A stretch of DNA of 64,000 bases from Tateyamaria omphalii (GTDB lineage Bacteria > Pseudomonadota > Alphaproteobacteria > Rhodobacterales > Rhodobacteraceae). Of this stretch, positions 1 to 64,000 are shown in pieces. The notes beneath the pieces are model-generated. The model had not been told where the DNA came from. It did not search any database and saw only the letters and a list, made by a program, of their open reading frames with translations. The translations under genes and the position numbers were made by a program. Position 1 is the stretch's first letter. Every line of letters starts with the position of its first letter. Location of the stretch: contig NZ_BMWT01000001.1 of assembly GCF_014651375.1 (NCBI RefSeq), positions 310,001 to 374,000 on the forward strand, given 5' to 3'.

Positions 1-503
1 AAGAAATCGGGCTCGTGCCCGGCCATGGTGGCGTAGGTCAGCATGCCCTCGTCATCGATCCCCCATCCCTGACCAGCGGTGTCACCAGACCACGCAAAGC
101 GGATGTCGCGGCGCGACGCGGGCGCGGTGCGAAACCGCCCAACCAGCGGCTCAGAGGTCGCATTGATGTCTGACAGGTCCATGGCGGTGAAGCGATAAAA
201 GATGTCCTGATCAGACGGCAGCCCATCCACCAGGCGCTTGACCGACAGATCGCTGCCGGGGATCGCATCCATCGGCGCAAGACGGCGCGCGTTGGCAAAG
301 CTCTCAGTCGTCGCCACCTCCATCTCGATCCGGGCGGGACGATCGGTGCGGGTCCAGATCATGCCCGATGTCGTATCGACATCGCCGGATTGCACTCCGT
401 GGGTGAAGACTGGCCGATCAGCGGCGCGACTGATCGCGGGTGCCGCCAGAAAGGCGGTTGTTGTCGCCAGAAAAGCGCGGCGGGTTGGGCGAATGAGTGG
501 CAT
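1..503 (-). CDS. phoD: PhoD-like alkaline phosphatase, N-terminal part (cut by window edge)
   Basis: The reading frame is open from an ATG at 503 to the window edge, about 167 codons. The N-terminus carries a twin-arginine export signal (TRRAFLA at residues 7-13, then a hydrophobic stretch ending AISRA), so the product should be exported folded by Tat. The mature start resembles the N-terminal domain of PhoD phosphatases (HGVQSGDVDTTSGMIWTR), followed by a possible first metal-site segment, SGDTAGQGWGI. PhoD enzymes are Ca/Fe-dependent periplasmic phosphodiesterases or monoesterases used to scavenge phosphate. A GGGAG ribosome site lies just upstream of the ATG. The catalytic C-terminal part is outside the window, so activity cannot be judged. 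No convincing complete Pho box was seen upstream. Confidence 0.8.
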   Translation of the reverse strand, partial: MPLIRPTRRAFLATTTAFLAAPAISRAADRPVFTHGVQSGDVDTTSGMIWTRTDRPARIEMEVATTESFANARRLAPMDAIPGSDLSVKRLVDGLPSDQDIFYRFTAMDLSDINATSEPLVGRFRTAPASRRDIRFAWSGDTAGQGWGIDDEGMLTYATMAGHEPDF

Positions 504-618
504 GGTGTGCTCCCTGTTGGTCGAATGCCGCCAGACAACAGGGTTTGGGTGACGTGCGATTGGCGTGCACGTAACAGAACAGGCAAGGTTTTATGACGAG
601 CGGGAATGCGCCGAGGTG

Positions 619-972
619 CTAGGCCCGCCCCTGTGGCTTGTGACACGCAGATGCCTCAACCACCAAGCCGTCTGGCCCGAATCGCAACGTCTCTGCTGCC
701 AGCACATCACGTTGGTTGCGGTAAGTGATCACCAGCATACCGTGCCCGTGCAACACGTCCACCACCACAAAGGACAGGTCAGGTTGAGCTACCAGCGCGC
801 GGCTCCAATAGTCGCGCAACGCCGCCTTGCCCCTCAATTCACCATACCCGACCAAACGCATCGCCTTGGTCGATCGGAAAATCACATCCTCGCTGTAATG
901 CGCGAGGATGCGATCAAGGTCGTGAGAGTTCCAGGCGGTCTCCCACTCAACGGCAAAGGCGTCGAAGTCCAC
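619..972 (-). CDS. NTF2-like fold protein (SnoaL/ketosteroid-isomerase-like), 117 aa
   Basis: Small single-domain protein. The pattern AWNSHDLDRILAHYSEDV near the N-terminus and the alternating beta-strand C-terminal half are typical of the NTF2/SnoaL cone fold, which binds small hydrophobic ligands or serves as a stress or unknown-function module. I chose the GTG at 972 as the start. It lies one base after the ilvE stop codon, suggesting translational coupling, and the protein then begins VDFDAFAVEWETAWNSHD. A longer frame (start 1059) would run deep into ilvE. It is the last gene of the ilvE transcript. No catalytic residues can be assigned and the substrate is unknown. Confidence 0.65.
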   Translation of the reverse strand: MDFDAFAVEWETAWNSHDLDRILAHYSEDVIFRSTKAMRLVGYGELRGKAALRDYWSRALVAQPDLSFVVVDVLHGHGMLVITYRNQRDVLAAETLRFGPDGLVVEASACHKPQGRA

Positions 973-973
973 G

Positions 974-1840
974 CTATGCGCGTACCATCTTTTCGTAGCT
1001 TTCCGAAATCTCCCGGGTGATCGCGCCAACTTCGAAATTGTAGTCGGCAATTTCACCAACCGGCGTGACCTCGGCCGCAGTGCCGGTCAGCCAGCACTGT
1101 TCGAATCCTTCCAGCTCATCAGGCATGATCACACGTTCATGCACCTTGATCTGGCGATCTTCCAACATGCCGATGACAGTTTGCCGTGTCAGACCATTCA
1201 GGAACACATCTGCCTTGGGTGTATGCACCTCGCCATCCTTGACGAAGAAGATGTTGGCGCCTGTGCACTCCGCCACGTAGCCACGGTAATCCATGAACAA
1301 AGCGTCCGAACATCCTTTGGCCTCTGCCGCATGCTTGGATGTGGTGCAGATCATGTAAAGACCCGCCGCCTTGGCATGGACCGGGGCCGTCTCGGGCGAG
1401 GGCCGCTTCCACTTGGCGATGTCGATCTTGGCGCCCTTGTACTTGGCGTCGCCGTAGTAGTTGCCCCACTCCCAGGCCGCGATGGCCAGATGAACCGGGT
1501 TCCTGGCAGATGCGACACCCATATCTTCACCTGCACCGCGCCAGGCCACAGCCCGTACATAGGCGTCGGTCAACCCGTTCATGGTCAGCACTTCCTGCTT
1601 GGCCGCTTCGATTTCATCAACTGTGTAGGGGATTTGGAAATCCAACTCACCAGCCGAGTAGTGCAGGCGCTCCGAATGCTTTCGGCTCAGAAAAATCTTG
1701 CCATCATAGGCGCGCTCGCCTTCGAATACAGACGACGCATAGTGCATGGCATGCGTGAGAATATGGACATTCGCCTGCCGCCAGTCGACCATTTGGCCGT
1801 CCATCCAGATTTTCCCGTCGCGATCATCGTAGCCAGCCAT
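974..1840 (-). CDS. ilvE: branched-chain amino acid aminotransferase, 288 aa
   Basis: PLP-dependent class IV aminotransferase that interconverts leucine, isoleucine and valine with their 2-oxoacids in the cytosol. Visible family features are WMDGQMVDWRQANVHILTHA near the N-terminus, the Schiff-base lysine at about residue 157 in HAKAAGLYM, the CTGANIFFV block and LNGLTRQTVIG. The ATG at 1840 is preceded by GGAGGG at good spacing. The longer frame upstream (to 1927) would add 29 unconserved residues and is rejected. It diverges from the MarR-type regulator gene across a 150-bp intergenic region, and the NTF2-like gene follows it directly. Confidence 0.93.
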   Translation of the reverse strand: MAGYDDRDGKIWMDGQMVDWRQANVHILTHAMHYASSVFEGERAYDGKIFLSRKHSERLHYSAGELDFQIPYTVDEIEAAKQEVLTMNGLTDAYVRAVAWRGAGEDMGVASARNPVHLAIAAWEWGNYYGDAKYKGAKIDIAKWKRPSPETAPVHAKAAGLYMICTTSKHAAEAKGCSDALFMDYRGYVAECTGANIFFVKDGEVHTPKADVFLNGLTRQTVIGMLEDRQIKVHERVIMPDELEGFEQCWLTGTAAEVTPVGEIADYNFEVGAITREISESYEKMVRA

Positions 1841-1862
1841 GGCACCCTCCGAATTTGCATTT

Positions 1863-1902
1863 GTTGCGCGACTAGGACCGATGCGGTCATAAAGTTGCGC
1901 AA
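1863..1902. promoter_or_regulatory. repeated GTTGCGC motif in the ilvE / petP-like divergent promoter region
   Basis: Two direct copies of GTTGCGC (1863-1869 and 1894-1900) lie 31 bp apart between the divergent genes. The second forms the 8-bp palindrome TTGCGCAA (1895-1902). MarR proteins normally bind short palindromes near their own promoters, so these are candidate operators for the regulator encoded at 1991. This is inference from position and symmetry only. Confidence 0.25.
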
Positions 1903-1990
1903 AACCTGCGATTCGATAGCCCTTCACCCTTGGAATGTCAACAAGGCTGACTTAAACTGCCACAAAAGACGACCAGAGATGGGGACGGGC

Positions 1991-2503
1991 ATGGCCGACG
2001 GACGCGGAACTGCTACTGCGGGTGGAGAGAACCTGCTTTTCCTGACGGACGAACAGTTGCGTCAGGGGATCGAGGCAATGTTCTTTGCCTATCGCGGATT
2101 TACCGCCGACCCCGATCGCATCCTGTCGGACATGGCGTATGGCCGCGCGCATCACCGCGCCATTCACTTCATAAACCGTGCGCCCGGCACCACGGTTAAC
2201 AACCTGCTCAACATCCTTGGCGTGACGAAACAATCCCTGAACCGGGTGCTGCGGACGCTGATAGAAGACGGGCTTGTGGAAAGCCGGGTCGGCAAGACCG
2301 ACAAACGGGAACGGCACCTGTATCTGACCGAAGATGGCCATGCGCTCGAAGGGCGGCTGTCTGATGCACAGCGCGCGCGGATGCGCGCCGCTTTCCGCGA
2401 TGCAGGCCCCGAAGCAGTGGCAGGCTTTCGCACCGTGCTCGAGGCAATGATGGACACGGAAATGCATCGCACCTATCAAAGACTGAAGGAGAGCGGTGCA
2501 TGA
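1991..2503 (+). CDS. petP: MarR-family transcriptional regulator, PetP-like, 170 aa
   Basis: Winged helix-turn-helix regulator. Residues 67-115 (TTVNNLLNILGVTKQSLNR through KRERHLYLTEDG) form the MarR DNA-binding domain, flanked by N- and C-terminal dimerisation helices. It overlaps the response regulator gene by ATGA (2500-2503), so the two are translated together. In Rhodobacter capsulatus a MarR-like gene, petP, is similarly joined to the OmpR-type petR upstream of the cytochrome bc1 genes. The same architecture is seen here, but no bc1 genes follow within the window. I took the ATG at 1991; an in-frame ATG at 1979 is possible. The much longer open frame starting at 1139 is mostly antisense to ilvE. 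Confidence 0.75.
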   Translation: MADGRGTATAGGENLLFLTDEQLRQGIEAMFFAYRGFTADPDRILSDMAYGRAHHRAIHFINRAPGTTVNNLLNILGVTKQSLNRVLRTLIEDGLVESRVGKTDKRERHLYLTEDGHALEGRLSDAQRARMRAAFRDAGPEAVAGFRTVLEAMMDTEMHRTYQRLKESGA

Positions 2504-3201
2504 CTGAATTCGACACCCACCTGCTGATCGTCGATGACGACGAACGCATCCGTAGCCTCTTGCAGAAGTTCCTGGTGCGAAATGGCTTTTTGGTGACAGC
2601 GGCGCGTGATGCCGCCCACGCACGCCGGGTCCTGTCCGGGCTCGATTTCGACATGATCGTGCTGGATGTGATGATGCCAGGCGAAGATGGTCTCAGCCTG
2701 TGCCGCAGCCTGCGCGAAACCCATGCCACACCCATTCTGTTGCTAACAGCAAAGGGCGAAACCGAAAACCGGATCGAAGGGTTGGAGGCCGGAGCCGACG
2801 ACTACTTGCCCAAACCGTTCGAGCCCAAAGAGCTGCTCTTGCGTATCAACGCCATCCTGCGGCGCGTGCCCGATGTCGCTCCGGAAGAGGCGGCTCCGAA
2901 AATCCTGACCCTCGGTCCCATCCGCTACGATATGGAGCGGGGCGAGATGTGGCAGGGCGAAGACCTCGTGCGGCTAACCGCCACCGAAATGCAGTTGATG
3001 AAAATCTTCTCGGCTAAACCCGGCGAAGCCATCAGCCGAGCCAAGCTGGTCGAAGACCTTGGCCGCGATCGTGGTCAAGCACAGGAACGCGCCGTGGACG
3101 TGCAGATCACGCGGCTTCGGCGCAAAATCGAAAGCAACCCAAAACAGCCCCGCTACCTGCAAACCGTGCGCGGCGCAGGCTACATGCTGGCGCCGGATTG
3201 A
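2500..3201 (+). CDS. petR: OmpR-family response regulator, PetR-like, 233 aa
   Basis: Two-domain response regulator. The receiver domain (about 1-125) has the acidic pocket (LIVDDDERI), the phospho-acceptor aspartate D56 in VLDVMMP, the T83 switch region and K105 in LPKPFEP. The C-terminal winged-helix effector (about 135-230) includes LTATEMQLMKIF and the recognition region AVDVQITRLRRKIE. It is translationally coupled to the upstream MarR-type gene. In R. capsulatus PetR is required for cytochrome bc1 formation and normally acts without an adjacent histidine kinase. No kinase gene is adjacent here either. The assignment to PetR rather than a generic OmpR paralogue rests on the pairing with the MarR gene. 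Confidence 0.8.
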   Translation: MTEFDTHLLIVDDDERIRSLLQKFLVRNGFLVTAARDAAHARRVLSGLDFDMIVLDVMMPGEDGLSLCRSLRETHATPILLLTAKGETENRIEGLEAGADDYLPKPFEPKELLLRINAILRRVPDVAPEEAAPKILTLGPIRYDMERGEMWQGEDLVRLTATEMQLMKIFSAKPGEAISRAKLVEDLGRDRGQAQERAVDVQITRLRRKIESNPKQPRYLQTVRGAGYMLAPD

Positions 3202-3253
3202 TAGCATGCGCTTCGTAAGCTGTTTTACGATTGTTCCTTTGGTGCGCTTGAAC

Positions 3254-3537
3254 CTACACATGGCACGCATGCATCCCGTTGCCCTTGACTTGCTGCTTGG
3301 TGATAAACTGGCTGGCTTTCGTCCAGACCGCACCAAGCGCGGCATCAGCCTCAACAGCCTATCCTGTCTCCAAAACGCATGTTTCGACCCGAGACTGTTT
3401 CCCGTTCATGTTTTGGCAGATGAATTCGTCGTGAAACATATCAAACACGTGCGCCGCAATCTGTTTGTGGAGTTCTTCGCATTTCTTGGCATCGTCATCC
3501 TTCAGTAAACTGGTGAAAATGCAAACAGCCCTCCTTA
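3254..3537 (-). pseudogene. possible small gene broken by an amber codon, in the 317-bp gap before the deacetylase gene
   Basis: This gap holds no accepted gene, but the minus strand has one frame with protein-like composition (KDDDAKKCEELHKQIAAHVF and onward). It stops at TAG 3361-3359, then continues in the same frame with equally protein-like sequence (AVEADAALGAVWTKASQF) to a second TAG at 3256-3254. No ATG, GTG or TTG sits at a good place. A strong TAAGGAGG (plus-strand 3530-3537) lies 9 nt before an ATT codon at 3520-3518. It may be a decayed gene, a gene with a rare start, or chance. I do not recognise the sequence. Confidence 0.22.
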
Positions 3538-4457
3538 CCCATTCAGACGGCCTCCTGCACGTCACGCCCCCCGGCATGCCCGAACAAGTTGCGCGGCTCG
3601 ACTACATCCAGCGCGCGCTCGCCGACCTCGACCTGGTCCGCGTCGATCCGCCATTGGCCGATGACGCATCCATCGCGCTGTGTCATCCGCAGGACTATAT
3701 CGACTTCGTGCGCACCAAAGTGCCTGCCGACGGCTTTGCCGGTTTGGACCGCGAAACCGACGCCGAAACCTTCCTTTCGCCCACATCTTACAACGCAGTC
3801 TGGCGCGCTGCGGGCGGTGCGGTCAAAGCCGTCGACATGGTGCTGGACGAGGAAGTCACGAACGCCTTCGTCGCTATGCGCCCACCTGGGCACCACGCAG
3901 AACAGTCTCTACCTATGGGGTTTTGCATCTTTGGCAATGTCGCCATCGCTGCTAAACATGCACTCGAAGTGCATGGGCTTGAACGGGTCGCCGTGGTCGA
4001 TTTCGACGTGCACCATGGCAACGGCACCCAAGCGCTGCTCCAAGACGACCCGCGCGCACTCGTCATCACCTCACAACAGATACCGCTTTGGCCAGGAACA
4101 GGACAAGCTTCGGATCGTGGCCCACACGGCACCGTCCTGAACATCCCGCTTGCTCCGCATACAGATGGCAACCACGCCATTGCCGAATACGAGCGGCAGG
4201 TGATCCCGGCCCTGATCAAACACCAGCCCGAACTCATCCTGATTTCTGCCGGTTTCGACGCCCACCAAGACGACCCGTTGGCCCAACTCAACTGGACGGC
4301 AGACACCTACACCAGCCTCACCGACATGCTTGCGAAAACTGCACGAGACCTGTGCAAGGGCCGGGTGGTGTCCGTTCTGGAAGGGGGCTATGATCTGGAC
4401 GCGCTGGCCGCTTGTGCCCGCGCCCACGTGCAATCGCTGATGAAGGCCTCCACATGA
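3519..4457 (+). CDS. histone deacetylase / acetylpolyamine amidohydrolase family protein, 312 aa
   Basis: Zinc-dependent deacetylase of the arginase/deacetylase fold. Visible signature residues are RPPGHHAE (tandem catalytic histidines 125-126), DFDVHHGNGT (zinc ligands D163 and H165) and SAGFDAHQDDPL (third ligand D247), plus EGGYDLDAL near the C-terminus. Bacterial members deacetylate polyamines, acetoin-related substrates or other small acetyl-amides; the substrate here is unknown. The start at ATG 3519 gives MQTALLTHSDGL, matching the family N-terminus. It is the first gene of a tight run with xseB (ATGA overlap), ispA and dxs, an order often seen in Rhodobacteraceae. Confidence 0.88.
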   Translation: MQTALLTHSDGLLHVTPPGMPEQVARLDYIQRALADLDLVRVDPPLADDASIALCHPQDYIDFVRTKVPADGFAGLDRETDAETFLSPTSYNAVWRAAGGAVKAVDMVLDEEVTNAFVAMRPPGHHAEQSLPMGFCIFGNVAIAAKHALEVHGLERVAVVDFDVHHGNGTQALLQDDPRALVITSQQIPLWPGTGQASDRGPHGTVLNIPLAPHTDGNHAIAEYERQVIPALIKHQPELILISAGFDAHQDDPLAQLNWTADTYTSLTDMLAKTARDLCKGRVVSVLEGGYDLDALAACARAHVQSLMKAST

Positions 4458-4696
4458 CCGACCGCCCTGTAGACGAAATGAGCTTCGAAGAAGCAATGGC
4501 CGAGCTGGAACAGGTATTGGGCCAGCTGGAGCGGGGCGACGTCGCACTGGACGATTCCATCAAGCTTTATGAGCGCGGCGCTGCACTCAAAGCGCGTTGC
4601 GAGAAGAAGCTGAAGGAAGCTGAAGAGAAGGTTGCCGCCATTACCTTGGATGGCGATGGAAATCCGACCGGACTGAAACCAGCAGGCGATCTGTAA
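4454..4696 (+). CDS. xseB: exodeoxyribonuclease VII small subunit, 80 aa
   Basis: The small subunit of exonuclease VII binds XseA and the complex degrades single-stranded DNA from both ends. The family core SFEEAMAELEQVLGQLERGD and LDDSIKLYERGAALKARCE is fully present, forming two helices of the usual length (about 80 residues). ATGA overlap with the deacetylase gene fixes the start at 4454; a longer upstream frame lies within that gene. ispA follows after 3 bp. The large subunit xseA is not in the window. Confidence 0.92.
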   Translation: MTDRPVDEMSFEEAMAELEQVLGQLERGDVALDDSIKLYERGAALKARCEKKLKEAEEKVAAITLDGDGNPTGLKPAGDL

Positions 4697-4699
4697 TCC

Positions 4700-5566
4700 A
4701 TGTTCCGCGACCGGCTGAGAGACGCGGCTGTCGCCATACAGGCGCATTTGGATACCGAGTTGAAAGGCTTGGAACCGATACCCGTCGTTGACGCTATGAC
4801 GCACGCGACAAACGGCGGCAAACGGATACGCGGCTTTCTGGTGCTGGAAGGTGCGCGTCTGCACGGAATAGACCCTAAAAAGGCAATTTGGCCGGCCTGC
4901 GCTATCGAGGCCGTACATGCCTATTCCCTTGTTCATGATGATCTGCCCTGCATGGATGACGATGACCTGCGCCGTGGAGTGCCGACGGTGCATATCAAAT
5001 GGGATGAGGCGACGGCGGTGCTGGCAGGGGACGCACTGCAAACGCTCGCCTTCGAAATGGTCGCGCATCCCGCGATTGGTTCGGGTGATGTGCGCGCAGA
5101 TCTTGTCCAATCACTCGCAATGGCGTCAGGTGCACGTGGAATGGTACTCGGTCAGGCGCTCGACATTGCAGCCGAGACCGCGGCGACGCCGCTGACACTT
5201 GATCAGATTATCGCATTGCAGCGCGGCAAAACCGGTGCGCTATTCGAATGGTCCGCCACCGCTGGCGCACGACTGGCACAAGCCGACATCACGCCTTTGC
5301 AAACGTACGCCCGCGCCCTCGGCCTCGCCTTCCAGATTGCCGATGACGTTCTGGATGTAACCAGCGATGCCGTCACCATGGGCAAGGCGACGGGCAAGGA
5401 TGCCGATGCGGGCAAGGCCACCTTCGTGTCGCTGCTTGGGCTAGACGAGGCGAAACGCCGCGCTGACCAACTCGTGACCGAAGCTTGCGATGCCTTACAT
5501 GTATATAATGCGGACGCCGACGTATTGCGGGACGCCGCCCGCTTTGTCGTGACCCGCACCAGCTAG
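4700..5566 (+). CDS. ispA: farnesyl diphosphate synthase (geranyltranstransferase), 288 aa
   Basis: Short-chain trans-prenyltransferase condensing IPP with DMAPP and GPP to give farnesyl diphosphate, the precursor of ubiquinone side chain, carotenoids and undecaprenyl phosphate. The first aspartate-rich motif [10 protein letters not shown] (residues 80-89) and the second DDVLD (215-219), the GGKRIRG substrate-binding segment (39-45) and RGKTGALFE are all present. It starts 3 bp after xseB and is followed 7 bp later by dxs, so early and late steps of isoprenoid supply are co-transcribed. Confidence 0.93.
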
Positions 5567-5573
5567 AGAGCCA

Positions 5574-7502
5574 ATGTCAGATCGCCCCAACACCCCGCTT
5601 CTTGACACCGTGCATCGTCCTGCGGACCTGAAACGCTTTTCGGACGCACAACTCCGGCAAGTGGCCAACGAAGTCCGCGCTGAAACAGTGTCAGCGGTGT
5701 CGGTGACAGGCGGACACCTTGGTGCAGGGCTTGGCGTGGTTGAACTGACCGTCGCTTTACATGCTGTTTTCGATACGCCACGGGACAAGCTGGTGTGGGA
5801 CGTTGGGCACCAATGCTACCCCCACAAAATTCTGACCGAACGGCGCGACCGCATCCGCACACTGCGGATGAAAGATGGTCTCAGCGGCTTCACCAAACGC
5901 AGCGAGTCCCCCTACGATCCCTTTGGCGCCGCGCACTCCTCGACCTCAATCAGCGCTGCGCTCGGCTTTGCCGTCGCACGCGATCTGGGTGGACAACCGC
6001 CAGAAGGGTCCGGCGACGCCATTGCTGTCATCGGCGACGGATCGATGAGCGCAGGCATGGCCTATGAGGCCATGAACAACGCCGGACACTTGGGCAAACG
6101 TCTTTTCGTAATCCTGAACGACAACGAAATGTCCATCGCGCCTCCCGTCGGGGCGATGTCGTCCTACCTGTCACGGCTCTATGCCCAAAACCCCTTTCAG
6201 GATCTCAAGGCCGCGGCAAAAGGGGCCGTCAGTCTGTTGCCAGAACCCTTCCGCGAAGGAGCGAAACGCGCCAAGGAGATGCTCAAGGGCATGGCCGTCG
6301 GCGGAACGTTGTTCGAGGAGTTGGGCTTTAGCTATATCGGTCCCATTGATGGGCACGACATGGACCAGCTTCTTCCGGTTTTGCGCACCGTCAAGGAACG
6401 CGCAACAGGCCCCATCTTGATCCACGTTCTGACAAAGAAGGGCAAAGGATACGCTCCCGCCGAAACCGCCCGCGACAAGGGGCATGCGACAGCCAAGTTC
6501 GACGTGATCACCGGCGAACAGAAAAAAGCCCCCAGCAATGCGCCCAGCTACACCAAGGTGTTTGCCGAACACCTGATCAAGCAGGCCGAAGCGGACGACA
6601 AGATTTGTGCTGTGACGGCCGCCATGCCCGATGGCACCGGCCTGAACCTCTTTGCGGAACGGTATCCCAGCCGCTGCTTTGACGTGGGCATTGCCGAGCA
6701 ACATGGCGTGACCTTTTCAGCCGCTCTTGCCGCCGGGGGGGTGAAACCCTTCTGCGCAATGTATTCGACCTTCCTGCAACGGGGCTACGACCAGGTCGTG
6801 CACGACGTCGCAATCCAGCGCCTGCCCGTCCGCTTCGCCATAGACCGCGCAGGCCTCGTGGGCGCCGACGGAGCGACGCACGCAGGAGCCTTCGACGTCG
6901 CCTATCTGTCAAACCTGCCCGGCTTCACCGTCATGGCCGCAGCGGACGAGGCGGAACTGGCCCACATGGTCGCCACCGCAGCCGCCCATGATGAGGGCCC
7001 CATCGCCTTCCGCTTTCCACGTGGCGAAGGCACAGGTGTCGACATGCCCGAACGCGGGGAGCCGCTGGAAATCGGCAAGGGCCGCATGATCCAAGAGGGC
7101 AAAGGCATCGCCCTCCTCTCTTTCGGCACCCGACTGGAAGAAGTGCAGAAGGCCGCGGAAAACCTCGCCGCTAAGGGGATCACCCCCACCATCGCAGATG
7201 CCCGATTTGCCAAACCGCTCGACCGCGACCTGATCCTTGAGCTTGCCGCCAATCACGAGGCTCTGATCACAATCGAAGAGGGCGCAGTGGGCGGCTTCGG
7301 CAGCCACGTCGCCCAGCTTCTGGCCGAGGAAGGCGTGTTCGACACCGGCCTCAAATACCGCTCCATGATCCTGCCCGACATCTTCATCGACCAAGCCAGC
7401 CCAGCAGACATGTACGCAGTTGCAGGCATGAACGCCGAACAGATCGAGGCAAAGGTGCTGAACGTACTTGGCGTAACGTCAATCGGCGAAGCACGCGCCT
7501 AA
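5574..7502 (+). CDS. dxs: 1-deoxy-D-xylulose-5-phosphate synthase, 642 aa
   Basis: Thiamine-diphosphate enzyme that condenses pyruvate with glyceraldehyde 3-phosphate, the first and flux-controlling step of the MEP isoprenoid pathway. Evidence: [15 protein letters not shown] with catalytic histidine 48, [10 protein letters not shown], the TPP/Mg motif [13 protein letters not shown] (about 154-166) and NN, and the transketolase-like central domain with [11 protein letters not shown]. The length matches the family. It is the last gene of the xseB-ispA-dxs run; no hairpin terminator is evident in the 62 bp before the next gene. Confidence 0.95.
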
Positions 7503-7564
7503 GGCTTGCTTTGAAAGGCCCGCGTCGGCCAGTGTCAGAGCCACATTTTGAAAGGCTTTGACCG

Positions 7565-8221
7565 ATGGACATCCACAGCCGCCCCGTCCTGCTGTATCGC
7601 TGGGTCGTTTTCCTTCTCGCGGCAGGCTACTGCCTGTACCAACTGATCCTGGGGTCATGGGGCGGTGTGGGCGGACCGTTTCGCTACCTGACCATCTGGG
7701 CACTGTTCCTGTCCTTCTATTCCGCCAGCCGGATGCTTGCGCTTAGCGAACACCGGATCACCCGCAAGCACGAGGTGACAGCGATGTGCGCTGCCGTCCT
7801 GAACGTCATGGTCGTGTTTCTCTACTGGCGGCTCTACCTCGCTGACCCTTCCCTGGTGAACGGCGGAAACCCGATCATCTGGTGGCTTGAGTACTACCTG
7901 CATGCGCTGGGACCCCTCCTGCAAATCATCGACGCCCTGTTTATCGGTGCCGTGTTTCGCAAGGTGTGGCGGGCGGCGTTGCCAATGGTGGCCATCATCG
8001 CGGCATATGTGGCCTGGTCCGAACTGTTCGTGCAGCGGTTCAACTCCAAACCCGAAGGCACCGTGACAAGTGGCCTGCCCTACCCCTTCCTCAATTCCAT
8101 GGAATGGCCGGACCGCGTGAACTTCTACATCGCGAATGGTGCCATCGCACTGGGTCTGCTGGTGGTCTTCGGCGTTTTGGGCGCTGTGCTTTACCGGATT
8201 CGTCGCTCTCAGGCCGCCTGA
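7565..8221 (+). CDS. FAR-17a/AIG1-like integral membrane protein, 218 aa
   Basis: About six hydrophobic helices. The order GPFRYLTIWALFLSFYSASR, then HALGPLLQIIDALFI, then WSELFVQRF...YPFL resembles the FAR-17a/AIG1 (androgen-induced) family, some animal members of which are threonine-dependent membrane hydrolases of fatty-acid esters. A conserved histidine opens the HALGPLLQI helix, as in that family. The resemblance is by pattern only, so a plain multi-pass membrane protein of unknown role is the cautious reading. Its 3' end overlaps the convergent exoD gene by 13 bp. Confidence 0.6.
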   Translation: MDIHSRPVLLYRWVVFLLAAGYCLYQLILGSWGGVGGPFRYLTIWALFLSFYSASRMLALSEHRITRKHEVTAMCAAVLNVMVVFLYWRLYLADPSLVNGGNPIIWWLEYYLHALGPLLQIIDALFIGAVFRKVWRAALPMVAIIAAYVAWSELFVQRFNSKPEGTVTSGLPYPFLNSMEWPDRVNFYIANGAIALGLLVVFGVLGAVLYRIRRSQAA

Positions 8222-8799
8222 GCCAGCCATAAAACGGCCAGAACCTGTGCGGCTACGGCGATGTGGCCGGCCAGCACATACATCCCGTCATGTGTCAGCA
8301 GGCCAAAGGCCATCAAGGCCAAGGCACCCGCGCCAAAGGACGTGACAAAGGGAAAAAACTCAAGGAATGGCCACTGCAACGGCATGGCCATGCATAATAT
8401 CAGGGTCACGAGACGCAGCGGGTGGCGCGTGAGGATACGCAGACGCGGATGCGAATGGCGGTCGATCCAGCCCGCAGGGCGGCGCAGCCATCCGGTGGCC
8501 ACATGCAACCTCTCGGCCCGCACGCGTCGGTTCCGCAGGAACGGTGGCAGCCAAAGCTGTTTGCGCCCAACGGCCGCCTGCAAGATCAGGATCAACAGAA
8601 CCAGTGACGACAAGGTCGGCATGCCCGGAATGCCAGACAGCGGCGACACCAGCAGGATCGACACGACCAGCACAATGGGCATGATCGACTGCTCGCCAAT
8701 CTCATCCAGAATGTCCTGAACAGACACGACCTCACCCGCGCCAGCCTCGTCGACCGCATCCAGCAGATGCGTCAGCGTGCGAGGATCATCCCCCGTCAT
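8209..8799 (-). CDS. exoD: ExoD-family membrane protein, 196 aa
   Basis: Matches the exopolysaccharide synthesis ExoD family: a hydrophilic start (LTHLLDAVDE), the helix SIMPIVLVVSILLVSPLSGIPGMPTL with its PL.GIPG pattern, the RRxxxRAER-like basic loop and three further helices near the C-terminus. Rhizobial exoD mutants make less exopolysaccharide and are alkali sensitive, but the biochemical function is unknown. It overlaps the upstream epimerase gene (ATGA, 8796-8799) and is translated with it. Confidence 0.8.
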   Translation of the reverse strand: MTGDDPRTLTHLLDAVDEAGAGEVVSVQDILDEIGEQSIMPIVLVVSILLVSPLSGIPGMPTLSSLVLLILILQAAVGRKQLWLPPFLRNRRVRAERLHVATGWLRRPAGWIDRHSHPRLRILTRHPLRLVTLILCMAMPLQWPFLEFFPFVTSFGAGALALMAFGLLTHDGMYVLAGHIAVAAQVLAVLWLAQAA

Positions 8800-9650
8800 T
8801 CCGATTGCTTCAGCAAAGCGGTCAGACCAACCTTGTATGTCGGATAGATCAGCTCCACACCCAGCTCATCCTTGATGCGATCATTCCGCACCCGCTTGCT
8901 TTCGGCGTAAAAGCTGCGGGCCATCGGCGTCATCTCGGCGGTCTCAAAGTCTTCGGCTGGCGGCGTCGGCAGACCCAACAGCTGCGCCGCATACTCAATG
9001 ACATCCTGCGGCGGGGCCGGATCATCATCACAGACGTTGTAAGCTGTGCCCGGCGCAGGCTGTGCAATCGAAGCCGCTACAATCTGGGCAATATCTTCCA
9101 CATGGGTACGCGAAAACACCTGGTTCGGCTTGATGATCCGCCGCGCCGTGCCCGCCCGCACCTTGGCAAAGGGGCCGCGCCCGGGGCCATAGATGCCAGC
9201 CAGCCGAAAGATATGCAGGGGCAGTCCGGGTATCGCCTGCCACGCCGCTTCGGCCTCCTTGCGCCACTGCCCACGGCGGGTGGAGGGGGCCAGCGGCGTG
9301 TCTTCGTCCACCCAGTCCCCACCATGATCGCCATACACGCCCGTGGTCGACAAATAGCCGACCCATTCAAACTGATCCGCACGGGCGCGTATCTGATCCC
9401 CCACTGCGCGCAGAACCGGGTCGCCGTCCGCATCCGGCCCGGCCGAAATCAGCAGATGCGTCGCCGTTTTGATAGCGTCGCTCACGTTGTCTCCGGGAAA
9501 GATCAGCGGCTTCACCCCGGTCGCGGCCAGTGCGGCAGCTTTGTCCGCGCTGCGGGTGGTTCCGATCACCCGCCAGCCCTGCGGGATCAGCAGTTCGGTC
9601 AGTGCCTTAGCCGAATAGCCGTGGCCAAAAGAAAGCAAAGTCTTGGTCAT
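8796..9650 (-). CDS. NAD-dependent epimerase/dehydratase (YeeZ-like SDR), 284 aa
   Basis: Atypical short-chain dehydrogenase with N-terminal Rossmann start MTKTLLSFGHGYSAKALTEL, in which the nucleotide-binding loop is the FGHGYSA variant. It has a catalytic-type YLSTTGVYGDHGGDWVDED segment (serine/threonine plus tyrosine) and RLAGIYGPGRGPFAKV. This form is close to the YeeZ group, whose substrates are nucleotide sugars or related compounds; the reaction is unknown. ATG 9650 is chosen because the longer frame to 9701 adds unconserved residues. It is coupled to exoD and diverges from the methyltransferase gene. Confidence 0.78.
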   Translation of the reverse strand: MTKTLLSFGHGYSAKALTELLIPQGWRVIGTTRSADKAAALAATGVKPLIFPGDNVSDAIKTATHLLISAGPDADGDPVLRAVGDQIRARADQFEWVGYLSTTGVYGDHGGDWVDEDTPLAPSTRRGQWRKEAEAAWQAIPGLPLHIFRLAGIYGPGRGPFAKVRAGTARRIIKPNQVFSRTHVEDIAQIVAASIAQPAPGTAYNVCDDDPAPPQDVIEYAAQLLGLPTPPAEDFETAEMTPMARSFYAESKRVRNDRIKDELGVELIYPTYKVGLTALLKQSE

Positions 9651-9725
9651 GCCCCATAGGTGGCGCGCACGCGGCCCGCACACAAGCCCCTTGCCAAGCA
9701 TGTCGCAGCGCCGCCTAATCGGCAG

Positions 9726-10352
9726 ATGGCAGACGATCCATCCCTCGACAGCGCCTATGCGCTCGAAACACCCGAAGACTCGGTGCAGCTATATTCCGCT
9801 TGGGCAGACACCTACGACAGCGATTTTGCCCGTGTTAGTGACTATATCCTGCACGAACAGGTAGCACGTCACTTCGTGAATATCGGCGGCTTTGGCCCTG
9901 TTTTGGACGTGGGCGCGGGCACCGGCCTGTGCGGCACGGCATTGGCTGCACGCGGGGTCGAGCCGATAGACGGCACCGACATCTCGGCCGACATGCTAAA
10001 AATTGCAGCAGCCAAGGACATCTACCGCACCACGCGGGTCGAAAACATCTTTGACGGGCTGGCCACTCCAGATGGGCTGTATCAGGGGGTCGTCAGTTCC
10101 GGCACCTTCACCAAAGGGCATGTGGGTCCAGACGGGATTGATGCGGTGATCGCAGCGGTACGTCCACGCGGTTGGATCGTGCTGTCGGTAAACGCCCAGC
10201 ACTTCGCCGCATCTGGCTTCCACGAAAAACTGACTGCGTTAGAGAATGATATCGAAGGCCTCAGCCTAACCGAGGTTGCAATCTACGGCCCCAACGCAAC
10301 CGGCGATCATGCAAAGGATACAGCACTCCTGATCGCGTTCCGCCGGGTCTAG
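9726..10352 (+). CDS. class I SAM-dependent methyltransferase, 208 aa
   Basis: Seven-strand Rossmann methyltransferase. Motif I VLDVGAGTGLCG binds S-adenosylmethionine, followed by GTDISADMLKIA (motif II acid) and SGTFTKGHVGPDGIDAVIAAVRPRGW (motifs IV-V). It belongs to the general UbiE/TehB-like group; the acceptor is unknown. I used ATG 9726 (MADDPSLDSAYAL), since the earlier start at 9660 adds a low-complexity basic leader. The 3' end overlaps the convergent gene at 10349. Confidence 0.8.
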   Translation: MADDPSLDSAYALETPEDSVQLYSAWADTYDSDFARVSDYILHEQVARHFVNIGGFGPVLDVGAGTGLCGTALAARGVEPIDGTDISADMLKIAAAKDIYRTTRVENIFDGLATPDGLYQGVVSSGTFTKGHVGPDGIDAVIAAVRPRGWIVLSVNAQHFAASGFHEKLTALENDIEGLSLTEVAIYGPNATGDHAKDTALLIAFRRV

Positions 10353-10699
10353 CCCTTGTCAAAAAACGGCGTAACCTGCGCGACAATCACAGCATTCTCA
10401 TCCAAGGCCCGCTGCATCAACGCACGCTCTTCGCCCTCAATCTCATGCCCTTCGGCCAACCGCTCATCCAGCGTGCCATAGCCAGTCACATCCAGCGGCG
10501 CAGTATCCGCCTGCTTGAGCAGCGCCACCGTCTCGCGCACGGCCTCCGCCTCGTCCACACCGCTGGCAAAACACATCAACGCCGCCCCTGTCGCACCATC
10601 CGGCAGGCCATCCCCATCTTTGCGCCCAATCTGCACCAACAGGGTATAGACCTGCTGCGGTTTCTTTGGCTTGGCGGTTTTTGGTTTGGACTGCGCCAT
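10349..10699 (-). CDS. conserved hypothetical protein, 116 aa
   Basis: Begins with a lysine/proline-rich tail (MAQSKPKTAKPKKPQQ), then a compact alpha/beta domain: YTLLVQIGRKDGDGLP, a small-residue helix with ALMCFASGVDEAEAVRETVALLK, and an acidic C-terminal helix followed by VIVAQVTPFFDKG. AGGGGATC is positioned before ATG 10699, supporting that start over the longer frame. I do not recognise a named family; the regular helix/strand pattern suggests a real, soluble protein. Confidence 0.7.
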   Translation of the reverse strand: MAQSKPKTAKPKKPQQVYTLLVQIGRKDGDGLPDGATGAALMCFASGVDEAEAVRETVALLKQADTAPLDVTGYGTLDERLAEGHEIEGEERALMQRALDENAVIVAQVTPFFDKG

Positions 10700-10849
10700 G
10701 ATGATCCCCTGCTCAGACCGCAATGACCTACACCGGACAGTTGCAAAACAGAAGCAACAACAAACTGCAAATGGGCCGCACATGCGTCCCGACTTGGCGC
10801 AGCCCTGCATCTAACCTAAGCCATGGAACCAACGTTCAAAAGATGGCGG

Positions 10850-11911
10850 ATGGATATGCGCACGCTTCTTCTTTCGATCTTGATGACCCTGTGCCTGGTC
10901 TTGCCGGGGCTGGCACAGAACAGAACACTGGTCTTCGCAACCGTCGAACGACCTCCTTTCACGTTCCAGAACGAAGGTCAGGTCGACGGATTCAGTGCGG
11001 ACTTGATCCGAGCCATCGGGCGCGAGATTGGCACCGACATCTCATTCGAGATGCAATCGAGCTTCCCCGAAATGCTGCGAGAGGTCGAAGACGGCGCTGT
11101 CGACGGCGCAATCGCCAACATCTCGATCACTGGCGCACGGGAGGCGGTGATGGACTTTACCCTGCCGATCTTTCGCAGCGGGTTGCAGATCATGGTTCCC
11201 ACCGTCGACAACGCGCCCAGCTTGTGGTCCGCCATTCTCAACCGGGATCTGGGGATCGCCATCCTTGGGGCACTCGGCTTGCTGATGGTGATGGGCATGC
11301 TCATGTGGGTCTTTGAACGCAAACGGCAGCCCTATTTCGACCGCCCGCCGGGCAAGGCCATCTTCCCGGCCTTCTGGTATGCACTGAATCTGTTGGTACG
11401 GGGCGGGTCTGAACAAAATGTCCCGAAATCCGGATTTGGTCGGCTCTTTGCCGTGATCCTGGTGGTATCCGGATTGTTCATCGTTTCGTTCTTTGTCGCC
11501 AACGTGACAAGCGTGATGACAATACGGGCATTGGGTGAACGCATTGACAGTGTCAGCGATCTGGAAGGGCGCGAGGTTGCGACGACCAGCGGCTCGACCT
11601 CCAGCGAGTTTCTGGTTCAACGCGAAATTTCCCACAACACATTTGTCGACTTCAATGCCTTGCTCTGGGCGTTTGAAGACGGAGAGTTGGACGCTGTCGT
11701 CTTCGACAGTCCGGTCTTGGCCTACTACGTCAAAACCGACGGGCGCGGGAAAGCGCGCCTCGTCGACCGTGTGTTTCGGCCCGAAGACTACGGCATCGCT
11801 CTGCCTCAGGGCAGCGACTTGCGCGAACGCATCAACTTGGCACTACTGAACCTGCAGGAATCGGGTGAATATGACACCCTTTACCTGCAGTGGTTCGACC
11901 GGGGCAGTTAG
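10850..11911 (+). CDS. prokaryotic ionotropic glutamate-receptor-like ligand-gated channel, 353 aa
   Basis: Signal peptide (residues 1-22, ending GLAQ), then a periplasmic amino-acid-binding lobe S1 (28-118) with the ligand arginine in [12 protein letters not shown] (R97). Next come helix M1 (134-155), a pore-loop segment (170-192, [17 protein letters not shown]), inner helix 199-225 ending [13 protein letters not shown], and lobe S2 (230-350) with [11 protein letters not shown]. This is the S1-M1-P-M3-S2 order of GluR0-type receptors. The potassium-filter TVGYG is absent; the loop reads [18 protein letters not shown]. The inner helix matches the eukaryotic SYTANLAAFLT motif position by position. 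In-frame starts exist at 10823, 10850 and 10856; none has a strong ribosome site. Ligand and ion are unknown. Confidence 0.82.
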
Positions 11912-12735
11912 TCGCGCAACAGCTCGTTGATCGACGTCTTGGATCGGGTCTTTTCGTCGACGCGCTTCACAATCACCGCGCAATACAGGTTCACACCGTT
12001 CTTCGAAGGCATCGACCCTGCGACGACAACGGAGCCGCTTGGCACTTCACCATACATGACCTCGCCCGTCTCGCGGTCCACGATCTTGGTCGACTGGCCG
12101 ATGAACACGCCCATGCCCAGAACCGACCCCTCGCGCACGATGCAGCCCTCAACCACCTCGGACCGTGCGCCAATGAAGCAGTTGTCTTCGATGATGGTCG
12201 GCCCCGCCTGCATCGGCTCCAACACACCGCCGATGCCAACGCCGCCAGATAGGTGCACGTTCTTGCCGATCTGCGCGCAGGACCCAACGGTGGCCCACGT
12301 ATCAACCATGGTGCCCTCGTCCACATAGGCGCCCAAGTTCACAAACGACGGCATCAGCACCACGCCCGGCGCGATGAAGGCCGACTTGCGGACCACACAG
12401 TTCGGCACCGCACGGAAACCGGCGGCTTGCCACTGGTTGTCGCCCCAGCCCTTGAACTTGCTGTCGACCTTGTCCCACCAGCCGCCGCCTTGCGGGCCGC
12501 CATCCTGCTGTTCCATGTCCTTGATGCGGAAGCCCAGCAACACAGCCTTTTTCGCCCACTGGTTCACATGCCAGTCGCCGCTGTCCTGCCGCTCGGCCAC
12601 GCGCAGGGTACCACTGTCCAGCGCATTCAGCGTATCCTCGATTGCCTCGCGCGTCTCGCCCGTGGTGGCGGGCGTGATGGTGTCGCGGGCTTCCCACGCG
12701 GCTTCGATGGCAGTTTCAAGCTGAGCGTTGGACAT
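11908..12735 (-). CDS. dapD: 2,3,4,5-tetrahydropyridine-2,6-dicarboxylate N-succinyltransferase, 275 aa
   Basis: Transfers succinyl from succinyl-CoA to tetrahydrodipicolinate in lysine and meso-diaminopimelate synthesis, feeding peptidoglycan. The left-handed beta-helix is clear from hexapeptide repeats between about residues 105 and 235 ([44 protein letters not shown]). An N-terminal helical domain and the C-terminal [14 protein letters not shown] block complete the fold. ATG 12735 has GGGGAGAT upstream. The gene converges on the channel gene with a 4-bp stop overlap. Confidence 0.95.
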
Positions 12736-12855
12736 CGGAATCTCCCCTGATTGATCGCGGCGCTTAGACAACAAACCGGGAGGCCTTGCAATCATATCTG
12801 GGCAATGCCCCTATGGCACGCTACGCCTAGTCGAAGCCTGACAGGAGCAGACAGA

Positions 12856-13698
12856 ATGAAAGACGACCACCGCAGCCCGTTCCGCGACGCCTATACCGAC
12901 CGCAAGGCGGCAGAGGGCGCACCAGACACAGCACAAACGCGATCGCCCGCCTATCCATTGGCCTTTGCCGATCCTGAATTTCTATGCCGCGACGAACTGC
13001 GCCCGGTGCGGCTGCAGCTTGAACTGCTCAAACCCGAGATGTTGATGAACGAACAAGGGATCGAGTCGACCATCGTCCTGTTCGGCGGCGCCCGCATCCC
13101 TGACCCGGTGAACAAAGACAGCGCACGCACCCAAACGCTCGCCGACCTGTCGTCGTTCTATGACGAGGCACGCACCTTCTCACGGCTGATGACGGAAAAG
13201 TCGCTGGAAAGCGGTGGCCGTGAAAACGTGATCGTCACCGGCGGCGGCCCTGGCGTGATGGAGGCCGGAAATCGCGGCGCCGTTGACGCAGGCGGGCACT
13301 CTATCGGGCTCAACATCGTTTTGCCCTTCGAACAGGCCCCCAACCACTACGTGACACCAGATCTCAGCTTCAACTTTCACTACTTCGCCATCCGCAAGAT
13401 GCACTTCCTGATGCGTGCACGCGCGATCTGTGTCTTCCCGGGTGGCTTCGGTACGTTGGATGAGCTTTTTGAATCCCTTACCCTGATCCAGACAGGCCGC
13501 ATGGAACGCGTGCCCTTCCTGCTGTTCGGCAAGGCGTTCTGGGAGAAGATCATCAACTGGGATGCGCTATCAGACGCCGGAACAATCTCGGCCGACGATC
13601 TGGACCTGTTCCGCTTCGTGGACAGCGCGCAGGAAGCGATGGAAGTCATCGACAACTGGGGCCCGACAACCAAGCGCGGCGAAGTCCCCGGTCGGTAA
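12856..13698 (+). CDS. LOG-family (lysine decarboxylase-like) nucleoside-5'-monophosphate phosphoribohydrolase, 280 aa
   Basis: Carries the two LOG hallmarks, GGGPGVMEAGNRGA and PGGFGTLDELFE, and SIGLNIVLPFEQ between them. LOG enzymes cleave the N-glycosidic bond of nucleoside monophosphates (cytokinin ribotides in plants; AMP-nucleosidase-like in bacteria). The N-terminal extension of about 90 residues puts it in the longer Rossmann-like TIGR00730-type branch, where the substrate is less certain. AGGAG lies before ATG 12856, so the longer upstream frame is not used. Confidence 0.82.
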   Translation: MKDDHRSPFRDAYTDRKAAEGAPDTAQTRSPAYPLAFADPEFLCRDELRPVRLQLELLKPEMLMNEQGIESTIVLFGGARIPDPVNKDSARTQTLADLSSFYDEARTFSRLMTEKSLESGGRENVIVTGGGPGVMEAGNRGAVDAGGHSIGLNIVLPFEQAPNHYVTPDLSFNFHYFAIRKMHFLMRARAICVFPGGFGTLDELFESLTLIQTGRMERVPFLLFGKAFWEKIINWDALSDAGTISADDLDLFRFVDSAQEAMEVIDNWGPTTKRGEVPGR

Positions 13699-13749
13699 CA
13701 CCGGCCTTGGCCGCGCAGCACGCGACCAATATCAAAAAGTATCTGGCGG

Positions 13750-13962
13750 TCAGGCCGCCAGTTCAGCAGGCAATTTGCACACAGCCACACGATGCGGCAG
13801 CGTTTCCACAACGTCACCCGCCTCGGTTTCACGAATGCAATAGCCGTATCCGGCCAAGCGGTGCATCCACTCACGCCGGGACAGCGCCTGGCTGCGTTCG
13901 CGGTTCACCAGGTCCAAAACCTGCGCTTCAACAAAGCTGTCGTTTCCAAAAATCATCGACAT
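13750..13962 (-). CDS. small conserved hypothetical protein, 70 aa
   Basis: Begins MSMIFGNDSFVEAQVLDLVNR and has an arginine-rich helix (RERSQALSRREWMHRLAGYG) followed by strands with VVETLPHRVAVCKLP. GGAG lies 8 nt before ATG 13962; the GTG at 13971 is an alternative. It has good coding character and no signal or membrane segment. I do not know the function. It sits alone between convergent LOG and the next minus-strand gene. Confidence 0.65.
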   Translation of the reverse strand: MSMIFGNDSFVEAQVLDLVNRERSQALSRREWMHRLAGYGYCIRETEAGDVVETLPHRVAVCKLPAELAA

Positions 13963-14069
13963 AACAGTCACTCCATTCCCTTTTCCCTGAGCCTGTCATG
14001 CAGGCGCACCATGGCGCTATTGGTGCGCAAACAGGAAAAGATTGTGACCATTTCGCGAACAGTGTGCCG

Positions 14070-14855
14070 CTAGTACTTGATCAACTCGTCGATTTGGCGG
14101 TGCAATTCCTTGATCTGTTCTTCAACATCGCTGCCGTCATAGGTGCCAAATTCACGCAGCTCCTTGATGTGTTTTTCGATGATCTGAACCCGACGCTTGG
14201 CCTCTTCACGCTGCAACTGCCGACCACTCGGACCGGACAGGTTCACGCGCACGCTGTCATAATACCCCACCCGGCCCAGATAATATTCGAACTTGCCGCT
14301 CTCCAGACAGAACCCCCATGTGGCCGAATGGAACGAGGCGCTCATCGGCACCAGCAGAAACACATCACCCGGCAGTTGCGTCCCCTGAATCGTCAACCGA
14401 TAGGCCGCCATGACAGGATCGACCGTCACATCGTAAAGCTGGTGGCGGTTATGGTTTTTCTGGATCTCAGCCCATGGCACCGGAATGCGGTCAAGGCCCA
14501 GCGCCTTGCCAAACGCCTTGTCCAGATCGGGCGGTGACTGGACGCCAACGGCCTTCGCCAGTGCCTTATATGTTTCAACAATGCTTTTCTTGCTGGGACG
14601 CTGCGACGCCGTGCCCTTGCCATAGATCACAAGGATCGGATCCAGCGCCAGCCGACCCGAGGCATCAATCCTGCGCCGCTTTTCGCTTTGGGTGCGACAA
14701 TCATATTCATAGATGACCCAGTTTGTCTGTGCATGCAGGGCCTTGGCAGCCAGAAAGTCAGGGCTCGCGGGCGACGGGGCTGGAACAAATCCCCCCATCC
14801 CCAGAAAACCTGCATCAAAGGGTTGGGTATCAATAGTCGCCTGTCCAACGTTCAC
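14070..14855 (-). CDS. hypothetical protein with C-terminal coiled coil, 261 aa
   Basis: I do not recognise this protein. It starts at GTG 14855 behind AAAGGA (6-nt spacing). Segments are a small-residue N-terminus (FDAGFLGMGGFVPAPSPASPD), a tyrosine/charged region (WVIYEYDCRTQSEKRRRID), a middle with SFHSATWGFCLESGKFEYYL, and a strongly helical, charged C-terminus (about 205-261: QLQREEAKRRVQIIEKHIKE and onward) that looks like a coiled coil. It has no signal peptide. It is separated from the upstream rlmN gene by a terminator-like palindrome, so it is probably transcribed alone. Confidence 0.6.
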   Translation of the reverse strand: MNVGQATIDTQPFDAGFLGMGGFVPAPSPASPDFLAAKALHAQTNWVIYEYDCRTQSEKRRRIDASGRLALDPILVIYGKGTASQRPSKKSIVETYKALAKAVGVQSPPDLDKAFGKALGLDRIPVPWAEIQKNHNRHQLYDVTVDPVMAAYRLTIQGTQLPGDVFLLVPMSASFHSATWGFCLESGKFEYYLGRVGYYDSVRVNLSGPSGRQLQREEAKRRVQIIEKHIKELREFGTYDGSDVEEQIKELHRQIDELIKY

Positions 14856-14912
14856 GGTGCATCCTTTCACATAAATCTATGTGACCCAGAATTGCTTTGA
14901 TCTGTCGGATAC

Positions 14913-14937
14913 AAAAGGCAGGAATTCCTGCCTTTTT
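14913..14937. terminator. bidirectional terminator-like palindrome downstream of rlmN
   Basis: A perfect inverted repeat, AAAAGGCAGGAA followed by TTCCTGCCTTTTT, lies 4-28 bp past the rlmN stop. It has T tracts on both strands. It ends the rlmN transcript before the next minus-strand gene. Confidence 0.75.
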
Positions 14938-14940
14938 CGC

Positions 14941-16116
14941 TTATTGAAGCCCAGCTTCCGCCGCGATCTCCTTGCGGCTCTTGCGCGCCCGCTCGGTGGC
15001 CGACTTCAACTGTCCGCAGGCCGCCAGAATGTCCTCGCCCCGCGGGGTGCGGATCGGGCTGGCATAACCGGCTTGATAGATGATGTTGGCAAAGGCCCGG
15101 ATACGGTTGTTCGATGACCGCTTGTAAGGTGCACCGGGCCATTCGTTGAACGGGATCAGGTTCACCTTGGCCGGAATGCCCTTCAGCAGCTCCACCAGCC
15201 GGTGCGCATCCTCATCCGTATCATTCACCCCATCCAACATCACGTATTCAAAGGTGATGCGCTCCGAGTTGCGGCCCCGCGGATACGCCTTGAGGGCCTC
15301 CAACAGCGCTTCGATGTTCCAGCGCTTGTTGATCGGGACCAGCGTGTTGCGCACCTCGTCCGTGGTGGCATGGAAAGACACGGCAAGCTGACAACCAATC
15401 TCGTTGGCCGTCCGTTCGATCTCCGGTACAACGCCGCTGGTCGACAACGTGATCCGACGGCGGGACAACTGAATGCCCTCCTCATCCATGCAGATCTTCA
15501 TCGCGTCACGGACGTTCTCAAAGTTATACAGCGGCTCACCCATCCCCATCAGAACGATGTTGGACAGCAAACGCGTCTCGTCTTTCGGCGCACCGGGCAC
15601 CGGCCACTCGTCCAGATCATCCCGCGCCATCATCACCTGACCAACAATCTCGGCAGCGGTCAGATTGCGCACCAGCTTCTGCGTGCCAGTATGACAGAAC
15701 GAGCAGGTCAGCGTGCAGCCGACCTGGGACGACACGCACAGCGTCCCACGATCTTCCTCGGGGATATAGACAACCTCAACCTCATGCCCGCCAGCAATAC
15801 GCACCAACCACTTGCGCGTGCCATCAACGCTCACTTGCTTGGACACGACCTCGGGGATTTCGATAACAAACTTCTCTGCCAGCTCTGCACGATAGACCTT
15901 GGACAGGTTCGTCATCGCCTCAAAATCACGCACGCCCCACTGATAAATCCACTGCCAGATCTGCCCGACGCGCATCTTCGCCTGCTTCTCGGGCGTGCCA
16001 TGGGCGATCAACACCTCCCGCAACTGCGGGCGAGTCAGACCCACAAGGTTCACAGGTCCCTCCGGCAGTTTCCGGGGAATCGTCAATACATCCTGCGTGA
16101 TCGGCGCGTCAGCCAT
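14941..16116 (-). CDS. rlmN: 23S rRNA (A2503-C2) / tRNA (A37-C2) methyltransferase, 391 aa
   Basis: Radical-SAM enzyme that methylates C2 of A2503 in 23S rRNA and A37 of some tRNAs. The cluster-binding CxxxCxxC is C134-C138-C141 in [26 protein letters not shown], the SAM-binding [12 protein letters not shown] region and a conserved cysteine near the C-terminus (ILAACGQL, the methyl-carrying residue in the family) are present. Start at 16116. The terminator palindrome follows the stop at once. Confidence 0.95.
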
Positions 16117-16220
16117 GGCTCAGTCCATCGTTGGGGTGATGCGCCCCTATATAGGAAAAGCCGAGGCAATCAAAAGGATTCGGCCCAAATGAAAAAGAGC
16201 AGCGGTCCGAACCACTGCTC

Positions 16221-16270
16221 TTTCTTCTGGCTGAAAATACCTCGGGGGTCTGGGGGCTGGCCCCCAGTCC
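16221..16270 (-). repeat. 3'-end hairpin element, copy 1 (downstream of the AhpD-like gene)
   Basis: On the minus strand, just after the AhpD-like stop, a GGGGGCC/GGCCCCC-type hairpin is followed by CCCCCGAGGTATTTTCAGCC and AGAAGAAAG. The same hairpin-plus-core arrangement recurs at four other gene ends in this window (19114, 30618, 39528, 56935). Confidence 0.7.
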
Positions 16271-16276
16271 AACGGC

Positions 16277-16846
16277 TCACTCAGCAGCGACAGTCTTTTT
16301 GGGTTCCCATGCAAACGGGGCAAAGGCCGCGTCAGTGGGCGTCTCGAACAACGCGTTGGTGAAGTTCGACATGACCTTCTGCGCATAGATCAGAATGGTA
16401 TCGAGGATGGCGCGCTCACCGTACCCGGCAGTTTCAAACGCGGCGATGGCATCCGCACCGGGCCGGCCATGGGTGTCACGGATTGCCAGCGTGAAGGTGC
16501 GCAAAGCTTCCAGCTTCGCAGGCAACGGCGTCTCGTCCCGCAGCGCGTTCACGATGTCTTCGTCGATCTTTTCCATCTTGGCGATGCCAGTATGTGCAGG
16601 CACACAATAATGGCAGGCATTGGCGACATTCACGGTCATCCAGACCACGGTCCGCTCCTCGGGCGTAAAGGCGGTGCCGTTGATCGCAAGGCGATGCAGT
16701 TGCTGGTACCCTTCCAGCAAGCCGGGGCTTTCTGCCATCACGCCATGCAGGCTAGGCAGGCGACCAAAGGCCTTGATCGAGTTTTCCAGCAAGGGTTTCG
16801 AGGCATCCGGGGCGGTCTCAAGTGTGTGGACTATGGTTTTGGCCAT
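16277..16846 (-). CDS. AhpD-like / carboxymuconolactone decarboxylase family protein, 189 aa
   Basis: All-helical AhpD-fold protein. The redox motif is C78-H-Y-C81 followed by H85 (NACHYCVPAHTG), the pattern of alkylhydroperoxidase AhpD and related disulfide reductases or peroxidases. TPEERTVVWMTVN before it is also typical. AAAAGGAGATACCC precedes ATG 16846. The exact substrate is unknown; an antioxidant role is the usual inference for family members. Confidence 0.82.
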   Translation of the reverse strand: MAKTIVHTLETAPDASKPLLENSIKAFGRLPSLHGVMAESPGLLEGYQQLHRLAINGTAFTPEERTVVWMTVNVANACHYCVPAHTGIAKMEKIDEDIVNALRDETPLPAKLEALRTFTLAIRDTHGRPGADAIAAFETAGYGERAILDTILIYAQKVMSNFTNALFETPTDAAFAPFAWEPKKTVAAE

Positions 16847-16983
16847 GGGTATCTCCTTTTCGCGTTGGGACGCATTGGGAGATAGTAAGGTACCATGCAG
16901 TTCCAAACTGCGGAGATAGCCAAAGGGGCCGTGCATCACTGCACAGCCCCTCTCGGTCTTGTGAATTGCAATCGGGCGGAAAA

Positions 16984-17514
16984 TCAGCCGCCGCAGCGTG
17001 CCTCGGCATCCTCAACCGCGGCGGTGAATCCAAGCAAGGAAAACGTATCCTTTGTTGTGGTGCCACGGCTGGACAGGCCCGTCAGAACCGCCTCGGCACC
17101 GCGCTTCATAGCGGTGACAATTTTCGCATCATCTGCAGCCGTCGCGGGCCATGCCCATTCACCTTCAGTGAACAGTTCAAACTCGTTGCCACTGATGTTC
17201 ACGTTCACGGTCGACCCGGACCGGAACGGATACCCGCCGGTAAACGCCACCTGACCCTTGGCCTCGGCACTGGGACGATAGAACACCATCAAAAGAATCT
17301 GTCCGCGCGTCGCGGCGACAACGCGACCCTCACGGGTGTTCACCACTTCCTTGGGCGTTGCCACGCCCCAGCATTCTGTCGGGTTATCCTCGACAAACAC
17401 GCTCCAATCGGTTTTTGCCGCAACGCGGTTCGTGCTCTGATCCTGCGCAACGGCCATTCCCGCCATAAGCGAGAGCGCGCCGACAAAACCAATCACTGTC
17501 TTCCTAAATGCCAT
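16984..17514 (-). CDS. invasion-associated locus B (IalB)-like secreted protein, 176 aa
   Basis: Signal peptide (residues 1-23, ending GMAVAQ) and an IalB-like body: WSVFVEDNPTECWGVATP, GQILLMVFYRPSAEAKGQVAF, FRSGSTVNVNISGNEFEL and FSLLGFTAAVEDAEARCGG, with a cysteine pair that could form the family disulfide. IalB aids erythrocyte invasion in Bartonella, but the family is widespread in free-living alphaproteobacteria with unknown function. ATG 17514 follows GGAGG; upstream extension to 17595 is not supported. Confidence 0.78.
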   Translation of the reverse strand: MAFRKTVIGFVGALSLMAGMAVAQDQSTNRVAAKTDWSVFVEDNPTECWGVATPKEVVNTREGRVVAATRGQILLMVFYRPSAEAKGQVAFTGGYPFRSGSTVNVNISGNEFELFTEGEWAWPATAADDAKIVTAMKRGAEAVLTGLSSRGTTTKDTFSLLGFTAAVEDAEARCGG

Positions 17515-17691
17515 AACCACAGCCTCCAAGCTGTCCGAAACCTCAATACCTGCACCGTCCCCCGGGCGCACCGTTTTTGGCGCATTCTCTTGCAAGGGCG
17601 GCGTTTCTTCTCGACAAGTGGCACATTAGCGCGAAACGCGCGACGCAGGAAAGAATAATTGGCATGAAATCGCCAAGATGTGAGGGAAAAG

Positions 17692-18684
17692 ATGACGCAT
17701 CCGGCACATGGGGCTGTCACATTGGCAGAAATCTGGCGCGGTCCCTTCCTTGAAAGCGCGCACCAAGGCCATGCCGTGATCTGCGATGACACTGGCCAGA
17801 TCGTCGAAGCCTGGGGTGTGCCGGAAACGGTTGTGCTGCCCCGCTCATCCGCAAAAATGATCCAGGCTCTTCCGCTTCTGGAAAGCGGCGCGGCCGCAGC
17901 GCACGCCCTGACACCGGAACATCTCGCGCTCGCCTGTGCCTCGCACCAGGGCGCGAAAATCCACACCGACAAGGTTGGCGCATGGCTCCAAGCAATCGGC
18001 AAAGATGATGATGACTTCAAATGCGGGCCGCAAGAATCGCGCGACAAGACCGTGCGCAACGCGATGACCTGCGCGGGCGAATCCCCCTGCCGCATCCACA
18101 ACAACTGCTCGGGCAAGCACACCGGCTTCCTGACGCTTGCCAAACATCTCGACGCAGGCCCCGACTATGTTGACCCAAACCACCCAGTGCAAAAAGCGTG
18201 CCTCGAGGCCTTCGAACGCACAACACAGGAAACCTCTCCGGGCTTCGGCATCGACGGCTGTTCCGCCCCGAACTTCGCCTGCACCCTGCACGGCATGGCG
18301 CGCGCCATGGCCCACTTTGCCGCCGCACCGTCAGACAGCCCGGAAGCACAACTTCGACATGCCATGGCCACCCACCCCGACCTCGTCGCAGGCGAGGTGC
18401 GCGCCTGCACAAGGCTGATGCGCGCCATGAACGGCAAAATCGCAATCAAAACCGGGGCCGAAGGGTTTTTCATCGCCATCCTGCCAGACCAGAAAATGGG
18501 CGTGGCGCTCAAGATCACAGATGGCGGTACGCGCGCAGCCGAATGCGCCATCGCGCAAATCCTCGTCCGGTTGGGCGCACTCGATCCCAACCACCCCGAG
18601 GCGCTGGCCTACACCAGCGCACCCATCAAAAACTGGGATGGGCTTGAAACGGGCCACATGCGCGCCGCGCCCGCCCTGCTCTAG
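17692..18684 (+). CDS. class 3 (ReAV-type) L-asparaginase, 330 aa
   Basis: Resembles the Rhizobium etli inducible asparaginase ReAV, which has a serine beta-lactamase-like fold and hydrolyses asparagine to aspartate. All expected residues are visible: S52-x-x-K55 (RSSAKMIQAL), S84 (CASHQG), and zinc ligands C139 and K142 (NNCSGKH) and C190 (IDGCSAPN). The start at ATG 17692 is preceded by GAGGGAAAAG; a GTG 12 bp upstream is possible. The stop codon TAG coincides with the left edge of a palindromic repeat (18682-18707). Confidence 0.86.
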   Translation: MTHPAHGAVTLAEIWRGPFLESAHQGHAVICDDTGQIVEAWGVPETVVLPRSSAKMIQALPLLESGAAAAHALTPEHLALACASHQGAKIHTDKVGAWLQAIGKDDDDFKCGPQESRDKTVRNAMTCAGESPCRIHNNCSGKHTGFLTLAKHLDAGPDYVDPNHPVQKACLEAFERTTQETSPGFGIDGCSAPNFACTLHGMARAMAHFAAAPSDSPEAQLRHAMATHPDLVAGEVRACTRLMRAMNGKIAIKTGAEGFFIAILPDQKMGVALKITDGGTRAAECAIAQILVRLGALDPNHPEALAYTSAPIKNWDGLETGHMRAAPALL

Positions 18685-18707
18685 GGCGGACGACACGTCC
18701 ACCTTAC
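18682..18707. repeat. GTAAGGCGGA palindromic repeat, copy 1 (divergent variant)
   Basis: Reads TAGGGCGGACGACACGTCCA then CCTTAC, an imperfect palindrome related to copies at 18727, 23546, 25041 and 25804. Its first three bases are the stop codon of the asparaginase gene. Confidence 0.65.
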
Positions 18708-18726
18708 AGTTGGTTTTGCGCTGCTC

Positions 18727-18750
18727 AGGCGGAGGACACCTCCGCCTTAC
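18727..18750. repeat. GTAAGGCGGA palindromic repeat, copy 2
   Basis: AGGCGGAGGACACCTCCGCC then TTAC. A 9-bp GGCGGAGGA-type arm is mirrored by CCTCCGCC. On the minus strand its GTAAGGC end supplies the TAA stop of the YCII-like gene. Confidence 0.75.
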
Positions 18751-19060
18751 ATCTCAACAATCGGTGCCACTTCCACGGATCCGGTGCCATCCGCCACCAT
18801 TGGGCAGCCTTTGGCCAGCTCACACGCAGCCTCAAGCGTATCGGCCCGCACGATGGTGTAACCGGAAATGGGGTTGGCCCCACCATCGCCAGCCACGCCA
18901 CCAGCTGTCACAGTCATTGACTGGCCTACCGGGTTACCACCGTTAACAACGGCCGCGCCCATGTCCTCGAACCACTTCCCCCGGCCGCCATGGCCTTTTC
19001 ACCCTCTTCCTGGGTCTCGGGGATCGTCCCCCCATGATAGGCAAAAATGAAATCCGGCAT
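18747..19060 (-). pseudogene. YCII-domain (DGPF-type) protein gene with a frameshift
   Basis: From ATG 19060 (behind GGGGACC) the frame reads MPDFIFAYHGGTIPETQEEG...KAMAA, the start of a YCII-related protein. After about base 18983 the frame is lost. The remaining family sequence (MGAAVVNGGNPVGQSMTVTA, then ANPISGYTIVRADTLEAACE) continues in another frame to a stop at 18747. One missing base at GCC|GGGGG (18982/18983, minus strand) explains it: inserting one T would give AAWGKWFEDMGAAVV. The shorter downstream frame alone (18747-18962) lacks the first strand of the fold. It is either a recent pseudogene or a base-calling error in a G run. Confidence 0.8.
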
Positions 19061-19113
19061 CTGCGGTCCCCTACTGTTTGCTGACCCCGGACTACCACGA
19101 TTCGGCTATCCCG

Positions 19114-19170
19114 TTTCTTCTGACCGAAAATACCACGGGGTGAGGCCGCAAGGCCGAGGGGCAGAGCCCC
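19114..19170 (-). repeat. 3'-end hairpin element, copy 2 (downstream of serB)
   Basis: Minus strand, directly after the serB stop: hairpins GAGGGGC/GCCCCTC and GGCC/GGCC, then CCCCGTGGTATTTTCGGTCA and GAAGAAACG. Same order as the copies at 16221 and 30618. Confidence 0.7.
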
Positions 19171-20049
19171 TCAGGCGTTCACAAATTCAGACCGCGCATA
19201 ACCCTGCAGGTACAACAGCGCGGTCAAATCCCCAAAATTCACCCGCACATCGCACTGTGCAGCGACAGCAGGCTTTGCATGCAATGCCACGCCCAGCCCC
19301 GCACGCCCCAGCATCTTGAGGTCATTTGCCCCATCACCCACGGCCAGCACATCCGCCTCCGCAATGCCCAACCGCGCGGTGATCTCCTCCAACGCATCCA
19401 CCTTGGCCTGCTGCCCCAGGATCGGCATACCAACCTCGCCCGTCAGCACACCACCGGTCGCCAGCAACGTATTGGCACGGTTCTCATCAAAGCCCAACTT
19501 GCCCGCCACAGCAGAGGTAAAGGCGGTAAACCCACCCGACACCAACGCGGCATATGCGCCATTGGCCTTCATCGTCGCCAGCAAAACCGGCCCGCCGGGC
19601 ATCAGGGCAATCCGCTCCTCCAGCACCTGCCCGATGACGGCTTCAGGCAGATCTTTCAACAGCCCAACCCGCTCGCGGATCGCGGCCTCGAAATCCAACT
19701 CGCCATTCATGGTACGGGCTGTGATATCCTTCACCCGATCACCGACACCGGCGACATCGGCCAGCTCGTCGATGCACTCCTGCTGGATCATGGTGCTGTC
19801 CATATCCGCCAGCAGCATCTTCTTGCGGCGTCCCTCCTTGGGCAGAATGATCAGATCAACCCCCAGCTTCTGCAGATCGGCCCACACATCCCACCGGTTG
19901 TCCGGCACCGCCTCCAGTGAAAAAGCCGCCGCCTCATCCACGGCCAACCACTGCACATCACCACCACCCCACGCATTGCGCAGATTGTCGATCAGGGCAG
20001 GCTCCAGCGACGGGTTCGCGGGGTCCGTTAACAGGGTACAAACAAACAT
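19171..20049 (-). CDS. serB: phosphoserine phosphatase, 292 aa
   Basis: HAD-family enzyme that hydrolyses phosphoserine, the last step of serine synthesis. Motif I is DMDST (residues 82-86, nucleophile D82), followed by MIQQECIDELAD, SGGFTAFTS (motif II serine) and VGDGANDLKML (motif IV). The N-terminal region of about 75 residues precedes the catalytic domain as in other alphaproteobacterial SerB. ATG 20049 gives MFVCTLLTDP; the longer frame to 20133 is not used. Divergent from serC, so three of the serine-pathway genes cluster here. Confidence 0.94.
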   Translation of the reverse strand: MFVCTLLTDPANPSLEPALIDNLRNAWGGGDVQWLAVDEAAAFSLEAVPDNRWDVWADLQKLGVDLIILPKEGRRKKMLLADMDSTMIQQECIDELADVAGVGDRVKDITARTMNGELDFEAAIRERVGLLKDLPEAVIGQVLEERIALMPGGPVLLATMKANGAYAALVSGGFTAFTSAVAGKLGFDENRANTLLATGGVLTGEVGMPILGQQAKVDALEEITARLGIAEADVLAVGDGANDLKMLGRAGLGVALHAKPAVAAQCDVRVNFGDLTALLYLQGYARSEFVNA

Positions 20050-20133
20050 GGGGGTCCGTTTCCGATACGCGACAGGAATGTCGCAAATAAATGTTCCAGC
20101 GGCGCTATAGCCCCGGATTCCCGGTTGCACCAC

Positions 20134-20184
20134 CCCACCCGCACCCGTAAATGCGGCGGTGGGACACCCTTCCCCAACGAAGGG
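20134..20184 (+). promoter_or_regulatory. structured 5' leader of serC (candidate serC RNA motif)
   Basis: Two adjacent hairpins precede the serC ATG at 20210. Hairpin A (20134-20163) has stems CCCACC/GGTGGG and CGCA/TGCG with a GC bulge. Hairpin B (20167-20184) has CCCTT/AAGGG. A conserved RNA structure called the serC motif is known upstream of serC in alphaproteobacteria. Position and general shape fit, but I cannot score the match here. Confidence 0.5.
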
Positions 20185-20209
20185 CGCATATCTGTAAGGA
20201 TAACATCAG

Positions 20210-21364
20210 ATGGCTACTACTGCTCCGGCCACGCGGCCGGCAAATCCGCGTTTTTCGTCTGGCCCTTGTGCCAAACCCCCAACCCATACACTCGCCGCCC
20301 TCGCTGACGCGCCCTTGGGTCGCTCGCACCGCGCCGCCGAAGGCAAGTCCAAGCTCAAGCAGGCGATTGAAGAGACGCGCGAGATCCTCGGCGTCCCCTC
20401 TGACTACAAAATTGGCATCGTGCCCGCTTCTGACACCGGCGCCTATGAAATGGCGATGTGGTCTCTGCTGGGCGAACGCCATGCCGAGATGGTTGCTTGG
20501 GAAAGCTTCGGCGCAGGCTGGGTCACGGACGTGGCCAAGCAGCTGAAAATCGAACACACCGTCCACACCGCGGACTACGGGCAAATCGTGGACATGGCCG
20601 CCCTAAACTACGACCATGACGTCTGCTTCACCTGGAACGGCACCACGTCAGGTGTGCGGATGGCTAATGGCGATGCGATCCCGGCAGACCGCGCAGGTCT
20701 GACGCTCTGCGACGCAACCTCCGCCGCCTTCGCCATGGACCTGCCCTGGGACAAGCTCGATGTGACAACGTTCAGCTGGCAAAAGGTGCTGGGCGGCGAA
20801 GCGGCCCACGGCATGCTGATCCTCAGCCCCCGCGCCGTTGCACGGCTGGAAAGCTACACACCGCCATGGCCGATGCCCAAAATCTTCCGCCTGACCAAAG
20901 GCGGCAAACTGATCGACGGCATCTTCGAAGGGGCAACAATCAACACTCCGTCCATGCTCGCGGTCGAAGATTACTTGTTCTCGCTTGCATGGGCCCGCGA
21001 AGTGGGCGGCCTCAAGGGCCTGATCGCCCGCGCCCAGGCCAACGCCCAAGCGGTGTTCGACTTCTGCGAGGCGCACGATTGGATCGACAACCTCGCCACT
21101 GATCCAGCGACACGGTCCACAACCTCCGTCTGCCTTAAATTCACCGATGACCGGATCACTGACGGCGCAGCCTTCGCCAAGGCCATCGCCAAACGGCTCG
21201 CGGATGAAAACGTGGCCCTCGACATCGGCGCTTATCGCGACGCCCCTCCAGGCCTGCGCATCTGGTGCGGCGGGACCGTTGAAACAAGCGATATCGAAGC
21301 GATGCTGCCCTGGTTGGCATATGCGTTCGACGCGGAAATCAGTGGTTTGTCGGACGCAGCCTGA
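20210..21364 (+). CDS. serC: phosphoserine aminotransferase, 384 aa
   Basis: PLP aminotransferase converting 3-phosphohydroxypyruvate and glutamate to phosphoserine; it can also serve pyridoxine synthesis. Family features: N-terminal [43 protein letters not shown] (PLP-binding aspartate) and the Schiff-base lysine K192 in [13 protein letters not shown]. The length suits the alphaproteobacterial subtype. It is preceded by a structured leader and overlaps the next gene by TGATG, so it is the first gene of a serC-orf-serA transcript. Confidence 0.95.
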
Positions 21365-21846
21365 TGGCCTTCGACGATCCGTTGGTCCAGCAGTTGGTGG
21401 CCTTTGTGGAAAGCATCGGACTCAAGGTGCGTGCCGAGGACATGCCTGATGGCACTTTCCTTCCCGGCCTTGACGTGCGCGGTGGTGCGCTTTGCATCGA
21501 CACCGGACGCTTGGCATATCCCGGTGACATCCTGCACGAAGCCGGTCATATGGCCGTCGCCGATGAAGATCGGCGCATGCAGCCGGATTTCAAGCCGACA
21601 AAGGCCGAGGAAATGGCAGCAATGGCTTGGTCTTATGCCGCTATTCGCCATCTCGGCCTGCCACCGGAAACCGTGTTTCACGGCGACGGCTACCAAGGTG
21701 GGTCCGGCAACCTAGTCGATGCATTCGAGCAAGGCAACGGACCGGGCGTCCCCGTACTTGCCTGGCTGGAACTGACAACTGATCCGAACGGCCTCGATAC
21801 CCAAGGCAAACGCTGCTTTCCCAAAATGGACCGCTGGGTCCGATGA
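21364..21846 (+). CDS. small HExxH-motif protein in the serC-serA operon, 160 aa
   Basis: Contains GDILHEAGHMAV (H58-E59-x-x-H62), a zinc-peptidase-like HExxH helix, within a short protein lacking signal or membrane segments. Other parts: LDVRGGALCIDTGRL before the motif, KPTKAEEMAAMAWSYAAIRH after it (a glutamate here could be the third ligand), and a C-terminal FPKMDRWVR. The start overlaps the serC stop (TGATG), so the two are coupled. I do not recognise a named family. Whether it cleaves anything, or merely binds metal, is open. It may be a lineage-specific accessory to serine metabolism. Confidence 0.72.
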   Translation: MAFDDPLVQQLVAFVESIGLKVRAEDMPDGTFLPGLDVRGGALCIDTGRLAYPGDILHEAGHMAVADEDRRMQPDFKPTKAEEMAAMAWSYAAIRHLGLPPETVFHGDGYQGGSGNLVDAFEQGNGPGVPVLAWLELTTDPNGLDTQGKRCFPKMDRWVR

Positions 21847-21935
21847 TCGCTGCATCGCAATAGCAATCGACCCGCTAAAGGGCCGAAACATATTTCCAAT
21901 GCGCGGCAACGTCCGCAAAAAACCTGGAGCCTCAA

Positions 21936-23528
21936 ATGCCCAAAGTACTCATCTCCGACAAACTCTCCGACGCCGCCGTCCAGATCTTTCGTGATCGGGG
22001 GATCGATGTGGATTTCGAACCCGATCTCGGGAAAGACAAGGAAAAACTGGCCGAAGTGATCGGCCAATATGACGGCCTCGCTATCCGCTCCGCGACCAAG
22101 GTGACACCGACGATCCTGAAGCACGCCGACAAGCTCAAGGTCATCGGCCGCGCAGGCATCGGCACCGACAACATCGACAAGGACGCGGCCAGCAAAAAAG
22201 GCGTGATCGTCATGAACACGCCCTTCGGCAACATGATCACGACAGCTGAACACGCCATCGCCATGATGTTCGCCGTCGCCCGCCAGATCCCCGAAGCGTC
22301 GGAATCGACCCATGCCGGCAAATGGGAAAAGTCCAAGTTCATGGGGACCGAGCTGACGGGCAAAACCCTCGGCGTCATCGGCGCAGGCAATATCGGTGGC
22401 ATCGTCTGCGACCGCGCACGCGGGCTCAAAATGAAGGTCCTCGCCTACGACCCCTTCCTCGGCGAAGAAAAGGCCGACAAGATGGGCGTCGAAAAGGTCG
22501 AGCTTGAGGACCTGATAAAGCGCGCCGATTTCATCACGCTACACGTGCCCAAGACCGAGCAGACAGCCAACATGATCACCGCCGAACGCATCGCCATGAT
22601 GAAACCGGGCGTGCGGATCATCAACTGCGCCCGTGGCGGCCTCGTGGACGAAGACGCATTGGCCGAGGCGCTCAAATCCGGCCACGTCGCTGGCGCTGCC
22701 TTTGACGTGTTCGCCGAAGAACCAGCCAAGGAAAACGCGCTGTTCAACCTGCCCAACGTCGTTGTCACACCGCACCTTGGTGCTGCCACAACCGAAGCGC
22801 AGGAAAACGTGGCCCTCCAAGTGGCCGAGCAGATGTCGAACTACCTGCTCACCGGTGCTGTCGAAAACGCACTCAACATGCCCTCCGTCACGGCGGAAGA
22901 GGCCAAGGTCATGGGCCCTTGGGTCAAGCTGGCCGGTCACCTGGGCAGCTTCACCGGCCAGATGACGGACGAACCAATCAAGGCGATCAACATCCTCTAT
23001 GACGGCGTCGTCTCGGAAATGAACCTCGAAGCGCTGAACTGCGGTGTTATCGCGGGCATCATGAAGCGGGCGAACCCCGATGTGAACATGGTCTCCGCCC
23101 CGGTTGTCGCCAAGGAACGCGGCATCCAGATCAGCACCACGAACCAGGAAAAGTCCGGCGCGTTCGATGGGTACATCAAAGTCACCGTTGTCACAGACAA
23201 ACGCGAACGCTCCGTCGCAGGCACAGTCTTCTCCGATGGCAAGCCACGTTTCATCCAGATCAAAGGCATCAACATCGACGCCGAGATCGGGGCCAACATG
23301 CTCTACACCACGAACGAGGACGTACCGGGCATCATCGGCCTCCTGGGCAATACGATGGGCAAGAACGGTGTCAACATCGCGAACTTCACCCTTGGCCGTG
23401 CGACCATCGCGGGTGAAGCGATCGCATTGCTCTATGTCGACGATCCGATTCCCACGGACGTGCTGAAAACGCTCGAAGGGACAGGCATGTTCACGCAAGT
23501 AAAACCGCTGGCCTTCGACGTGGTTTAA
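21936..23528 (+). CDS. serA: D-3-phosphoglycerate dehydrogenase, 530 aa
   Basis: First committed step of serine synthesis, oxidising 3-phosphoglycerate with NAD. The NAD-binding loop GAGNIG is at residues 149-154; INCARGGLVDE holds the catalytic arginine region and VVTPHLGAAT the catalytic histidine. The C-terminal half has the long-form intervening (ASB) domain and a final ACT-type domain (about 455-525; NEDVPGIIGLLGNTMGKNGV), the usual site of serine feedback in this class. It sits 89 bp after the HExxH gene, probably in the same operon. Confidence 0.95.
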   Translation: MPKVLISDKLSDAAVQIFRDRGIDVDFEPDLGKDKEKLAEVIGQYDGLAIRSATKVTPTILKHADKLKVIGRAGIGTDNIDKDAASKKGVIVMNTPFGNMITTAEHAIAMMFAVARQIPEASESTHAGKWEKSKFMGTELTGKTLGVIGAGNIGGIVCDRARGLKMKVLAYDPFLGEEKADKMGVEKVELEDLIKRADFITLHVPKTEQTANMITAERIAMMKPGVRIINCARGGLVDEDALAEALKSGHVAGAAFDVFAEEPAKENALFNLPNVVVTPHLGAATTEAQENVALQVAEQMSNYLLTGAVENALNMPSVTAEEAKVMGPWVKLAGHLGSFTGQMTDEPIKAINILYDGVVSEMNLEALNCGVIAGIMKRANPDVNMVSAPVVAKERGIQISTTNQEKSGAFDGYIKVTVVTDKRERSVAGTVFSDGKPRFIQIKGINIDAEIGANMLYTTNEDVPGIIGLLGNTMGKNGVNIANFTLGRATIAGEAIALLYVDDPIPTDVLKTLEGTGMFTQVKPLAFDVV

Positions 23529-23545
23529 TCCAGGCCTGACATGCG

Positions 23546-23570
23546 AGGCGGAGGACACCTCCGCCTTACG
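23546..23570. repeat. GTAAGGCGGA palindromic repeat, copy 3
   Basis: AGGCGGAGGACACCTCCGCC then TTACG, identical to copy 2 apart from flanks, 18 bp after the serA stop. Here it does not supply a stop codon. It could form a strong hairpin in the serA 3' end. Confidence 0.75.
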
Positions 23571-23622
23571 ATTGTCACCGAACTGAACTAAAGGCTTGGG
23601 CGATCCACGATTGGAAACGCCC

Positions 23623-24357
23623 ATGCCACCGCCAAACGCCTACATCCTGTGCACCAGCCCTCGCAGCGGCAGCACTTTGCTCTGCGCCTTGCTGCGCGAC
23701 AGCGGCGTGGCAGGCCACCCGAAATCTTATTTCCACCAACCCGACCTCGACAAATGGCGCACCGGTCTCGGCCTTGCACCGAACACACCGCGCCCTGACA
23801 TCTTTGCCGCCGCCATCACACAAGGGCGCGGCGATACGCCCATCTTTGGCTTGCGCCTCCAACGTCACAGCGCGCCGTTCTTCCTTGATCAGTTGCGCGA
23901 CGCGCACCCAGACGCACCAACGGACAAAGCCGCTGTGGAAGCGCAGTTTGGCCCAACGCGCTTCATCTACCTGCACCGCGCCGACAAGGTGGCACAGGCC
24001 GTATCACTGGTGCGGGCCAGCCAAAGCGGGCTCTGGCACCGCAACGCTGACGGGTCGGAACTGGAACGCTCCGCACCCCCGCAGCCGCTGCACTATGATC
24101 ATGCGGCTATCGCGAAAGAGGTCGAGACGGTCAAAGCCTATGACACAGCGTGGGAGGATTGGTTCGCGGAACAGGCCATCACGCCCCTGCGCCTCGACTA
24201 CGACACGCTGTCCGTAGACCCTGCCACGACGCTCACACAGACACTCGCCTATCTCGACCTGCCGCAAGGCGCACCGGTCCAACCCGCGGTATCCAAACTC
24301 TCCGACAGCATCAGTGCCAACTGGATCGCCCGCTTCAAATCCGAAACCCACACCTGA
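23623..24357 (+). CDS. Stf0-type sulfotransferase, 244 aa
   Basis: PAPS-dependent sulfotransferase related to mycobacterial trehalose 2-sulfotransferase Stf0. The 5'-phosphosulfate binding loop is CTSPRSGSTLLCALLRDSGV (10-29), and the 3'-phosphate region is FIYLHRADKVAQAVSLVRAS. Conserved GHPKSYFH and the basic/aromatic C-terminal LSDSISANWIARF also fit the family. The acceptor is unknown; a surface sugar is a reasonable guess. ATG 23623 was preferred over the upstream in-frame start. Free-standing gene after serA. Confidence 0.82.
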   Translation: MPPPNAYILCTSPRSGSTLLCALLRDSGVAGHPKSYFHQPDLDKWRTGLGLAPNTPRPDIFAAAITQGRGDTPIFGLRLQRHSAPFFLDQLRDAHPDAPTDKAAVEAQFGPTRFIYLHRADKVAQAVSLVRASQSGLWHRNADGSELERSAPPQPLHYDHAAIAKEVETVKAYDTAWEDWFAEQAITPLRLDYDTLSVDPATTLTQTLAYLDLPQGAPVQPAVSKLSDSISANWIARFKSETHT

Positions 24358-24396
24358 GTGGCTTGCACAACGAAGCCCAGCGCCTAAGGTCATCTC

Positions 24397-25023
24397 ATGC
24401 CCGGTTTCGACACACTGCTCGCCTTCATCATCGCCACCGCGATCTTTGCCTACATTCCCGGCCCTGCCATGCTTTACGCCACAGCGCAAACGCTGGCCCG
24501 TGGGGCCCGCGCCGGACTGATGGCGGCGCTGGGCATCCATGTCGGCGGCTATGTGCATGTGCTGGCAGCAGCCTTCGGCCTTGCCATCCTGTTCGATCTG
24601 GTGCCGCCGCTCTACATCGCACTCAAACTGATCGGAGCTGCGTATTTGATCTGGCTCGGGCTCCAGATGATCCGCACCCGCAATGCCCGGGTGAACGCCG
24701 TACCACAAGGCGGCCGCGACCCGGTGCGCGCCTTCCGGCAAAGCATGACGGTCGAAATCCTGAACCCGAAAACGGCACTCTTCTTCGTGGCGTTCCTGCC
24801 GCAGTTTTCCGATCCCACAGCCGCACTGCCGATCTGGGCACAACTCCTGATCCTCGGCACTGTGGTCAACATCGTGTTCTCCAGCGCCGACCTCGTCTGC
24901 GTGGCCCTGGCCCACCGCATGTCACGACTTCTGACGCGCACGGGCCAAGCGACGGCACGCGCCAAAACGCTAGGCGGTTCCATCCTTGTCGGCCTCGGCT
25001 TGACGGTTGCCCTCGACCGCTAG
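24397..25023 (+). CDS. LysE/RhtB-family amino-acid exporter, 208 aa
   Basis: Six-helix exporter. The diagnostic start is AFIIATAIFAYIPGPAMLYATAQTLARG (the PGP motif in helix 1). MAALGIHVGGYVHVLAAAFGL and the NPKTALFFVAFLPQF block after helix 3 match LysE/RhtB proteins, which export lysine, threonine, homoserine and other amino acids with the proton gradient. The substrate is unknown. A palindromic repeat lies 18 bp past the stop. Confidence 0.88.
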   Translation: MPGFDTLLAFIIATAIFAYIPGPAMLYATAQTLARGARAGLMAALGIHVGGYVHVLAAAFGLAILFDLVPPLYIALKLIGAAYLIWLGLQMIRTRNARVNAVPQGGRDPVRAFRQSMTVEILNPKTALFFVAFLPQFSDPTAALPIWAQLLILGTVVNIVFSSADLVCVALAHRMSRLLTRTGQATARAKTLGGSILVGLGLTVALDR

Positions 25024-25040
25024 GCTCAAACCGAAACCCC

Positions 25041-25063
25041 GTAAGGCGGAGGTGTCCTCCGCC
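25041..25063. repeat. GTAAGGCGGA palindromic repeat, copy 4
   Basis: GTAAGGCGGAGGTGTCCTCC then GCC, the reverse orientation of copies 2 and 3, between the LysE gene and the phosphatase gene. The phosphatase ribosome-binding region lies just after it. Confidence 0.75.
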
Positions 25064-25081
25064 CCTCCCGAAAGGCTGCCC

Positions 25082-25807
25082 ATGACCCCCATCTACGCCA
25101 TTGGCGACATCCACGGCCAAAAGGCCGAACTGGACCGCGTCCTGTCGCTGATCGAAGCCGATGGGGGAAGGGACGCAGATGTCGTCTTTCTGGGGGACTA
25201 TACAGACCGGGGACCCGACAGCCGTGCCGTGCTTGATACCCTGATCGAGGGACGGGACGCAGGCCGGAACTGGACGTTCCTCAAGGGTAACCACGACCGC
25301 ATGTTCGAATGGTTCATGGCCGACCCCATCCGACACGATCCGTACATGATGGTCGAACTCTACTGGCTGCACGACCGGCTGGGCGGCAACACAACACTGG
25401 CCTCGTATGGTGTCGATGCCAGTGGAATGCGCCGGGAAAAGGACGTACAGGCCGACGCGCGCGCCGCCGTCCCGCAAAGCCATCTGGATTTCCTGCGCGA
25501 CCTGCACCTCAACCATATCGTCGGCAACTTGATGTTCGTCCATGCTGGCATCCGCCCAGGTGTGGCCCTGGAACTGCAAACCGAAGAGGACATGCTCTGG
25601 ATCAGGCAGGAATTTCACCACTGCACCGACCCGCACCCGAAGCTGATCGTGCACGGTCACACACCCGTCGATGCGGCAACGCATTGCGGCAATCGGATCA
25701 ACCTGGACACTGGCGCGGGATATGGCAGACCCCTGACGGCGGCTGTGTTCGAAGATGATACAGTTTGGCTTCTGACCGACACGGGGCGCCTCCCGCTCAC
25801 GCCGTAA
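25082..25807 (+). CDS. ApaH/PrpA-like metallophosphoesterase, 241 aa
   Basis: Calcineurin-like phosphoesterase with all metal-site blocks: GDIHG (8-12), GDYTDRGPDS, GNHD, HAG and HGHTP. It is closer to serine/threonine protein phosphatases of the PrpA type than to long diadenosine-tetraphosphate hydrolases, but the substrate is not defined. Start ATG 25082. Its TAA stop is formed by the first bases of a palindromic repeat (25804-25826). Confidence 0.85.
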   Translation: MTPIYAIGDIHGQKAELDRVLSLIEADGGRDADVVFLGDYTDRGPDSRAVLDTLIEGRDAGRNWTFLKGNHDRMFEWFMADPIRHDPYMMVELYWLHDRLGGNTTLASYGVDASGMRREKDVQADARAAVPQSHLDFLRDLHLNHIVGNLMFVHAGIRPGVALELQTEEDMLWIRQEFHHCTDPHPKLIVHGHTPVDAATHCGNRINLDTGAGYGRPLTAAVFEDDTVWLLTDTGRLPLTP

Positions 25808-25850
25808 GGCGGACGTGCCGTCCGCCCTGGCGCATCAAGATGCGCCTTAC
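25804..25850. repeat. GTAAGGCGGA palindromic repeat, copy 5 (double unit)
   Basis: Two units end to end: GTAAGGCGGACGTGCCGTCC+GCC (25804-25826) and TGGCGCATCAAGATGCGCCT+TAC (25828-25850). The left unit gives the TAA stop of the plus-strand phosphatase. The right unit, read on the minus strand, gives the TAA stop of tdh. The convergent genes are separated only by this repeat. Confidence 0.8.
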
Positions 25851-26881
25851 GTCCAGTCCAGAACAACCTTGCCCGAAGACCCCGATTTCATCGCCGCAAA
25901 CCCGGCCTCGAACTCCGATGCCTTGAACCGATAGGTGATGACCCCGGACACATCCAATCCGTTCTGCAACATCGCGATCATCTTGTACCACGTCTCGAAA
26001 ATCTCGCGGCCATAGACACCCTTGATGGTGATCGCCTTGAACACGATACGCGACCAATCCACCGGAGATTTTCCGGGCGGAATCCCCAGCATCGCAATGC
26101 GCCCTCCCATGGTCATCGCCTCGACCATCTGGTCCAGCGCAACCTGGTTCCCTGACATCTCAAGGCCGACATCAAACCCCTGCGTCATACCCAGTCCCGA
26201 CACAACCTCGGCCAAATCCTGATGCGCGACATTCACCGGGACGACATCCGCTACATGAGTGGCCAGACGCAACCGGTCCGCATTCACATCCGTAATCACC
26301 ACATGCCGCGCGCCTGCATGCCGGGCCACGGCAGCGGCCATGATCCCGATGGGGCCTGCACCCGTCACCAGCACATCTTCTCCGATCAGATCAAAGGACA
26401 GGGCGGTGTGCACGGCGTTCCCAAGAGGGTCCAGTATAGCGCCAATATCGTCATCAATTTCATCCGGCAAAGGCACCACGTTGAAGGCAGGCAAGCGCAG
26501 GTATTCAGCAAATGCCCCCTGCTCGTTCACACCAATCCCCCGCGTGGCCGGGTCCAGATGAAACTTGCCCGCGCGGCTCTGGCGGGATGTCTTGCCGATC
26601 AGATGCCCTTCACCCGAACAGCGCTGACCAAGGGCCAGACCATCCACATTCCGACCCATATCCACGATCTCACCTGCGAACTCATGGCCGGTGATCAACG
26701 GCGTCGGCACGGTGGCCGAAGCCCACGCATCCCAATTCCAGATGTGAATGTCTGTCCCGCAAATCCCGGTCTTCTTGACCCTGATCAACACATCATCCGG
26801 CCCGATCTCGGGCACTGGTGCCGAAACGCACCACAGCCCTTCACCGGGGTGCGTTTTCTCCAGTGCCATCATACGGTTCAT
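25847..26881 (-). CDS. tdh: L-threonine 3-dehydrogenase (no structural zinc cysteines), 344 aa
   Basis: Medium-chain dehydrogenase oxidising threonine to 2-amino-3-ketobutyrate, which Kbl then cleaves to glycine and acetyl-CoA. Catalytic zinc ligands C41, H66 and E67 are present (TGICGTDIH, TGHEFAGE), as are the NAD loop GAGPIGIMAA and SGNQVALDQM. From GEGH onward the sequence aligns without gaps to E. coli Tdh, yet the four structural-zinc cysteines are replaced by G96, S99, S102 and D110 (IGKTSRQSRAGKFHLD). The start at 26881 is set by an ATGA overlap with the methyltransferase gene. Last gene of the kbl operon. Confidence 0.92.
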   Translation of the reverse strand: MNRMMALEKTHPGEGLWCVSAPVPEIGPDDVLIRVKKTGICGTDIHIWNWDAWASATVPTPLITGHEFAGEIVDMGRNVDGLALGQRCSGEGHLIGKTSRQSRAGKFHLDPATRGIGVNEQGAFAEYLRLPAFNVVPLPDEIDDDIGAILDPLGNAVHTALSFDLIGEDVLVTGAGPIGIMAAAVARHAGARHVVITDVNADRLRLATHVADVVPVNVAHQDLAEVVSGLGMTQGFDVGLEMSGNQVALDQMVEAMTMGGRIAMLGIPPGKSPVDWSRIVFKAITIKGVYGREIFETWYKMIAMLQNGLDVSGVITYRFKASEFEAGFAAMKSGSSGKVVLDWT

Positions 26882-27486
26882 GCCTGCGCTCCCTTCTCGA
26901 GCACCAACCAGGTCCACGTCACACCAGCCGCTGTGTTGGCTTCTTGAAGCGACCCTGTTTCCTTGCGCCGCAGCAGGCGCAAACCCAGACAAGCGGCATC
27001 GGAAACGGTGGCATCCACGTTAATCACCGCAACCGGGCGATCAGGATGACCCGGGCCATGACGCAGGGATAGAACCATGCGCCCGCGCTCAGCCAGCAAA
27101 CCGGCCAATCGGGCCAGCGCTTCGGGTCGGTCAGCTGTGTCAATATGCTGCCAAACGGCATTCACCAGGATCAAATCGTACTGACCCCGCACCGACCGCA
27201 ATCGTGGGAGGCGATCCCGAAGAATGGTCGCTGCGGGTGCCCGACGCATCGTCTCGGCAACAAAGGCAGCAACGGGATCCACGGCAGTCACATCATACCC
27301 GAGGGCCGCGCACCACTCCGTATCGCGCCCGTTCCCAGACCCCACGTCCAGCACCCGTACCGGTGCTACCGGAAACAGGTCACGTACAGGGGCGTAGATC
27401 GTGTCAGAGGGCACATTGTCATATTGCGCAATCAGCGCGGGCGCCTGGGCTGCATAGCCACGCTCGACATTACCGGAAAGTGTCAT
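26878..27486 (-). CDS. class I SAM methyltransferase within the kbl-tdh operon, 202 aa
   Basis: Methyltransferase with motif [21 protein letters not shown], motif [12 protein letters not shown], and [20 protein letters not shown] (motif IV). It overlaps both kbl (ATGA at 27483-27486) and tdh (26878-26881), so it is tightly coupled to threonine breakdown. TehB/UbiE-type fold; acceptor unknown. The C-terminal [17 protein letters not shown] resembles small-molecule methyltransferases. Nothing in the sequence tells whether it modifies a pathway intermediate, a protein or a competing metabolite. Confidence 0.82.
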
Positions 27487-28670
27487 GCCAACACTCCCAC
27501 CGCCTTACCGGCGACTTCAAACGCCTCAAGGCCCCGGTCCAAATCAGCGCGTGTTAGGGCCGCATTCATCTGCGTCCGAATACGTGCCTGCCCACGCGGC
27601 ACAACGGGAAAGAAAAAGCCCGAGACATAGACGCCCTCGTCAAACAACCGTGCCGCCATGTCCTGTGCCAACTGCGCCTCGCCCAGCATGACCGGAATGA
27701 TCGGGTGCTCGCCGGGCAGCAGCTCGAAGCCCAACCGCTCCAGCCCCGCCCGCCAATAGGCGGCATTGTCGAACAGCTGCGCCCGCAAATCGTCACCGTC
27801 TTCTACCAGACGGATCGCCTCAATCCCGGCAGCCACAACAGCGGGCGGCAGGGAATTGGAGAACAAGTAGGGCCGCGCACGCTGTCGCAACAGGTCAATC
27901 ACCGGCTGGGGTCCCGCGATGTAGCCACCGATGGACCCGCCCAGCGCCTTGCCCAAAGTGCCCGTCAGAATATCCACGTCCACGCCTGCATGGGCCGGGG
28001 TCCCTTCCCCCTTCGGCCCCATGAAACCCGTCGCATGACAATCATCCACCATCACCAGCGCACCAAAGTTCCGCGCCAACGCGGTGATCTCGGGCAGTTT
28101 CGCCAGATATCCATCCATGGAAAACACGCCATCGGTCGCAATCATGATGTGCCGCGCCCCATCGGCCTTGGCGGCACGCAACTGTTTTTCCAAAGAGTCC
28201 ATGTCGCTGTTGGCGTAGCGATAGCGTTTCGCCTTGCAGAGCCGTATCCCGTCAATGATCGACGCATGGTTCAGCGCGTCCGAGATCACCGCGTCCTCCG
28301 GCCCCAAGAGCGGCTCGAACAACCCGCCATTGGCGTCAAAACAGGCAGCAAACAGGATCGCATCATCCTTGCCCAGAAAACGGGCCAGACGCTGCTCCAG
28401 CTCCCGGTGCAAATCCTGCGTCCCACAGATGAACCGGACCGAGGCCATGCCGAATCCATGCGTGTCCATCGCACCCTTGGCAGCGGCGATCAGATCGGGG
28501 TGATCGGCCAGCCCAAGGTAGTTGTTGGCGCACAGGTTCAGCACTTCAAGCCCACCCACGTCGATCCGACCACCTTGGGGCGAAGTGATCTCGCGCTCGC
28601 GCTTCATCATCCCGTCCGCCTCGATCTGGGCCAGGGTATCGATCACATGGGTGAGAAACGCGTGGGTCAT
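27483..28670 (-). CDS. kbl: glycine C-acetyltransferase (2-amino-3-ketobutyrate CoA ligase), 395 aa
   Basis: PLP enzyme that cleaves 2-amino-3-ketobutyrate with CoA to glycine plus acetyl-CoA. It belongs to the alpha-oxoamine synthase family: [49 protein letters not shown] and the Schiff-base lysine K241 in [21 protein letters not shown] precedes ATG 28670. First gene of the kbl-methyltransferase-tdh operon. Its upstream region contains two operator-like inverted repeats. Confidence 0.95.
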
Positions 28671-28702
28671 TTCGGATGCTCCTTTGCAGGAAAATCTAAC
28701 AT

Positions 28703-28755
28703 ACCGGAGATGATTCCGGTAGAGCGGATTTCATAATTACGGACAAAAATCCGTG
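28703..28755. promoter_or_regulatory. two inverted repeats with 6-bp spacers upstream of kbl
   Basis: TACCGGA-GATGAT-TCCGGTA (28703-28722) and ACGGA-CAAAAA-TCCGT (28740-28755) share the pattern (A)C(C/G)GGA-N6-TCC(G/C)G(T). They lie between kbl and the end of the XRE-cupin gene, about 33-85 bp before the kbl start, where a regulator would act. The TCCGT/ACGGA half-site also appears in the palindrome at the regulator's own start codon. Confidence 0.45.
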
Positions 28756-28770
28756 AAAGCGGATTTACGC

Positions 28771-29331
28771 CTAGGCGTCCTGCACCACCAGGAATGCGCG
28801 TGCGGGCCGATCCGCCTCGATCCGGTGTGGGACATCGGCGGCATAGCGGGCGGTGTCGCCCTGGCCCACCTTCTCGGATGCGCCACCGCTGGTCACACGC
28901 AGCTTGCCCTCGATCACGGTCAGATGCTCGCGCGCACCACGGGCATGCGGCTGGCTGTCCAGCACCCCACCTTCAATGAAACGCAGCTCATAAACCTCGT
29001 GACGCCCGGCCTCTTCCGGTGGGCTGAGAATACGGATGGTGCAGCCCGCGCCCCGATTCTCGATGCTTGGTACATCCGCCGTGCGCAGCACTTCGATCCG
29101 CTTTGCCGCGCCCTCGTCCAACAGGCCCGCAAAGTCCACCTGCAAGGCGCGGGTCAGGTTCCAAAGCGTCGCAATCGTGGGCGAGGATTCGCCCCGTTCA
29201 ATCTGGCTTACCATCGACCGGGACACGCCCGACAGTTTCGCCACCGCGTCCAAGGACAGCCCCTGCGCCCGCCGCGCATCCTTCAGGCGCGTCGGCAAAA
29301 GCGACAATATAGCGTCAGTATTCTCCGTCAT
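28771..29331 (-). CDS. XRE-family regulator with C-terminal cupin, 186 aa
   Basis: Helix-turn-helix (about 16-70: RRAQGLSLDAVAKLSGVSRS, then MVSQIERGESSPTIATLWNL), and a cupin (about 110-185: LRFIEGGVLDSQPHARGARE, then HLTVIEGKLRVTSGG). This two-domain type commonly senses a small metabolite in the cupin pocket and controls nearby catabolic or transport genes. It lies directly upstream of kbl on the same strand, so threonine/glycine metabolism is a reasonable target. ATG 29331 is used. The start codon lies inside a 16-bp perfect palindrome, suggesting autoregulation. Confidence 0.82.
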   Translation of the reverse strand: MTENTDAILSLLPTRLKDARRAQGLSLDAVAKLSGVSRSMVSQIERGESSPTIATLWNLTRALQVDFAGLLDEGAAKRIEVLRTADVPSIENRGAGCTIRILSPPEEAGRHEVYELRFIEGGVLDSQPHARGAREHLTVIEGKLRVTSGGASEKVGQGDTARYAADVPHRIEADRPARAFLVVQDA

Positions 29332-29338
29332 GACGGAG
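29323..29338. promoter_or_regulatory. 16-bp perfect palindrome over the start codon of the XRE-cupin gene
   Basis: CTCCGTCATGACGGAG is self-complementary and centred on the ATG at 29331-29329. A repressor bound here would block its own translation start region and transcription. It shares TCCGT/ACGGA half-sites with the repeats upstream of kbl. Confidence 0.45.
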
Positions 29339-29427
29339 TAGTGCCAATGCCGTTGCGTCCAAGTCAAGCCCGGGGGCTGACATGGGGCGGGCGCGTCGTC
29401 ATATCAGGAGGCAAAGGGAGGATCATC

Positions 29428-30609
29428 ATGACCCAAGACATCGTACTTCTGGATGGCGCACGCACGGCCATCGGCACCTTTGGCGGATCGCTGGCAGGTA
29501 CCACGCCCATCGATCTCGGTACCGTCGCTGCCAAGGCAGCGCTCGAACGTTCGGGCGTCGAAGGTGGCCAGATCGATCACGTCGCCTTTGGTCATGTGAT
29601 CAACACCGAACCGCGTGACATGTATCTGAGCCGCGTCGCGGCCATGCAAGCAGGCGTGCCAGACACGACCCCGGCCATGAACGTGAACCGACTGTGCGGG
29701 TCTGGTGTGCAGGCCATTGTGTCGGTGATTCAGTCTCTCATGCTTGGCGATGCGGAGTTTGGCCTTGCTGGCGGGGCCGAGAATATGTCGCGTTCACCCT
29801 TCATCATCCCCAGCCAGCGCTGGGGCGCCAAGATGGGCGACGTGAAAACACTGGATATGATGCTGGGTGCACTGAACTGCCCCTTCGGCACCGGGCATAT
29901 GGGCGTAACGGCCGAGAACGTGGCGGCGGAACATGGTATCTCTCGTGACGATCAGGATAGCTTTGCCATGCAAAGCCAGGAACGTGCAGCAGCGGCCATC
30001 GCCGATGGCCGCTTTGTCAGCCAGATCGCGCCGGTCGAGGTGAAGGTGAAGCGCGACACCGTTGCCTTTGAAGTCGACGAACATCCCAAGGCGACCAGCA
30101 TGGAGGCGCTGGCTGGGCTGCGGCCAGTGTTCCAGAAGGACGGCTCGGTCACGGCGGGCAACGCCTCGGGCATTAATGACGGCGCCGGTGCCATGGTGCT
30201 GGCAACTGCGAACGCTGCCGAAAAGGCAGGTTTGAAACCCAAAGCACGTATATTGGGCTATGCTCATGCGGGGGTTCGCCCGGAAGTCATGGGCATTGGC
30301 CCCATCCCAGCCGTCCGCAACCTGCTGGATCGTACGGGCCTGTCGCCCGAGGACTTCGACGTTGTCGAATCGAACGAAGCCTTTGCCGCGCAGGCCTTGG
30401 CCGTGTCAAACGACTTGGGCTTTGATCCAGCGCGCGTGAACCCCAACGGTGGCGCAATTGCTTTGGGTCACCCTGTGGGTGCGACCGGTGCAATCATTAC
30501 TGTGAAAGCTTTGTATGAGTTGGAGCGGATTGGCGGATCCAAAGCGCTGATCACCATGTGTATTGGGGGTGGTCAGGGGATCGCATTGGCGATTGAACGG
30601 ATCGCTTGA
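29428..30609 (+). CDS. acetyl-CoA C-acetyltransferase family thiolase, 393 aa
   Basis: Condenses two acyl-CoAs or cleaves 3-ketoacyl-CoA. The full catalytic set is present: nucleophile C90 (NVNRLCGSGVQA), H348 (ALGHPVGATGA) and C378 (ITMCIGGGQG). AGGGAGG precedes ATG 29428; the longer upstream frame (from 28753) is antisense to the XRE-cupin gene. It is alone between that regulator and a 3'-end element. It could be the acetoacetyl-CoA thiolase of PHB synthesis (phaA) or a degradative thiolase; no phaB is adjacent to decide. Confidence 0.92.
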   Translation: MTQDIVLLDGARTAIGTFGGSLAGTTPIDLGTVAAKAALERSGVEGGQIDHVAFGHVINTEPRDMYLSRVAAMQAGVPDTTPAMNVNRLCGSGVQAIVSVIQSLMLGDAEFGLAGGAENMSRSPFIIPSQRWGAKMGDVKTLDMMLGALNCPFGTGHMGVTAENVAAEHGISRDDQDSFAMQSQERAAAAIADGRFVSQIAPVEVKVKRDTVAFEVDEHPKATSMEALAGLRPVFQKDGSVTAGNASGINDGAGAMVLATANAAEKAGLKPKARILGYAHAGVRPEVMGIGPIPAVRNLLDRTGLSPEDFDVVESNEAFAAQALAVSNDLGFDPARVNPNGGAIALGHPVGATGAIITVKALYELERIGGSKALITMCIGGGQGIALAIERIA

Positions 30610-30617
30610 GGCATGTG

Positions 30618-30669
30618 CGGGACTGGGGGCCAGCCCCAGTCCCCCGTGGTATTTTCGGCCAGAAGAAGA
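30618..30669 (+). repeat. 3'-end hairpin element, copy 3 (downstream of the thiolase gene)
   Basis: Starting about 10 bp after the thiolase stop, GGACTGGGGGCCAGCCCCAG forms a hairpin, followed by TCCCCCGTGGTATTTTCGGC and CAGAAGAAG. It ends one base before the stop of the convergent ubiB gene. Confidence 0.72.
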
Positions 30670-32202
30670 CTAGAGCAGCGTTTCAATCAAGAGGGTCAGA
30701 CCGCCCCCAGCCAAAAGGCCAATGACCGCCGCCAGTATGATCCAGCGCCAGAAACCGTTGCGCTTTTCCGGGGCAGGATTTGATTGTGCGATGAGCGCCT
30801 GCTCGACAAGGCGCGGCAAACGCGGACCAAAGCGGGACAGGACGCGCGCGGTGTTGTACAGATCTTTGACCACCGCGCGCGGGCCTATGGATTTCTGGAT
30901 GTAGTCCGTCACCACGGGCGACGCGACCTGCCAGATGTTCATGTTGGGGTTCAGGGATCGTGCGACCCCTTCAACCACAACCATGGTGCGTTGCAACAGG
31001 ATAAGCTCGGTCCGAGTCTCCATCCCGAAGCGTTCTGTCACCTCAAACAAATAGGCCAGCAGCCGGCCCATCGAGATCTTGGACGCGTCCATGCCAAAGA
31101 TCGGCTCACCCACCGCGCGCAGGGCACGAGCGAATTCATCGACATCCTTGTCGGCTGGCACGTAGCCCGCTTCGAAATGCACCTCGGCCACGCGTTTGTA
31201 ATCCTTGCGGATGAAGCCAAAGAGTATCTGGGCATAAACACGGCGGGTATATTCGTCGATATGGCCCATGATCCCGAAATCATAGGCAATGATGTCCCCG
31301 TTTGGCGCGACCTTGAGGTTGCCCTGGTGCATGTCCGCGTGGAAATAGCCGTCGCGGAGAGCGTGCAGCAGGAACAATTTCAGGACTCGCTCGCTGAGGT
31401 CCACGCGGTTGTGACCGGCGGCATCCAGAGCGTCGTTGTCCCCCATGGGGACACCGTCCGCCCATTCCAGGGTCATCACCCGGCGGCCTGAGTACTCCCA
31501 CCGGATCTTGGGCAGCGCGAACCCTTCGTCCTTTTCGGTGTTGGCGGCAAACTCACCCGCAGCCGAGGATTCAAGACGCAGGTCCAATTCGCCCTGCACA
31601 ACACCATCAAAATGCTCGATCACGTCCATCGGCTTAAGACGTCGTGCACCGGGGGCAAACAACTCGACGATCTTGGCGGCGAAGTAGAAAGCGTCGATGT
31701 CTTTCTGGAATGCCTTCTCAATACCAGGGCGCAAGACCTTGACCGCGACGAACTTGTCTTCGTCCGCCAGCTTCGCCTTGTGGACCTGCGCAATAGAAGC
31801 GGCAGCAACAGGTTCGCTGAATTCAGAGAATAGCTCGTCCGTTGGCACCCCCAATTCGCGGGCGACTTCGGCCTTGGCGTCGCTGGCAGGGAACGCAGGC
31901 AGCTGATCCTGTAGGACCCGCAATTGGACAGCCAATTCGTCTCCGACCACGTCGGGTCGGGTGGACAGGATCTGACCAAACTTGATGTAGGCGGGGCCCA
32001 GCGCAGTAATTGCGCGGATTGCAGGAGGCATGGACGGATCGCCCTTATAGCCAAGCCAGCGGAAGGGTTTGGCCAACGCTTTGGCCACGATGCGCAGGGC
32101 AGGCGGCGCTTCGAAAGCGTCAAGCACGACATTCATGGCCCCGGCCCGTTCCAGGGTCGCGCCTGTTCGGATCAGGCGGATGATATTGTGCGGCCCTCTC
32201 AC
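30670..32202 (-). CDS. ubiB: UbiB-family atypical kinase/ATPase for ubiquinone biosynthesis, 510 aa
   Basis: Needed for an early hydroxylation stage of ubiquinone synthesis or for moving precursors in the membrane; an ADCK-type protein-kinase-like ATPase. Signature regions: the KxGQ-type block YIKFGQILSTRPD, AAASIAQVHKAKL, VKVLRPGIEKAF, HADMHQGNLKV and YDFGIMG. Two hydrophobic stretches at the C-terminus (FWRWIILAAVIGLLAGGG) anchor it. GTG 32202 is the start (MRGPHNIIRLIRTG, with GTG read as Met). Tandem palindromes lie between it and ubiE. Confidence 0.92.
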   Translation of the reverse strand: MRGPHNIIRLIRTGATLERAGAMNVVLDAFEAPPALRIVAKALAKPFRWLGYKGDPSMPPAIRAITALGPAYIKFGQILSTRPDVVGDELAVQLRVLQDQLPAFPASDAKAEVARELGVPTDELFSEFSEPVAAASIAQVHKAKLADEDKFVAVKVLRPGIEKAFQKDIDAFYFAAKIVELFAPGARRLKPMDVIEHFDGVVQGELDLRLESSAAGEFAANTEKDEGFALPKIRWEYSGRRVMTLEWADGVPMGDNDALDAAGHNRVDLSERVLKLFLLHALRDGYFHADMHQGNLKVAPNGDIIAYDFGIMGHIDEYTRRVYAQILFGFIRKDYKRVAEVHFEAGYVPADKDVDEFARALRAVGEPIFGMDASKISMGRLLAYLFEVTERFGMETRTELILLQRTMVVVEGVARSLNPNMNIWQVASPVVTDYIQKSIGPRAVVKDLYNTARVLSRFGPRLPRLVEQALIAQSNPAPEKRNGFWRWIILAAVIGLLAGGGLTLLIETLL

Positions 32203-32207
32203 GCGAC

Positions 32208-32256
32208 TGTCCCCGCGGGGACAGGGCGTTTTGAAAGTGTCCCCGCGGGGACACTT
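32208..32256. promoter_or_regulatory. tandem perfect palindromes TGTCCCCGCGGGGACA before ubiB
   Basis: Two self-complementary sites, CTGTCCCCGCGGGGACAG (32208-32225) and AGTGTCCCCGCGGGGACACT (32237-32256), share a 16-bp core and have centres 30 bp apart. They fill the gap between ubiE and ubiB; the first begins 6 bp before the ubiB start codon. They look like dimer operators or a repeated hairpin in the mRNA. I cannot name a binding protein. Confidence 0.55.
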
Positions 32257-32296
32257 GCGCTTAACGCATTTTTAACCACAAGATGTTGAAAAATCA

Positions 32297-33043
32297 TCAG
32301 ATTTTCCACCCGGAGTGCAGGCAAGCCACGCCCATCGTCAGATTGCGGTACTTGGCATTCTCGAAACCGGCATCGCGGATCATGGACAAAAACGTCTCTT
32401 GATCCGGGAACTTGCGGATGGATTCGACTAGGTACTGGTAGCTGTCGCGATCATTCGCGATCATCTGACCCATGCGCGGGATCACGTTGAAACTGTAAAG
32501 GTCATAGAGCTTCTGCATGCCTTCATTCGGCAGCTGGCTGAATTCCAGCACCATGAGGCGTCCACCGGGTTTCAACACGCGGTAGGCCTCGGCCAAGGCA
32601 TCCTGCGGGCGGGTCACGTTCCGGATGCCGAAGCTGATCGTGTAGACGTCGAACGTGTTGTCCTCGAACGGAAGAGCCATCGCATCGCCAACAACCCAAT
32701 CGAGGCTGTCGGCCATCTTATCGGCTTCAGCCCGTTTGCGGCCTTCGACCAGCATGGGTTCGGTCAGGTCCAATACGGTGGCATGGCCATGGCCCGCACG
32801 TTTCAAGAACTTGAACGAGATGTCGCCGGTGCCGCCCGCCACATCGAGCAGCTTTTGCCCGGGGCGCGGGGCCAGCCAGTCCATCATTGCCTCTTTCCAG
32901 ATGCGGTGAATGCCGACACTCATCACGTCATTCATGATGTCGTATTTGGAGGCGACGGAGTTGAAGACCCCTTGCACGCGCCCCGCCTTTTCCCCTTCAG
33001 GCACGGTTTCAAACCCGAAATGCGTGGTTTTGTCATCGGTCAT
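32297..33043 (-). CDS. ubiE: demethylmenaquinone/2-polyprenyl-6-methoxy-benzoquinol methylase, 248 aa
   Basis: C-methylates the ubiquinone ring precursor using SAM. Present: [34 protein letters not shown], the SAM loop [39 protein letters not shown] and [20 protein letters not shown]. Length and start (33043, [12 protein letters not shown]) match the family. It is divergent from mutM and precedes ubiB across 94 bp. Confidence 0.95.
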
Positions 33044-33135
33044 GAGAAGAGGCGTCTTTCTGTTTTTTCAGGCCTTGTTATAGGCCGCTCGCAGGCATAC
33101 ACAACGTAGCCCAATTGCCGCAGGGAGCCGCACAC

Positions 33136-33987
33136 ATGCCCGAACTGCCCGAAGTTGAAACTGTTCGCCGGGGATTGGCCCCGACGATGGAAAGGGCCGT
33201 AATCGCGCGGGCGGATGTGAACCGGCCTGATCTGCGGTGGCCATTTCCTGAGAAGATGGCAGAGCGATTGACCGGGTGCCGTGTGCTAGGGCTGAGGCGG
33301 CGATCGAAGTATATTCTGGCCGATCTGGGCAGCGGTGAGACGTTGTTGATCCATCTGGGGATGTCGGGTCGGATGCTCGTGTCGGGCGATCCGCTGGGGC
33401 AGTTTGTGCACGAGCATCCAGCGCCTGAAAAGCATGACCATGTTGTTCTGCACATGGACAATGGGGCGCGCATCACCTTCAACGATCCGAGGCGGTTCGG
33501 GGCGATGGATTTGCTGGACACAGCCACAGCGGATCAGCACAAACTACTGGCCGTGCTGGGGCCGGAGCCTTTGGGCAATGCGTTTAATGAAGATCACCTG
33601 ATTGCTGCCTTTGAGGGCAAGAACACACCCGTGAAATCGGCGCTGCTGGATCAGAGAATCGTCGCGGGATTGGGCAACATCTATGTTTGTGAGGCATTGT
33701 ACCGGGCTGGCATCTCGCCCACGCGCAAGGCGGGGCGGATTTCCAGGCAGCGTGTTGCGGCCCTTGTGCCGATCATTCGGGACGTGCTGGCCGAAGCGAT
33801 CGAGGCCGGTGGGTCGAGCCTGCGCGATTTCCGCCAAGCCGATGGAGAGCTTGGGTATTTTCAGCATCGGTTTGATGTTTATGGGCGCGAAGGGGAACCG
33901 TGCCGCACCGCGGGCTGTTCGCATGAGGTGACGCGTATTGTGCAGTCAGGACGGTCGTCTTTCTACTGTAGGTCGTGCCAATCTTGA
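33136..33987 (+). CDS. mutM: formamidopyrimidine-DNA glycosylase, 283 aa
   Basis: Excises oxidised purines (FapyG, 8-oxoG) and nicks the abasic site. The catalytic P2-E3 begins [14 protein letters not shown], setting the start at 33136. [27 protein letters not shown] and [18 protein letters not shown] are typical. The C-terminal zinc finger is CRTAGC...YCRSC, where the first pair has four residues between cysteines instead of two, a spacing I associate with alphaproteobacterial Fpg. Divergent from ubiE and upstream of the enoyl-CoA hydratase gene. Confidence 0.94.
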
Positions 33988-34052
33988 CTTGAAACAGTCC
34001 CCGCCCGTGATAAGCGTTACCAACTGAAACATAACAAACCAAAGGCAGACCC

Positions 34053-34829
34053 ATGGCCTATGAGACGATCATCGTCGAAGTAGAAGACCACATCGCGAAG
34101 GTCACCCTGAACCGTCCCGATGCGCTGAATGCCCTGAATGATCAACTTCTGTCGGAATTGTCAGACGCACTTGGCGGCTGCCAGACCAATGACAAGGTGC
34201 GCTGCATCGTCATCACCGGGTCGGAAAAGGCGTTCGCCGCCGGGGCCGACATCGCGATGATGAAGGACAAGTCGTACACCGAGGTGTTCACCGAGGATCT
34301 GTTTGGCCCGGAAACCGATGCGATTGTGCGGGTCCGCAAACCTGTTATCGCGGCGGTCAGCGGTTATGCGCTTGGCGGTGGCTGCGAGTTGGCGATGATG
34401 TGCGATTTCATCATTGCGTCGGACACTGCTAGGTTCGGTCAGCCCGAGATCAACCTCGGCGTGATGGCCGGCATTGGCGGGACACAGCGCCTGACCCGCG
34501 CCGTGGGCAAGGCCAAGGCGATGGACATGAATCTGACCGGTCGCTTCATGGATGCGGAAGAGGCCGAACGGTCCGGGTTGGTCAGCCGTGTGGTGCCCGC
34601 CAAAAAGCTGATGGATGAGGCGATGAACGCCGCCGCGAAAATCGCAGAGAAGTCGATGATTTCCGTCATGGCGGTCAAGGAAGCGGTGAACCGGTCATTC
34701 GAGACGCCGCTGCGCGAAGGGCTGTTGTTCGAACGCCGTGTGTTCCATTCGCTCTTTGCCACTGAGGACCAGAAGGAAGGCATGACTGCATTCCTGGAAA
34801 AACGCGAAGCGCAATTCCGCGACCGGTAA
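34053..34829 (+). CDS. enoyl-CoA hydratase/isomerase (crotonase), 258 aa
   Basis: Crotonase-fold enzyme hydrating 2-enoyl-CoA in beta-oxidation. Motifs: [35 protein letters not shown] (oxyanion region), and [17 protein letters not shown] with the catalytic glutamate, followed by [19 protein letters not shown] with the second catalytic glutamate. It is closest in form to short-chain enoyl-CoA hydratase. It sits between mutM and rpsT, a gene order often kept near dnaA in Rhodobacteraceae. Confidence 0.93.
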
Positions 34830-34886
34830 GCACCGTGCAGGAGGCGGTTACAGCACCCTGCACAAGCTGTCGTTTCAAAGTGCGCG

Positions 34887-35072
34887 TTATTTCTGGTTGG
34901 CGCCCCTGATCAGGCGAATCGATGCACGGACTTTGCGCCAGTCTTGCGCCTCGTTCATTTTGCCGGCTTCGATTGCAATCCGTTCGCGTTGCGCGACCTC
35001 GGCTTCGGCCTTGTCACCATGGGCGCGATACAGGGCGTGCGCGTATTGAGAAGTGGCCAAGGGTTGTGTCAT
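34887..35072 (-). CDS. small conserved hypothetical protein, 61 aa
   Basis: MTQPLATSQYAHALYRAHGD begins a small helical protein with AEVAQRERIAIEAGKMNEAQ and DWRKVRASIRLIRG, ending NQK. GGAGGAAGAC precedes ATG 35072. It lies on the opposite strand between the crotonase gene and rpsT, a position I would expect to hold a conserved small protein rather than noise. Function unknown. Confidence 0.65.
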   Translation of the reverse strand: MTQPLATSQYAHALYRAHGDKAEAEVAQRERIAIEAGKMNEAQDWRKVRASIRLIRGANQK

Positions 35073-35235
35073 GTCTTCCTCCGTCAGATTCTCGCTATGG
35101 TGGACAATACCACATCGTGACGACGTTTTCTTGATTCAAAGCAAGTGCAGCCAACAGGCCGTTGACTCTGGTTGGCAAAGGGCCTATCTGCGCGGCTTCT
35201 GAAACTACCGCACCAATAGATTGGGACGAGATAAC

Positions 35236-35499
35236 ATGGCAAATTCGCCTCAGGCCAAGAAGCGGGCCCGTCAAAACGAAAAACGCTTCCAAGTGAACAA
35301 AGCGCGTCGTTCGCGCATCCGCACTTATCTGCGCAAAGTCGAAGAGGCGATTGCCTCGGGTGACAAGGACGCAGCGTCGGCAGCCCTTAAAGCTGCGCAG
35401 CCCGAACTAATGCGCGGTGTCACCAAGGGCGTGTACCACAAGAACACTGCATCGCGGAAAATGTCGCGCCTATCTGCACGGGTAAAAGCACTGGGATAA
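35236..35499 (+). CDS. rpsT: 30S ribosomal protein S20, 87 aa
   Basis: Binds 16S rRNA early in small-subunit assembly. The sequence [36 protein letters not shown] and the C-terminal [20 protein letters not shown] is the standard S20 pattern, strongly basic and three-helical. Start at ATG 35236. A clear hairpin terminator follows (35524-35551). Confidence 0.96.
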
Positions 35500-35523
35500 T
35501 TCCCCTAGTGCACGAAGACACGA

Positions 35524-35551
35524 AGCGTCGCAATTTTGCGGCGCTTTTTTT
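35524..35551 (+). terminator. intrinsic terminator of rpsT
   Basis: AGCGTCGCA-ATTT-TGCGGCGCT, a 9-bp stem with one G-T pair, followed by seven T. It begins 25 bp after the rpsT stop codon. Confidence 0.85.
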
Positions 35552-35996
35552 GTTTTTCCTATGAAAACAAGGGGTGCAGAGATTCTTTTTTCAGAATCTC
35601 TGAGTCAAGTTTTAAGTTCTGTGGACGGCGCGCTTACGAACTTGCTACCAACCTTAGTGCGAGTCGTAAGACCGCCTTGGGGGGACAGGCCAGAGACTGA
35701 TGTGCATGGTACGCACATGGTATCTGGGTAGGGGACGACACAAGTTGTCTGATCCGATTTTGAGCATGGTGTCTGCCATGCCCGACCTGTCAGAAATATT
35801 TGGTGTGCGGACGGCACGTGCGGAAAACCCGGTTAACACGGGAACGGCATGTGCCAAATCTGTAAATATCCGAATGGATCAAAGCTACGCCGTTGGCAGT
35901 GGCCAGGTTTTGATCATCCTGAGACTTGGTGCGGGCTGAGCCGGCGGGCCGAAGATCGCCGGGGCATGAAATGGCAGAAGGGACGGTTGGTAGCGT
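35552..35996 (+). other. 445-bp non-coding region upstream of dnaA
   Basis: I see no convincing gene here; the short open frames have poor composition. It contains a 10-bp-stem hairpin, CAGAGATTCT-TTTTTC-AGAATCTCTG (35577-35602), without a proper T tail, and a second small inverted repeat ATGTGC/GCACAT near 35700. I found no cluster of TTATCCACA-like DnaA boxes, so I do not call an origin. The dnaA promoter presumably lies in the AT-richer 35850-35900 part. Confidence 0.5.
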
Positions 35997-37361
35997 ATGA
36001 CACAAGAAAAATGGGGACAGCTGAGACAACGGCTGCTCAAGACGGTAGGCCAGAATAACTATAAAACATGGATCGAGCCGCTGCAGTTCCGAGGGCTGCA
36101 AGACGGTATAGCCACATTCGATGTCCCCACGAACTTCATGGGGAATTACGTGAGCCAGAACTTCTCTGACCTCATTCTCCACGAGTTGAAATCCGAGGAT
36201 GACAGCATTCGCCGCCTGAGCTTTGCTGTCCCAGCCAATTCTCAGAGCCGCCCTTCAGCCGTGGATGCACCAATGACCGAACCCACTATGCCCACCGCCG
36301 GGAAATCAACCCGCGCGGCCCTGTCCGCTGCACCGCTGGACAAACGCTTTACCTTTGACAGCTTTGTTGTCGGCAAGCCCAACGAGCTGGCCCATGCCGC
36401 CGCCAAGCGTGTCGCCGAGGGTGGCCCCGTGACCTTCAACCCGTTGTTTCTGTACGGCGGCGTAGGTCTTGGTAAAACGCACCTCATGCACGCCATTGCG
36501 TGGGAGTTGCAGACCCGCCGTCCTGACCTGAACGTTCTGTACTTGTCCGCTGAACAATTCATGTACCGCTTCGTGCAAGCCCTGCGCGACCGCAAGATGA
36601 TGGATTTCAAGGAAATGTTCCGCTCTGTCGACGTGCTGATGGTGGACGACGTCCAGTTCATTGCCGGTAAGGACAGCACGCAGGAAGAATTCTTTCACAC
36701 GTTCAACGCCCTTGTGGACCAGAACAAGCAGATCATCATCAGTGCCGACCGTGCCCCGGGTGAAATCAAGGATCTTGAAGAGCGCGTGAAATCCCGCCTG
36801 CAATGCGGGTTGGTCGTTGACCTGCACCCAACCGACTATGAACTGCGTCTTGGCATCCTTCAGTCGAAGGTCGAGCAGCAAATGGCCACCTACCCTGACC
36901 TCAAGGTCGAAGATGGCGTGCTGGAATTCCTGGCCCATCGCATTTCAACCAACGTGCGTGTGTTGGAAGGGGCGTTGACCCGTCTGTTTGCCTTTGCCTC
37001 GCTTGTGGGCCGCAAGATCGACATGGACCTGACCCAGGATTGTCTGGCGGATGTTCTGCGCGCCTCTGAGCGCAAGATCACGGTCGAAGAAATCCAGCGC
37101 AAAGTATCCGAGCACTATAACATTCGCCTGTCCGACATGATTGGCCCCAAGCGCCTGCGCGCCTATGCCCGTCCGCGTCAGGTAGCAATGTACCTCGCGA
37201 AACACATGACCTCGCGCAGCTTGCCCGAGATTGGCCGCCGTTTCGGAGGCCGAGACCACACCACTGTCATGCATGGTGTGCGCCGCATCGAAGAACTGAA
37301 GCAGTCGGATGGTCAGATTGCCGAAGATCTGGAACTGCTGCGCCGGTCACTCGAAGCGTAA
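35997..37361 (+). CDS. dnaA: chromosomal replication initiator protein DnaA, 454 aa
   Basis: AAA+ ATPase that opens the origin. Domain I spans about 1-85 (WGQLRQRLLKTVGQNNYKTW); a linker of about 85-115 follows; domain III starts at TFDSFVVGKPNELAHAAA with Walker A GGVGLGKT (154-161). VDDVQFIAGKD is Walker B. Domain IV has the DnaA-box helix-turn-helix and the signature GGRDHTTVMHGVRRIEEL. Length is typical of alphaproteobacteria. ATG 35997. A strong terminator lies 24 bp after the stop. Confidence 0.97.
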   Translation: MTQEKWGQLRQRLLKTVGQNNYKTWIEPLQFRGLQDGIATFDVPTNFMGNYVSQNFSDLILHELKSEDDSIRRLSFAVPANSQSRPSAVDAPMTEPTMPTAGKSTRAALSAAPLDKRFTFDSFVVGKPNELAHAAAKRVAEGGPVTFNPLFLYGGVGLGKTHLMHAIAWELQTRRPDLNVLYLSAEQFMYRFVQALRDRKMMDFKEMFRSVDVLMVDDVQFIAGKDSTQEEFFHTFNALVDQNKQIIISADRAPGEIKDLEERVKSRLQCGLVVDLHPTDYELRLGILQSKVEQQMATYPDLKVEDGVLEFLAHRISTNVRVLEGALTRLFAFASLVGRKIDMDLTQDCLADVLRASERKITVEEIQRKVSEHYNIRLSDMIGPKRLRAYARPRQVAMYLAKHMTSRSLPEIGRRFGGRDHTTVMHGVRRIEELKQSDGQIAEDLELLRRSLEA

Positions 37362-37384
37362 AGTTACCCAATTTGCAGTCATGG

Positions 37385-37411
37385 GGGCGTCCTTTGAGGA
37401 CGCCCTTTTTT
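37385..37411 (+). terminator. intrinsic terminator of dnaA
   Basis: GGGCGTCC-TTTGA-GGACGCCC stem followed by six T, between dnaA and the end of the convergent ATPase gene. Confidence 0.85.
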
Positions 37412-37414
37412 GTT

Positions 37415-38200
37415 TTAGAGATGACGGTCTTCCTCACCCCTCAACGCGTCAGAGACGAATTCTTCCGGGTCTACCGTAAAGGCCTGATAAAGCTTGAAAT
37501 GTGACGTACTGCGATAGTCGATCTCAGCAAAACCATGGCGCGCCACTTCCAATACGCGCGCTTCGGGAACTGCCATCAGGATGGGTGAGTGCGTAGCTAT
37601 GATCACCTGAGAAGTCGCAGAGCGCTGCACCCCGTCCAAAATACGAAGCAACTCCAGTTGGCGCCGCGGCGACAGTGCGCTTTCCGGCTCATCCATGAAA
37701 TAGATGCCCTGGCGTGCCATGCGTTCTTCAAAAAAACGTACAAAGCCTTCACCGTGACTCCATGACAGAAAGTCCGGCGGGGCGCCTCCGCCTTCTCGTG
37801 CAACGTCATCCAAGTAGCGGGCGACGGAAAAGAACGACTCGGCCTTAAAGAACCAACCATCCGTGACCTTGGGCAACCAGCCCGCGCGCAGGACATCGGC
37901 CAGCAACGCGCCGCTCTTGTCGATTGCATTGGCATGATCGACGGGACGGTATCCCTTGCCGCCACCAGCTTCATCATAGCCGCTAAGCGCAGCAATCGCC
38001 TCGATCAACGTTGATTTTCCAGTGCCGTTTTCACCGACAATGATGGTCACGGGCGTGGTGAAATGCAGCTCAAATTCTTCCGCATCCAACCAGGGGATGT
38101 TAAACGGATATCCCGCTTGCCCATCCAGCTTTTCACCCAAAACGGTCAGCCGCTGCAAAAATGGCGCGGGTAGGTTGGTTTTGGGTCTTCGTCTCGCCAC
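37415..38200 (-). CDS. AAA/ABC-type ATPase (RecF/SMC-like), inverted between dnaA and dnaN, 261 aa
   Basis: Single-domain P-loop ATPase. Walker A GENGTGKS is at residues 56-63 (TPVTIIVGENGTGKSTLIEA), an ABC-type SGYDEAGGG region follows, Walker B with catalytic glutamate is in GIYFMDEPESALSPRRQLE, and the H-loop is IIATHSPILMAVP. It is the type of small overcoming-lysogenization or RecF-like ATPase found with or without partner nucleases; none is adjacent. The start is uncertain: I chose GTG 38200 (protein begins MARRRPKTNLPAPFLQRL). It is opposite in direction to dnaA and dnaN and interrupts that usual pair. Confidence 0.8.
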   Translation of the reverse strand: MARRRPKTNLPAPFLQRLTVLGEKLDGQAGYPFNIPWLDAEEFELHFTTPVTIIVGENGTGKSTLIEAIAALSGYDEAGGGKGYRPVDHANAIDKSGALLADVLRAGWLPKVTDGWFFKAESFFSVARYLDDVAREGGGAPPDFLSWSHGEGFVRFFEERMARQGIYFMDEPESALSPRRQLELLRILDGVQRSATSQVIIATHSPILMAVPEARVLEVARHGFAEIDYRSTSHFKLYQAFTVDPEEFVSDALRGEEDRHL

Positions 38201-38408
38201 GTGCGCGTCCGATGTTGTGCTGCTCTGTATTATCCAGAAAATGTGGTCAGAAACCGACACAAATGTGCATCGCGGACAGATTTTGACACCACGCCCGTGG
38301 GCACGGCTTGACGACCCCGGCGTTCCAACCGACAAGCAATAAAATGCTTGTGAAGTGCTGTGGTTGGGCTAGTCTGCCCGTCCCGGTGCCAAGGTGGGGA
38401 GACAGACC

Positions 38409-39527
38409 ATGAAGATCAGTGTCGAACGCGGTGTGCTGCTGAAAGCGGTGAGCCAGGCCCAGTCCGTGGTCGAGCGTCGCAACACCATACCGATCCTTGC
38501 CAATGTGCTGATCGAGGCCGAAGGCTCTGATGTCACGTTCCGTGCGACCGATCTGGACATCGAGGTGGTCGACAAGGCCCCCGCCCAGGTTGAACGCGCC
38601 GGGGCGACCACGGTTGCGGCGACGACGTTGCACGAGATTGTCCGCAAACTGCCTGATGGCGCGCTTGTCACCCTGACGGCCGATACGGCCGCTGGTCGTT
38701 TGACGGTTGAAGCGGGCCGTTCGAATTTTTCACTCGCGACCCTGCCGAAAGAAGACTTCCCGGTCATGGCGTCGTCGGAATACGCCTCCAACTTCTCGGT
38801 CGAAGCGCCCAAGCTGCGGCGCCTGTTCGACAAGTCGAAATTCGCGATCTCGACGGAAGAGACGCGGTACTACTTGAACGGTGTCTACATGCACATCGCG
38901 GATGGCGATGACGGCAAGGCGCTGCGTTGCGTGGCGACCGATGGCCACCGTCTGGCCCGCATTGACAGCGATCTGCCCGACGGCGCCGCCGACATGCCGG
39001 GTGTCATTGTCCCCCGCAAAACCGTGGGTGAGCTGCGCAAGTTGCTGGATGATGACGACATGAAAATCGCCGTGTCGGTGTCCGAGACCAAGGTGCGCTT
39101 TGCGACCCCGGACATCACGCTGACATCGAAGGTGATCGACGGAACGTTCCCCGACTACACGCGCGTTATTCCGGTGGGCAACACCCGCAAGCTGGAAGTG
39201 GACGCGTCTGATTTTGCCAAGGCCGTGGATCGGGTTGCAACCGTGTCGTCCGAACGGTCCCGCGCAGTGAAGCTGCAACTGGATGAGGATCGGCTGGTTC
39301 TATCCGTGAACGCGCCGGACAGCGGTGCAGCCGAGGAAGAGCTGGCCGTCGCCTATGGCGACGAACGACTCGAGATCGGGTTCAACGCAAAATACCTGCT
39401 CGAGATCGCATCACAGGTGGACCGCGAGAACGCGGTGTTCATGTTCAACTCTTCAGGCGATCCGACCCTGATGCGCGAAGGCACGGACCAGTCGGCGGTC
39501 TACGTCGTCATGCCGATGCGCGTCTAA
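38409..39527 (+). CDS. dnaN: DNA polymerase III beta subunit (sliding clamp), 372 aa
   Basis: Forms the ring clamp that tethers DNA polymerase III to DNA. MKISVERGVLLKAVSQAQSV, VERRNTIPILANVLIEAEG, RSNFSLATLPKEDFP, YYLNGVYMHI, ATDGHRLAR and the C-terminal QSAVYVVMPMRV are standard. Start ATG 38409 (the frame opens slightly earlier at 38394). A small hairpin with 9-bp arms follows the stop codon, then copy 4 of the 3'-end element, then recF. Confidence 0.96.
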   Translation: MKISVERGVLLKAVSQAQSVVERRNTIPILANVLIEAEGSDVTFRATDLDIEVVDKAPAQVERAGATTVAATTLHEIVRKLPDGALVTLTADTAAGRLTVEAGRSNFSLATLPKEDFPVMASSEYASNFSVEAPKLRRLFDKSKFAISTEETRYYLNGVYMHIADGDDGKALRCVATDGHRLARIDSDLPDGAADMPGVIVPRKTVGELRKLLDDDDMKIAVSVSETKVRFATPDITLTSKVIDGTFPDYTRVIPVGNTRKLEVDASDFAKAVDRVATVSSERSRAVKLQLDEDRLVLSVNAPDSGAAEEELAVAYGDERLEIGFNAKYLLEIASQVDRENAVFMFNSSGDPTLMREGTDQSAVYVVMPMRV

Positions 39528-39581
39528 GATTTTTCGGCGAAAAATCTTGCCTCCGGCGGTGGTATTTTCAGTCAGAAGAAG
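39528..39581 (+). repeat. 3'-end hairpin element, copy 4 (downstream of dnaN)
   Basis: Directly after the dnaN stop: hairpin GATTTTTC-GGC-GAAAAATC, then CCTCCGGCGGTGGTATTTTC and AGTCAGAAGAAG. The stem differs from copies 1-3 but the core GGTATTTTCAGTCAGAAGAA is retained. The recF start follows 15 bp later. Confidence 0.65.
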
Positions 39582-39596
39582 TGAGGGACAGTCGTG

Positions 39597-40694
39597 ATGC
39601 TGTCCCTTTCTGCTTTGACCCTGTCGCATTTTCGATCGCACAAGATCGCTCGGCTGCAACTGGATGCGCGGCCCGTCGCGATCTTTGGGCCCAACGGTGC
39701 GGGCAAGACCAACATTCTTGAGGCCGTGTCCCTGTTTTCGCCAGGTCGTGGGCTGCGCCGATCCTCCGCCGAGGATATGACACGGCGGCCCGAAGCTGTT
39801 GGGTGGAAGCTGTTCGGTGTTCTGCATTCCTTGCAGCAGGTGCATGAAGTTGAAACCTGGTCCGAGGGGGGGGCGGCGCGGCAGGTGAAGATCGATGGCA
39901 AGGCTGCGCCTCAGACAGCGTTGGGCCGTATTGCGCGTGTTCTGTGGTTGATCCCGTCGATGGACCGCCTTTGGATCGAAGGGGCCGAGGGTCGGCGGCG
40001 GTTTCTGGACCGGATGACACTGTCCTTCATTCCCGATCATGCGCAGGTGTCCTTGGAATACGAAAAGGCGATGCGCGAGCGGAACCGCTTGCTCAAGGAC
40101 ATGGTGCGTGATCCGCATTGGTATGCCGCCCTTGAACAGCGCATGGCCGAAACCGGCACTGCAATTCATGCCAACCGATTGCAGGCTTTGGAGGCTTTGG
40201 CGACGGCTCAAGCCGATGCGCAGACTGCTTTTCCGGCGGCGGACCTGTCTTTGCAACCCGGTGAGCTGGGGATGCCCAAAACTGCAGAGGATATGCGCGG
40301 TGCACTGGCGGACGGGCGTGCCCGTGATCTGGCGGCGGGACGAACATTGATTGGACCACATCGGGCGGACCTGTATGGCATCTACGCAGCCAAGGGTGTT
40401 CCGGCCAAGGAGTGTTCGACCGGGGAACAAAAGGCGCTGCTTGTGTCCCTGATCCTCGCCAATGCGCGCGCGCTGGCGCAGGATTTCGGGGCGCCGCCGC
40501 TGTTGCTGCTGGACGAGGTGGCCGCGCATCTGGACGCGAACCGGCGGGCAGCACTCTATAACGAGATTTGTGCGCTGGGCGCGCAGGCGTGGATGACCGG
40601 GACCGAGACGGAGTTGTTCGACAGTCTTGGGGATCGCGCGCAATATGTCGAAGTGACCGAGGCGGAAGGTGTTAGCACGGTGAGCGGGCCGTGA
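39597..40694 (+). CDS. recF: DNA replication and repair protein RecF, 365 aa
   Basis: SMC-like ATPase that loads RecA at gapped DNA. Walker A GPNGAGKT is at residues 31-38 (ARPVAIFGPNGAGKTNILEA). The family blocks GRGLRRSSAEDMTRRP, WLIPSMDRLWIEGAEGRRRF, LDRMTLSFIPDH, the ABC signature CSTGEQKALLVSLILANA and Walker B LLLLDEVAAHLD are present. ATG 39597 was used. Its stop overlaps the GTG of the next gene (GTGA). Confidence 0.94.
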   Translation: MLSLSALTLSHFRSHKIARLQLDARPVAIFGPNGAGKTNILEAVSLFSPGRGLRRSSAEDMTRRPEAVGWKLFGVLHSLQQVHEVETWSEGGAARQVKIDGKAAPQTALGRIARVLWLIPSMDRLWIEGAEGRRRFLDRMTLSFIPDHAQVSLEYEKAMRERNRLLKDMVRDPHWYAALEQRMAETGTAIHANRLQALEALATAQADAQTAFPAADLSLQPGELGMPKTAEDMRGALADGRARDLAAGRTLIGPHRADLYGIYAAKGVPAKECSTGEQKALLVSLILANARALAQDFGAPPLLLLDEVAAHLDANRRAALYNEICALGAQAWMTGTETELFDSLGDRAQYVEVTEAEGVSTVSGP

Positions 40695-41311
40695 CGCTGG
40701 GCGCTTGGGACCTTGCCCTCTATGCGGGCGCGCTGGCCGTGTTGTTCCTGACGCCGGGGCCTGTCTGGGTCGGGCTGATTGCCCGTAGCTTGTCTGGCGG
40801 ATTTCAGGCGGCTTGGCCCTTGGCGCTAGGCGTCGTAGTCGGTGACGTTCTGTGGTCGCTTTTGGCGATCTTTGGCGTCACGTGGATTCTGTCTATCTAT
40901 GGCGGTTTCCTGGGTGTCCTGAAGTGGGTTGCGGCGGGAATTTTCCTGCTGATGGGCGCATTGGTCATACGCGCAGCCGACAAAAGCATTGGAACGGACA
41001 ATCGCCTGACCCGGCCCGGCATGTGGGCAGGATTTTTGGCCGGGCTGGCGGTGATCTTGGGCAATCCCAAGGCTGTTCTGTTCTACATGGGCATGCTGCC
41101 TGGGTTCTTTGATCTGACGCGGCTGACCGCGTGGGATGTGCTGATCATCGTAGTTCTGTCGATGATCGTGCCGCTGCTTGGCAACCTCACCATGGCGCTG
41201 TTCATCGACCGTGCGCGACGGATGGTATCGTCGCCCGATGCGCTGCGCCGGATGAACCTGATTGCAGGTGCCTTGCTGATCTGCGTCGGCCTGATCATCC
41301 CCCTGACCTGA
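40691..41311 (+). CDS. LysE/RhtB-family amino-acid exporter, 206 aa
   Basis: Six-helix exporter. LYAGALAVLFLTPGPVWVGLIARSLSGG has the PGP motif of helix 1. NPKAVLFYMGMLPGFFDL matches the block after helix 3. The GTG start (40691) overlaps the recF stop, so it is translationally coupled to a DNA-repair gene, which probably reflects gene order rather than shared function. It is a second LysE paralogue in this window (see 24397). Substrate unknown. Confidence 0.87.
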   Translation: MTLGAWDLALYAGALAVLFLTPGPVWVGLIARSLSGGFQAAWPLALGVVVGDVLWSLLAIFGVTWILSIYGGFLGVLKWVAAGIFLLMGALVIRAADKSIGTDNRLTRPGMWAGFLAGLAVILGNPKAVLFYMGMLPGFFDLTRLTAWDVLIIVVLSMIVPLLGNLTMALFIDRARRMVSSPDALRRMNLIAGALLICVGLIIPLT

Positions 41312-41391
41312 CACGCAAAATCTTGTGCCACTTGCGTGACATCCCCCCCGAAAAACGGTATATTTTGCGGAATGACTTAAGGGGCCCATAA

Positions 41392-43809
<2,418 letters not shown>

Positions 43810-43875
43810 TTGCAAAGGGCATCGCCTGACCTCGGGTGGGCGTGAAGCGTCCTCCCGTGGGGGAGGTCGGGCGCT

Positions 43876-43895
43876 GCCCGGCGGAACCGCCGGGC
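43876..43895 (+). terminator. GC hairpin downstream of gyrB
   Basis: GCCCGGCGG-AA-CCGCCGGGC, a perfect 9-bp stem about 65 bp after the gyrB stop. There is no T tract, so it may be a Rho-type or stabilising end rather than an intrinsic terminator. Confidence 0.5.
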
Positions 43896-43919
43896 GGAAC
43901 ATCTGAAAGGACAGCACCC

Positions 43920-44609
43920 ATGTTCTCGAAGGACAAGCTGGAATACCGTCAACTTCCCCTACCGGATCGTCAGCATCTGGATGATGCCGAAATGCTGAAG
44001 CGCGTGGAGGAATTTCGCGACTTCCTGGCTCAGCGCCACACGGTGCGGGACTACTCTACGCGACCGGTGGCCCAACAGGTGATCGAGGCCTGTGTCGCTG
44101 CCGCAGGTACCGCCCCGTCCGGTGCCAACCACCAGCCCTGGCATTTCGTGGCCATCAGCGATCCGGCGATCAAACGCCAGATTCGCGAAGCGGCAGAGGA
44201 AGAAGAGCGCAAATTCTACTCCGGCGGTGCCAGCGATGAATGGATCAAGGCGCTGGAGCCCATTGGCACCAATGCCGACAAGCCACATCTTGAGGATGCG
44301 CCGTGGCTGATCGTAGTCTTTGCCCAGCGCTATGGCACCTTTGACGACGGCACGCGTTACAAGAACTACTACGTGCCCGAAAGCGTGGGCATTGCAACGG
44401 GGATGCTGCTGACTGCCCTGCATACGGCGGGTTTGGTGACGCTAACCCATACACCGAACCCGATGAAGTTTCTTGGCGACCTTCTGGGTAGACAGGAAAG
44501 CGAAAAGGCCACGATGATCATCGCAGTTGGCCATGCGGCAGATGATGCAACCGTGCCCGCCGTTGCCAAGATCAAGAAGCCATTAGACGAAATTCTGTCC
44601 GTCCGCTGA
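43920..44609 (+). CDS. iodotyrosine-deiodinase-like nitroreductase, 229 aa
   Basis: FMN-dependent nitroreductase-fold protein with the flavin-binding RHTVRDYSTRPV and APSGANHQPWHF. It has the substrate-lid residues of iodotyrosine deiodinase in the same spacing: E96, Y100 and K121 (EEEERKFY ... NADKPHLEDAPWLI), corresponding to human IYD E157, Y161 and K182. In that family the lid coordinates the amino-acid zwitterion of a halotyrosine. C-terminal GMLLTALHTAGLVTLTHTPN also fits. ATG 43920; the longer upstream frame crosses the gyrB hairpin. A halotyrosine or other aromatic amino acid is a plausible substrate; it is untested here. Confidence 0.88.
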   Translation: MFSKDKLEYRQLPLPDRQHLDDAEMLKRVEEFRDFLAQRHTVRDYSTRPVAQQVIEACVAAAGTAPSGANHQPWHFVAISDPAIKRQIREAAEEEERKFYSGGASDEWIKALEPIGTNADKPHLEDAPWLIVVFAQRYGTFDDGTRYKNYYVPESVGIATGMLLTALHTAGLVTLTHTPNPMKFLGDLLGRQESEKATMIIAVGHAADDATVPAVAKIKKPLDEILSVR

Positions 44610-44697
44610 CGGCGCCATTCTTGTTTCGTTAACCTGCCCCATTTCTGCCGCTAATTCGCGTCAGGATAGAAACCATTGATTTATCTAGAGGCTTTTC

Positions 44698-45288
44698 ATG
44701 GCACAGGGACATGACGTATTTGCAGCACGGCTTGCTCGGCTGAACGAAACCCACGCAGAGCATCAGGCGCGACAAAGCGCTACCGCCAAGGCTGCACGCG
44801 GTTCGACGCCGGATTGGGTCCGCAACCTTGTCTATCCGGGATCCATTGTCGGCGCGCTGTTTGTTGGCATCCTTACCGTGGTGTTATCCCGCTACGTGTT
44901 CTTCCACATAAACGGTGCACCAGACCCGAACGCTGACGCTGACCTGACGATGATCATGGACGGGGGTCTGGCCCTCGCCATTGCCTTTGTCCTGCGATCA
45001 GCTTTGCACCTGACAGCCAAAGAGCATCTGGCAGCAAAAACCGCCGGTATCTGGATCGCTTTGACGTGCATGCACAACCTGGTCCATGCCTATCCGGCTG
45101 TTTGGGCCACAGCCTTTTCCCCGGAATGGGTGGAACGCACCACAGCAATGACAGAACCGCGGTCATTCTTCATACGTGGGATCACTTTCACGTTCGATGA
45201 CATCGGGGGTGCTGACAAAGCGGACGGGTCCAGCAATTCCGAAGCTGCTTCGAATAGCAAACCTGAGATCAAGATCAACCGCTACTGA
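44698..45288 (+). CDS. hypothetical membrane protein, 196 aa
   Basis: Cytoplasmic alanine-rich N-terminus (RLARLNETHAEHQARQSATA), then about three membrane helices: YPGSIVGALFVGILTVVLSR, MIMDGGLALAIAFVLRSALH and the KTAGIWIALTCMHNLVHAYP helix. A polar, serine-rich tail (DGSSNSEAASNSKPEIK) ends the protein. I do not recognise the family. It is preceded by an AT-rich promoter-like stretch and stands alone. Confidence 0.62.
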   Translation: MAQGHDVFAARLARLNETHAEHQARQSATAKAARGSTPDWVRNLVYPGSIVGALFVGILTVVLSRYVFFHINGAPDPNADADLTMIMDGGLALAIAFVLRSALHLTAKEHLAAKTAGIWIALTCMHNLVHAYPAVWATAFSPEWVERTTAMTEPRSFFIRGITFTFDDIGGADKADGSSNSEAASNSKPEIKINRY

Positions 45289-45344
45289 TTCATATGTCGG
45301 CAATCTTTTGACGGGGAAAAACATATGAACTTTTTCCTTTGTTT

Positions 45345-45360
45345 TGGCACCCTTGCTGCA
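45345..45360 (+). promoter_or_regulatory. candidate sigma-54 promoter upstream of the DUF2853 gene
   Basis: TGGCACCCTTGCTGCA has the GG and GC doublets 12 bp apart, as in the sigma-54 consensus TGGCAC-N5-TTGCA, with one mismatch (C for T at the -12 block). It lies about 59 bp before the ATG at 45419. Short motif; could be chance. Confidence 0.3.
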
Positions 45361-45418
45361 CTAACCTCCCGTCCAAGGTCATAAATGGTGGCCAAGTCCA
45401 ACTGGTGGGAGACAAGAT

Positions 45419-45760
45419 ATGGGCAAACGTGACGATCTGATCGCGCAATATGCAGACGATCTGAAGAACAAATGTGGCATGACGCCGGACATGGATCTGC
45501 TGACGAAAGTCACGATTGGGTGCGGCCCGTCGATCTATGACGCCGATGCGTCCACCGTTGCAGCCAGCCAACCGGCTGAGCTTGAAACGGTCAAAAACAA
45601 CTTCCTGATCAAGAAGCTGGGCCTTGCAGATGGTCCCAAGCTGGATGAAGCGATTTCTTCCGTCATTGAAACATACGGTAAATCCGAGCGGAACAAATAC
45701 CGCGCAGTGGTCTACTACATGCTGACCAAGCACTTCGGCAAAGAGTCCGTTTACGGTTAA
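45419..45760 (+). CDS. DUF2853-family protein, 113 aa
   Basis: Small all-helical protein. MGKRDDLIAQYADDLKNKCG, LLTKVTIGCGPSIYDADAST and VIETYGKSERNKYRAVVYYM are the diagnostic blocks of this uncharacterised family, which has been crystallised. No catalytic site is evident. GTGGGAGACAAGAT precedes the ATG. A strong intrinsic terminator follows. Confidence 0.85.
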   Translation: MGKRDDLIAQYADDLKNKCGMTPDMDLLTKVTIGCGPSIYDADASTVAASQPAELETVKNNFLIKKLGLADGPKLDEAISSVIETYGKSERNKYRAVVYYMLTKHFGKESVYG

Positions 45761-45788
45761 CGCTGCACCCACAGCGTTTATCAAAAGG

Positions 45789-45818
45789 ACACCCGCGTTA
45801 AGCGGGTGTTTCTTTTTT
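45789..45818 (+). terminator. intrinsic terminator of the DUF2853 gene
   Basis: ACACCCGC-GTTAA-GCGGGTGT stem followed by a T-rich tract (TTTCTTTTTT). Confidence 0.85.
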
Positions 45819-45878
45819 GGATCGAATCTCACCTACTATGGATTTGAGATTGTGGGTCCGGTCTGCTAATTGTTGAGA

Positions 45879-45987
45879 CATCCGACCAGAAGGTCAGACC
45901 CGATATTCAGTTTACTTGTGGTGGCTCTTGGGAGTGTCCGCCGGGGTGAGGAAGGGTTCTGACCAAACCGGGTCAGAACCCTTTTTT
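45879..45987 (+). ncRNA. candidate small RNA between the DUF2853 and DUF1761 genes
   Basis: A second plus-strand intrinsic terminator (GGGTTCTGACC / GGTCAGAACCC with six T, 45954-45987) has no plus-strand gene in front of it, because the DUF2853 transcript already ends at 45818. A promoter-like TTGAGA (45844-45849) and TAATTG (45867-45872), 17 bp apart, would start a transcript of about 105 nt. It includes a small GACC-AGAA-GGTC hairpin. Untested; alternative: a back-up terminator. Confidence 0.42.
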
Positions 45988-45988
45988 C

Positions 45989-46387
45989 TTAGAACAGCGT
46001 CAGAACGGCCCCGATCACGGTGCAGCCAAAGGTGGCATATCCGCCGTCGATCAGGGTCAGGCGAAATGGCCGCGCGCCAAAGGCATAGAATGTGGCGATC
46101 CAAGGCGTCACCAGAAACAGCCCGATGCCGAAGCCCGAGACGAGCCCCTCACCAAAGCTGTCGATCCCGCTCAGCACAAATGCGTGGCGCATCATGCCGG
46201 CCACCAGAATCGCACCAACGATACTGGTGATATACGGCAAGGGGTCCTTCTGATTGGCTGGCGCGTCACCTGCTTCGTTCAGCGCCACACCAGACGCCGC
46301 CATCCACGGCTTGGCCAACACAGTGTACCAGATCGCGCCAAACATGAATCCAGCGACGCCCGCCACCAAAACTGCCAAAAATCCCAT
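45989..46387 (-). CDS. DUF1761-family membrane protein, 132 aa
   Basis: Four hydrophobic helices. The start MGFLAVLVAGVAGFMFGAIWYTVLAKPWMAA and ending GGYATFGCTVIGAVLTLF fit DUF1761, a family of small membrane proteins of unknown role. GGAGGG lies just upstream of ATG 46387. It converges on the putative small RNA. Confidence 0.78.
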   Translation of the reverse strand: MGFLAVLVAGVAGFMFGAIWYTVLAKPWMAASGVALNEAGDAPANQKDPLPYITSIVGAILVAGMMRHAFVLSGIDSFGEGLVSGFGIGLFLVTPWIATFYAFGARPFRLTLIDGGYATFGCTVIGAVLTLF

Positions 46388-46452
46388 GTGTCCCTCCACT
46401 TTCGGCTATTTGTGCCGCCAGCCTGCCAGAGGATGGGAAAATTCCAAAGCGT

Positions 46453-46872
46453 TTAGGTGCTCACACCGGCCATCTCGCAAACCACGGCCCATTCAGCATC
46501 GGTCACCGGCTGAACCGAAAGGCGTGAACTGCGCACCAGCGCCATCTCGGCCAGACGCGGATCGGCCTTGACCATTTCGAGGGTCACGGGCGTTTGCACG
46601 GGGCCAATGGCCTTGATGTCCACGCATTCCCAGCGCGGGTCATCAATGGTGCTGTCCGGGTGCGCCTCTGCGATCACTTCGACAATGCCAACTACGGCCT
46701 TTTCTGTTTGCGAGTGGTAGAAGAAACCGCGATCCCCCACCTTCATCTCGCGCATGAAGTTACGGGCCTGATAGTTGCGCACACCATCCCATTCTTCGCC
46801 TTCATCACCCTTGGCAACCTGCTGGTCCCAGCTCCAAGTCGAGGGTTCGGATTTGAACAGCCAGTACCTCAT
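46453..46872 (-). CDS. EVE-domain protein, 139 aa
   Basis: EVE domain of the PUA-like superfamily, which binds modified nucleobases. MRYWLFKSEPSTWSWDQQVA, WDGVRNYQARNFMREMKVGD, FFYHSQTEKAVVGIVEV and DPRWECVDIKAIG are the conserved blocks. Some EVE proteins act in RNA turnover, others with restriction systems; no such neighbour here. The start overlaps the YciI gene (ATGA, 46869-46872). Confidence 0.88.
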   Translation of the reverse strand: MRYWLFKSEPSTWSWDQQVAKGDEGEEWDGVRNYQARNFMREMKVGDRGFFYHSQTEKAVVGIVEVIAEAHPDSTIDDPRWECVDIKAIGPVQTPVTLEMVKADPRLAEMALVRSSRLSVQPVTDAEWAVVCEMAGVST

Positions 46873-47144
46873 GCCCCGATCACCTGCTTCCACGCCTTGA
46901 TCTGGACGTCCTGAAACAGGCCCGCTTTGGCATAAGGATCATTGTCGGCCCATGCTAGCGCTGCGCCTAAATCTGCCACATCCAACACGATCAGTGACCC
47001 GCACGGATTGCCGTCTGCATCCAGGAACGGCCCCGCCTGTTTCACCACACCGGTGCTGTCGAGGTAGTCGAGATGGGCCGGGCGGTTCTCCATCCGCACG
47101 TCCAGCGCGCCCTCTTTATCATGGGCCATCAGGGCAAAAAGCAT
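46869..47144 (-). CDS. YciI-family protein, 91 aa
   Basis: Ferredoxin-like small protein of the YCII superfamily: MLFALMAHDKEGALDVRMEN with the family histidine, RPAHLDYL, GPFLDADGNPCGSLIVLDVAD, and AWADNDPYAKAGLF, a typical YciI C-terminal block with the conserved aspartates. Function unresolved in the family. It sits between gpsA (1-bp gap) and EVE (ATGA overlap), an arrangement often seen next to tsaD-gpsA. Confidence 0.87.
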   Translation of the reverse strand: MLFALMAHDKEGALDVRMENRPAHLDYLDSTGVVKQAGPFLDADGNPCGSLIVLDVADLGAALAWADNDPYAKAGLFQDVQIKAWKQVIGA

Positions 47145-47145
47145 G

Positions 47146-48093
47146 TCATTCCTCCTTCAAAGGGCGGGCCATCAGGCGGGTCATAGCGCTTGGCACATCC
47201 ACCTTGCCATCCACTAAGTCCGCCACCGTGTCACAAATCGGCAAGTCGAGGGCGTGCTTCGCCGCCACTTGCCGCAATGCGCGGGCGGTCGCGGCCCCCT
47301 CGACCGTTGTGGCGGCATCAAATTCCGTTCCCGCGCCAAGGGCAAGCCCAAGACGGTAATTGCGCGACTTGTCCGACGTACACGTTAGCGTCAGATCGCC
47401 CAAACCGCTGAGACCCATCAAGGTTTCGGGCTGCGCACCCAAAGCCATCGCAACACGCTGCATCTCGGCAAAGCCACGGGTCAAAAGCGCGGCGCGCGCG
47501 CTGTCGCCCAACCCAGCGCCCATCACAGCACCGCAACCGATGGCGATAACGTTCTTGAGCGCACCGCCCAGTTCGACACCAGCCACATCCGTGGTGCGAT
47601 ACAGACGCAACAGCGGTGTCGACAACACATCCTGCAACGCGCGGGCGGCATCGGCGTTTGCGCAGGCCAGCGTCAGCGCAGTGGGCAAGCCGCGCGCAAT
47701 ATCGACGGCAAAGCTGGGACCGCTCAGGACCGCTGCATTCCGTGCACCGGAGAGGATGGCAGACGGCCCAAGGCCAGTCGCCACCTCAATCCCCTTGCAG
47801 CAGGCCACCGCGTCGTGATGCGACAAATCCCGATGATCAATCAGGTGGCGCAGGCTTTGCATTGGCACGGAAAACAACAGCGTGTCGCAGGCAAAAGCGG
47901 TCTCTAAATTGGCTGAAACAGCGATACTGTCCCGCAAATCAACGCCGGGCAACCGGCGGTCATTCCGGCGCTTTGCCTGCATGTCGTTCGCATGATCGGC
48001 GTCTCTCGCCCATAGGGTAACAGGCTGATGCGGGGCAAGGGCCACCGCCAAGGCCGTACCAAAGGCACCTGCGCCGATAACGGCCACGCTCAT
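47146..48093 (-). CDS. gpsA: NAD(P)-dependent glycerol-3-phosphate dehydrogenase, 315 aa
   Basis: Makes sn-glycerol 3-phosphate for phospholipids from dihydroxyacetone phosphate. Nucleotide loop [79 protein letters not shown] and [20 protein letters not shown] are all conserved. It overlaps tsaD by ATGA and heads a gpsA-YciI-EVE run. Confidence 0.95.
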
Positions 48094-49184
48094 GCCTTGG
48101 CCCCTTTTTTGCCCGATCCCAGCATCGCGGCACTCTTGGTATCAAGCGGCATACGCGGGCGCGCCGACAGGCCCATTCCATCCGGTGCGCGCAACGGCAT
48201 CTGCTCAATCCCCGCAGCGGCGATCATCGCAGCATTGTCGGTGCAGAGCGCCAGTGGCGGTGCATCAAAAGCCACATCAGCCTTGGCACAAACAGTCTCT
48301 AATGCTACTCGAATGGTCATATTTGCTGCGACACCGCCCGCAACACAGAAGGTCGGTGTGGTTGGCGCAAGATCAAGATATGCCTCCAGTGCGCGTGTGG
48401 CCTTGCCCGCCAGGCTATCTGTTACCGCCGCTTGGAAGGACGCAGCCAGATCGGCCTGATCCTGCACCGTCAGACCGCCACGCTCGACCACTATTTCATC
48501 CCGCGCCCGCAGCACCGCTGTTTTCAGCCCCGAAAAGCTTAGGTCACAGCCCGGTTTGTTGGACAGCGGCCGGGGAAAGGCAAAGCGCTTGGCATCTCCG
48601 TCCCGAGCGATCTTTTCAATCGCGGGCCCGCCCGGTTGGCCAAGGCCGAGCAGCCGCGCGACTTTGTCAAAGGCCTCACCCGGGGCGTCATCAATCGTGC
48701 CACCCAGCCGGGTGAAATCGTCCGACCCACGTGCAATCAGGAACTGGCAGTGCCCGCCGGACACCAGCAGCATCAGGTAGGGAAAGGAAACACCCGACGA
48801 CAACCGCGGCGTCAGCGCGTGTCCGGCAAGGTGATTGATGCCATAGAGCGGTTTGCCCGTTGCTGCCGACAACCCTTTGGCGGTCATAACACCGGCAACA
48901 ACGCCGCCGATCAGACCCGGACCGCAGGTGGCGGCGATTGCATCAATATCGCTCAGCCCGATACCAGCCTGCTCCAAAGCCTGCGACACACTCACATCCA
49001 GACGCTCGGCATGGGCACGGGCGGCAATCTCGGGCACGACACCACCGAAATCTGCGTGCAGGTCAGATTGCCCGAAGACCACAGATGACAGCACGTCCAT
49101 GTTGCCCGGCATACCTCGGACAACAGCCGCCGCGGTATCATCGCAACTGCTTTCAATTCCCAGAACTGTGGCGACCTGTGTCAT
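48090..49184 (-). CDS. tsaD: tRNA N6-adenosine threonylcarbamoyltransferase, 364 aa
   Basis: Transfers the threonylcarbamoyl group to A37 of ANN-decoding tRNAs with TsaB and Tsa[17 protein letters not shown] opens the ASKHA ATPase domain, and [20 protein letters not shown] and the metal site [13 protein letters not shown] (NHLxGH) follow. [20 protein letters not shown] and [15 protein letters not shown] complete the pattern. ATG 49184 chosen. tsaE is also in this window (61370) but far away. Confidence 0.95.
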
Positions 49185-49231
49185 GACCCATCCGTTGCAC
49201 CAAAGGCGCGTGCGGGGTAACAGCATAAGCC

Positions 49232-49939
49232 GTGGCAAACAATGCATCTCACCCACCGGTCACTCTGCTAATGACCAGACCGCGCGCAGCAGCAGAACGG
49301 TTCGTGGCAGACATGCCAGATGCTCTGAGAGCGCGGGTCAATCCAATCTACAGCCCATTGTTGTCCATAGTGCCCGTGTCGCATTCAGACCCAATCACCG
49401 ATGATGAAACGGCAATTTTTACCTCATCCTATGGAGTGCTCAACGCGCCCAAAGGTGCAGGGCGCAGAGCCTATTGCATCGGCACTGCAACAACAGAACG
49501 GGCAAAGCAGCACGGGTGGTTGGCACAAATGGCAGGCCACACAGCAGATGAAGTGGTCGCCACGCTGACCGAGCACCCGGTTGATCACAAACTGGTGCAC
49601 ATTCGCGGGCAACATACGCGCGGGAATGTAGTCGCCCGCCTACAGGCTGCGGGAAAACGGGTGCGTGACTGTGTTGTGTACGAGCAGCTTCTGCTCCGGT
49701 TGTCAGACGCAGCCCGCAACGCAATTTCGCGGGAAGAGTTGACCATTGTTCCCCTTTTCTCACCCAGAACCGCCGGGCAATTTGCCAGCGAGGTATCGCG
49801 CACCACATCCATCCATGTGGTCGCACTAAGCGATTCTGTTGCCGAGGCAGCCAAACCTGTGCACTCAAGCAGCGTTGCGGTGCGACCTGACGCCACGGCG
49901 ATGTACGAAGCGATAGAGCAAGCCATTGGTGCGGGTTGA
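49232..49939 (+). CDS. hemD: uroporphyrinogen-III synthase, 235 aa
   Basis: Cyclises hydroxymethylbilane to uroporphyrinogen III for heme, siroheme and cobalamin. HemD is poorly conserved; seen here are [17 protein letters not shown] at the start, [31 protein letters not shown] and [26 protein letters not shown] and the ending [10 protein letters not shown]. Context supports it: divergent from tsaD and followed by the mitofilin-like and hemY genes. GTG start at 49232; the ATG at 49271 is an alternative. hemC is not adjacent. Confidence 0.85.
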
Positions 49940-50010
49940 GGGGCGCGGGGGCGCAGGTTAGAGTTTAGCGCGGTGCAGAAACCGCACAGAAGAATCGGAA
50001 GGGGAATTCC

Positions 50011-51282
<1,272 letters not shown>

Positions 51283-51293
51283 AGGGGCCTTTC

Positions 51294-52763
51294 ATGATCT
51301 GGTCATTGGTAAAAATCATTATTTTTGTTGTTGCGGTCGCTGCCCTCGCGCTTGGCGCTGGTTGGCTTCTGGAAACCGAAGGCGGCATCCAAATCGTGGT
51401 CGCGGGCAAAGAATATACGCTGGGACCGCTGCAATCTGTGATCGCATTGGTCGCATTGGTCATCGCTGTCTGGATCGGGTTAAAGCTGCTCGGCTTGCTT
51501 ATCGCTACATGGCACTTCTTGAATGGCGACGACACGGCCTTGTCCCGTTACTTCGAACGGCGCAAATATGCGAAGGGTTATGATGCTCTGGCCGAGGGCA
51601 TGATGGCCTTGGCCTCGGGCGAAGCGCGCACAGCGCTTGCCAAAGCGGAAAAGGCAGACCGCTATCTTGATCGTCCTGAACTCACCAGCCTGCTGACGGC
51701 ACAAGCCGCTGAAATGGCAGGGGATCGGAAAAAGGCTGAAGAAACCTATCGCAAGCTGGTGGAAAACGATGCGACCCGCTTTGTCGGTGTACGCGGGATC
51801 ATGAAGCAGAAACTGGCCGACGGAGACACCGATACCGCCCTCAAGTTGGCGGAAAAGGCCTTTGCGATCAAACCGAAACATGAAGAGACGCAAGACATCC
51901 TTCTCAAGCTTCAAGCAGAGAAAGAGGATTGGACAGGCGCGCGCGAAACACTGAGCGCCAAGTTGAAACATGGGTCATTGCCGCGCGATGTACATAAACG
52001 GCGCGATGCCGTGCTCGCCCTGAGCGAAGCCAAGAAAGTTCTGGGTCAGGACGAAACAATAGAGGCGCGCGAAGCCGCCATCGAAGCAAACCGCCTGTCG
52101 CCTGACCTGATCCCTGCCGCAGTCATGGCCGCGCATGGGTACATTGAAAAGGGTCAAAAGCGATACGCCACACGTATCCTCAAGAAGGCTTGGAATGCCC
52201 AGCCACATCCAGAACTTGCGGCCGCCTTTGCGGACATCGAGCCAGAAGAGGACGCAACCGCGCGTCTCAAGCGTTTTGCAGGTCTGACCAAATCCAATGC
52301 GGACCACCCGGAAGCACGCATGTTGCTGAGTGAACTGAACATCGCGGCCGAGGATTTCCCGGCCGCTCGGCGTGCCTTAGGTGATCTGTCCGAAAGCGAT
52401 CCAACCACACGATCCTTGACGCTCATGGCCGCAATCGAACGAGGCGAAGGCGCAAGCGATGCGGTGGTGCAAGGCTGGCTTGCCCGTGCATTGACGGCAC
52501 CCCGTGGACCGCAATGGGTGTGCGACAATTGCCATAACATTCACAACGAGTGGGCTCCCACATGTGGCAATTGCGGTGCCTTCGATACGCTTGCGTGGAA
52601 GCGCCCTCCGAACGCTGAACTCAGCTTGCCCGGCGGGACTGAAATGCTGCCGCTTCTGGTAGGCTCTTCTGCTGAAAAAAAAGACGGTGAAATTACAGTT
52701 GTAGACAATGAAAATGTGATTGAGGCAGAGGATTTAGGCAATCCAGCCACTCAAAACACATGA
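51294..52763 (+). CDS. hemY: HemY-type membrane TPR protein with C-terminal zinc ribbon, 489 aa
   Basis: The N-terminus has two membrane helices (IWSLVKIIIFVVAVAALALGAGW; LQSVIALVALVIAVWIGLKL) and the HemY_N domain (LNGDDTALSRYFERRKYAKG). TPR-like helices follow (about 130-400). A zinc ribbon follows: CDNCHNIHNEWAPTCGNC. In proteobacteria this gene follows hemD, but its role in heme synthesis is not established; it is a membrane-linked scaffold by inference. GAAGGGG precedes ATG 51294, 11 bp after the mitofilin-like gene. Confidence 0.85.
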   Translation: MIWSLVKIIIFVVAVAALALGAGWLLETEGGIQIVVAGKEYTLGPLQSVIALVALVIAVWIGLKLLGLLIATWHFLNGDDTALSRYFERRKYAKGYDALAEGMMALASGEARTALAKAEKADRYLDRPELTSLLTAQAAEMAGDRKKAEETYRKLVENDATRFVGVRGIMKQKLADGDTDTALKLAEKAFAIKPKHEETQDILLKLQAEKEDWTGARETLSAKLKHGSLPRDVHKRRDAVLALSEAKKVLGQDETIEAREAAIEANRLSPDLIPAAVMAAHGYIEKGQKRYATRILKKAWNAQPHPELAAAFADIEPEEDATARLKRFAGLTKSNADHPEARMLLSELNIAAEDFPAARRALGDLSESDPTTRSLTLMAAIERGEGASDAVVQGWLARALTAPRGPQWVCDNCHNIHNEWAPTCGNCGAFDTLAWKRPPNAELSLPGGTEMLPLLVGSSAEKKDGEITVVDNENVIEAEDLGNPATQNT

Positions 52764-52903
52764 TCTGGTGTGAGTTCCTATTGTCATCGGGCAACGTTTT
52801 CGGCAATTGACCGCCCGTGGCAGAGATTTCTTTGTGTTCCGCCGATGTTTCCGGCTAAACGTGCTCTGAATACGCTGCCGTTGTCGGCCCAGGGGGACAT
52901 ATT

Positions 52904-54016
52904 GTGCGACATCCAATTCGCTTCTTAGCGTCTTTGTTTTTTATTGCGGCGGTTTCCGCTTGTTCACTGCCCCGCGGTGCTGCCGTCGAAAGCGAAATTA
53001 TTCGCAACCAGAATAATGAGGATGCGGCCTTTTCCGTCGTGCCCATCACACAGGAAAACGTGGCACAGCTTGCCACTTGGCCCGCTACAGGTTGGGCGGG
53101 GCACTACCATTGGTTCACCCGGAATCCCGGGCCCAAATCCAACGTCATCCGACCTGGCGACCAGATTGACCTGGTCATCTGGGACAACCAAGAAAACTCA
53201 CTACTGACCGGCGATCTTCAACAGAATGTCGCACTGCCTGGCATTACAGTCTCACCAAATGGCATGATTTTTGTGCCTTATATCGATCAAGTGAACGTCG
53301 CCGGATCAACCCCCGACGCGGCCCGTCGGCAGATTGAGGACAAGCTGCGCGTTGTGATCCCTGACCCGCAGGTGCAGTTGGCCGTCGTGTCCGGTCCGGA
53401 CAACTCGGTTGACGCTGTCCGAGGCTTCAATGCACCGGGCAACTACCCTTTGCCCAATCGCAATTATTCAATCCTTAGCCTGATTTCGACCGCCGGTGGC
53501 ATCGCGCCATCTCTGCAGAACCCGCTGGTGCGCGTCATCCGCGGCGGCAACTCTTATGAAATCCGGGCCGGCGACTTGTTCGAAAAACCTTCGGCAAATG
53601 TCATCTTGCGCGGCGGTGATCAGATTATCGTGGAAGAGGATGAACGGTATTTCGTGGCCCTGGGCGCAACCGGTTCTGAGACCATCGTGCCATTCACCAA
53701 GGAACGCATCAACGCCATCGAAGCGCTGGCGCTTGTGGACGGCATCGATGATGGACGGGCAAACCCCAAAGGTGTGCTGATCCTGCGCGACTATACCCGC
53801 AAGGATTTACGGGCTGATGGTTCTGGACCCGAAAAGACACAAGTGGTGTTCGCGGTAGACCTCACTTCAGCGGACTCACTCTTTGCCGCACGCAAATTTG
53901 ACGTGAACCCCGGCGACCTCGTGATGGCAACCGAAAGCTCGGTCACGTCAATCCGCACCGTGTTTGGCTTGGTTGGATCAATCGTCGGTGTCGGCAACGC
54001 ACTCGACAACAACTAA
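52904..54016 (+). CDS. outer-membrane polysaccharide export lipoprotein (Wza-like), 370 aa
   Basis: Lipoprotein signal with lipobox AVSAC (C20). The Poly_export domain starts at VIRPGDQIDLVIWDNQENSL and IPGITVSPNGMIFVPYIDQV, then SLBB-type repeats (AVRGFNAPGNYPLPNRNYSI; YFVALGATGSETIVPFTKER) as in the Wza channel that exports capsule or exopolysaccharide. Start GTG 52904 behind GGGGGACAT. It is alone; no Wzc/Wzb or polymerase gene is nearby, so its partner locus must be elsewhere. Confidence 0.88.
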   Translation: MRHPIRFLASLFFIAAVSACSLPRGAAVESEIIRNQNNEDAAFSVVPITQENVAQLATWPATGWAGHYHWFTRNPGPKSNVIRPGDQIDLVIWDNQENSLLTGDLQQNVALPGITVSPNGMIFVPYIDQVNVAGSTPDAARRQIEDKLRVVIPDPQVQLAVVSGPDNSVDAVRGFNAPGNYPLPNRNYSILSLISTAGGIAPSLQNPLVRVIRGGNSYEIRAGDLFEKPSANVILRGGDQIIVEEDERYFVALGATGSETIVPFTKERINAIEALALVDGIDDGRANPKGVLILRDYTRKDLRADGSGPEKTQVVFAVDLTSADSLFAARKFDVNPGDLVMATESSVTSIRTVFGLVGSIVGVGNALDNN

Positions 54017-54046
54017 AAAAGGGCCGCGCATCGCGCGACCCTTTTG
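54015..54046 (-). terminator. terminator-like hairpin at the ahcY end (minus strand)
   Basis: Hairpin GGG-CGCGC / GCGCG-CCC with one mismatch. The minus-strand T tract comes from plus-strand AAAAAA at 54015-54020. It lies just past the stop of the convergent export gene. Confidence 0.7.
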
Positions 54047-54055
54047 CAAGCGACA

Positions 54056-54082
54056 GGGCGGGGAAATCCCCGCCCTTTTTTT
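54056..54082 (+). terminator. intrinsic terminator of the export lipoprotein gene
   Basis: GGGCGGGG-AAAT-CCCCGCCC stem followed by seven T; it ends 2 bp before the ahcY stop. Confidence 0.85.
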
Positions 54083-54083
54083 G

Positions 54084-55472
54084 TTAGTAGCGATAGTGCT
54101 CGGGCTTGAACGGACCCTCGGGCTCAACACCGATATAGGCGGCCTGTTCGGGGTCCATTTGCGTCAGCTTCACACCAATACGGTCAAGATGAAGGCGCGC
54201 CACTTTCTCATCCAGATGCTTCGGCAGGATGTAGACCTCGTTCTTGTACTCGTCGCCCTTGGTCCACAGCTCGATCTGCGCCAGCACCTGGTTGGTGAAG
54301 GATGCCGACATCACAAAGGACGGGTGGCCCGTGGCGTTGCCAAGGTTCAGCAAGCGACCTTCGGACAGCAGAATGATGCGATTGCCGTTCGGCATCTCGA
54401 TCATGTCCACCTGTTCCTTGATATTGGTCCACTTGTGGTTCTTCAGGCTGGCCACCTGAATTTCGTTGTCGAAGTGGCCGATGTTGCCGACGATGGCCAT
54501 GTCCTTCATCTCGCGCATGTGCTCGATGCGGATCACATCCTTGTTGCCGGTTGTGGTGACAAAAATGTCTGCCATCCCTACCACGTCTTCCAGTGTAGTG
54601 ACCTGGAAACCGTCCATGGCCGCCTGCAGCGCGCAGATCGGGTCCACTTCGGTCACGACCACGCGAGCACCGGCACCTGCAAGCGACGCAGCTGATCCTT
54701 TGCCCACGTCACCATAGCCCATCACAACAGCGGTCTTACCTGCCATCATAGTGTCCGTGGCGCGGCGAATGCCGTCCACCAGTGATTCCTTACAGCCATA
54801 CTTGTTGTCGAATTTCGACTTGGTGACGCTGTCATTCACGTTGATAGCGGGGAAGGGCAGCTGCCCGTCACGCACCAGCTGGTACAAACGGTTCACACCG
54901 GTTGTGGTCTCTTCCGAGACACCCTTGATCTGGTCGCGCATCTTGGTGAACCAGCCGGGGCTTTGCTGCATTCGCTTGGCGATCTGCTTCTTGATCACCT
55001 CTTCCTCTTCCGAGGTTGGGACCGGAATGATGTCTTCGCCCGCCTCAGCACGTGCACCCAGCAGAACATACAGGGTCGCGTCACCGCCATCGTCCAGGAT
55101 CATGTTTGGGCCATCAGGGAACTGGAACGACTTGTCCAGGTAGTCCCAGTGCTCTTCCAACGATTGCCCCTTGATCGCAAAGACAGGCGTGCCGCCTGCG
55201 GCGATCGCCGCCGCTGCGTGGTCCTGCGTAGAAAATATGTTGCACGATGCCCAGCGCACATTGGCCCCCAACTCCACCAGGGTTTCGATCAATACAGCGG
55301 TCTGGATTGTCATGTGCAGCGAACCGACGATGCGGGCACCGCTTAGCGGTTTGCTCTCGCCATACTCCGCACGACAGGCCATCAGCCCGGGCATTTCTGT
55401 TTCGGCAATATCCAGTTCCTTGCGGCCATACTCAGCCAGCGCAATATCCTTAACGACGTAATCCTTTGCCAT
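54084..55472 (-). CDS. ahcY: adenosylhomocysteinase (SAH hydrolase), 462 aa
   Basis: Hydrolyses S-adenosylhomocysteine to adenosine and homocysteine, relieving methyltransferase product inhibition. ISSUES of start: ATG 55472 gives [20 protein letters not shown]; the longer frame to 55532 is not needed. NAD-binding [45 protein letters not shown] and the C-terminal KPEHYRY are diagnostic. A promoter-like TTGCGG-N17-TTATCT lies about 110-130 bp upstream on the minus strand. I looked for a SAH riboswitch and saw none. The gene is near regA, as in Rhodobacter. Confidence 0.96.
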
Positions 55473-55577
55473 CCGTTTTGTCCTTTCAAATCGGGTTGAA
55501 CCGCAGATAGCATTGCGCCCCAAGATGGGCAATCACGGTCAGAGCGCGCGCAGCGTGGGAGAATGAAAGATTCCCCA

Positions 55578-55605
55578 GATAAGAGAAAAGTCGCCTACTC
55601 CGCAA
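55578..55605 (-). promoter_or_regulatory. sigma-70-like promoter of ahcY
   Basis: Minus strand: TTGCGG (-35) and TTATCT (-10) separated by 17 bp, about 105 bp before ahcY. It is the best-spaced pair in the intergenic region. Confidence 0.4.
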
Positions 55606-55706
55606 CCAGGCGTTGCCTGCCTGCCTTCAAGGAAACTGCAGCATTCACACGGATGCTTTCAAGCGACCCATCACTGCGCTAGGACAAGGCAACACCGGAG
55701 ACTGAA

Positions 55707-56303
55707 ATGCCCAAACAACCCCGTGCGTGGCAGCGCATGCTGTCGGGCCGCAGGCTGGACCTGCTGGACCCAACCCCCATGGATATCGAGATTGAGGACA
55801 TCGCCCATGGTCTCGCTTTTGTTGCGCGCTGGAATGGGCAAACCGCAGGGGACTATGCCTATTCCGTGGCAGAACATTCTCTACTGGTTGAAACGCTTTT
55901 TGGACGCATCGCCCCCAATGCGCCTTCCAAGTGGCGGTTGGCCGCACTTTTGCATGACGCGCCTGAATACGTGATAGGCGACATGATCTCGCCCGTGAAA
56001 GCGGCGGTTGGTCCGGGGTACAAAGTGCTGGATGAACGGTTGGAAGCGGCGGTGCATATTCGGTTCGGCCTGCCGGCAAAAGTGCCACAAACGATCAAGC
56101 GGCAGATCAAGAAGGCCGACAGGATCAGCGCCTGGATGGAGGCCACCCAGATCGCCGGGTTTACCGAAGGAGAGGCCAGCAAGTTCTTTGGAAAGCCGGA
56201 TCAGACCTTGATCGACGGGCTGCAAATCGTACTGCGCCCCCCCGTAGACACCCGCAACGCGTTCACTGCCCGTCACACAGAACTGCTTGAGAGCTGCACA
56301 TGA
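55707..56303 (+). CDS. HD-domain hydrolase (YfbR-like phosphohydrolase), 198 aa
   Basis: HD-superfamily metal phosphohydrolase. The H...HD...D pattern is in YSVAEHSLLVETLF, LAALLHDAPEYVIGDMISPV and IKKADRISAWMEATQIAGF. The gene starts MPKQPRAWQRMLSGRRLDLL, typical of a YfbR/HD-like 5'-nucleotidase group. CGGAG precedes ATG 55707. Couples to the GNAT gene by ATGA overlap; the substrate is unknown. Confidence 0.85.
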   Translation: MPKQPRAWQRMLSGRRLDLLDPTPMDIEIEDIAHGLAFVARWNGQTAGDYAYSVAEHSLLVETLFGRIAPNAPSKWRLAALLHDAPEYVIGDMISPVKAAVGPGYKVLDERLEAAVHIRFGLPAKVPQTIKRQIKKADRISAWMEATQIAGFTEGEASKFFGKPDQTLIDGLQIVLRPPVDTRNAFTARHTELLESCT

Positions 56304-56785
56304 TCAACGTCCGTCCCGCCATCGCCCTTGATGCGCCATCCATGGCAGCCCTCCTGAACGCCATCATCGAAGAGGGCGGAACGACAGCTCTGACAACCAA
56401 GGTTTCAGGCGATGATCTGGCCGATTGGATGGCAGCGAATGATGGGCGCGCGGCATGGCATGTCGCCGTAAACGCGTCCGAACAGGTCGTGGGTTTCCAA
56501 TGGATCGAAAGTGCCAACTACCTGCCGCCCGAAGCCGCCGAAATCGCCACCTTCGTACAGATGGGTCAGACCGGCCTTGGCATTGGGTCAAAATTGTTCG
56601 ACGCAACGCGCAAGGCGGCCAAAGACATCGGCTATGTGTGGATCAACGCCAATATCCGCGCCGATAACGAAGGCGGGCTGATCTACTACCAGTCCCGCGG
56701 GTTTCAGGATTATGGTCGGATCGACGGGTACGAGATGGCAAACGGCCAGATCGTCGACAAGATTCTCAAGCGCTACGACCTCTGA
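56300..56785 (+). CDS. GNAT-family N-acetyltransferase, 161 aa
   Basis: GCN5-related acetyltransferase. INVRPAIALDAPSMAALLNA opens strand 1. VVGFQWIESANYLPPEAAEI, then TFVQMGQTGLGIGSKLFDAT (acetyl-CoA loop with the variant QTGLGIG), and NANIRADNEGGLIYYQSRGF are typical. Acceptor unknown. ATGA overlap with the HD-hydrolase gene. Confidence 0.85.
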   Translation: MINVRPAIALDAPSMAALLNAIIEEGGTTALTTKVSGDDLADWMAANDGRAAWHVAVNASEQVVGFQWIESANYLPPEAAEIATFVQMGQTGLGIGSKLFDATRKAAKDIGYVWINANIRADNEGGLIYYQSRGFQDYGRIDGYEMANGQIVDKILKRYDL

Positions 56786-56934
56786 ATCCGTTAACGCTTC
56801 GTTACCCCCCCCTTGTACGGCGGGGGTGTACAGGGGGTGCACGCATGGTGCACGGGGGGTGATAAGCTGGAATCTGGTTTCAGATTTCAAAAAATCACAA
56901 GAGGTTGCCCGGCGCAAAAACGCACCGGTCAACC

Positions 56935-56993
56935 CTTCTCTGTTCCAAAAAATCCTCGGGGGTCTGGGGGTGGAAAACCCCCAGTCAAACACC
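56935..56993 (-). repeat. 3'-end hairpin element, copy 5 (downstream of regA)
   Basis: Minus strand, directly after the regA stop: hairpin CTGGGGGTTTTCCACCCCCAG, then ACCCCCGAGGATTTTTTGGA and ACAGAGAAGG. More diverged than copies 1-3 (GATTTTTT for GTATTTTC) but the same order and place relative to the gene. Confidence 0.55.
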
Positions 56994-57548
56994 TCAACGC
57001 GGCGAGCGTTTCGCCAGGATTCGCTGCAACGTCCGCCGGTGCATGTTCAACCGTCGCGCCGTCTCTGACACATTGCGATCACACAGTTCATAGACACGTT
57101 GGATATGCTCCCACCGCACCCGGTCTGCGCTCATCGGGTTCTCTGGTGGGGGTGGCAGATCATCGCCCTTCGCAAGCAGCGCGTTAGTGATATCCGTCGC
57201 ATCGGCTGGCTTTGACAAATAGTCAGTCGCGCCGATCTTGACCGCCGCAACCGCTGTGGCAATTGCACCGTAACCGGTCAGAACCACAACACGCGCATCG
57301 GGTCGTTTGTCACGCAGCACCTCAACCACGTCGAGCCCATTGCCATCTTCAAGTCGAAGATCAACGACGGCATAGGCTGGTGGGCGCGCAGTCGCGATCG
57401 CTTTGCCCGCCGTCACACTCTCCGCTGTTTCGATCTCGAAACCACGCTTTTCCATAGCCTTGGCCAGACGTCGCAAAAACGGTTCGTCGTCATCAACCAG
57501 CAAGAGCGATTTATCCTCGCCCAGCTCCGGCAGTGCTGCATCCGGCAT
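56994..57548 (-). CDS. regA: redox response regulator RegA/PrrA/ActR, 184 aa
   Basis: Two-domain regulator, partner of RegB. Receiver phospho-acceptor D63 (VVDLRLEDGN), with VDDDEPFLRRLAKAMEKRGF and TGYGAIATAVAAVKIGATDY. A proline linker (LPPPPENP) leads to a Fis-type helix-turn-helix (about 140-184; HIQRVYELCDRNVSETARRL, NMHRRTLQRILAKRSPR). ATG 57548 with GGAG upstream. In Rhodobacter the system controls respiration, photosynthesis and carbon/nitrogen fixation according to redox state. Confidence 0.95.
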   Translation of the reverse strand: MPDAALPELGEDKSLLLVDDDEPFLRRLAKAMEKRGFEIETAESVTAGKAIATARPPAYAVVDLRLEDGNGLDVVEVLRDKRPDARVVVLTGYGAIATAVAAVKIGATDYLSKPADATDITNALLAKGDDLPPPPENPMSADRVRWEHIQRVYELCDRNVSETARRLNMHRRTLQRILAKRSPR

Positions 57549-57631
57549 CAAATTCTCCAGTTCCCGCTTAATATTCTGGCTGCAGTGGAATATGGCCCGT
57601 GCGGTTCATGGGGTCAAATTATTCCCGGATA

Positions 57632-58252
57632 TCAGGCGTTTTCAACAAAACAAGCAACACGGTCGGCCATTGTATCCGCACTCACGTCGCGGCGAAAAAA
57701 CTCCACAAAACCATGCTCGGGCAACACAAGATAAGTGAACGTTGAATGATCAACGAGATAAAATTCATCCGACTTATCATGTGCTTTGTAGTATGTGCGG
57801 TATGTTTTGCTGGCCGCATCCGTTTGTTCCAGCGATCCCGTCAGGCCGATCATCTTCTCGTGCAAGTTATAGGCGAAGTCGCCGACAATCTCCGGTGTGT
57901 CCCGCTCGGGGTCAACGGTGATAAAGACTGGCGTCACCGAAATGCCGCGCTCGGCCAATACATCTACTGCCTCAGCGTTTCGCGCCGTGTCCAGCGGGCA
58001 AACATCCGGGCAGAAGGTATATCCAAAGTAAATCAGGCTTGGTTCCGTGATCACATCCTGATCCGTGACTGTTTGTCCCTCGGCATTGACCAGTTCAAAC
58101 GGACCGCCGATTCCATTTTCGTCACCAGCAACCTGCGTCGCATTGCATTGAGCAAATGCGCTATCCTCGCTCCCACTCTGGCTGATCCACCAAATGCCTC
58201 CCATAAAAAGGGCAGCGACAATGGCGGCAACGGGTGCAATGATACGTGTCAT
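57632..58252 (-). CDS. senC: SCO1/SenC/PrrC-family copper protein, 206 aa
   Basis: Membrane-anchored thioredoxin-fold protein needed for CuA/CuB loading of cytochrome oxidase, and thought to link oxidase activity to RegB. One N-terminal helix (IIAPVAAIVAALFMGGIWWI), copper motif CPDVC in YFGYTFCPDVCPLDTA and the distal histidine in YLVDHSTFTYLVLP. Starts at 58252. Upstream of regA and divergent from regB, the same three-gene set as in Rhodobacter. Confidence 0.94.
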   Translation of the reverse strand: MTRIIAPVAAIVAALFMGGIWWISQSGSEDSAFAQCNATQVAGDENGIGGPFELVNAEGQTVTDQDVITEPSLIYFGYTFCPDVCPLDTARNAEAVDVLAERGISVTPVFITVDPERDTPEIVGDFAYNLHEKMIGLTGSLEQTDAASKTYRTYYKAHDKSDEFYLVDHSTFTYLVLPEHGFVEFFRRDVSADTMADRVACFVENA

Positions 58253-58326
58253 ATTCAGCCTCCGGGTTGAGTTGGTTCTTAGCTATCAATCCCGGACGCG
58301 AGTTCAAGAAACGAAGAAGTGACACA

Positions 58327-59724
58327 ATGGCGCAACCTGACATTGGCCTGCTGACGGGACAGCAACGATCGAACTGGATTCGTTTGCGGACAATGATCCT
58401 TTTGCGCTGGGTCGCCATTGTTGGACAGCTTGTGGCACTGACAGTTGCGCAGCGTCTCTATGGCCTGCAACTTGAACTAGGCTTGTGTTACCTGGCTGTC
58501 GGTGTGTCTGTGATCGGCAACCTTATCGCGATCTTTATCTTTCCTGAAAACAAGCGGCTGAACGAGTTTCAGAACCTTCTGATGGTTCTGTTTGACGTTC
58601 TGCAGCTTGGCTTTTTGTTGTTCCTGACCGGTGGGCTGAACAACCCGTTCGCTCTCTTGCTTCTGGGTCCGGTTACTATCTCGGCTGCCGTTTTGACCAC
58701 GCGGTCCACGTTACTGGTAGGTGCCACGGCCATCGTCATCGTAACCATCTTGTCCGACTATCATTTCCCGTTGCGCACCCAGAACGGGTTCATTCTTCGG
58801 ATTCCGGATTTGTTCGTATTTGGCAACTGGATCGCCCTGGTCATCGCGATATGCTTCATCGGGCTTTATTCCCGTCGGGTCACGTCGGAAATCCATTCAA
58901 TGGCAGATGCTCTGTCTGCCACGCAGCTGGCCCTGTCGCGCGAGCAAAAGCTCACCGACCTGGGCGGCGTAGTCGCTGCCGCCGCGCATGAGTTAGGAAC
59001 GCCATTGGCGACAATCAAATTGACCAGCGCGGAATTGATCGAAGAATTGGACGATCGCCCGGAGTTGAAGGAAGACGCCGCGCTGATCAGAGAGCAAGCC
59101 GATCGTTGCCGCGATATTTTGCGTGACATGGGCCGTGCAGGCAAAGATGACTTGCACCTACGCCAAGCGCCGCTGATGACGGTTGTGCAGGAAGCCGCGG
59201 AACCGCACACACATCGTGGAAAGCTCGTACAATACACGCACGATCCGGCTGCGGGTGATGAAATCGACCAGCCCGCGATCTTGCGTAAACCGGAAATCAT
59301 ACATGGGTTGCGCAACCTGGTGCAAAACGCGGTCGACTTCGCCCGATCGACCGTGTGGATTGAAGCGCACTGGACAAACCAGCAGATCACCATTCGCATC
59401 ATGGATGATGGCCGCGGATTCCCCCCTCAGCTTCTGGGCCGTATTGGCGATCCATTTGTCCGCCGCCGGAGATCGTCCACAGACCATGCCCAACGGCCAG
59501 AATACGAAGGGATGGGCCTTGGCCTGTTCATCGCCAAAACGTTGCTGGAACGGTCAGGCGCGGAATTGACCTTTGCCAATGGGGCCGATCCTTATGCCAC
59601 GTGGGAACAGCGGGAAAACCATATTGGCGCCATCGTTGAAGTTGTTTGGCCCAGAGAAAAAGTGGATGCACGGAGCGGTGAAAATGCAGTGTCCTTGGGC
59701 CGAAATGAACAAATCAGGGTATGA
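58327..59724 (+). CDS. regB: redox-sensing histidine kinase RegB/PrrB, 465 aa
   Basis: Six-helix membrane sensor followed by a kinase. GGLNNPF (residues 102-108) is the ubiquinone-site signature, H221 is the phospho-histidine (AAAAHELGTPLATIKL) and C261 (EQADRCRDILRDMG) corresponds to the redox switch cysteine C265 of R. capsulatus. The ATPase blocks NLVQNAVDFARS, DDGRGFPPQLLGRIGDPFV and GMGLGLFIAKTLLERSGAEL follow. ATG 58327. Confidence 0.95.
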   Translation: MAQPDIGLLTGQQRSNWIRLRTMILLRWVAIVGQLVALTVAQRLYGLQLELGLCYLAVGVSVIGNLIAIFIFPENKRLNEFQNLLMVLFDVLQLGFLLFLTGGLNNPFALLLLGPVTISAAVLTTRSTLLVGATAIVIVTILSDYHFPLRTQNGFILRIPDLFVFGNWIALVIAICFIGLYSRRVTSEIHSMADALSATQLALSREQKLTDLGGVVAAAAHELGTPLATIKLTSAELIEELDDRPELKEDAALIREQADRCRDILRDMGRAGKDDLHLRQAPLMTVVQEAAEPHTHRGKLVQYTHDPAAGDEIDQPAILRKPEIIHGLRNLVQNAVDFARSTVWIEAHWTNQQITIRIMDDGRGFPPQLLGRIGDPFVRRRRSSTDHAQRPEYEGMGLGLFIAKTLLERSGAELTFANGADPYATWEQRENHIGAIVEVVWPREKVDARSGENAVSLGRNEQIRV

Positions 59725-59795
59725 AACCACCTTGTGTTAAGGCGGCGTTAACCCTCTGCGCCAAATAGTTCCGTGGGTCAGGGAAGGGTCGTGCA

Positions 59796-61325
59796 ATGGC
59801 ACTGTTGGAAGTGGTCGTGATTTTCGGTTCGGCTGTGTGTGCAGTGACCGCGGGCATTTTCTATCTTGGCCGCGCACCCATACATAGCACCGTTCATGCC
59901 ATGGACCCCGAGACAGAGGGGCTTTCTTTCTTGTTTGATGGCGTCGATCTGGAACACGCTTCACAGCATGCTGAAGCAGCGCTGAAGCGCGAGCAGGGGG
60001 CAACAGATTGGCAGGCCCTGAAAGCTGGGCTGAGTTCAAGGTTTCCCGGCCTACCTGATGCTGACGATATCCAGTCCGTTGAAACACTGACCCTACAAGC
60101 AGCACGCAAGGATGACGGTGCTGTTTTGCGCCTTCATCGGGAGGCGGGTATGACTCGTGTTGAGATTGAGGACCAAGCTGACGATGATCCCAACACAAAG
60201 CACACAATCCAGTCACTGGAAGCTGAACTGGAAAAACTACGTCTGGCCGCAACGGCCGCGCCATATCCGATCTGGCTGGCTGACGACACCGGGTCAATCA
60301 TGTGGCGAAACGCGGCGTATGAGGCGCTCGAAAGGGCGGCCAAGCGTAGTGATGCAGGTGCTCATAGCACATCCGCAATATTTCAGTTCAATCCGGACGA
60401 TCTATCAGGCAAATCCTCGGTCCGGGTGCCGGTTCAGATTGATGGGAATGGAACACCTGAGTGGTACAGCGTGACAACCACGCAAGCTGGGAATGCGACT
60501 GCGTATCATGCGGTGGACATCAACGCTGTCATTCAGGCCGAGGTAGCACAACGCAACTTTGTTCAGACGCTGGCCAAGACATTTGCACAATTGTCCATCG
60601 GATTGGCGATTTTTGATCGCAATTGCCAATTGGCTTTGTTCAACCCCGCCCTTGTCGACCTGACCTCGCTGCCAGCAGAGTTCCTGAGTGGGCGCCCCGA
60701 TATGCTGTCGTTTTTTGATAGGCTGAGGGACAACCGTGTGATGCCGGAGCCCAAAAATTATGGGTCATGGCGGCAGGAAATTTCCGAGATGATCAATGCC
60801 GCTTCGCATGGCAGTTATCACGAAACATGGACACTGGACACCGGCCATACGTACCGGGTGACCGGACGGCCTCATCCAGATGGTGCCATCGCCTTTTTGA
60901 TCGAGGACATCACCGCCGAAATCTCGTTGACCCGCAACTTCCGTGCAGAGCTTGAGCTGGGTCAGTCGCTGATGGACACACTTGAGGATGCGTTGGTTGT
61001 GTTTTCGTCAGCCGGTGTTCTGACTTTCTGCAATGCTGCCTATCGGGATATGTGGAAACTGGACCCAGACAGCAGCTTTGCCGATGTCACAATCGTGGAT
61101 TGCCTGCAAGCTTGGCAGGAGCGATGTAATCCTGACCCGGCTTGGGGCGACATGCGCGACTTCGTCATGAAGTTGGGAGAGCGCGCGCCTTGGGAGGCTG
61201 AGGTACAGCATAAGGACGCGGGCGCAATCCGTGCGCAAATCTCTCCCATCGTGTCGGGCGCCACCGTGATCCGATTTTCAGAGTTGGTTAATCAGCCTGC
61301 CGCCACGGATACTGTGTCTTCCTGA
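59796..61325 (+). CDS. membrane-anchored multi-PAS protein without kinase domain, 509 aa
   Basis: N-terminal membrane helix (LLEVVVIFGSAVCAVTAGIF), a helical linker, and three PAS-like domains: one around APYPIWLADDTGSIMWRNAA, one around QLSIGLAIFDRNCQLALFNP, and one around LEDALVVFSSAGVLTFCNAA. The second ends with FLIEDITAEISLTRNFRAEL, the linker that in histidine kinases leads to the H-box, but no H-box or ATPase domain follows. It is either a sensor that acts on another protein (perhaps the nearby RegB) or a kinase remnant. Confidence 0.78.
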   Translation: MALLEVVVIFGSAVCAVTAGIFYLGRAPIHSTVHAMDPETEGLSFLFDGVDLEHASQHAEAALKREQGATDWQALKAGLSSRFPGLPDADDIQSVETLTLQAARKDDGAVLRLHREAGMTRVEIEDQADDDPNTKHTIQSLEAELEKLRLAATAAPYPIWLADDTGSIMWRNAAYEALERAAKRSDAGAHSTSAIFQFNPDDLSGKSSVRVPVQIDGNGTPEWYSVTTTQAGNATAYHAVDINAVIQAEVAQRNFVQTLAKTFAQLSIGLAIFDRNCQLALFNPALVDLTSLPAEFLSGRPDMLSFFDRLRDNRVMPEPKNYGSWRQEISEMINAASHGSYHETWTLDTGHTYRVTGRPHPDGAIAFLIEDITAEISLTRNFRAELELGQSLMDTLEDALVVFSSAGVLTFCNAAYRDMWKLDPDSSFADVTIVDCLQAWQERCNPDPAWGDMRDFVMKLGERAPWEAEVQHKDAGAIRAQISPIVSGATVIRFSELVNQPAATDTVSS

Positions 61326-61369
61326 CCATTCATGCTTGCGGCGCACAAGGATGCCGGTAGGTTGACGGG

Positions 61370-61843
61370 ATGACGTCTGCCGCCCTCACCTTGCATTGGC
61401 CAACTGCTGCAGAAACCACACGTGCCGGAACGACACTTGGACCCTGTCTGCGCGCGGGCGATGTGGTGTTGCTGGAAGGTGATGTGGGCGCTGGCAAAAC
61501 CCAGTTTGCACGTGCGCTTATTCAGTCGGTTCTTCTGGAACCTGAAGACGTGCCATCGCCCACCTTCACATTGGTGCAGGTTTACGAAACTGAAAACGGC
61601 ACGCTTTGGCACGCGGATCTGTATCGCATATCTGCAGATACCGAGATAGATGAGTTGGGCCTGTCGGAGGCTTTTGAAGATGCGATTTGCCTGGTTGAAT
61701 GGCCGGATCGATTGGGTCCTTTGACACCCGAATCTGCTTTGACCATTAAGATGAAACCGGATGGAGCAGGCCGGTCAGCAACCCTGCATTGGACCGATCC
61801 ACGTTGGCCGGATCGATTGGAACAGGTTGTGGCCAATGCTTGA
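61370..61843 (+). CDS. tsaE: tRNA threonylcarbamoyladenosine biosynthesis ATPase TsaE, 157 aa
   Basis: P-loop ATPase that drives TsaB-TsaD in t6A synthesis. Walker A GDVGAGKT is at 37-44 (VVLLEGDVGAGKTQFARALI). SPTFTLVQVYETENGTLWHA DLYR block and ELGLSEAFEDAICLVEWPDR are standard. It begins a run with amgK (8-bp overlap) and murU, an order also kept in Pseudomonas and Caulobacter. Confidence 0.93.
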   Translation: MTSAALTLHWPTAAETTRAGTTLGPCLRAGDVVLLEGDVGAGKTQFARALIQSVLLEPEDVPSPTFTLVQVYETENGTLWHADLYRISADTEIDELGLSEAFEDAICLVEWPDRLGPLTPESALTIKMKPDGAGRSATLHWTDPRWPDRLEQVVANA

Positions 61844-62855
61844 CCGCGCGCACCTGAGAACAGCTTTCATCGGCCGTTTGGGTTGGGCCGCAGCCACATC
61901 TGAGCTGGTCGCCGGGGATGCATCAAACCGAAGGTATGATCGTCTCACCATGGATGGTGACACGCGCATCTTAATGGATGCTCCGCCGCATAAGGGTGAG
62001 GATGTTCGTCCGTTCGTAAAAATCACAAACTACCTGAGAAGCGTTGGTCTTTCAGCGCCGCGCATCTATGGTAACGACGCCACGCACGGTTTCCTGCTTA
62101 TCGAAGACCTGGGTGATGACTTGTTTGCCCGGCTGATCGCTGCGGACAAGGCCCGCGAAACGTCATTGTATGAAGCTGCGATTGACGTGCTGCTGCATTT
62201 GCACAGCGCACAACCGCCAGATCTGGCACGTTATGATGCGCGGTTTATGACCGATGTCGCCTGTTTGAGTTTTGACTGGTACCAGCGCGGCGCCATTGGA
62301 TCAATCGATGCAGACGCACGCGCCGCGTTCGATACAGCGATGTGCGCGGCCCTCGAACCTTTGGAATCTGAAGAACCCGTGCTGGTGCAACGGGACTACC
62401 ACGCCGAAAACATGATCTGGCTGCCCGACCGTGAAGGCGTGAAACATATTGGCCTTCTGGATTATCAGGACGCGATGCTGGGCCATCCTGCCTATGATCT
62501 GGTTTCGGTACTGCAAGACGCGCGCCGCGACGTGTCACCGGAAGTACAAAGCAGGATGTTGGACAGATATGTTACAGCGGCATCCGTCGACCCGACAGCT
62601 TTCCATGATGCTTACGCCTTGCTGGGATTGCAACGTAACTTGCGTATTCTGGGCGTCTTTGCACGGCTTTCACTTGCCCGTGGCAAACCACACTATATTG
62701 ATCTGATCCCACGGGTCTGGGGCCATATCGAAACCGGCCTGTCACACCCGATCGCGGGTGACTTGGCACCTATCATTCGGAAGGCATTGCCAGCGCCAAC
62801 CCCCAACATCCTGCAAAGCCTCAAAGACCAATGTCAGACGATTCCCCAGCCGTGA
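61836..62855 (+). CDS. amgK: N-acetylmuramate/N-acetylglucosamine anomeric kinase AmgK, 339 aa
   Basis: Aminoglycoside-phosphotransferase-fold kinase of the peptidoglycan recycling route that bypasses fosfomycin-sensitive MurA. Present: the ATP region SNRRYDRLTMDGDTRILMDA, FLLIEDLGDDLFARLIA, catalytic loop VLVQRDYHAENMIWLPDREG and GLLDYQDAMLGHPAYDLVSV. Start ATG 61836. Assignment from fold plus the adjacent murU and tsaE. Confidence 0.9.
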   Translation: MLDRAHLRTAFIGRLGWAAATSELVAGDASNRRYDRLTMDGDTRILMDAPPHKGEDVRPFVKITNYLRSVGLSAPRIYGNDATHGFLLIEDLGDDLFARLIAADKARETSLYEAAIDVLLHLHSAQPPDLARYDARFMTDVACLSFDWYQRGAIGSIDADARAAFDTAMCAALEPLESEEPVLVQRDYHAENMIWLPDREGVKHIGLLDYQDAMLGHPAYDLVSVLQDARRDVSPEVQSRMLDRYVTAASVDPTAFHDAYALLGLQRNLRILGVFARLSLARGKPHYIDLIPRVWGHIETGLSHPIAGDLAPIIRKALPAPTPNILQSLKDQCQTIPQP

Positions 62856-63523
62856 TGATTTTTGCGGCCGGGTTTGGGACGCGAATGAAGCATCTGACCC
62901 GGTCACAGCCCAAACCGATGATCTCCGTTGCGGGCAAGCCGTTGATTGATCATGCGCTCGATCTTGCGAACGCTGTCCAACCGCAACGGGTGGTCATCAA
63001 CCTTCACTATTTGCCGGCCGTATTGGAGGCGCATCTCGATGATCGACCCGTTACCACGTTGCGTGAACATCCCGACATACTTGAAACGGGTGGGGGATTG
63101 CGCAACGCCTTACCCCTCCTGAAGAGTAATCCTGTTCTGACGTTAAATCCCGACGCTGTATGGGCCGGGCCAAACCCATTGCGCTTGTTGCTGGACACCT
63201 GGGACCCGATAAGGATGGACGCACTTTTGACATGTGTGCCGCTCTCAAGGGTCCACGGCCGGGACAGCCGAGGAGATTTTCACCTGGACAAAGATGGCCG
63301 CCTACATCGCGGCGGTGACATGGTCTATGGTGGTGCGCAACTTATGAAGACAGAATTGCTGAACAATGTTGAGGACAATGCGTTTTCACTCAACGTTCCA
63401 TGGAGCATGATGGCAGAACGGGGACGCCTTTTTGGTTTGCCCTATCCAGGTCACTGGTGTGATGTGGGCCACCCCGCAGGGATAGTGATCGCTGAAAATA
63501 TGCTGCGGAACCACAATGTTTGA
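62831..63523 (+). CDS. murU: N-acetylmuramate-1-phosphate uridylyltransferase MurU, 230 aa
   Basis: Sugar nucleotidyltransferase that makes UDP-MurNAc from MurNAc-1-P, so recycled wall material re-enters synthesis. The GT-A start FAAGFGTRMKHLTRSQPKPM carries the GxGTRM-type loop and the activating lysine. HPDILETGGGLRNALPLL and LNPDAVWAGPNPLRLL (the aspartate metal ligand) follow. It overlaps amgK by 25 bp and addB by 8 bp. Confidence 0.9.
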   Translation: MSDDSPAVMIFAAGFGTRMKHLTRSQPKPMISVAGKPLIDHALDLANAVQPQRVVINLHYLPAVLEAHLDDRPVTTLREHPDILETGGGLRNALPLLKSNPVLTLNPDAVWAGPNPLRLLLDTWDPIRMDALLTCVPLSRVHGRDSRGDFHLDKDGRLHRGGDMVYGGAQLMKTELLNNVEDNAFSLNVPWSMMAERGRLFGLPYPGHWCDVGHPAGIVIAENMLRNHNV

Positions 63524-64000
63524 TCCGGTGGAGCCGTACCGACTGTTCGGATGCGCCCCCGGCGTCGACTTTCCCCGTGCCGTCATGCGTGGGCTCGAAG
63601 AGCGGTTGAATGATGCGCCGCCCGAAGCGTGGGCGCGCGTGACGTTGCTGGTCAACACAACACGGATGGCAAGACGTCTGCGCACGTTGTTTGATGAGGG
63701 GCCTGCGCGATTGCTGCCACGCATTCGCATGATCACCCAACTGGACGAGTTGTTGCCCGATACACCTTTGCCTGCCGCCGCTCCGCCTTTGCGACGCCGG
63801 CTTGAACTGGCGACGCTGATACAGAATCTGATCGAACACCAACCTGACCTTGCGCCCGACGCCGGACCCTTTGATCTTGCCGACAGTCTGGCCACCCTCA
63901 TGGACGAGATGCAGGGCGAAGGCGTAAGTGCCGCTGATATCGCGCGTCTGGATGTGTCGGATCAGTCTGGGCATTGGGCCCGGGCGCAACAGTTCATCGC
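63516..64000 (+). CDS. addB: double-strand break repair protein AddB, N-terminal part (cut by window edge)
   Basis: The frame from ATG 63516 is open to the window end (161 codons). MFDPVEPYRLFGCAPGVDFP, then RVTLLVNTTRMARRLRTLFD and LLPRIRMITQLDELLPDTPL match the N-terminal helicase-like domain of alphaproteobacterial AddB, partner of AddA in processing broken ends. It begins inside the 3' end of murU. The nuclease domain with its iron-sulfur cysteines is outside the window. Confidence 0.85.
   Translation, partial: MFDPVEPYRLFGCAPGVDFPRAVMRGLEERLNDAPPEAWARVTLLVNTTRMARRLRTLFDEGPARLLPRIRMITQLDELLPDTPLPAAAPPLRRRLELATLIQNLIEHQPDLAPDAGPFDLADSLATLMDEMQGEGVSAADIARLDVSDQSGHWARAQQFI

Follow-up and report, generated by a model that had tools for sequence, protein, structure and literature searches.

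Prokaryotic ionotropic glutamate receptors (iGluRs) without the GYG filter were named 'Group 2' by Ger et al. in 2010 and were found nearest to the human receptors among the bacterial ones; their P regions are described as not distinctively similar to those of any channel of known selectivity (PMC2950845). A survey of 2010 reported 23 prokaryotic iGluRs in 971 prokaryotic genomes (PMC2924276). The route from a K+-channel pore to the cation-conducting pore of animal glutamate receptors is an open question, and GluR0, the bacterial model that has been studied, keeps the K+ filter. The Q/R/N site overlaps with the filter of K+ channels (PMC3483616). Asn at this site governs the Ca2+ permeability of NMDA receptors and Arg renders receptors Ca2+-impermeable with a slight Cl- permeability; in plant GLR3.4 the filter residue Arg666 has been proposed to give a route for anions (PMC11479355). 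In homomeric Q/R-edited GluA2, conductance and Ca2+ permeability are reduced and PCl/PCs is 0.14 (PMC6754398).

Sequence evidence supports that one gene in the window, which is the whole analysed stretch of 64,000 nucleotides from Tateyamaria omphalii, encodes a glutamate-receptor-like protein without a K+ filter (Table 1). Its reading frame on the forward strand (10823-11911; 362 amino acids in the longest form in the ORF list of the window) has in-frame ATG codons at 10823, 10850 and 10856. An earlier reading of the letters alone (hereafter the sequence-only reading) had used 10850. The alignment shows that the ATG at 10856 is common to the window gene and its two nearest relatives (L002 and L003, 73% identical), and this is most likely the start. 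Over all searches 172 rows were kept, after ORFs shorter than 300 amino acids, rows identical to another over the last 200 residues and rows without a phmmer match at 1e-8 had been dropped. Of these 172, a few weak rows duplicate each other in truncated form, and two lack a pore loop. The 114 rows that score at least 300 bits against the window protein are called the clade below.

Table 1. Features of the receptor gene and its neighbours in the window; residue numbers are counted from the ATG at 10823.
Feature	Position	Strand	Basis or remark
Small neighbour gene, 116 amino acids	10352..10699	-	No Pfam or NCBIfam match; marks the conserved locus
Receptor gene	10856..11911	+	ORF and start shared with L002/L003; stop codon 11909-11911
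Signal-peptide-like segment, residues 12-32	10856..10918	+	Hydrophobic start and LAQ end, by eye from the sequence
S1 half of the amino-acid-binding domain, residues 33-132	10919..11218	+	Pfam SBP_bac_3 and Lig_chan-Glu_bd
R106, predicted holder of the ligand carboxylate	11138..11140	+	Arg in all 114 clade members
M1, residues 141-165, followed by basic ERKRQ	11243..11317	+	Weak AlphaFold2 model
Pore helix, residues 176-192	11348..11398	+	Weak AlphaFold2 model; Lig_chan match
Filter segment, residues 193-203, where a K+ filter would stand	11399..11431	+	Sequence and comparison with clade loops
R193 (CGG) at the Q/R/N-site position	11399..11401	+	Alignments with GluA4, GluN1 and GluA1
M3 inner helix, residues 204-238	11432..11536	+	Weak AlphaFold2 model
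S2 half, ends at residue 362	11537..11908	+	Pfam SBP_bac_3
S258, T259	11594..11599	+	Within S2; S in 113 of 114 and T in 113 of 114 clade members
D295	11705..11707	+	Within S2; D in 114 of 114 clade members
dapD	11908..12795	-	TIGR00965 over cut-off; marks the conserved locus

The Pfam models SBP_bac_3 (8.3e-25), Lig_chan (8e-13) and Lig_chan-Glu_bd (6.1e-9) matched the window protein above their cut-offs, so that the resemblance goes beyond chance; Ion_trans_2 stayed below its cut-off (5e-4). The first match among solved structures was 2pyy, a bacterial iGluR homologue represented by its binding core (3.5e-48); the 60 matches listed also include plant GLR3.4 (8.1e-23) and the AMPA, kainate and NMDA receptors of animals. 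Pfam, the alignment and the predicted structure agree that S1 and S2 flank two helices and a pore loop, which bears out the order S1-M1-P-M3-S2 given by the sequence-only reading. The amino-terminal domain and M4 of eukaryotic iGluRs are absent and the protein stops with S2. The basic stretch after M1 would fit a cytosolic loop, which would place the binding domain in the periplasm. An Arg that holds the ligand carboxylate has been described for GluR0 (PMC2950845). The ligand Arg in S1 noted by the sequence-only reading (then numbered R97) is indeed among the invariant residues of the clade, together with T103, E107 and, in S2, the acid D295. The AlphaFold2 model (4 sequences, mean pLDDT 62, pTM 0.37) is weak; it contains the three helices and sets R193 directly after the pore helix. 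Foldseek with this model ranked AMPA receptors first (4.8e-13), yet at a TM-score of 0.27 and an rmsd of 23 Å, which makes the ranking weak support only. Close homologues did not turn out to be ordinary soluble binding proteins: Lig_chan, the model with which the clade was gathered, is matched by all 46 scanned members.

The window's genome has no Lig_chan match besides the receptor gene. Lig_chan matches were found in 4 of 20 genomes of the genus (3 over the cut-off), in 78 of 295 genomes of the family (294 genera) and in 82 of 292 genomes drawn from the order, every matched one belonging to the same family. Draws from the class and from the phylum gave 12 of 385 and 77 of 398 genomes, and in the phylum draw only 22 passed the cut-off. 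Of the 82 places in the family, L140 and L144 were too weak or short to be classed. The other 80 comprise 64 members of the window's clade, which is thus present in 63 of the 295 surveyed genomes, 11 GYGD types and 5 others. A quick IQ-TREE analysis of 107 rows was run after removal of rows more than 85% identical, rows below 85 bits and the pore-loop columns, with the clade thinned further and bacterial rows only. The window protein grouped with L184 and L185 (95), then with L126 (99), inside the clade (99). IQ-TREE flagged one long branch (L127) and an unusual composition in 11 rows, none of them neighbours of the window protein. Compared with L185, the window gene has a dN of 0.156 and a dS of 1.16, and its membrane segment a dN of 0.165 and a dS of 1.14, with dS near saturation. 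The gene is under purifying selection and its membrane segment is constrained like the rest. A phage origin was rejected: when viral contigs were scanned with the clade alignment, none of the 92 pattern matches was a relative.

Several other receptors in the collection also have loops without GYG. One alphaproteobacterial genome carries four iGluR-like genes in tandem (G655:C64:4287-9400; L059, L069, L070 and L071), with loops such as NEAGDVST and SANIDEGETK. L143, L186, L093, L142 and L183 belong to another iGluR-like family, distinguished by a basic loop (SGRMPSRKNLFGW and similar); this family branches apart from the window's clade in the tree, and one of its members comes from a genome (G003) of the same genus as the window. 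Further types are FQGQGNPFEL (L172, L165), KGPFNYYEF/RGPFNYFEF (L087, L089) and TNASFTIFTP (L118, L086, L150, L177). This variety suggests that bacterial receptors have tried many filters.

The receptor gene lies between dapD and a gene without family match, the neighbours that the sequence-only reading had named. It is convergent with dapD and the two overlap at their stop codons. The 116-residue neighbour and/or dapD adjoin the receptor in 66 of 72 clade loci longer than 8 kb (the neighbour in 66, dapD in 59) and in none of 22 non-clade loci. The receptor stands between the small gene and dapD in the window (10349-12795), L196, L108 and L131; it stands outside the pair in L121 and others with the strands kept, a small local rearrangement. 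The neighbour itself, a well-kept gene without assigned function, was rejected as a functional partner because it occurs in 270 of 295 family genomes and stands beside dapD even at loci that lack the receptor (L204, L205, L208 and L210 among others). Taken together, these loci make the receptor look old, vertically kept and repeatedly lost.

Counted from the Trp of the pore helix, the pore loop of the clade mostly reads W-W-A-L-N-L-V-V-N-G-G-F-E-E-R-x-P, or NGGFEExxP in short. The GYG filter, which the sequence-only reading rightly reported as absent from the window protein, is lacking throughout the clade: the homologue search found GYGD in the loop of 0 of 114 members (such letters occur elsewhere in the ORF in 2 of 114). 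The pore and M3 texts quoted by that reading were also correct, and what it did not mention is the most specific feature of the protein, an Arg in place of Asn. At Trp+8 the clade has Asn in 109, Ser in 4 and Arg in 1 of 114 members, the single Arg being that of the window; in the per-genus family survey the counts are 62 Asn, 1 Arg and 1 Ser of 64. The codon is CGG in the window and AAC in both sisters. On the tree, Asn is likely the ancestral state of the clade at this position and Arg would have arisen on the window's own branch. In the HMMER alignments Trp+8 falls without gap on the Asn of a GluN1 construct (LLNSGLGEGAP); in GluA4 it falls on the first Gln of MQQG, with one gap following. 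The clade profile places its Asn onto the same Gln of GluA1. We take these Gln and Asn residues to be the Q/R/N site. Four residues after R193 stands an acid, E197, as it does in eukaryotic iGluR pores according to the alignment.

Overall, the window filter reads RGGSEQ against NGGFEE in the clade, and thus has one acid against two. Three positions are changed (R for N, S for F and Q for the second E), at which the clade has N in 109, F in 110 and E in 108 of 114 members; the Trp, both Gly, one Glu and the Pro of the loop are retained. The Gln in place of the second Glu is common to the window protein and both sisters, which keep the Asn. L126, next on the tree, is also off the clade pattern (ASGGFGQ). 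Ser at the Q/R/N position is found in L049, L178, L182 and L126; three of these four form one branch (99) with strongly altered loops (SSAHEE, SGDYRA and SGDYKE).

To place the clade pore between animal receptors and K+ channels, profiles of the M1-P-M3 segment were compared, with GYG-type bacterial relatives as a stand-in for GluR0. The profile of the clade (46 of 91 less redundant members) matched AMPA receptors best (3.5e-6) and K+ channels from 5.1e-5, whereas that of 24 GYG-type relatives matched K+ channels at 3.1e-14, with no glutamate receptor among the best 60 matches listed. The pore segment of the window protein alone matched GLR3.4 (1.4e-8), GluA4 (0.001), GluN1 (0.0017) and Kv4.2 (0.0082). 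With Pfam, Lig_chan matched 46 of 46 clade segments and Ion_trans_2 40 of 46 (best 2.7e-7); for the GYG-type segments both models matched 24 of 24, Ion_trans_2 at best with 2.1e-19. These comparisons show clearly that the clade pore has moved away from K+ channels; it has also come nearer to animal receptors, by a real but small step: by sequence, the clade pore appears to prefer AMPA receptors slightly over K+ channels. The claim of the sequence-only reading that the pore is closer to eukaryotic receptors than to GluR0 therefore holds in relative terms only, the gap being small. The eukaryotic-type M3 motif, which had been put forward in its favour, was rejected as evidence: 4 of 13 residues over the stretch chosen by that reading are identical to the motif (SYTANLAAF), its Asn occurs in 12 of 114 orthologues, and its Ala and Thr also occur in GYG-type relatives (26 of 27 and 24 of 27).

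We consider it somewhat more probable than otherwise that the window protein is a GYG-less prokaryotic iGluR, an amino-acid-gated homomeric channel that is not K+-selective. For a channel speak the family models, the ligand residues, M1, pore helix and M3 in the model, the clade profile, dN/dS, the conserved locus and the single copy; against it stand the weakness of the model, the small preference of the pore over K+ channels and a loop that is one residue longer than in AMPA receptors. From the gene, its domain order, its conservation, the purifying selection and the residue counts, we infer how the receptor could work. Four copies of the one subunit would build a pore like that of an upside-down K+ channel; the periplasmic S1/S2 clamshell would bind an amino acid, close and pull the M3 gate open. 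Without the K+ filter, selectivity for K+ is not to be expected, and in most of the clade the filter NGGFEE, with Asn first and two acids, would be expected to let cations pass. Since the genome has one such gene, a homotetramer with a ring of four Arg is expected in the window bacterium, in which R193 would presumably face the pore. Homomeric edited GluA2 is weak, Ca2+-poor and Cl--permeable and the window channel is expected to be likewise; by this analogy it would probably have a low conductance, pass little Ca2+ and perhaps allow some anion flow. In the cell it may serve to respond quickly to amino acids or salts outside. The only bacterial precedent that we found is the reported role of GluR0 in the control of cell volume under KCl stress (PMC13099474).

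The main rival is that the window copy no longer conducts usefully and is instead a sensor of amino acids anchored in the membrane, or a pore that is almost shut, its filter having changed because ion flow ceased to matter. The changes at three near-invariant filter positions could also mean this, the next relative L126 departs likewise, and edited GluA2 homomers are weak channels. Still, constraint is equal in the membrane segment and in the rest of the protein, the frame is intact, key residues of the loop are retained and the Gln is shared with two sisters that still have Asn. We regard lost conduction as unlikely. It is quite improbable that the altered loop keeps a K+-like filter. The clade loop does have the length of TVGYGDxxP, with Pro at Trp+16 and the clade GF on the GY of the filter, and Ion_trans_2 is weakly matched by 34 of 46 full clade proteins, but GYGD is absent from the clade loops and in the window Arg occupies the position of the filter Thr. 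Least probable is that the protein is the binding part of an amino-acid transporter, a frequent annotation of such proteins, to which SBP_bac_3 as strongest match and several GlnH-like models below cut-offs would point: the binding domain is not uninterrupted as in a soluble or lipid-anchored ABC-transporter binding protein but holds M1-P-M3 between its halves, where iGluRs have it, the Lig_chan match exceeds its cut-off, and a permease or ATPase is absent among the scanned neighbours.

A bolder extension of the channel reading is tentative and, taken as a whole, rather doubtful. Animals make the Arg of GluA2 by RNA editing; here a bacterial receptor would carry it encoded in the genome, the pore of its alphaproteobacterial clade, which has the loop length of a K+ filter and aligns to the GluN1 loop without gaps, would represent a living intermediate between the K+-channel and GluN1 patterns, and the channel would be of low conductance, Ca2+-poor and partly anion-permeable. 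The clade comprises more than 100 small receptors without the filter, mostly at a single conserved locus. At the position which in animals sets Ca2+ permeability it includes Asn, Ser and Arg forms, and these could be compared directly by electrophysiology. A bacterium of marine type carries a small relative of the glutamate receptors of nerve cells.

The class of GYG-less prokaryotic iGluRs has been known since 2010. The NGGFEE pore of the clade and the Arg form of the window appear to be new as far as the published description of Group 2 reaches; no description of either was found in the literature searched, the coverage of which was incomplete. Set against that same published description, the window protein resembles Group 2 in its S1-M1-P-M3-S2 order, its binding Arg and Asp and its lack of a K+ filter; it appears to differ by the Arg at the Q/R/N position, and the clade pore was not met in what that description covers. 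With GluR0 of Synechocystis and the GYG-type (Group 1) receptors it shares topology and binding residues, but these keep TVGYGD, and with it the strong match of GYG types to K+ channels, where the window has RGGSEQ. Plant GLR3.4 is the best solved match of the window pore segment, but counted on the alignment its Arg stands three residues past the Q/R/N position, which is occupied by Phe, and it has extra domains. To the animal AMPA, kainate and NMDA receptors the window protein is linked by a loop that aligns without gap to GluN1 and with one gap to GluA4, by an acid at +4, and by an Arg as in edited GluA2 where its clade has Asn as in NMDA receptors; it differs from them in lacking the amino-terminal domain and M4, in the poor agreement of the M3 motif and in a loop that is one residue longer than that of AMPA receptors.
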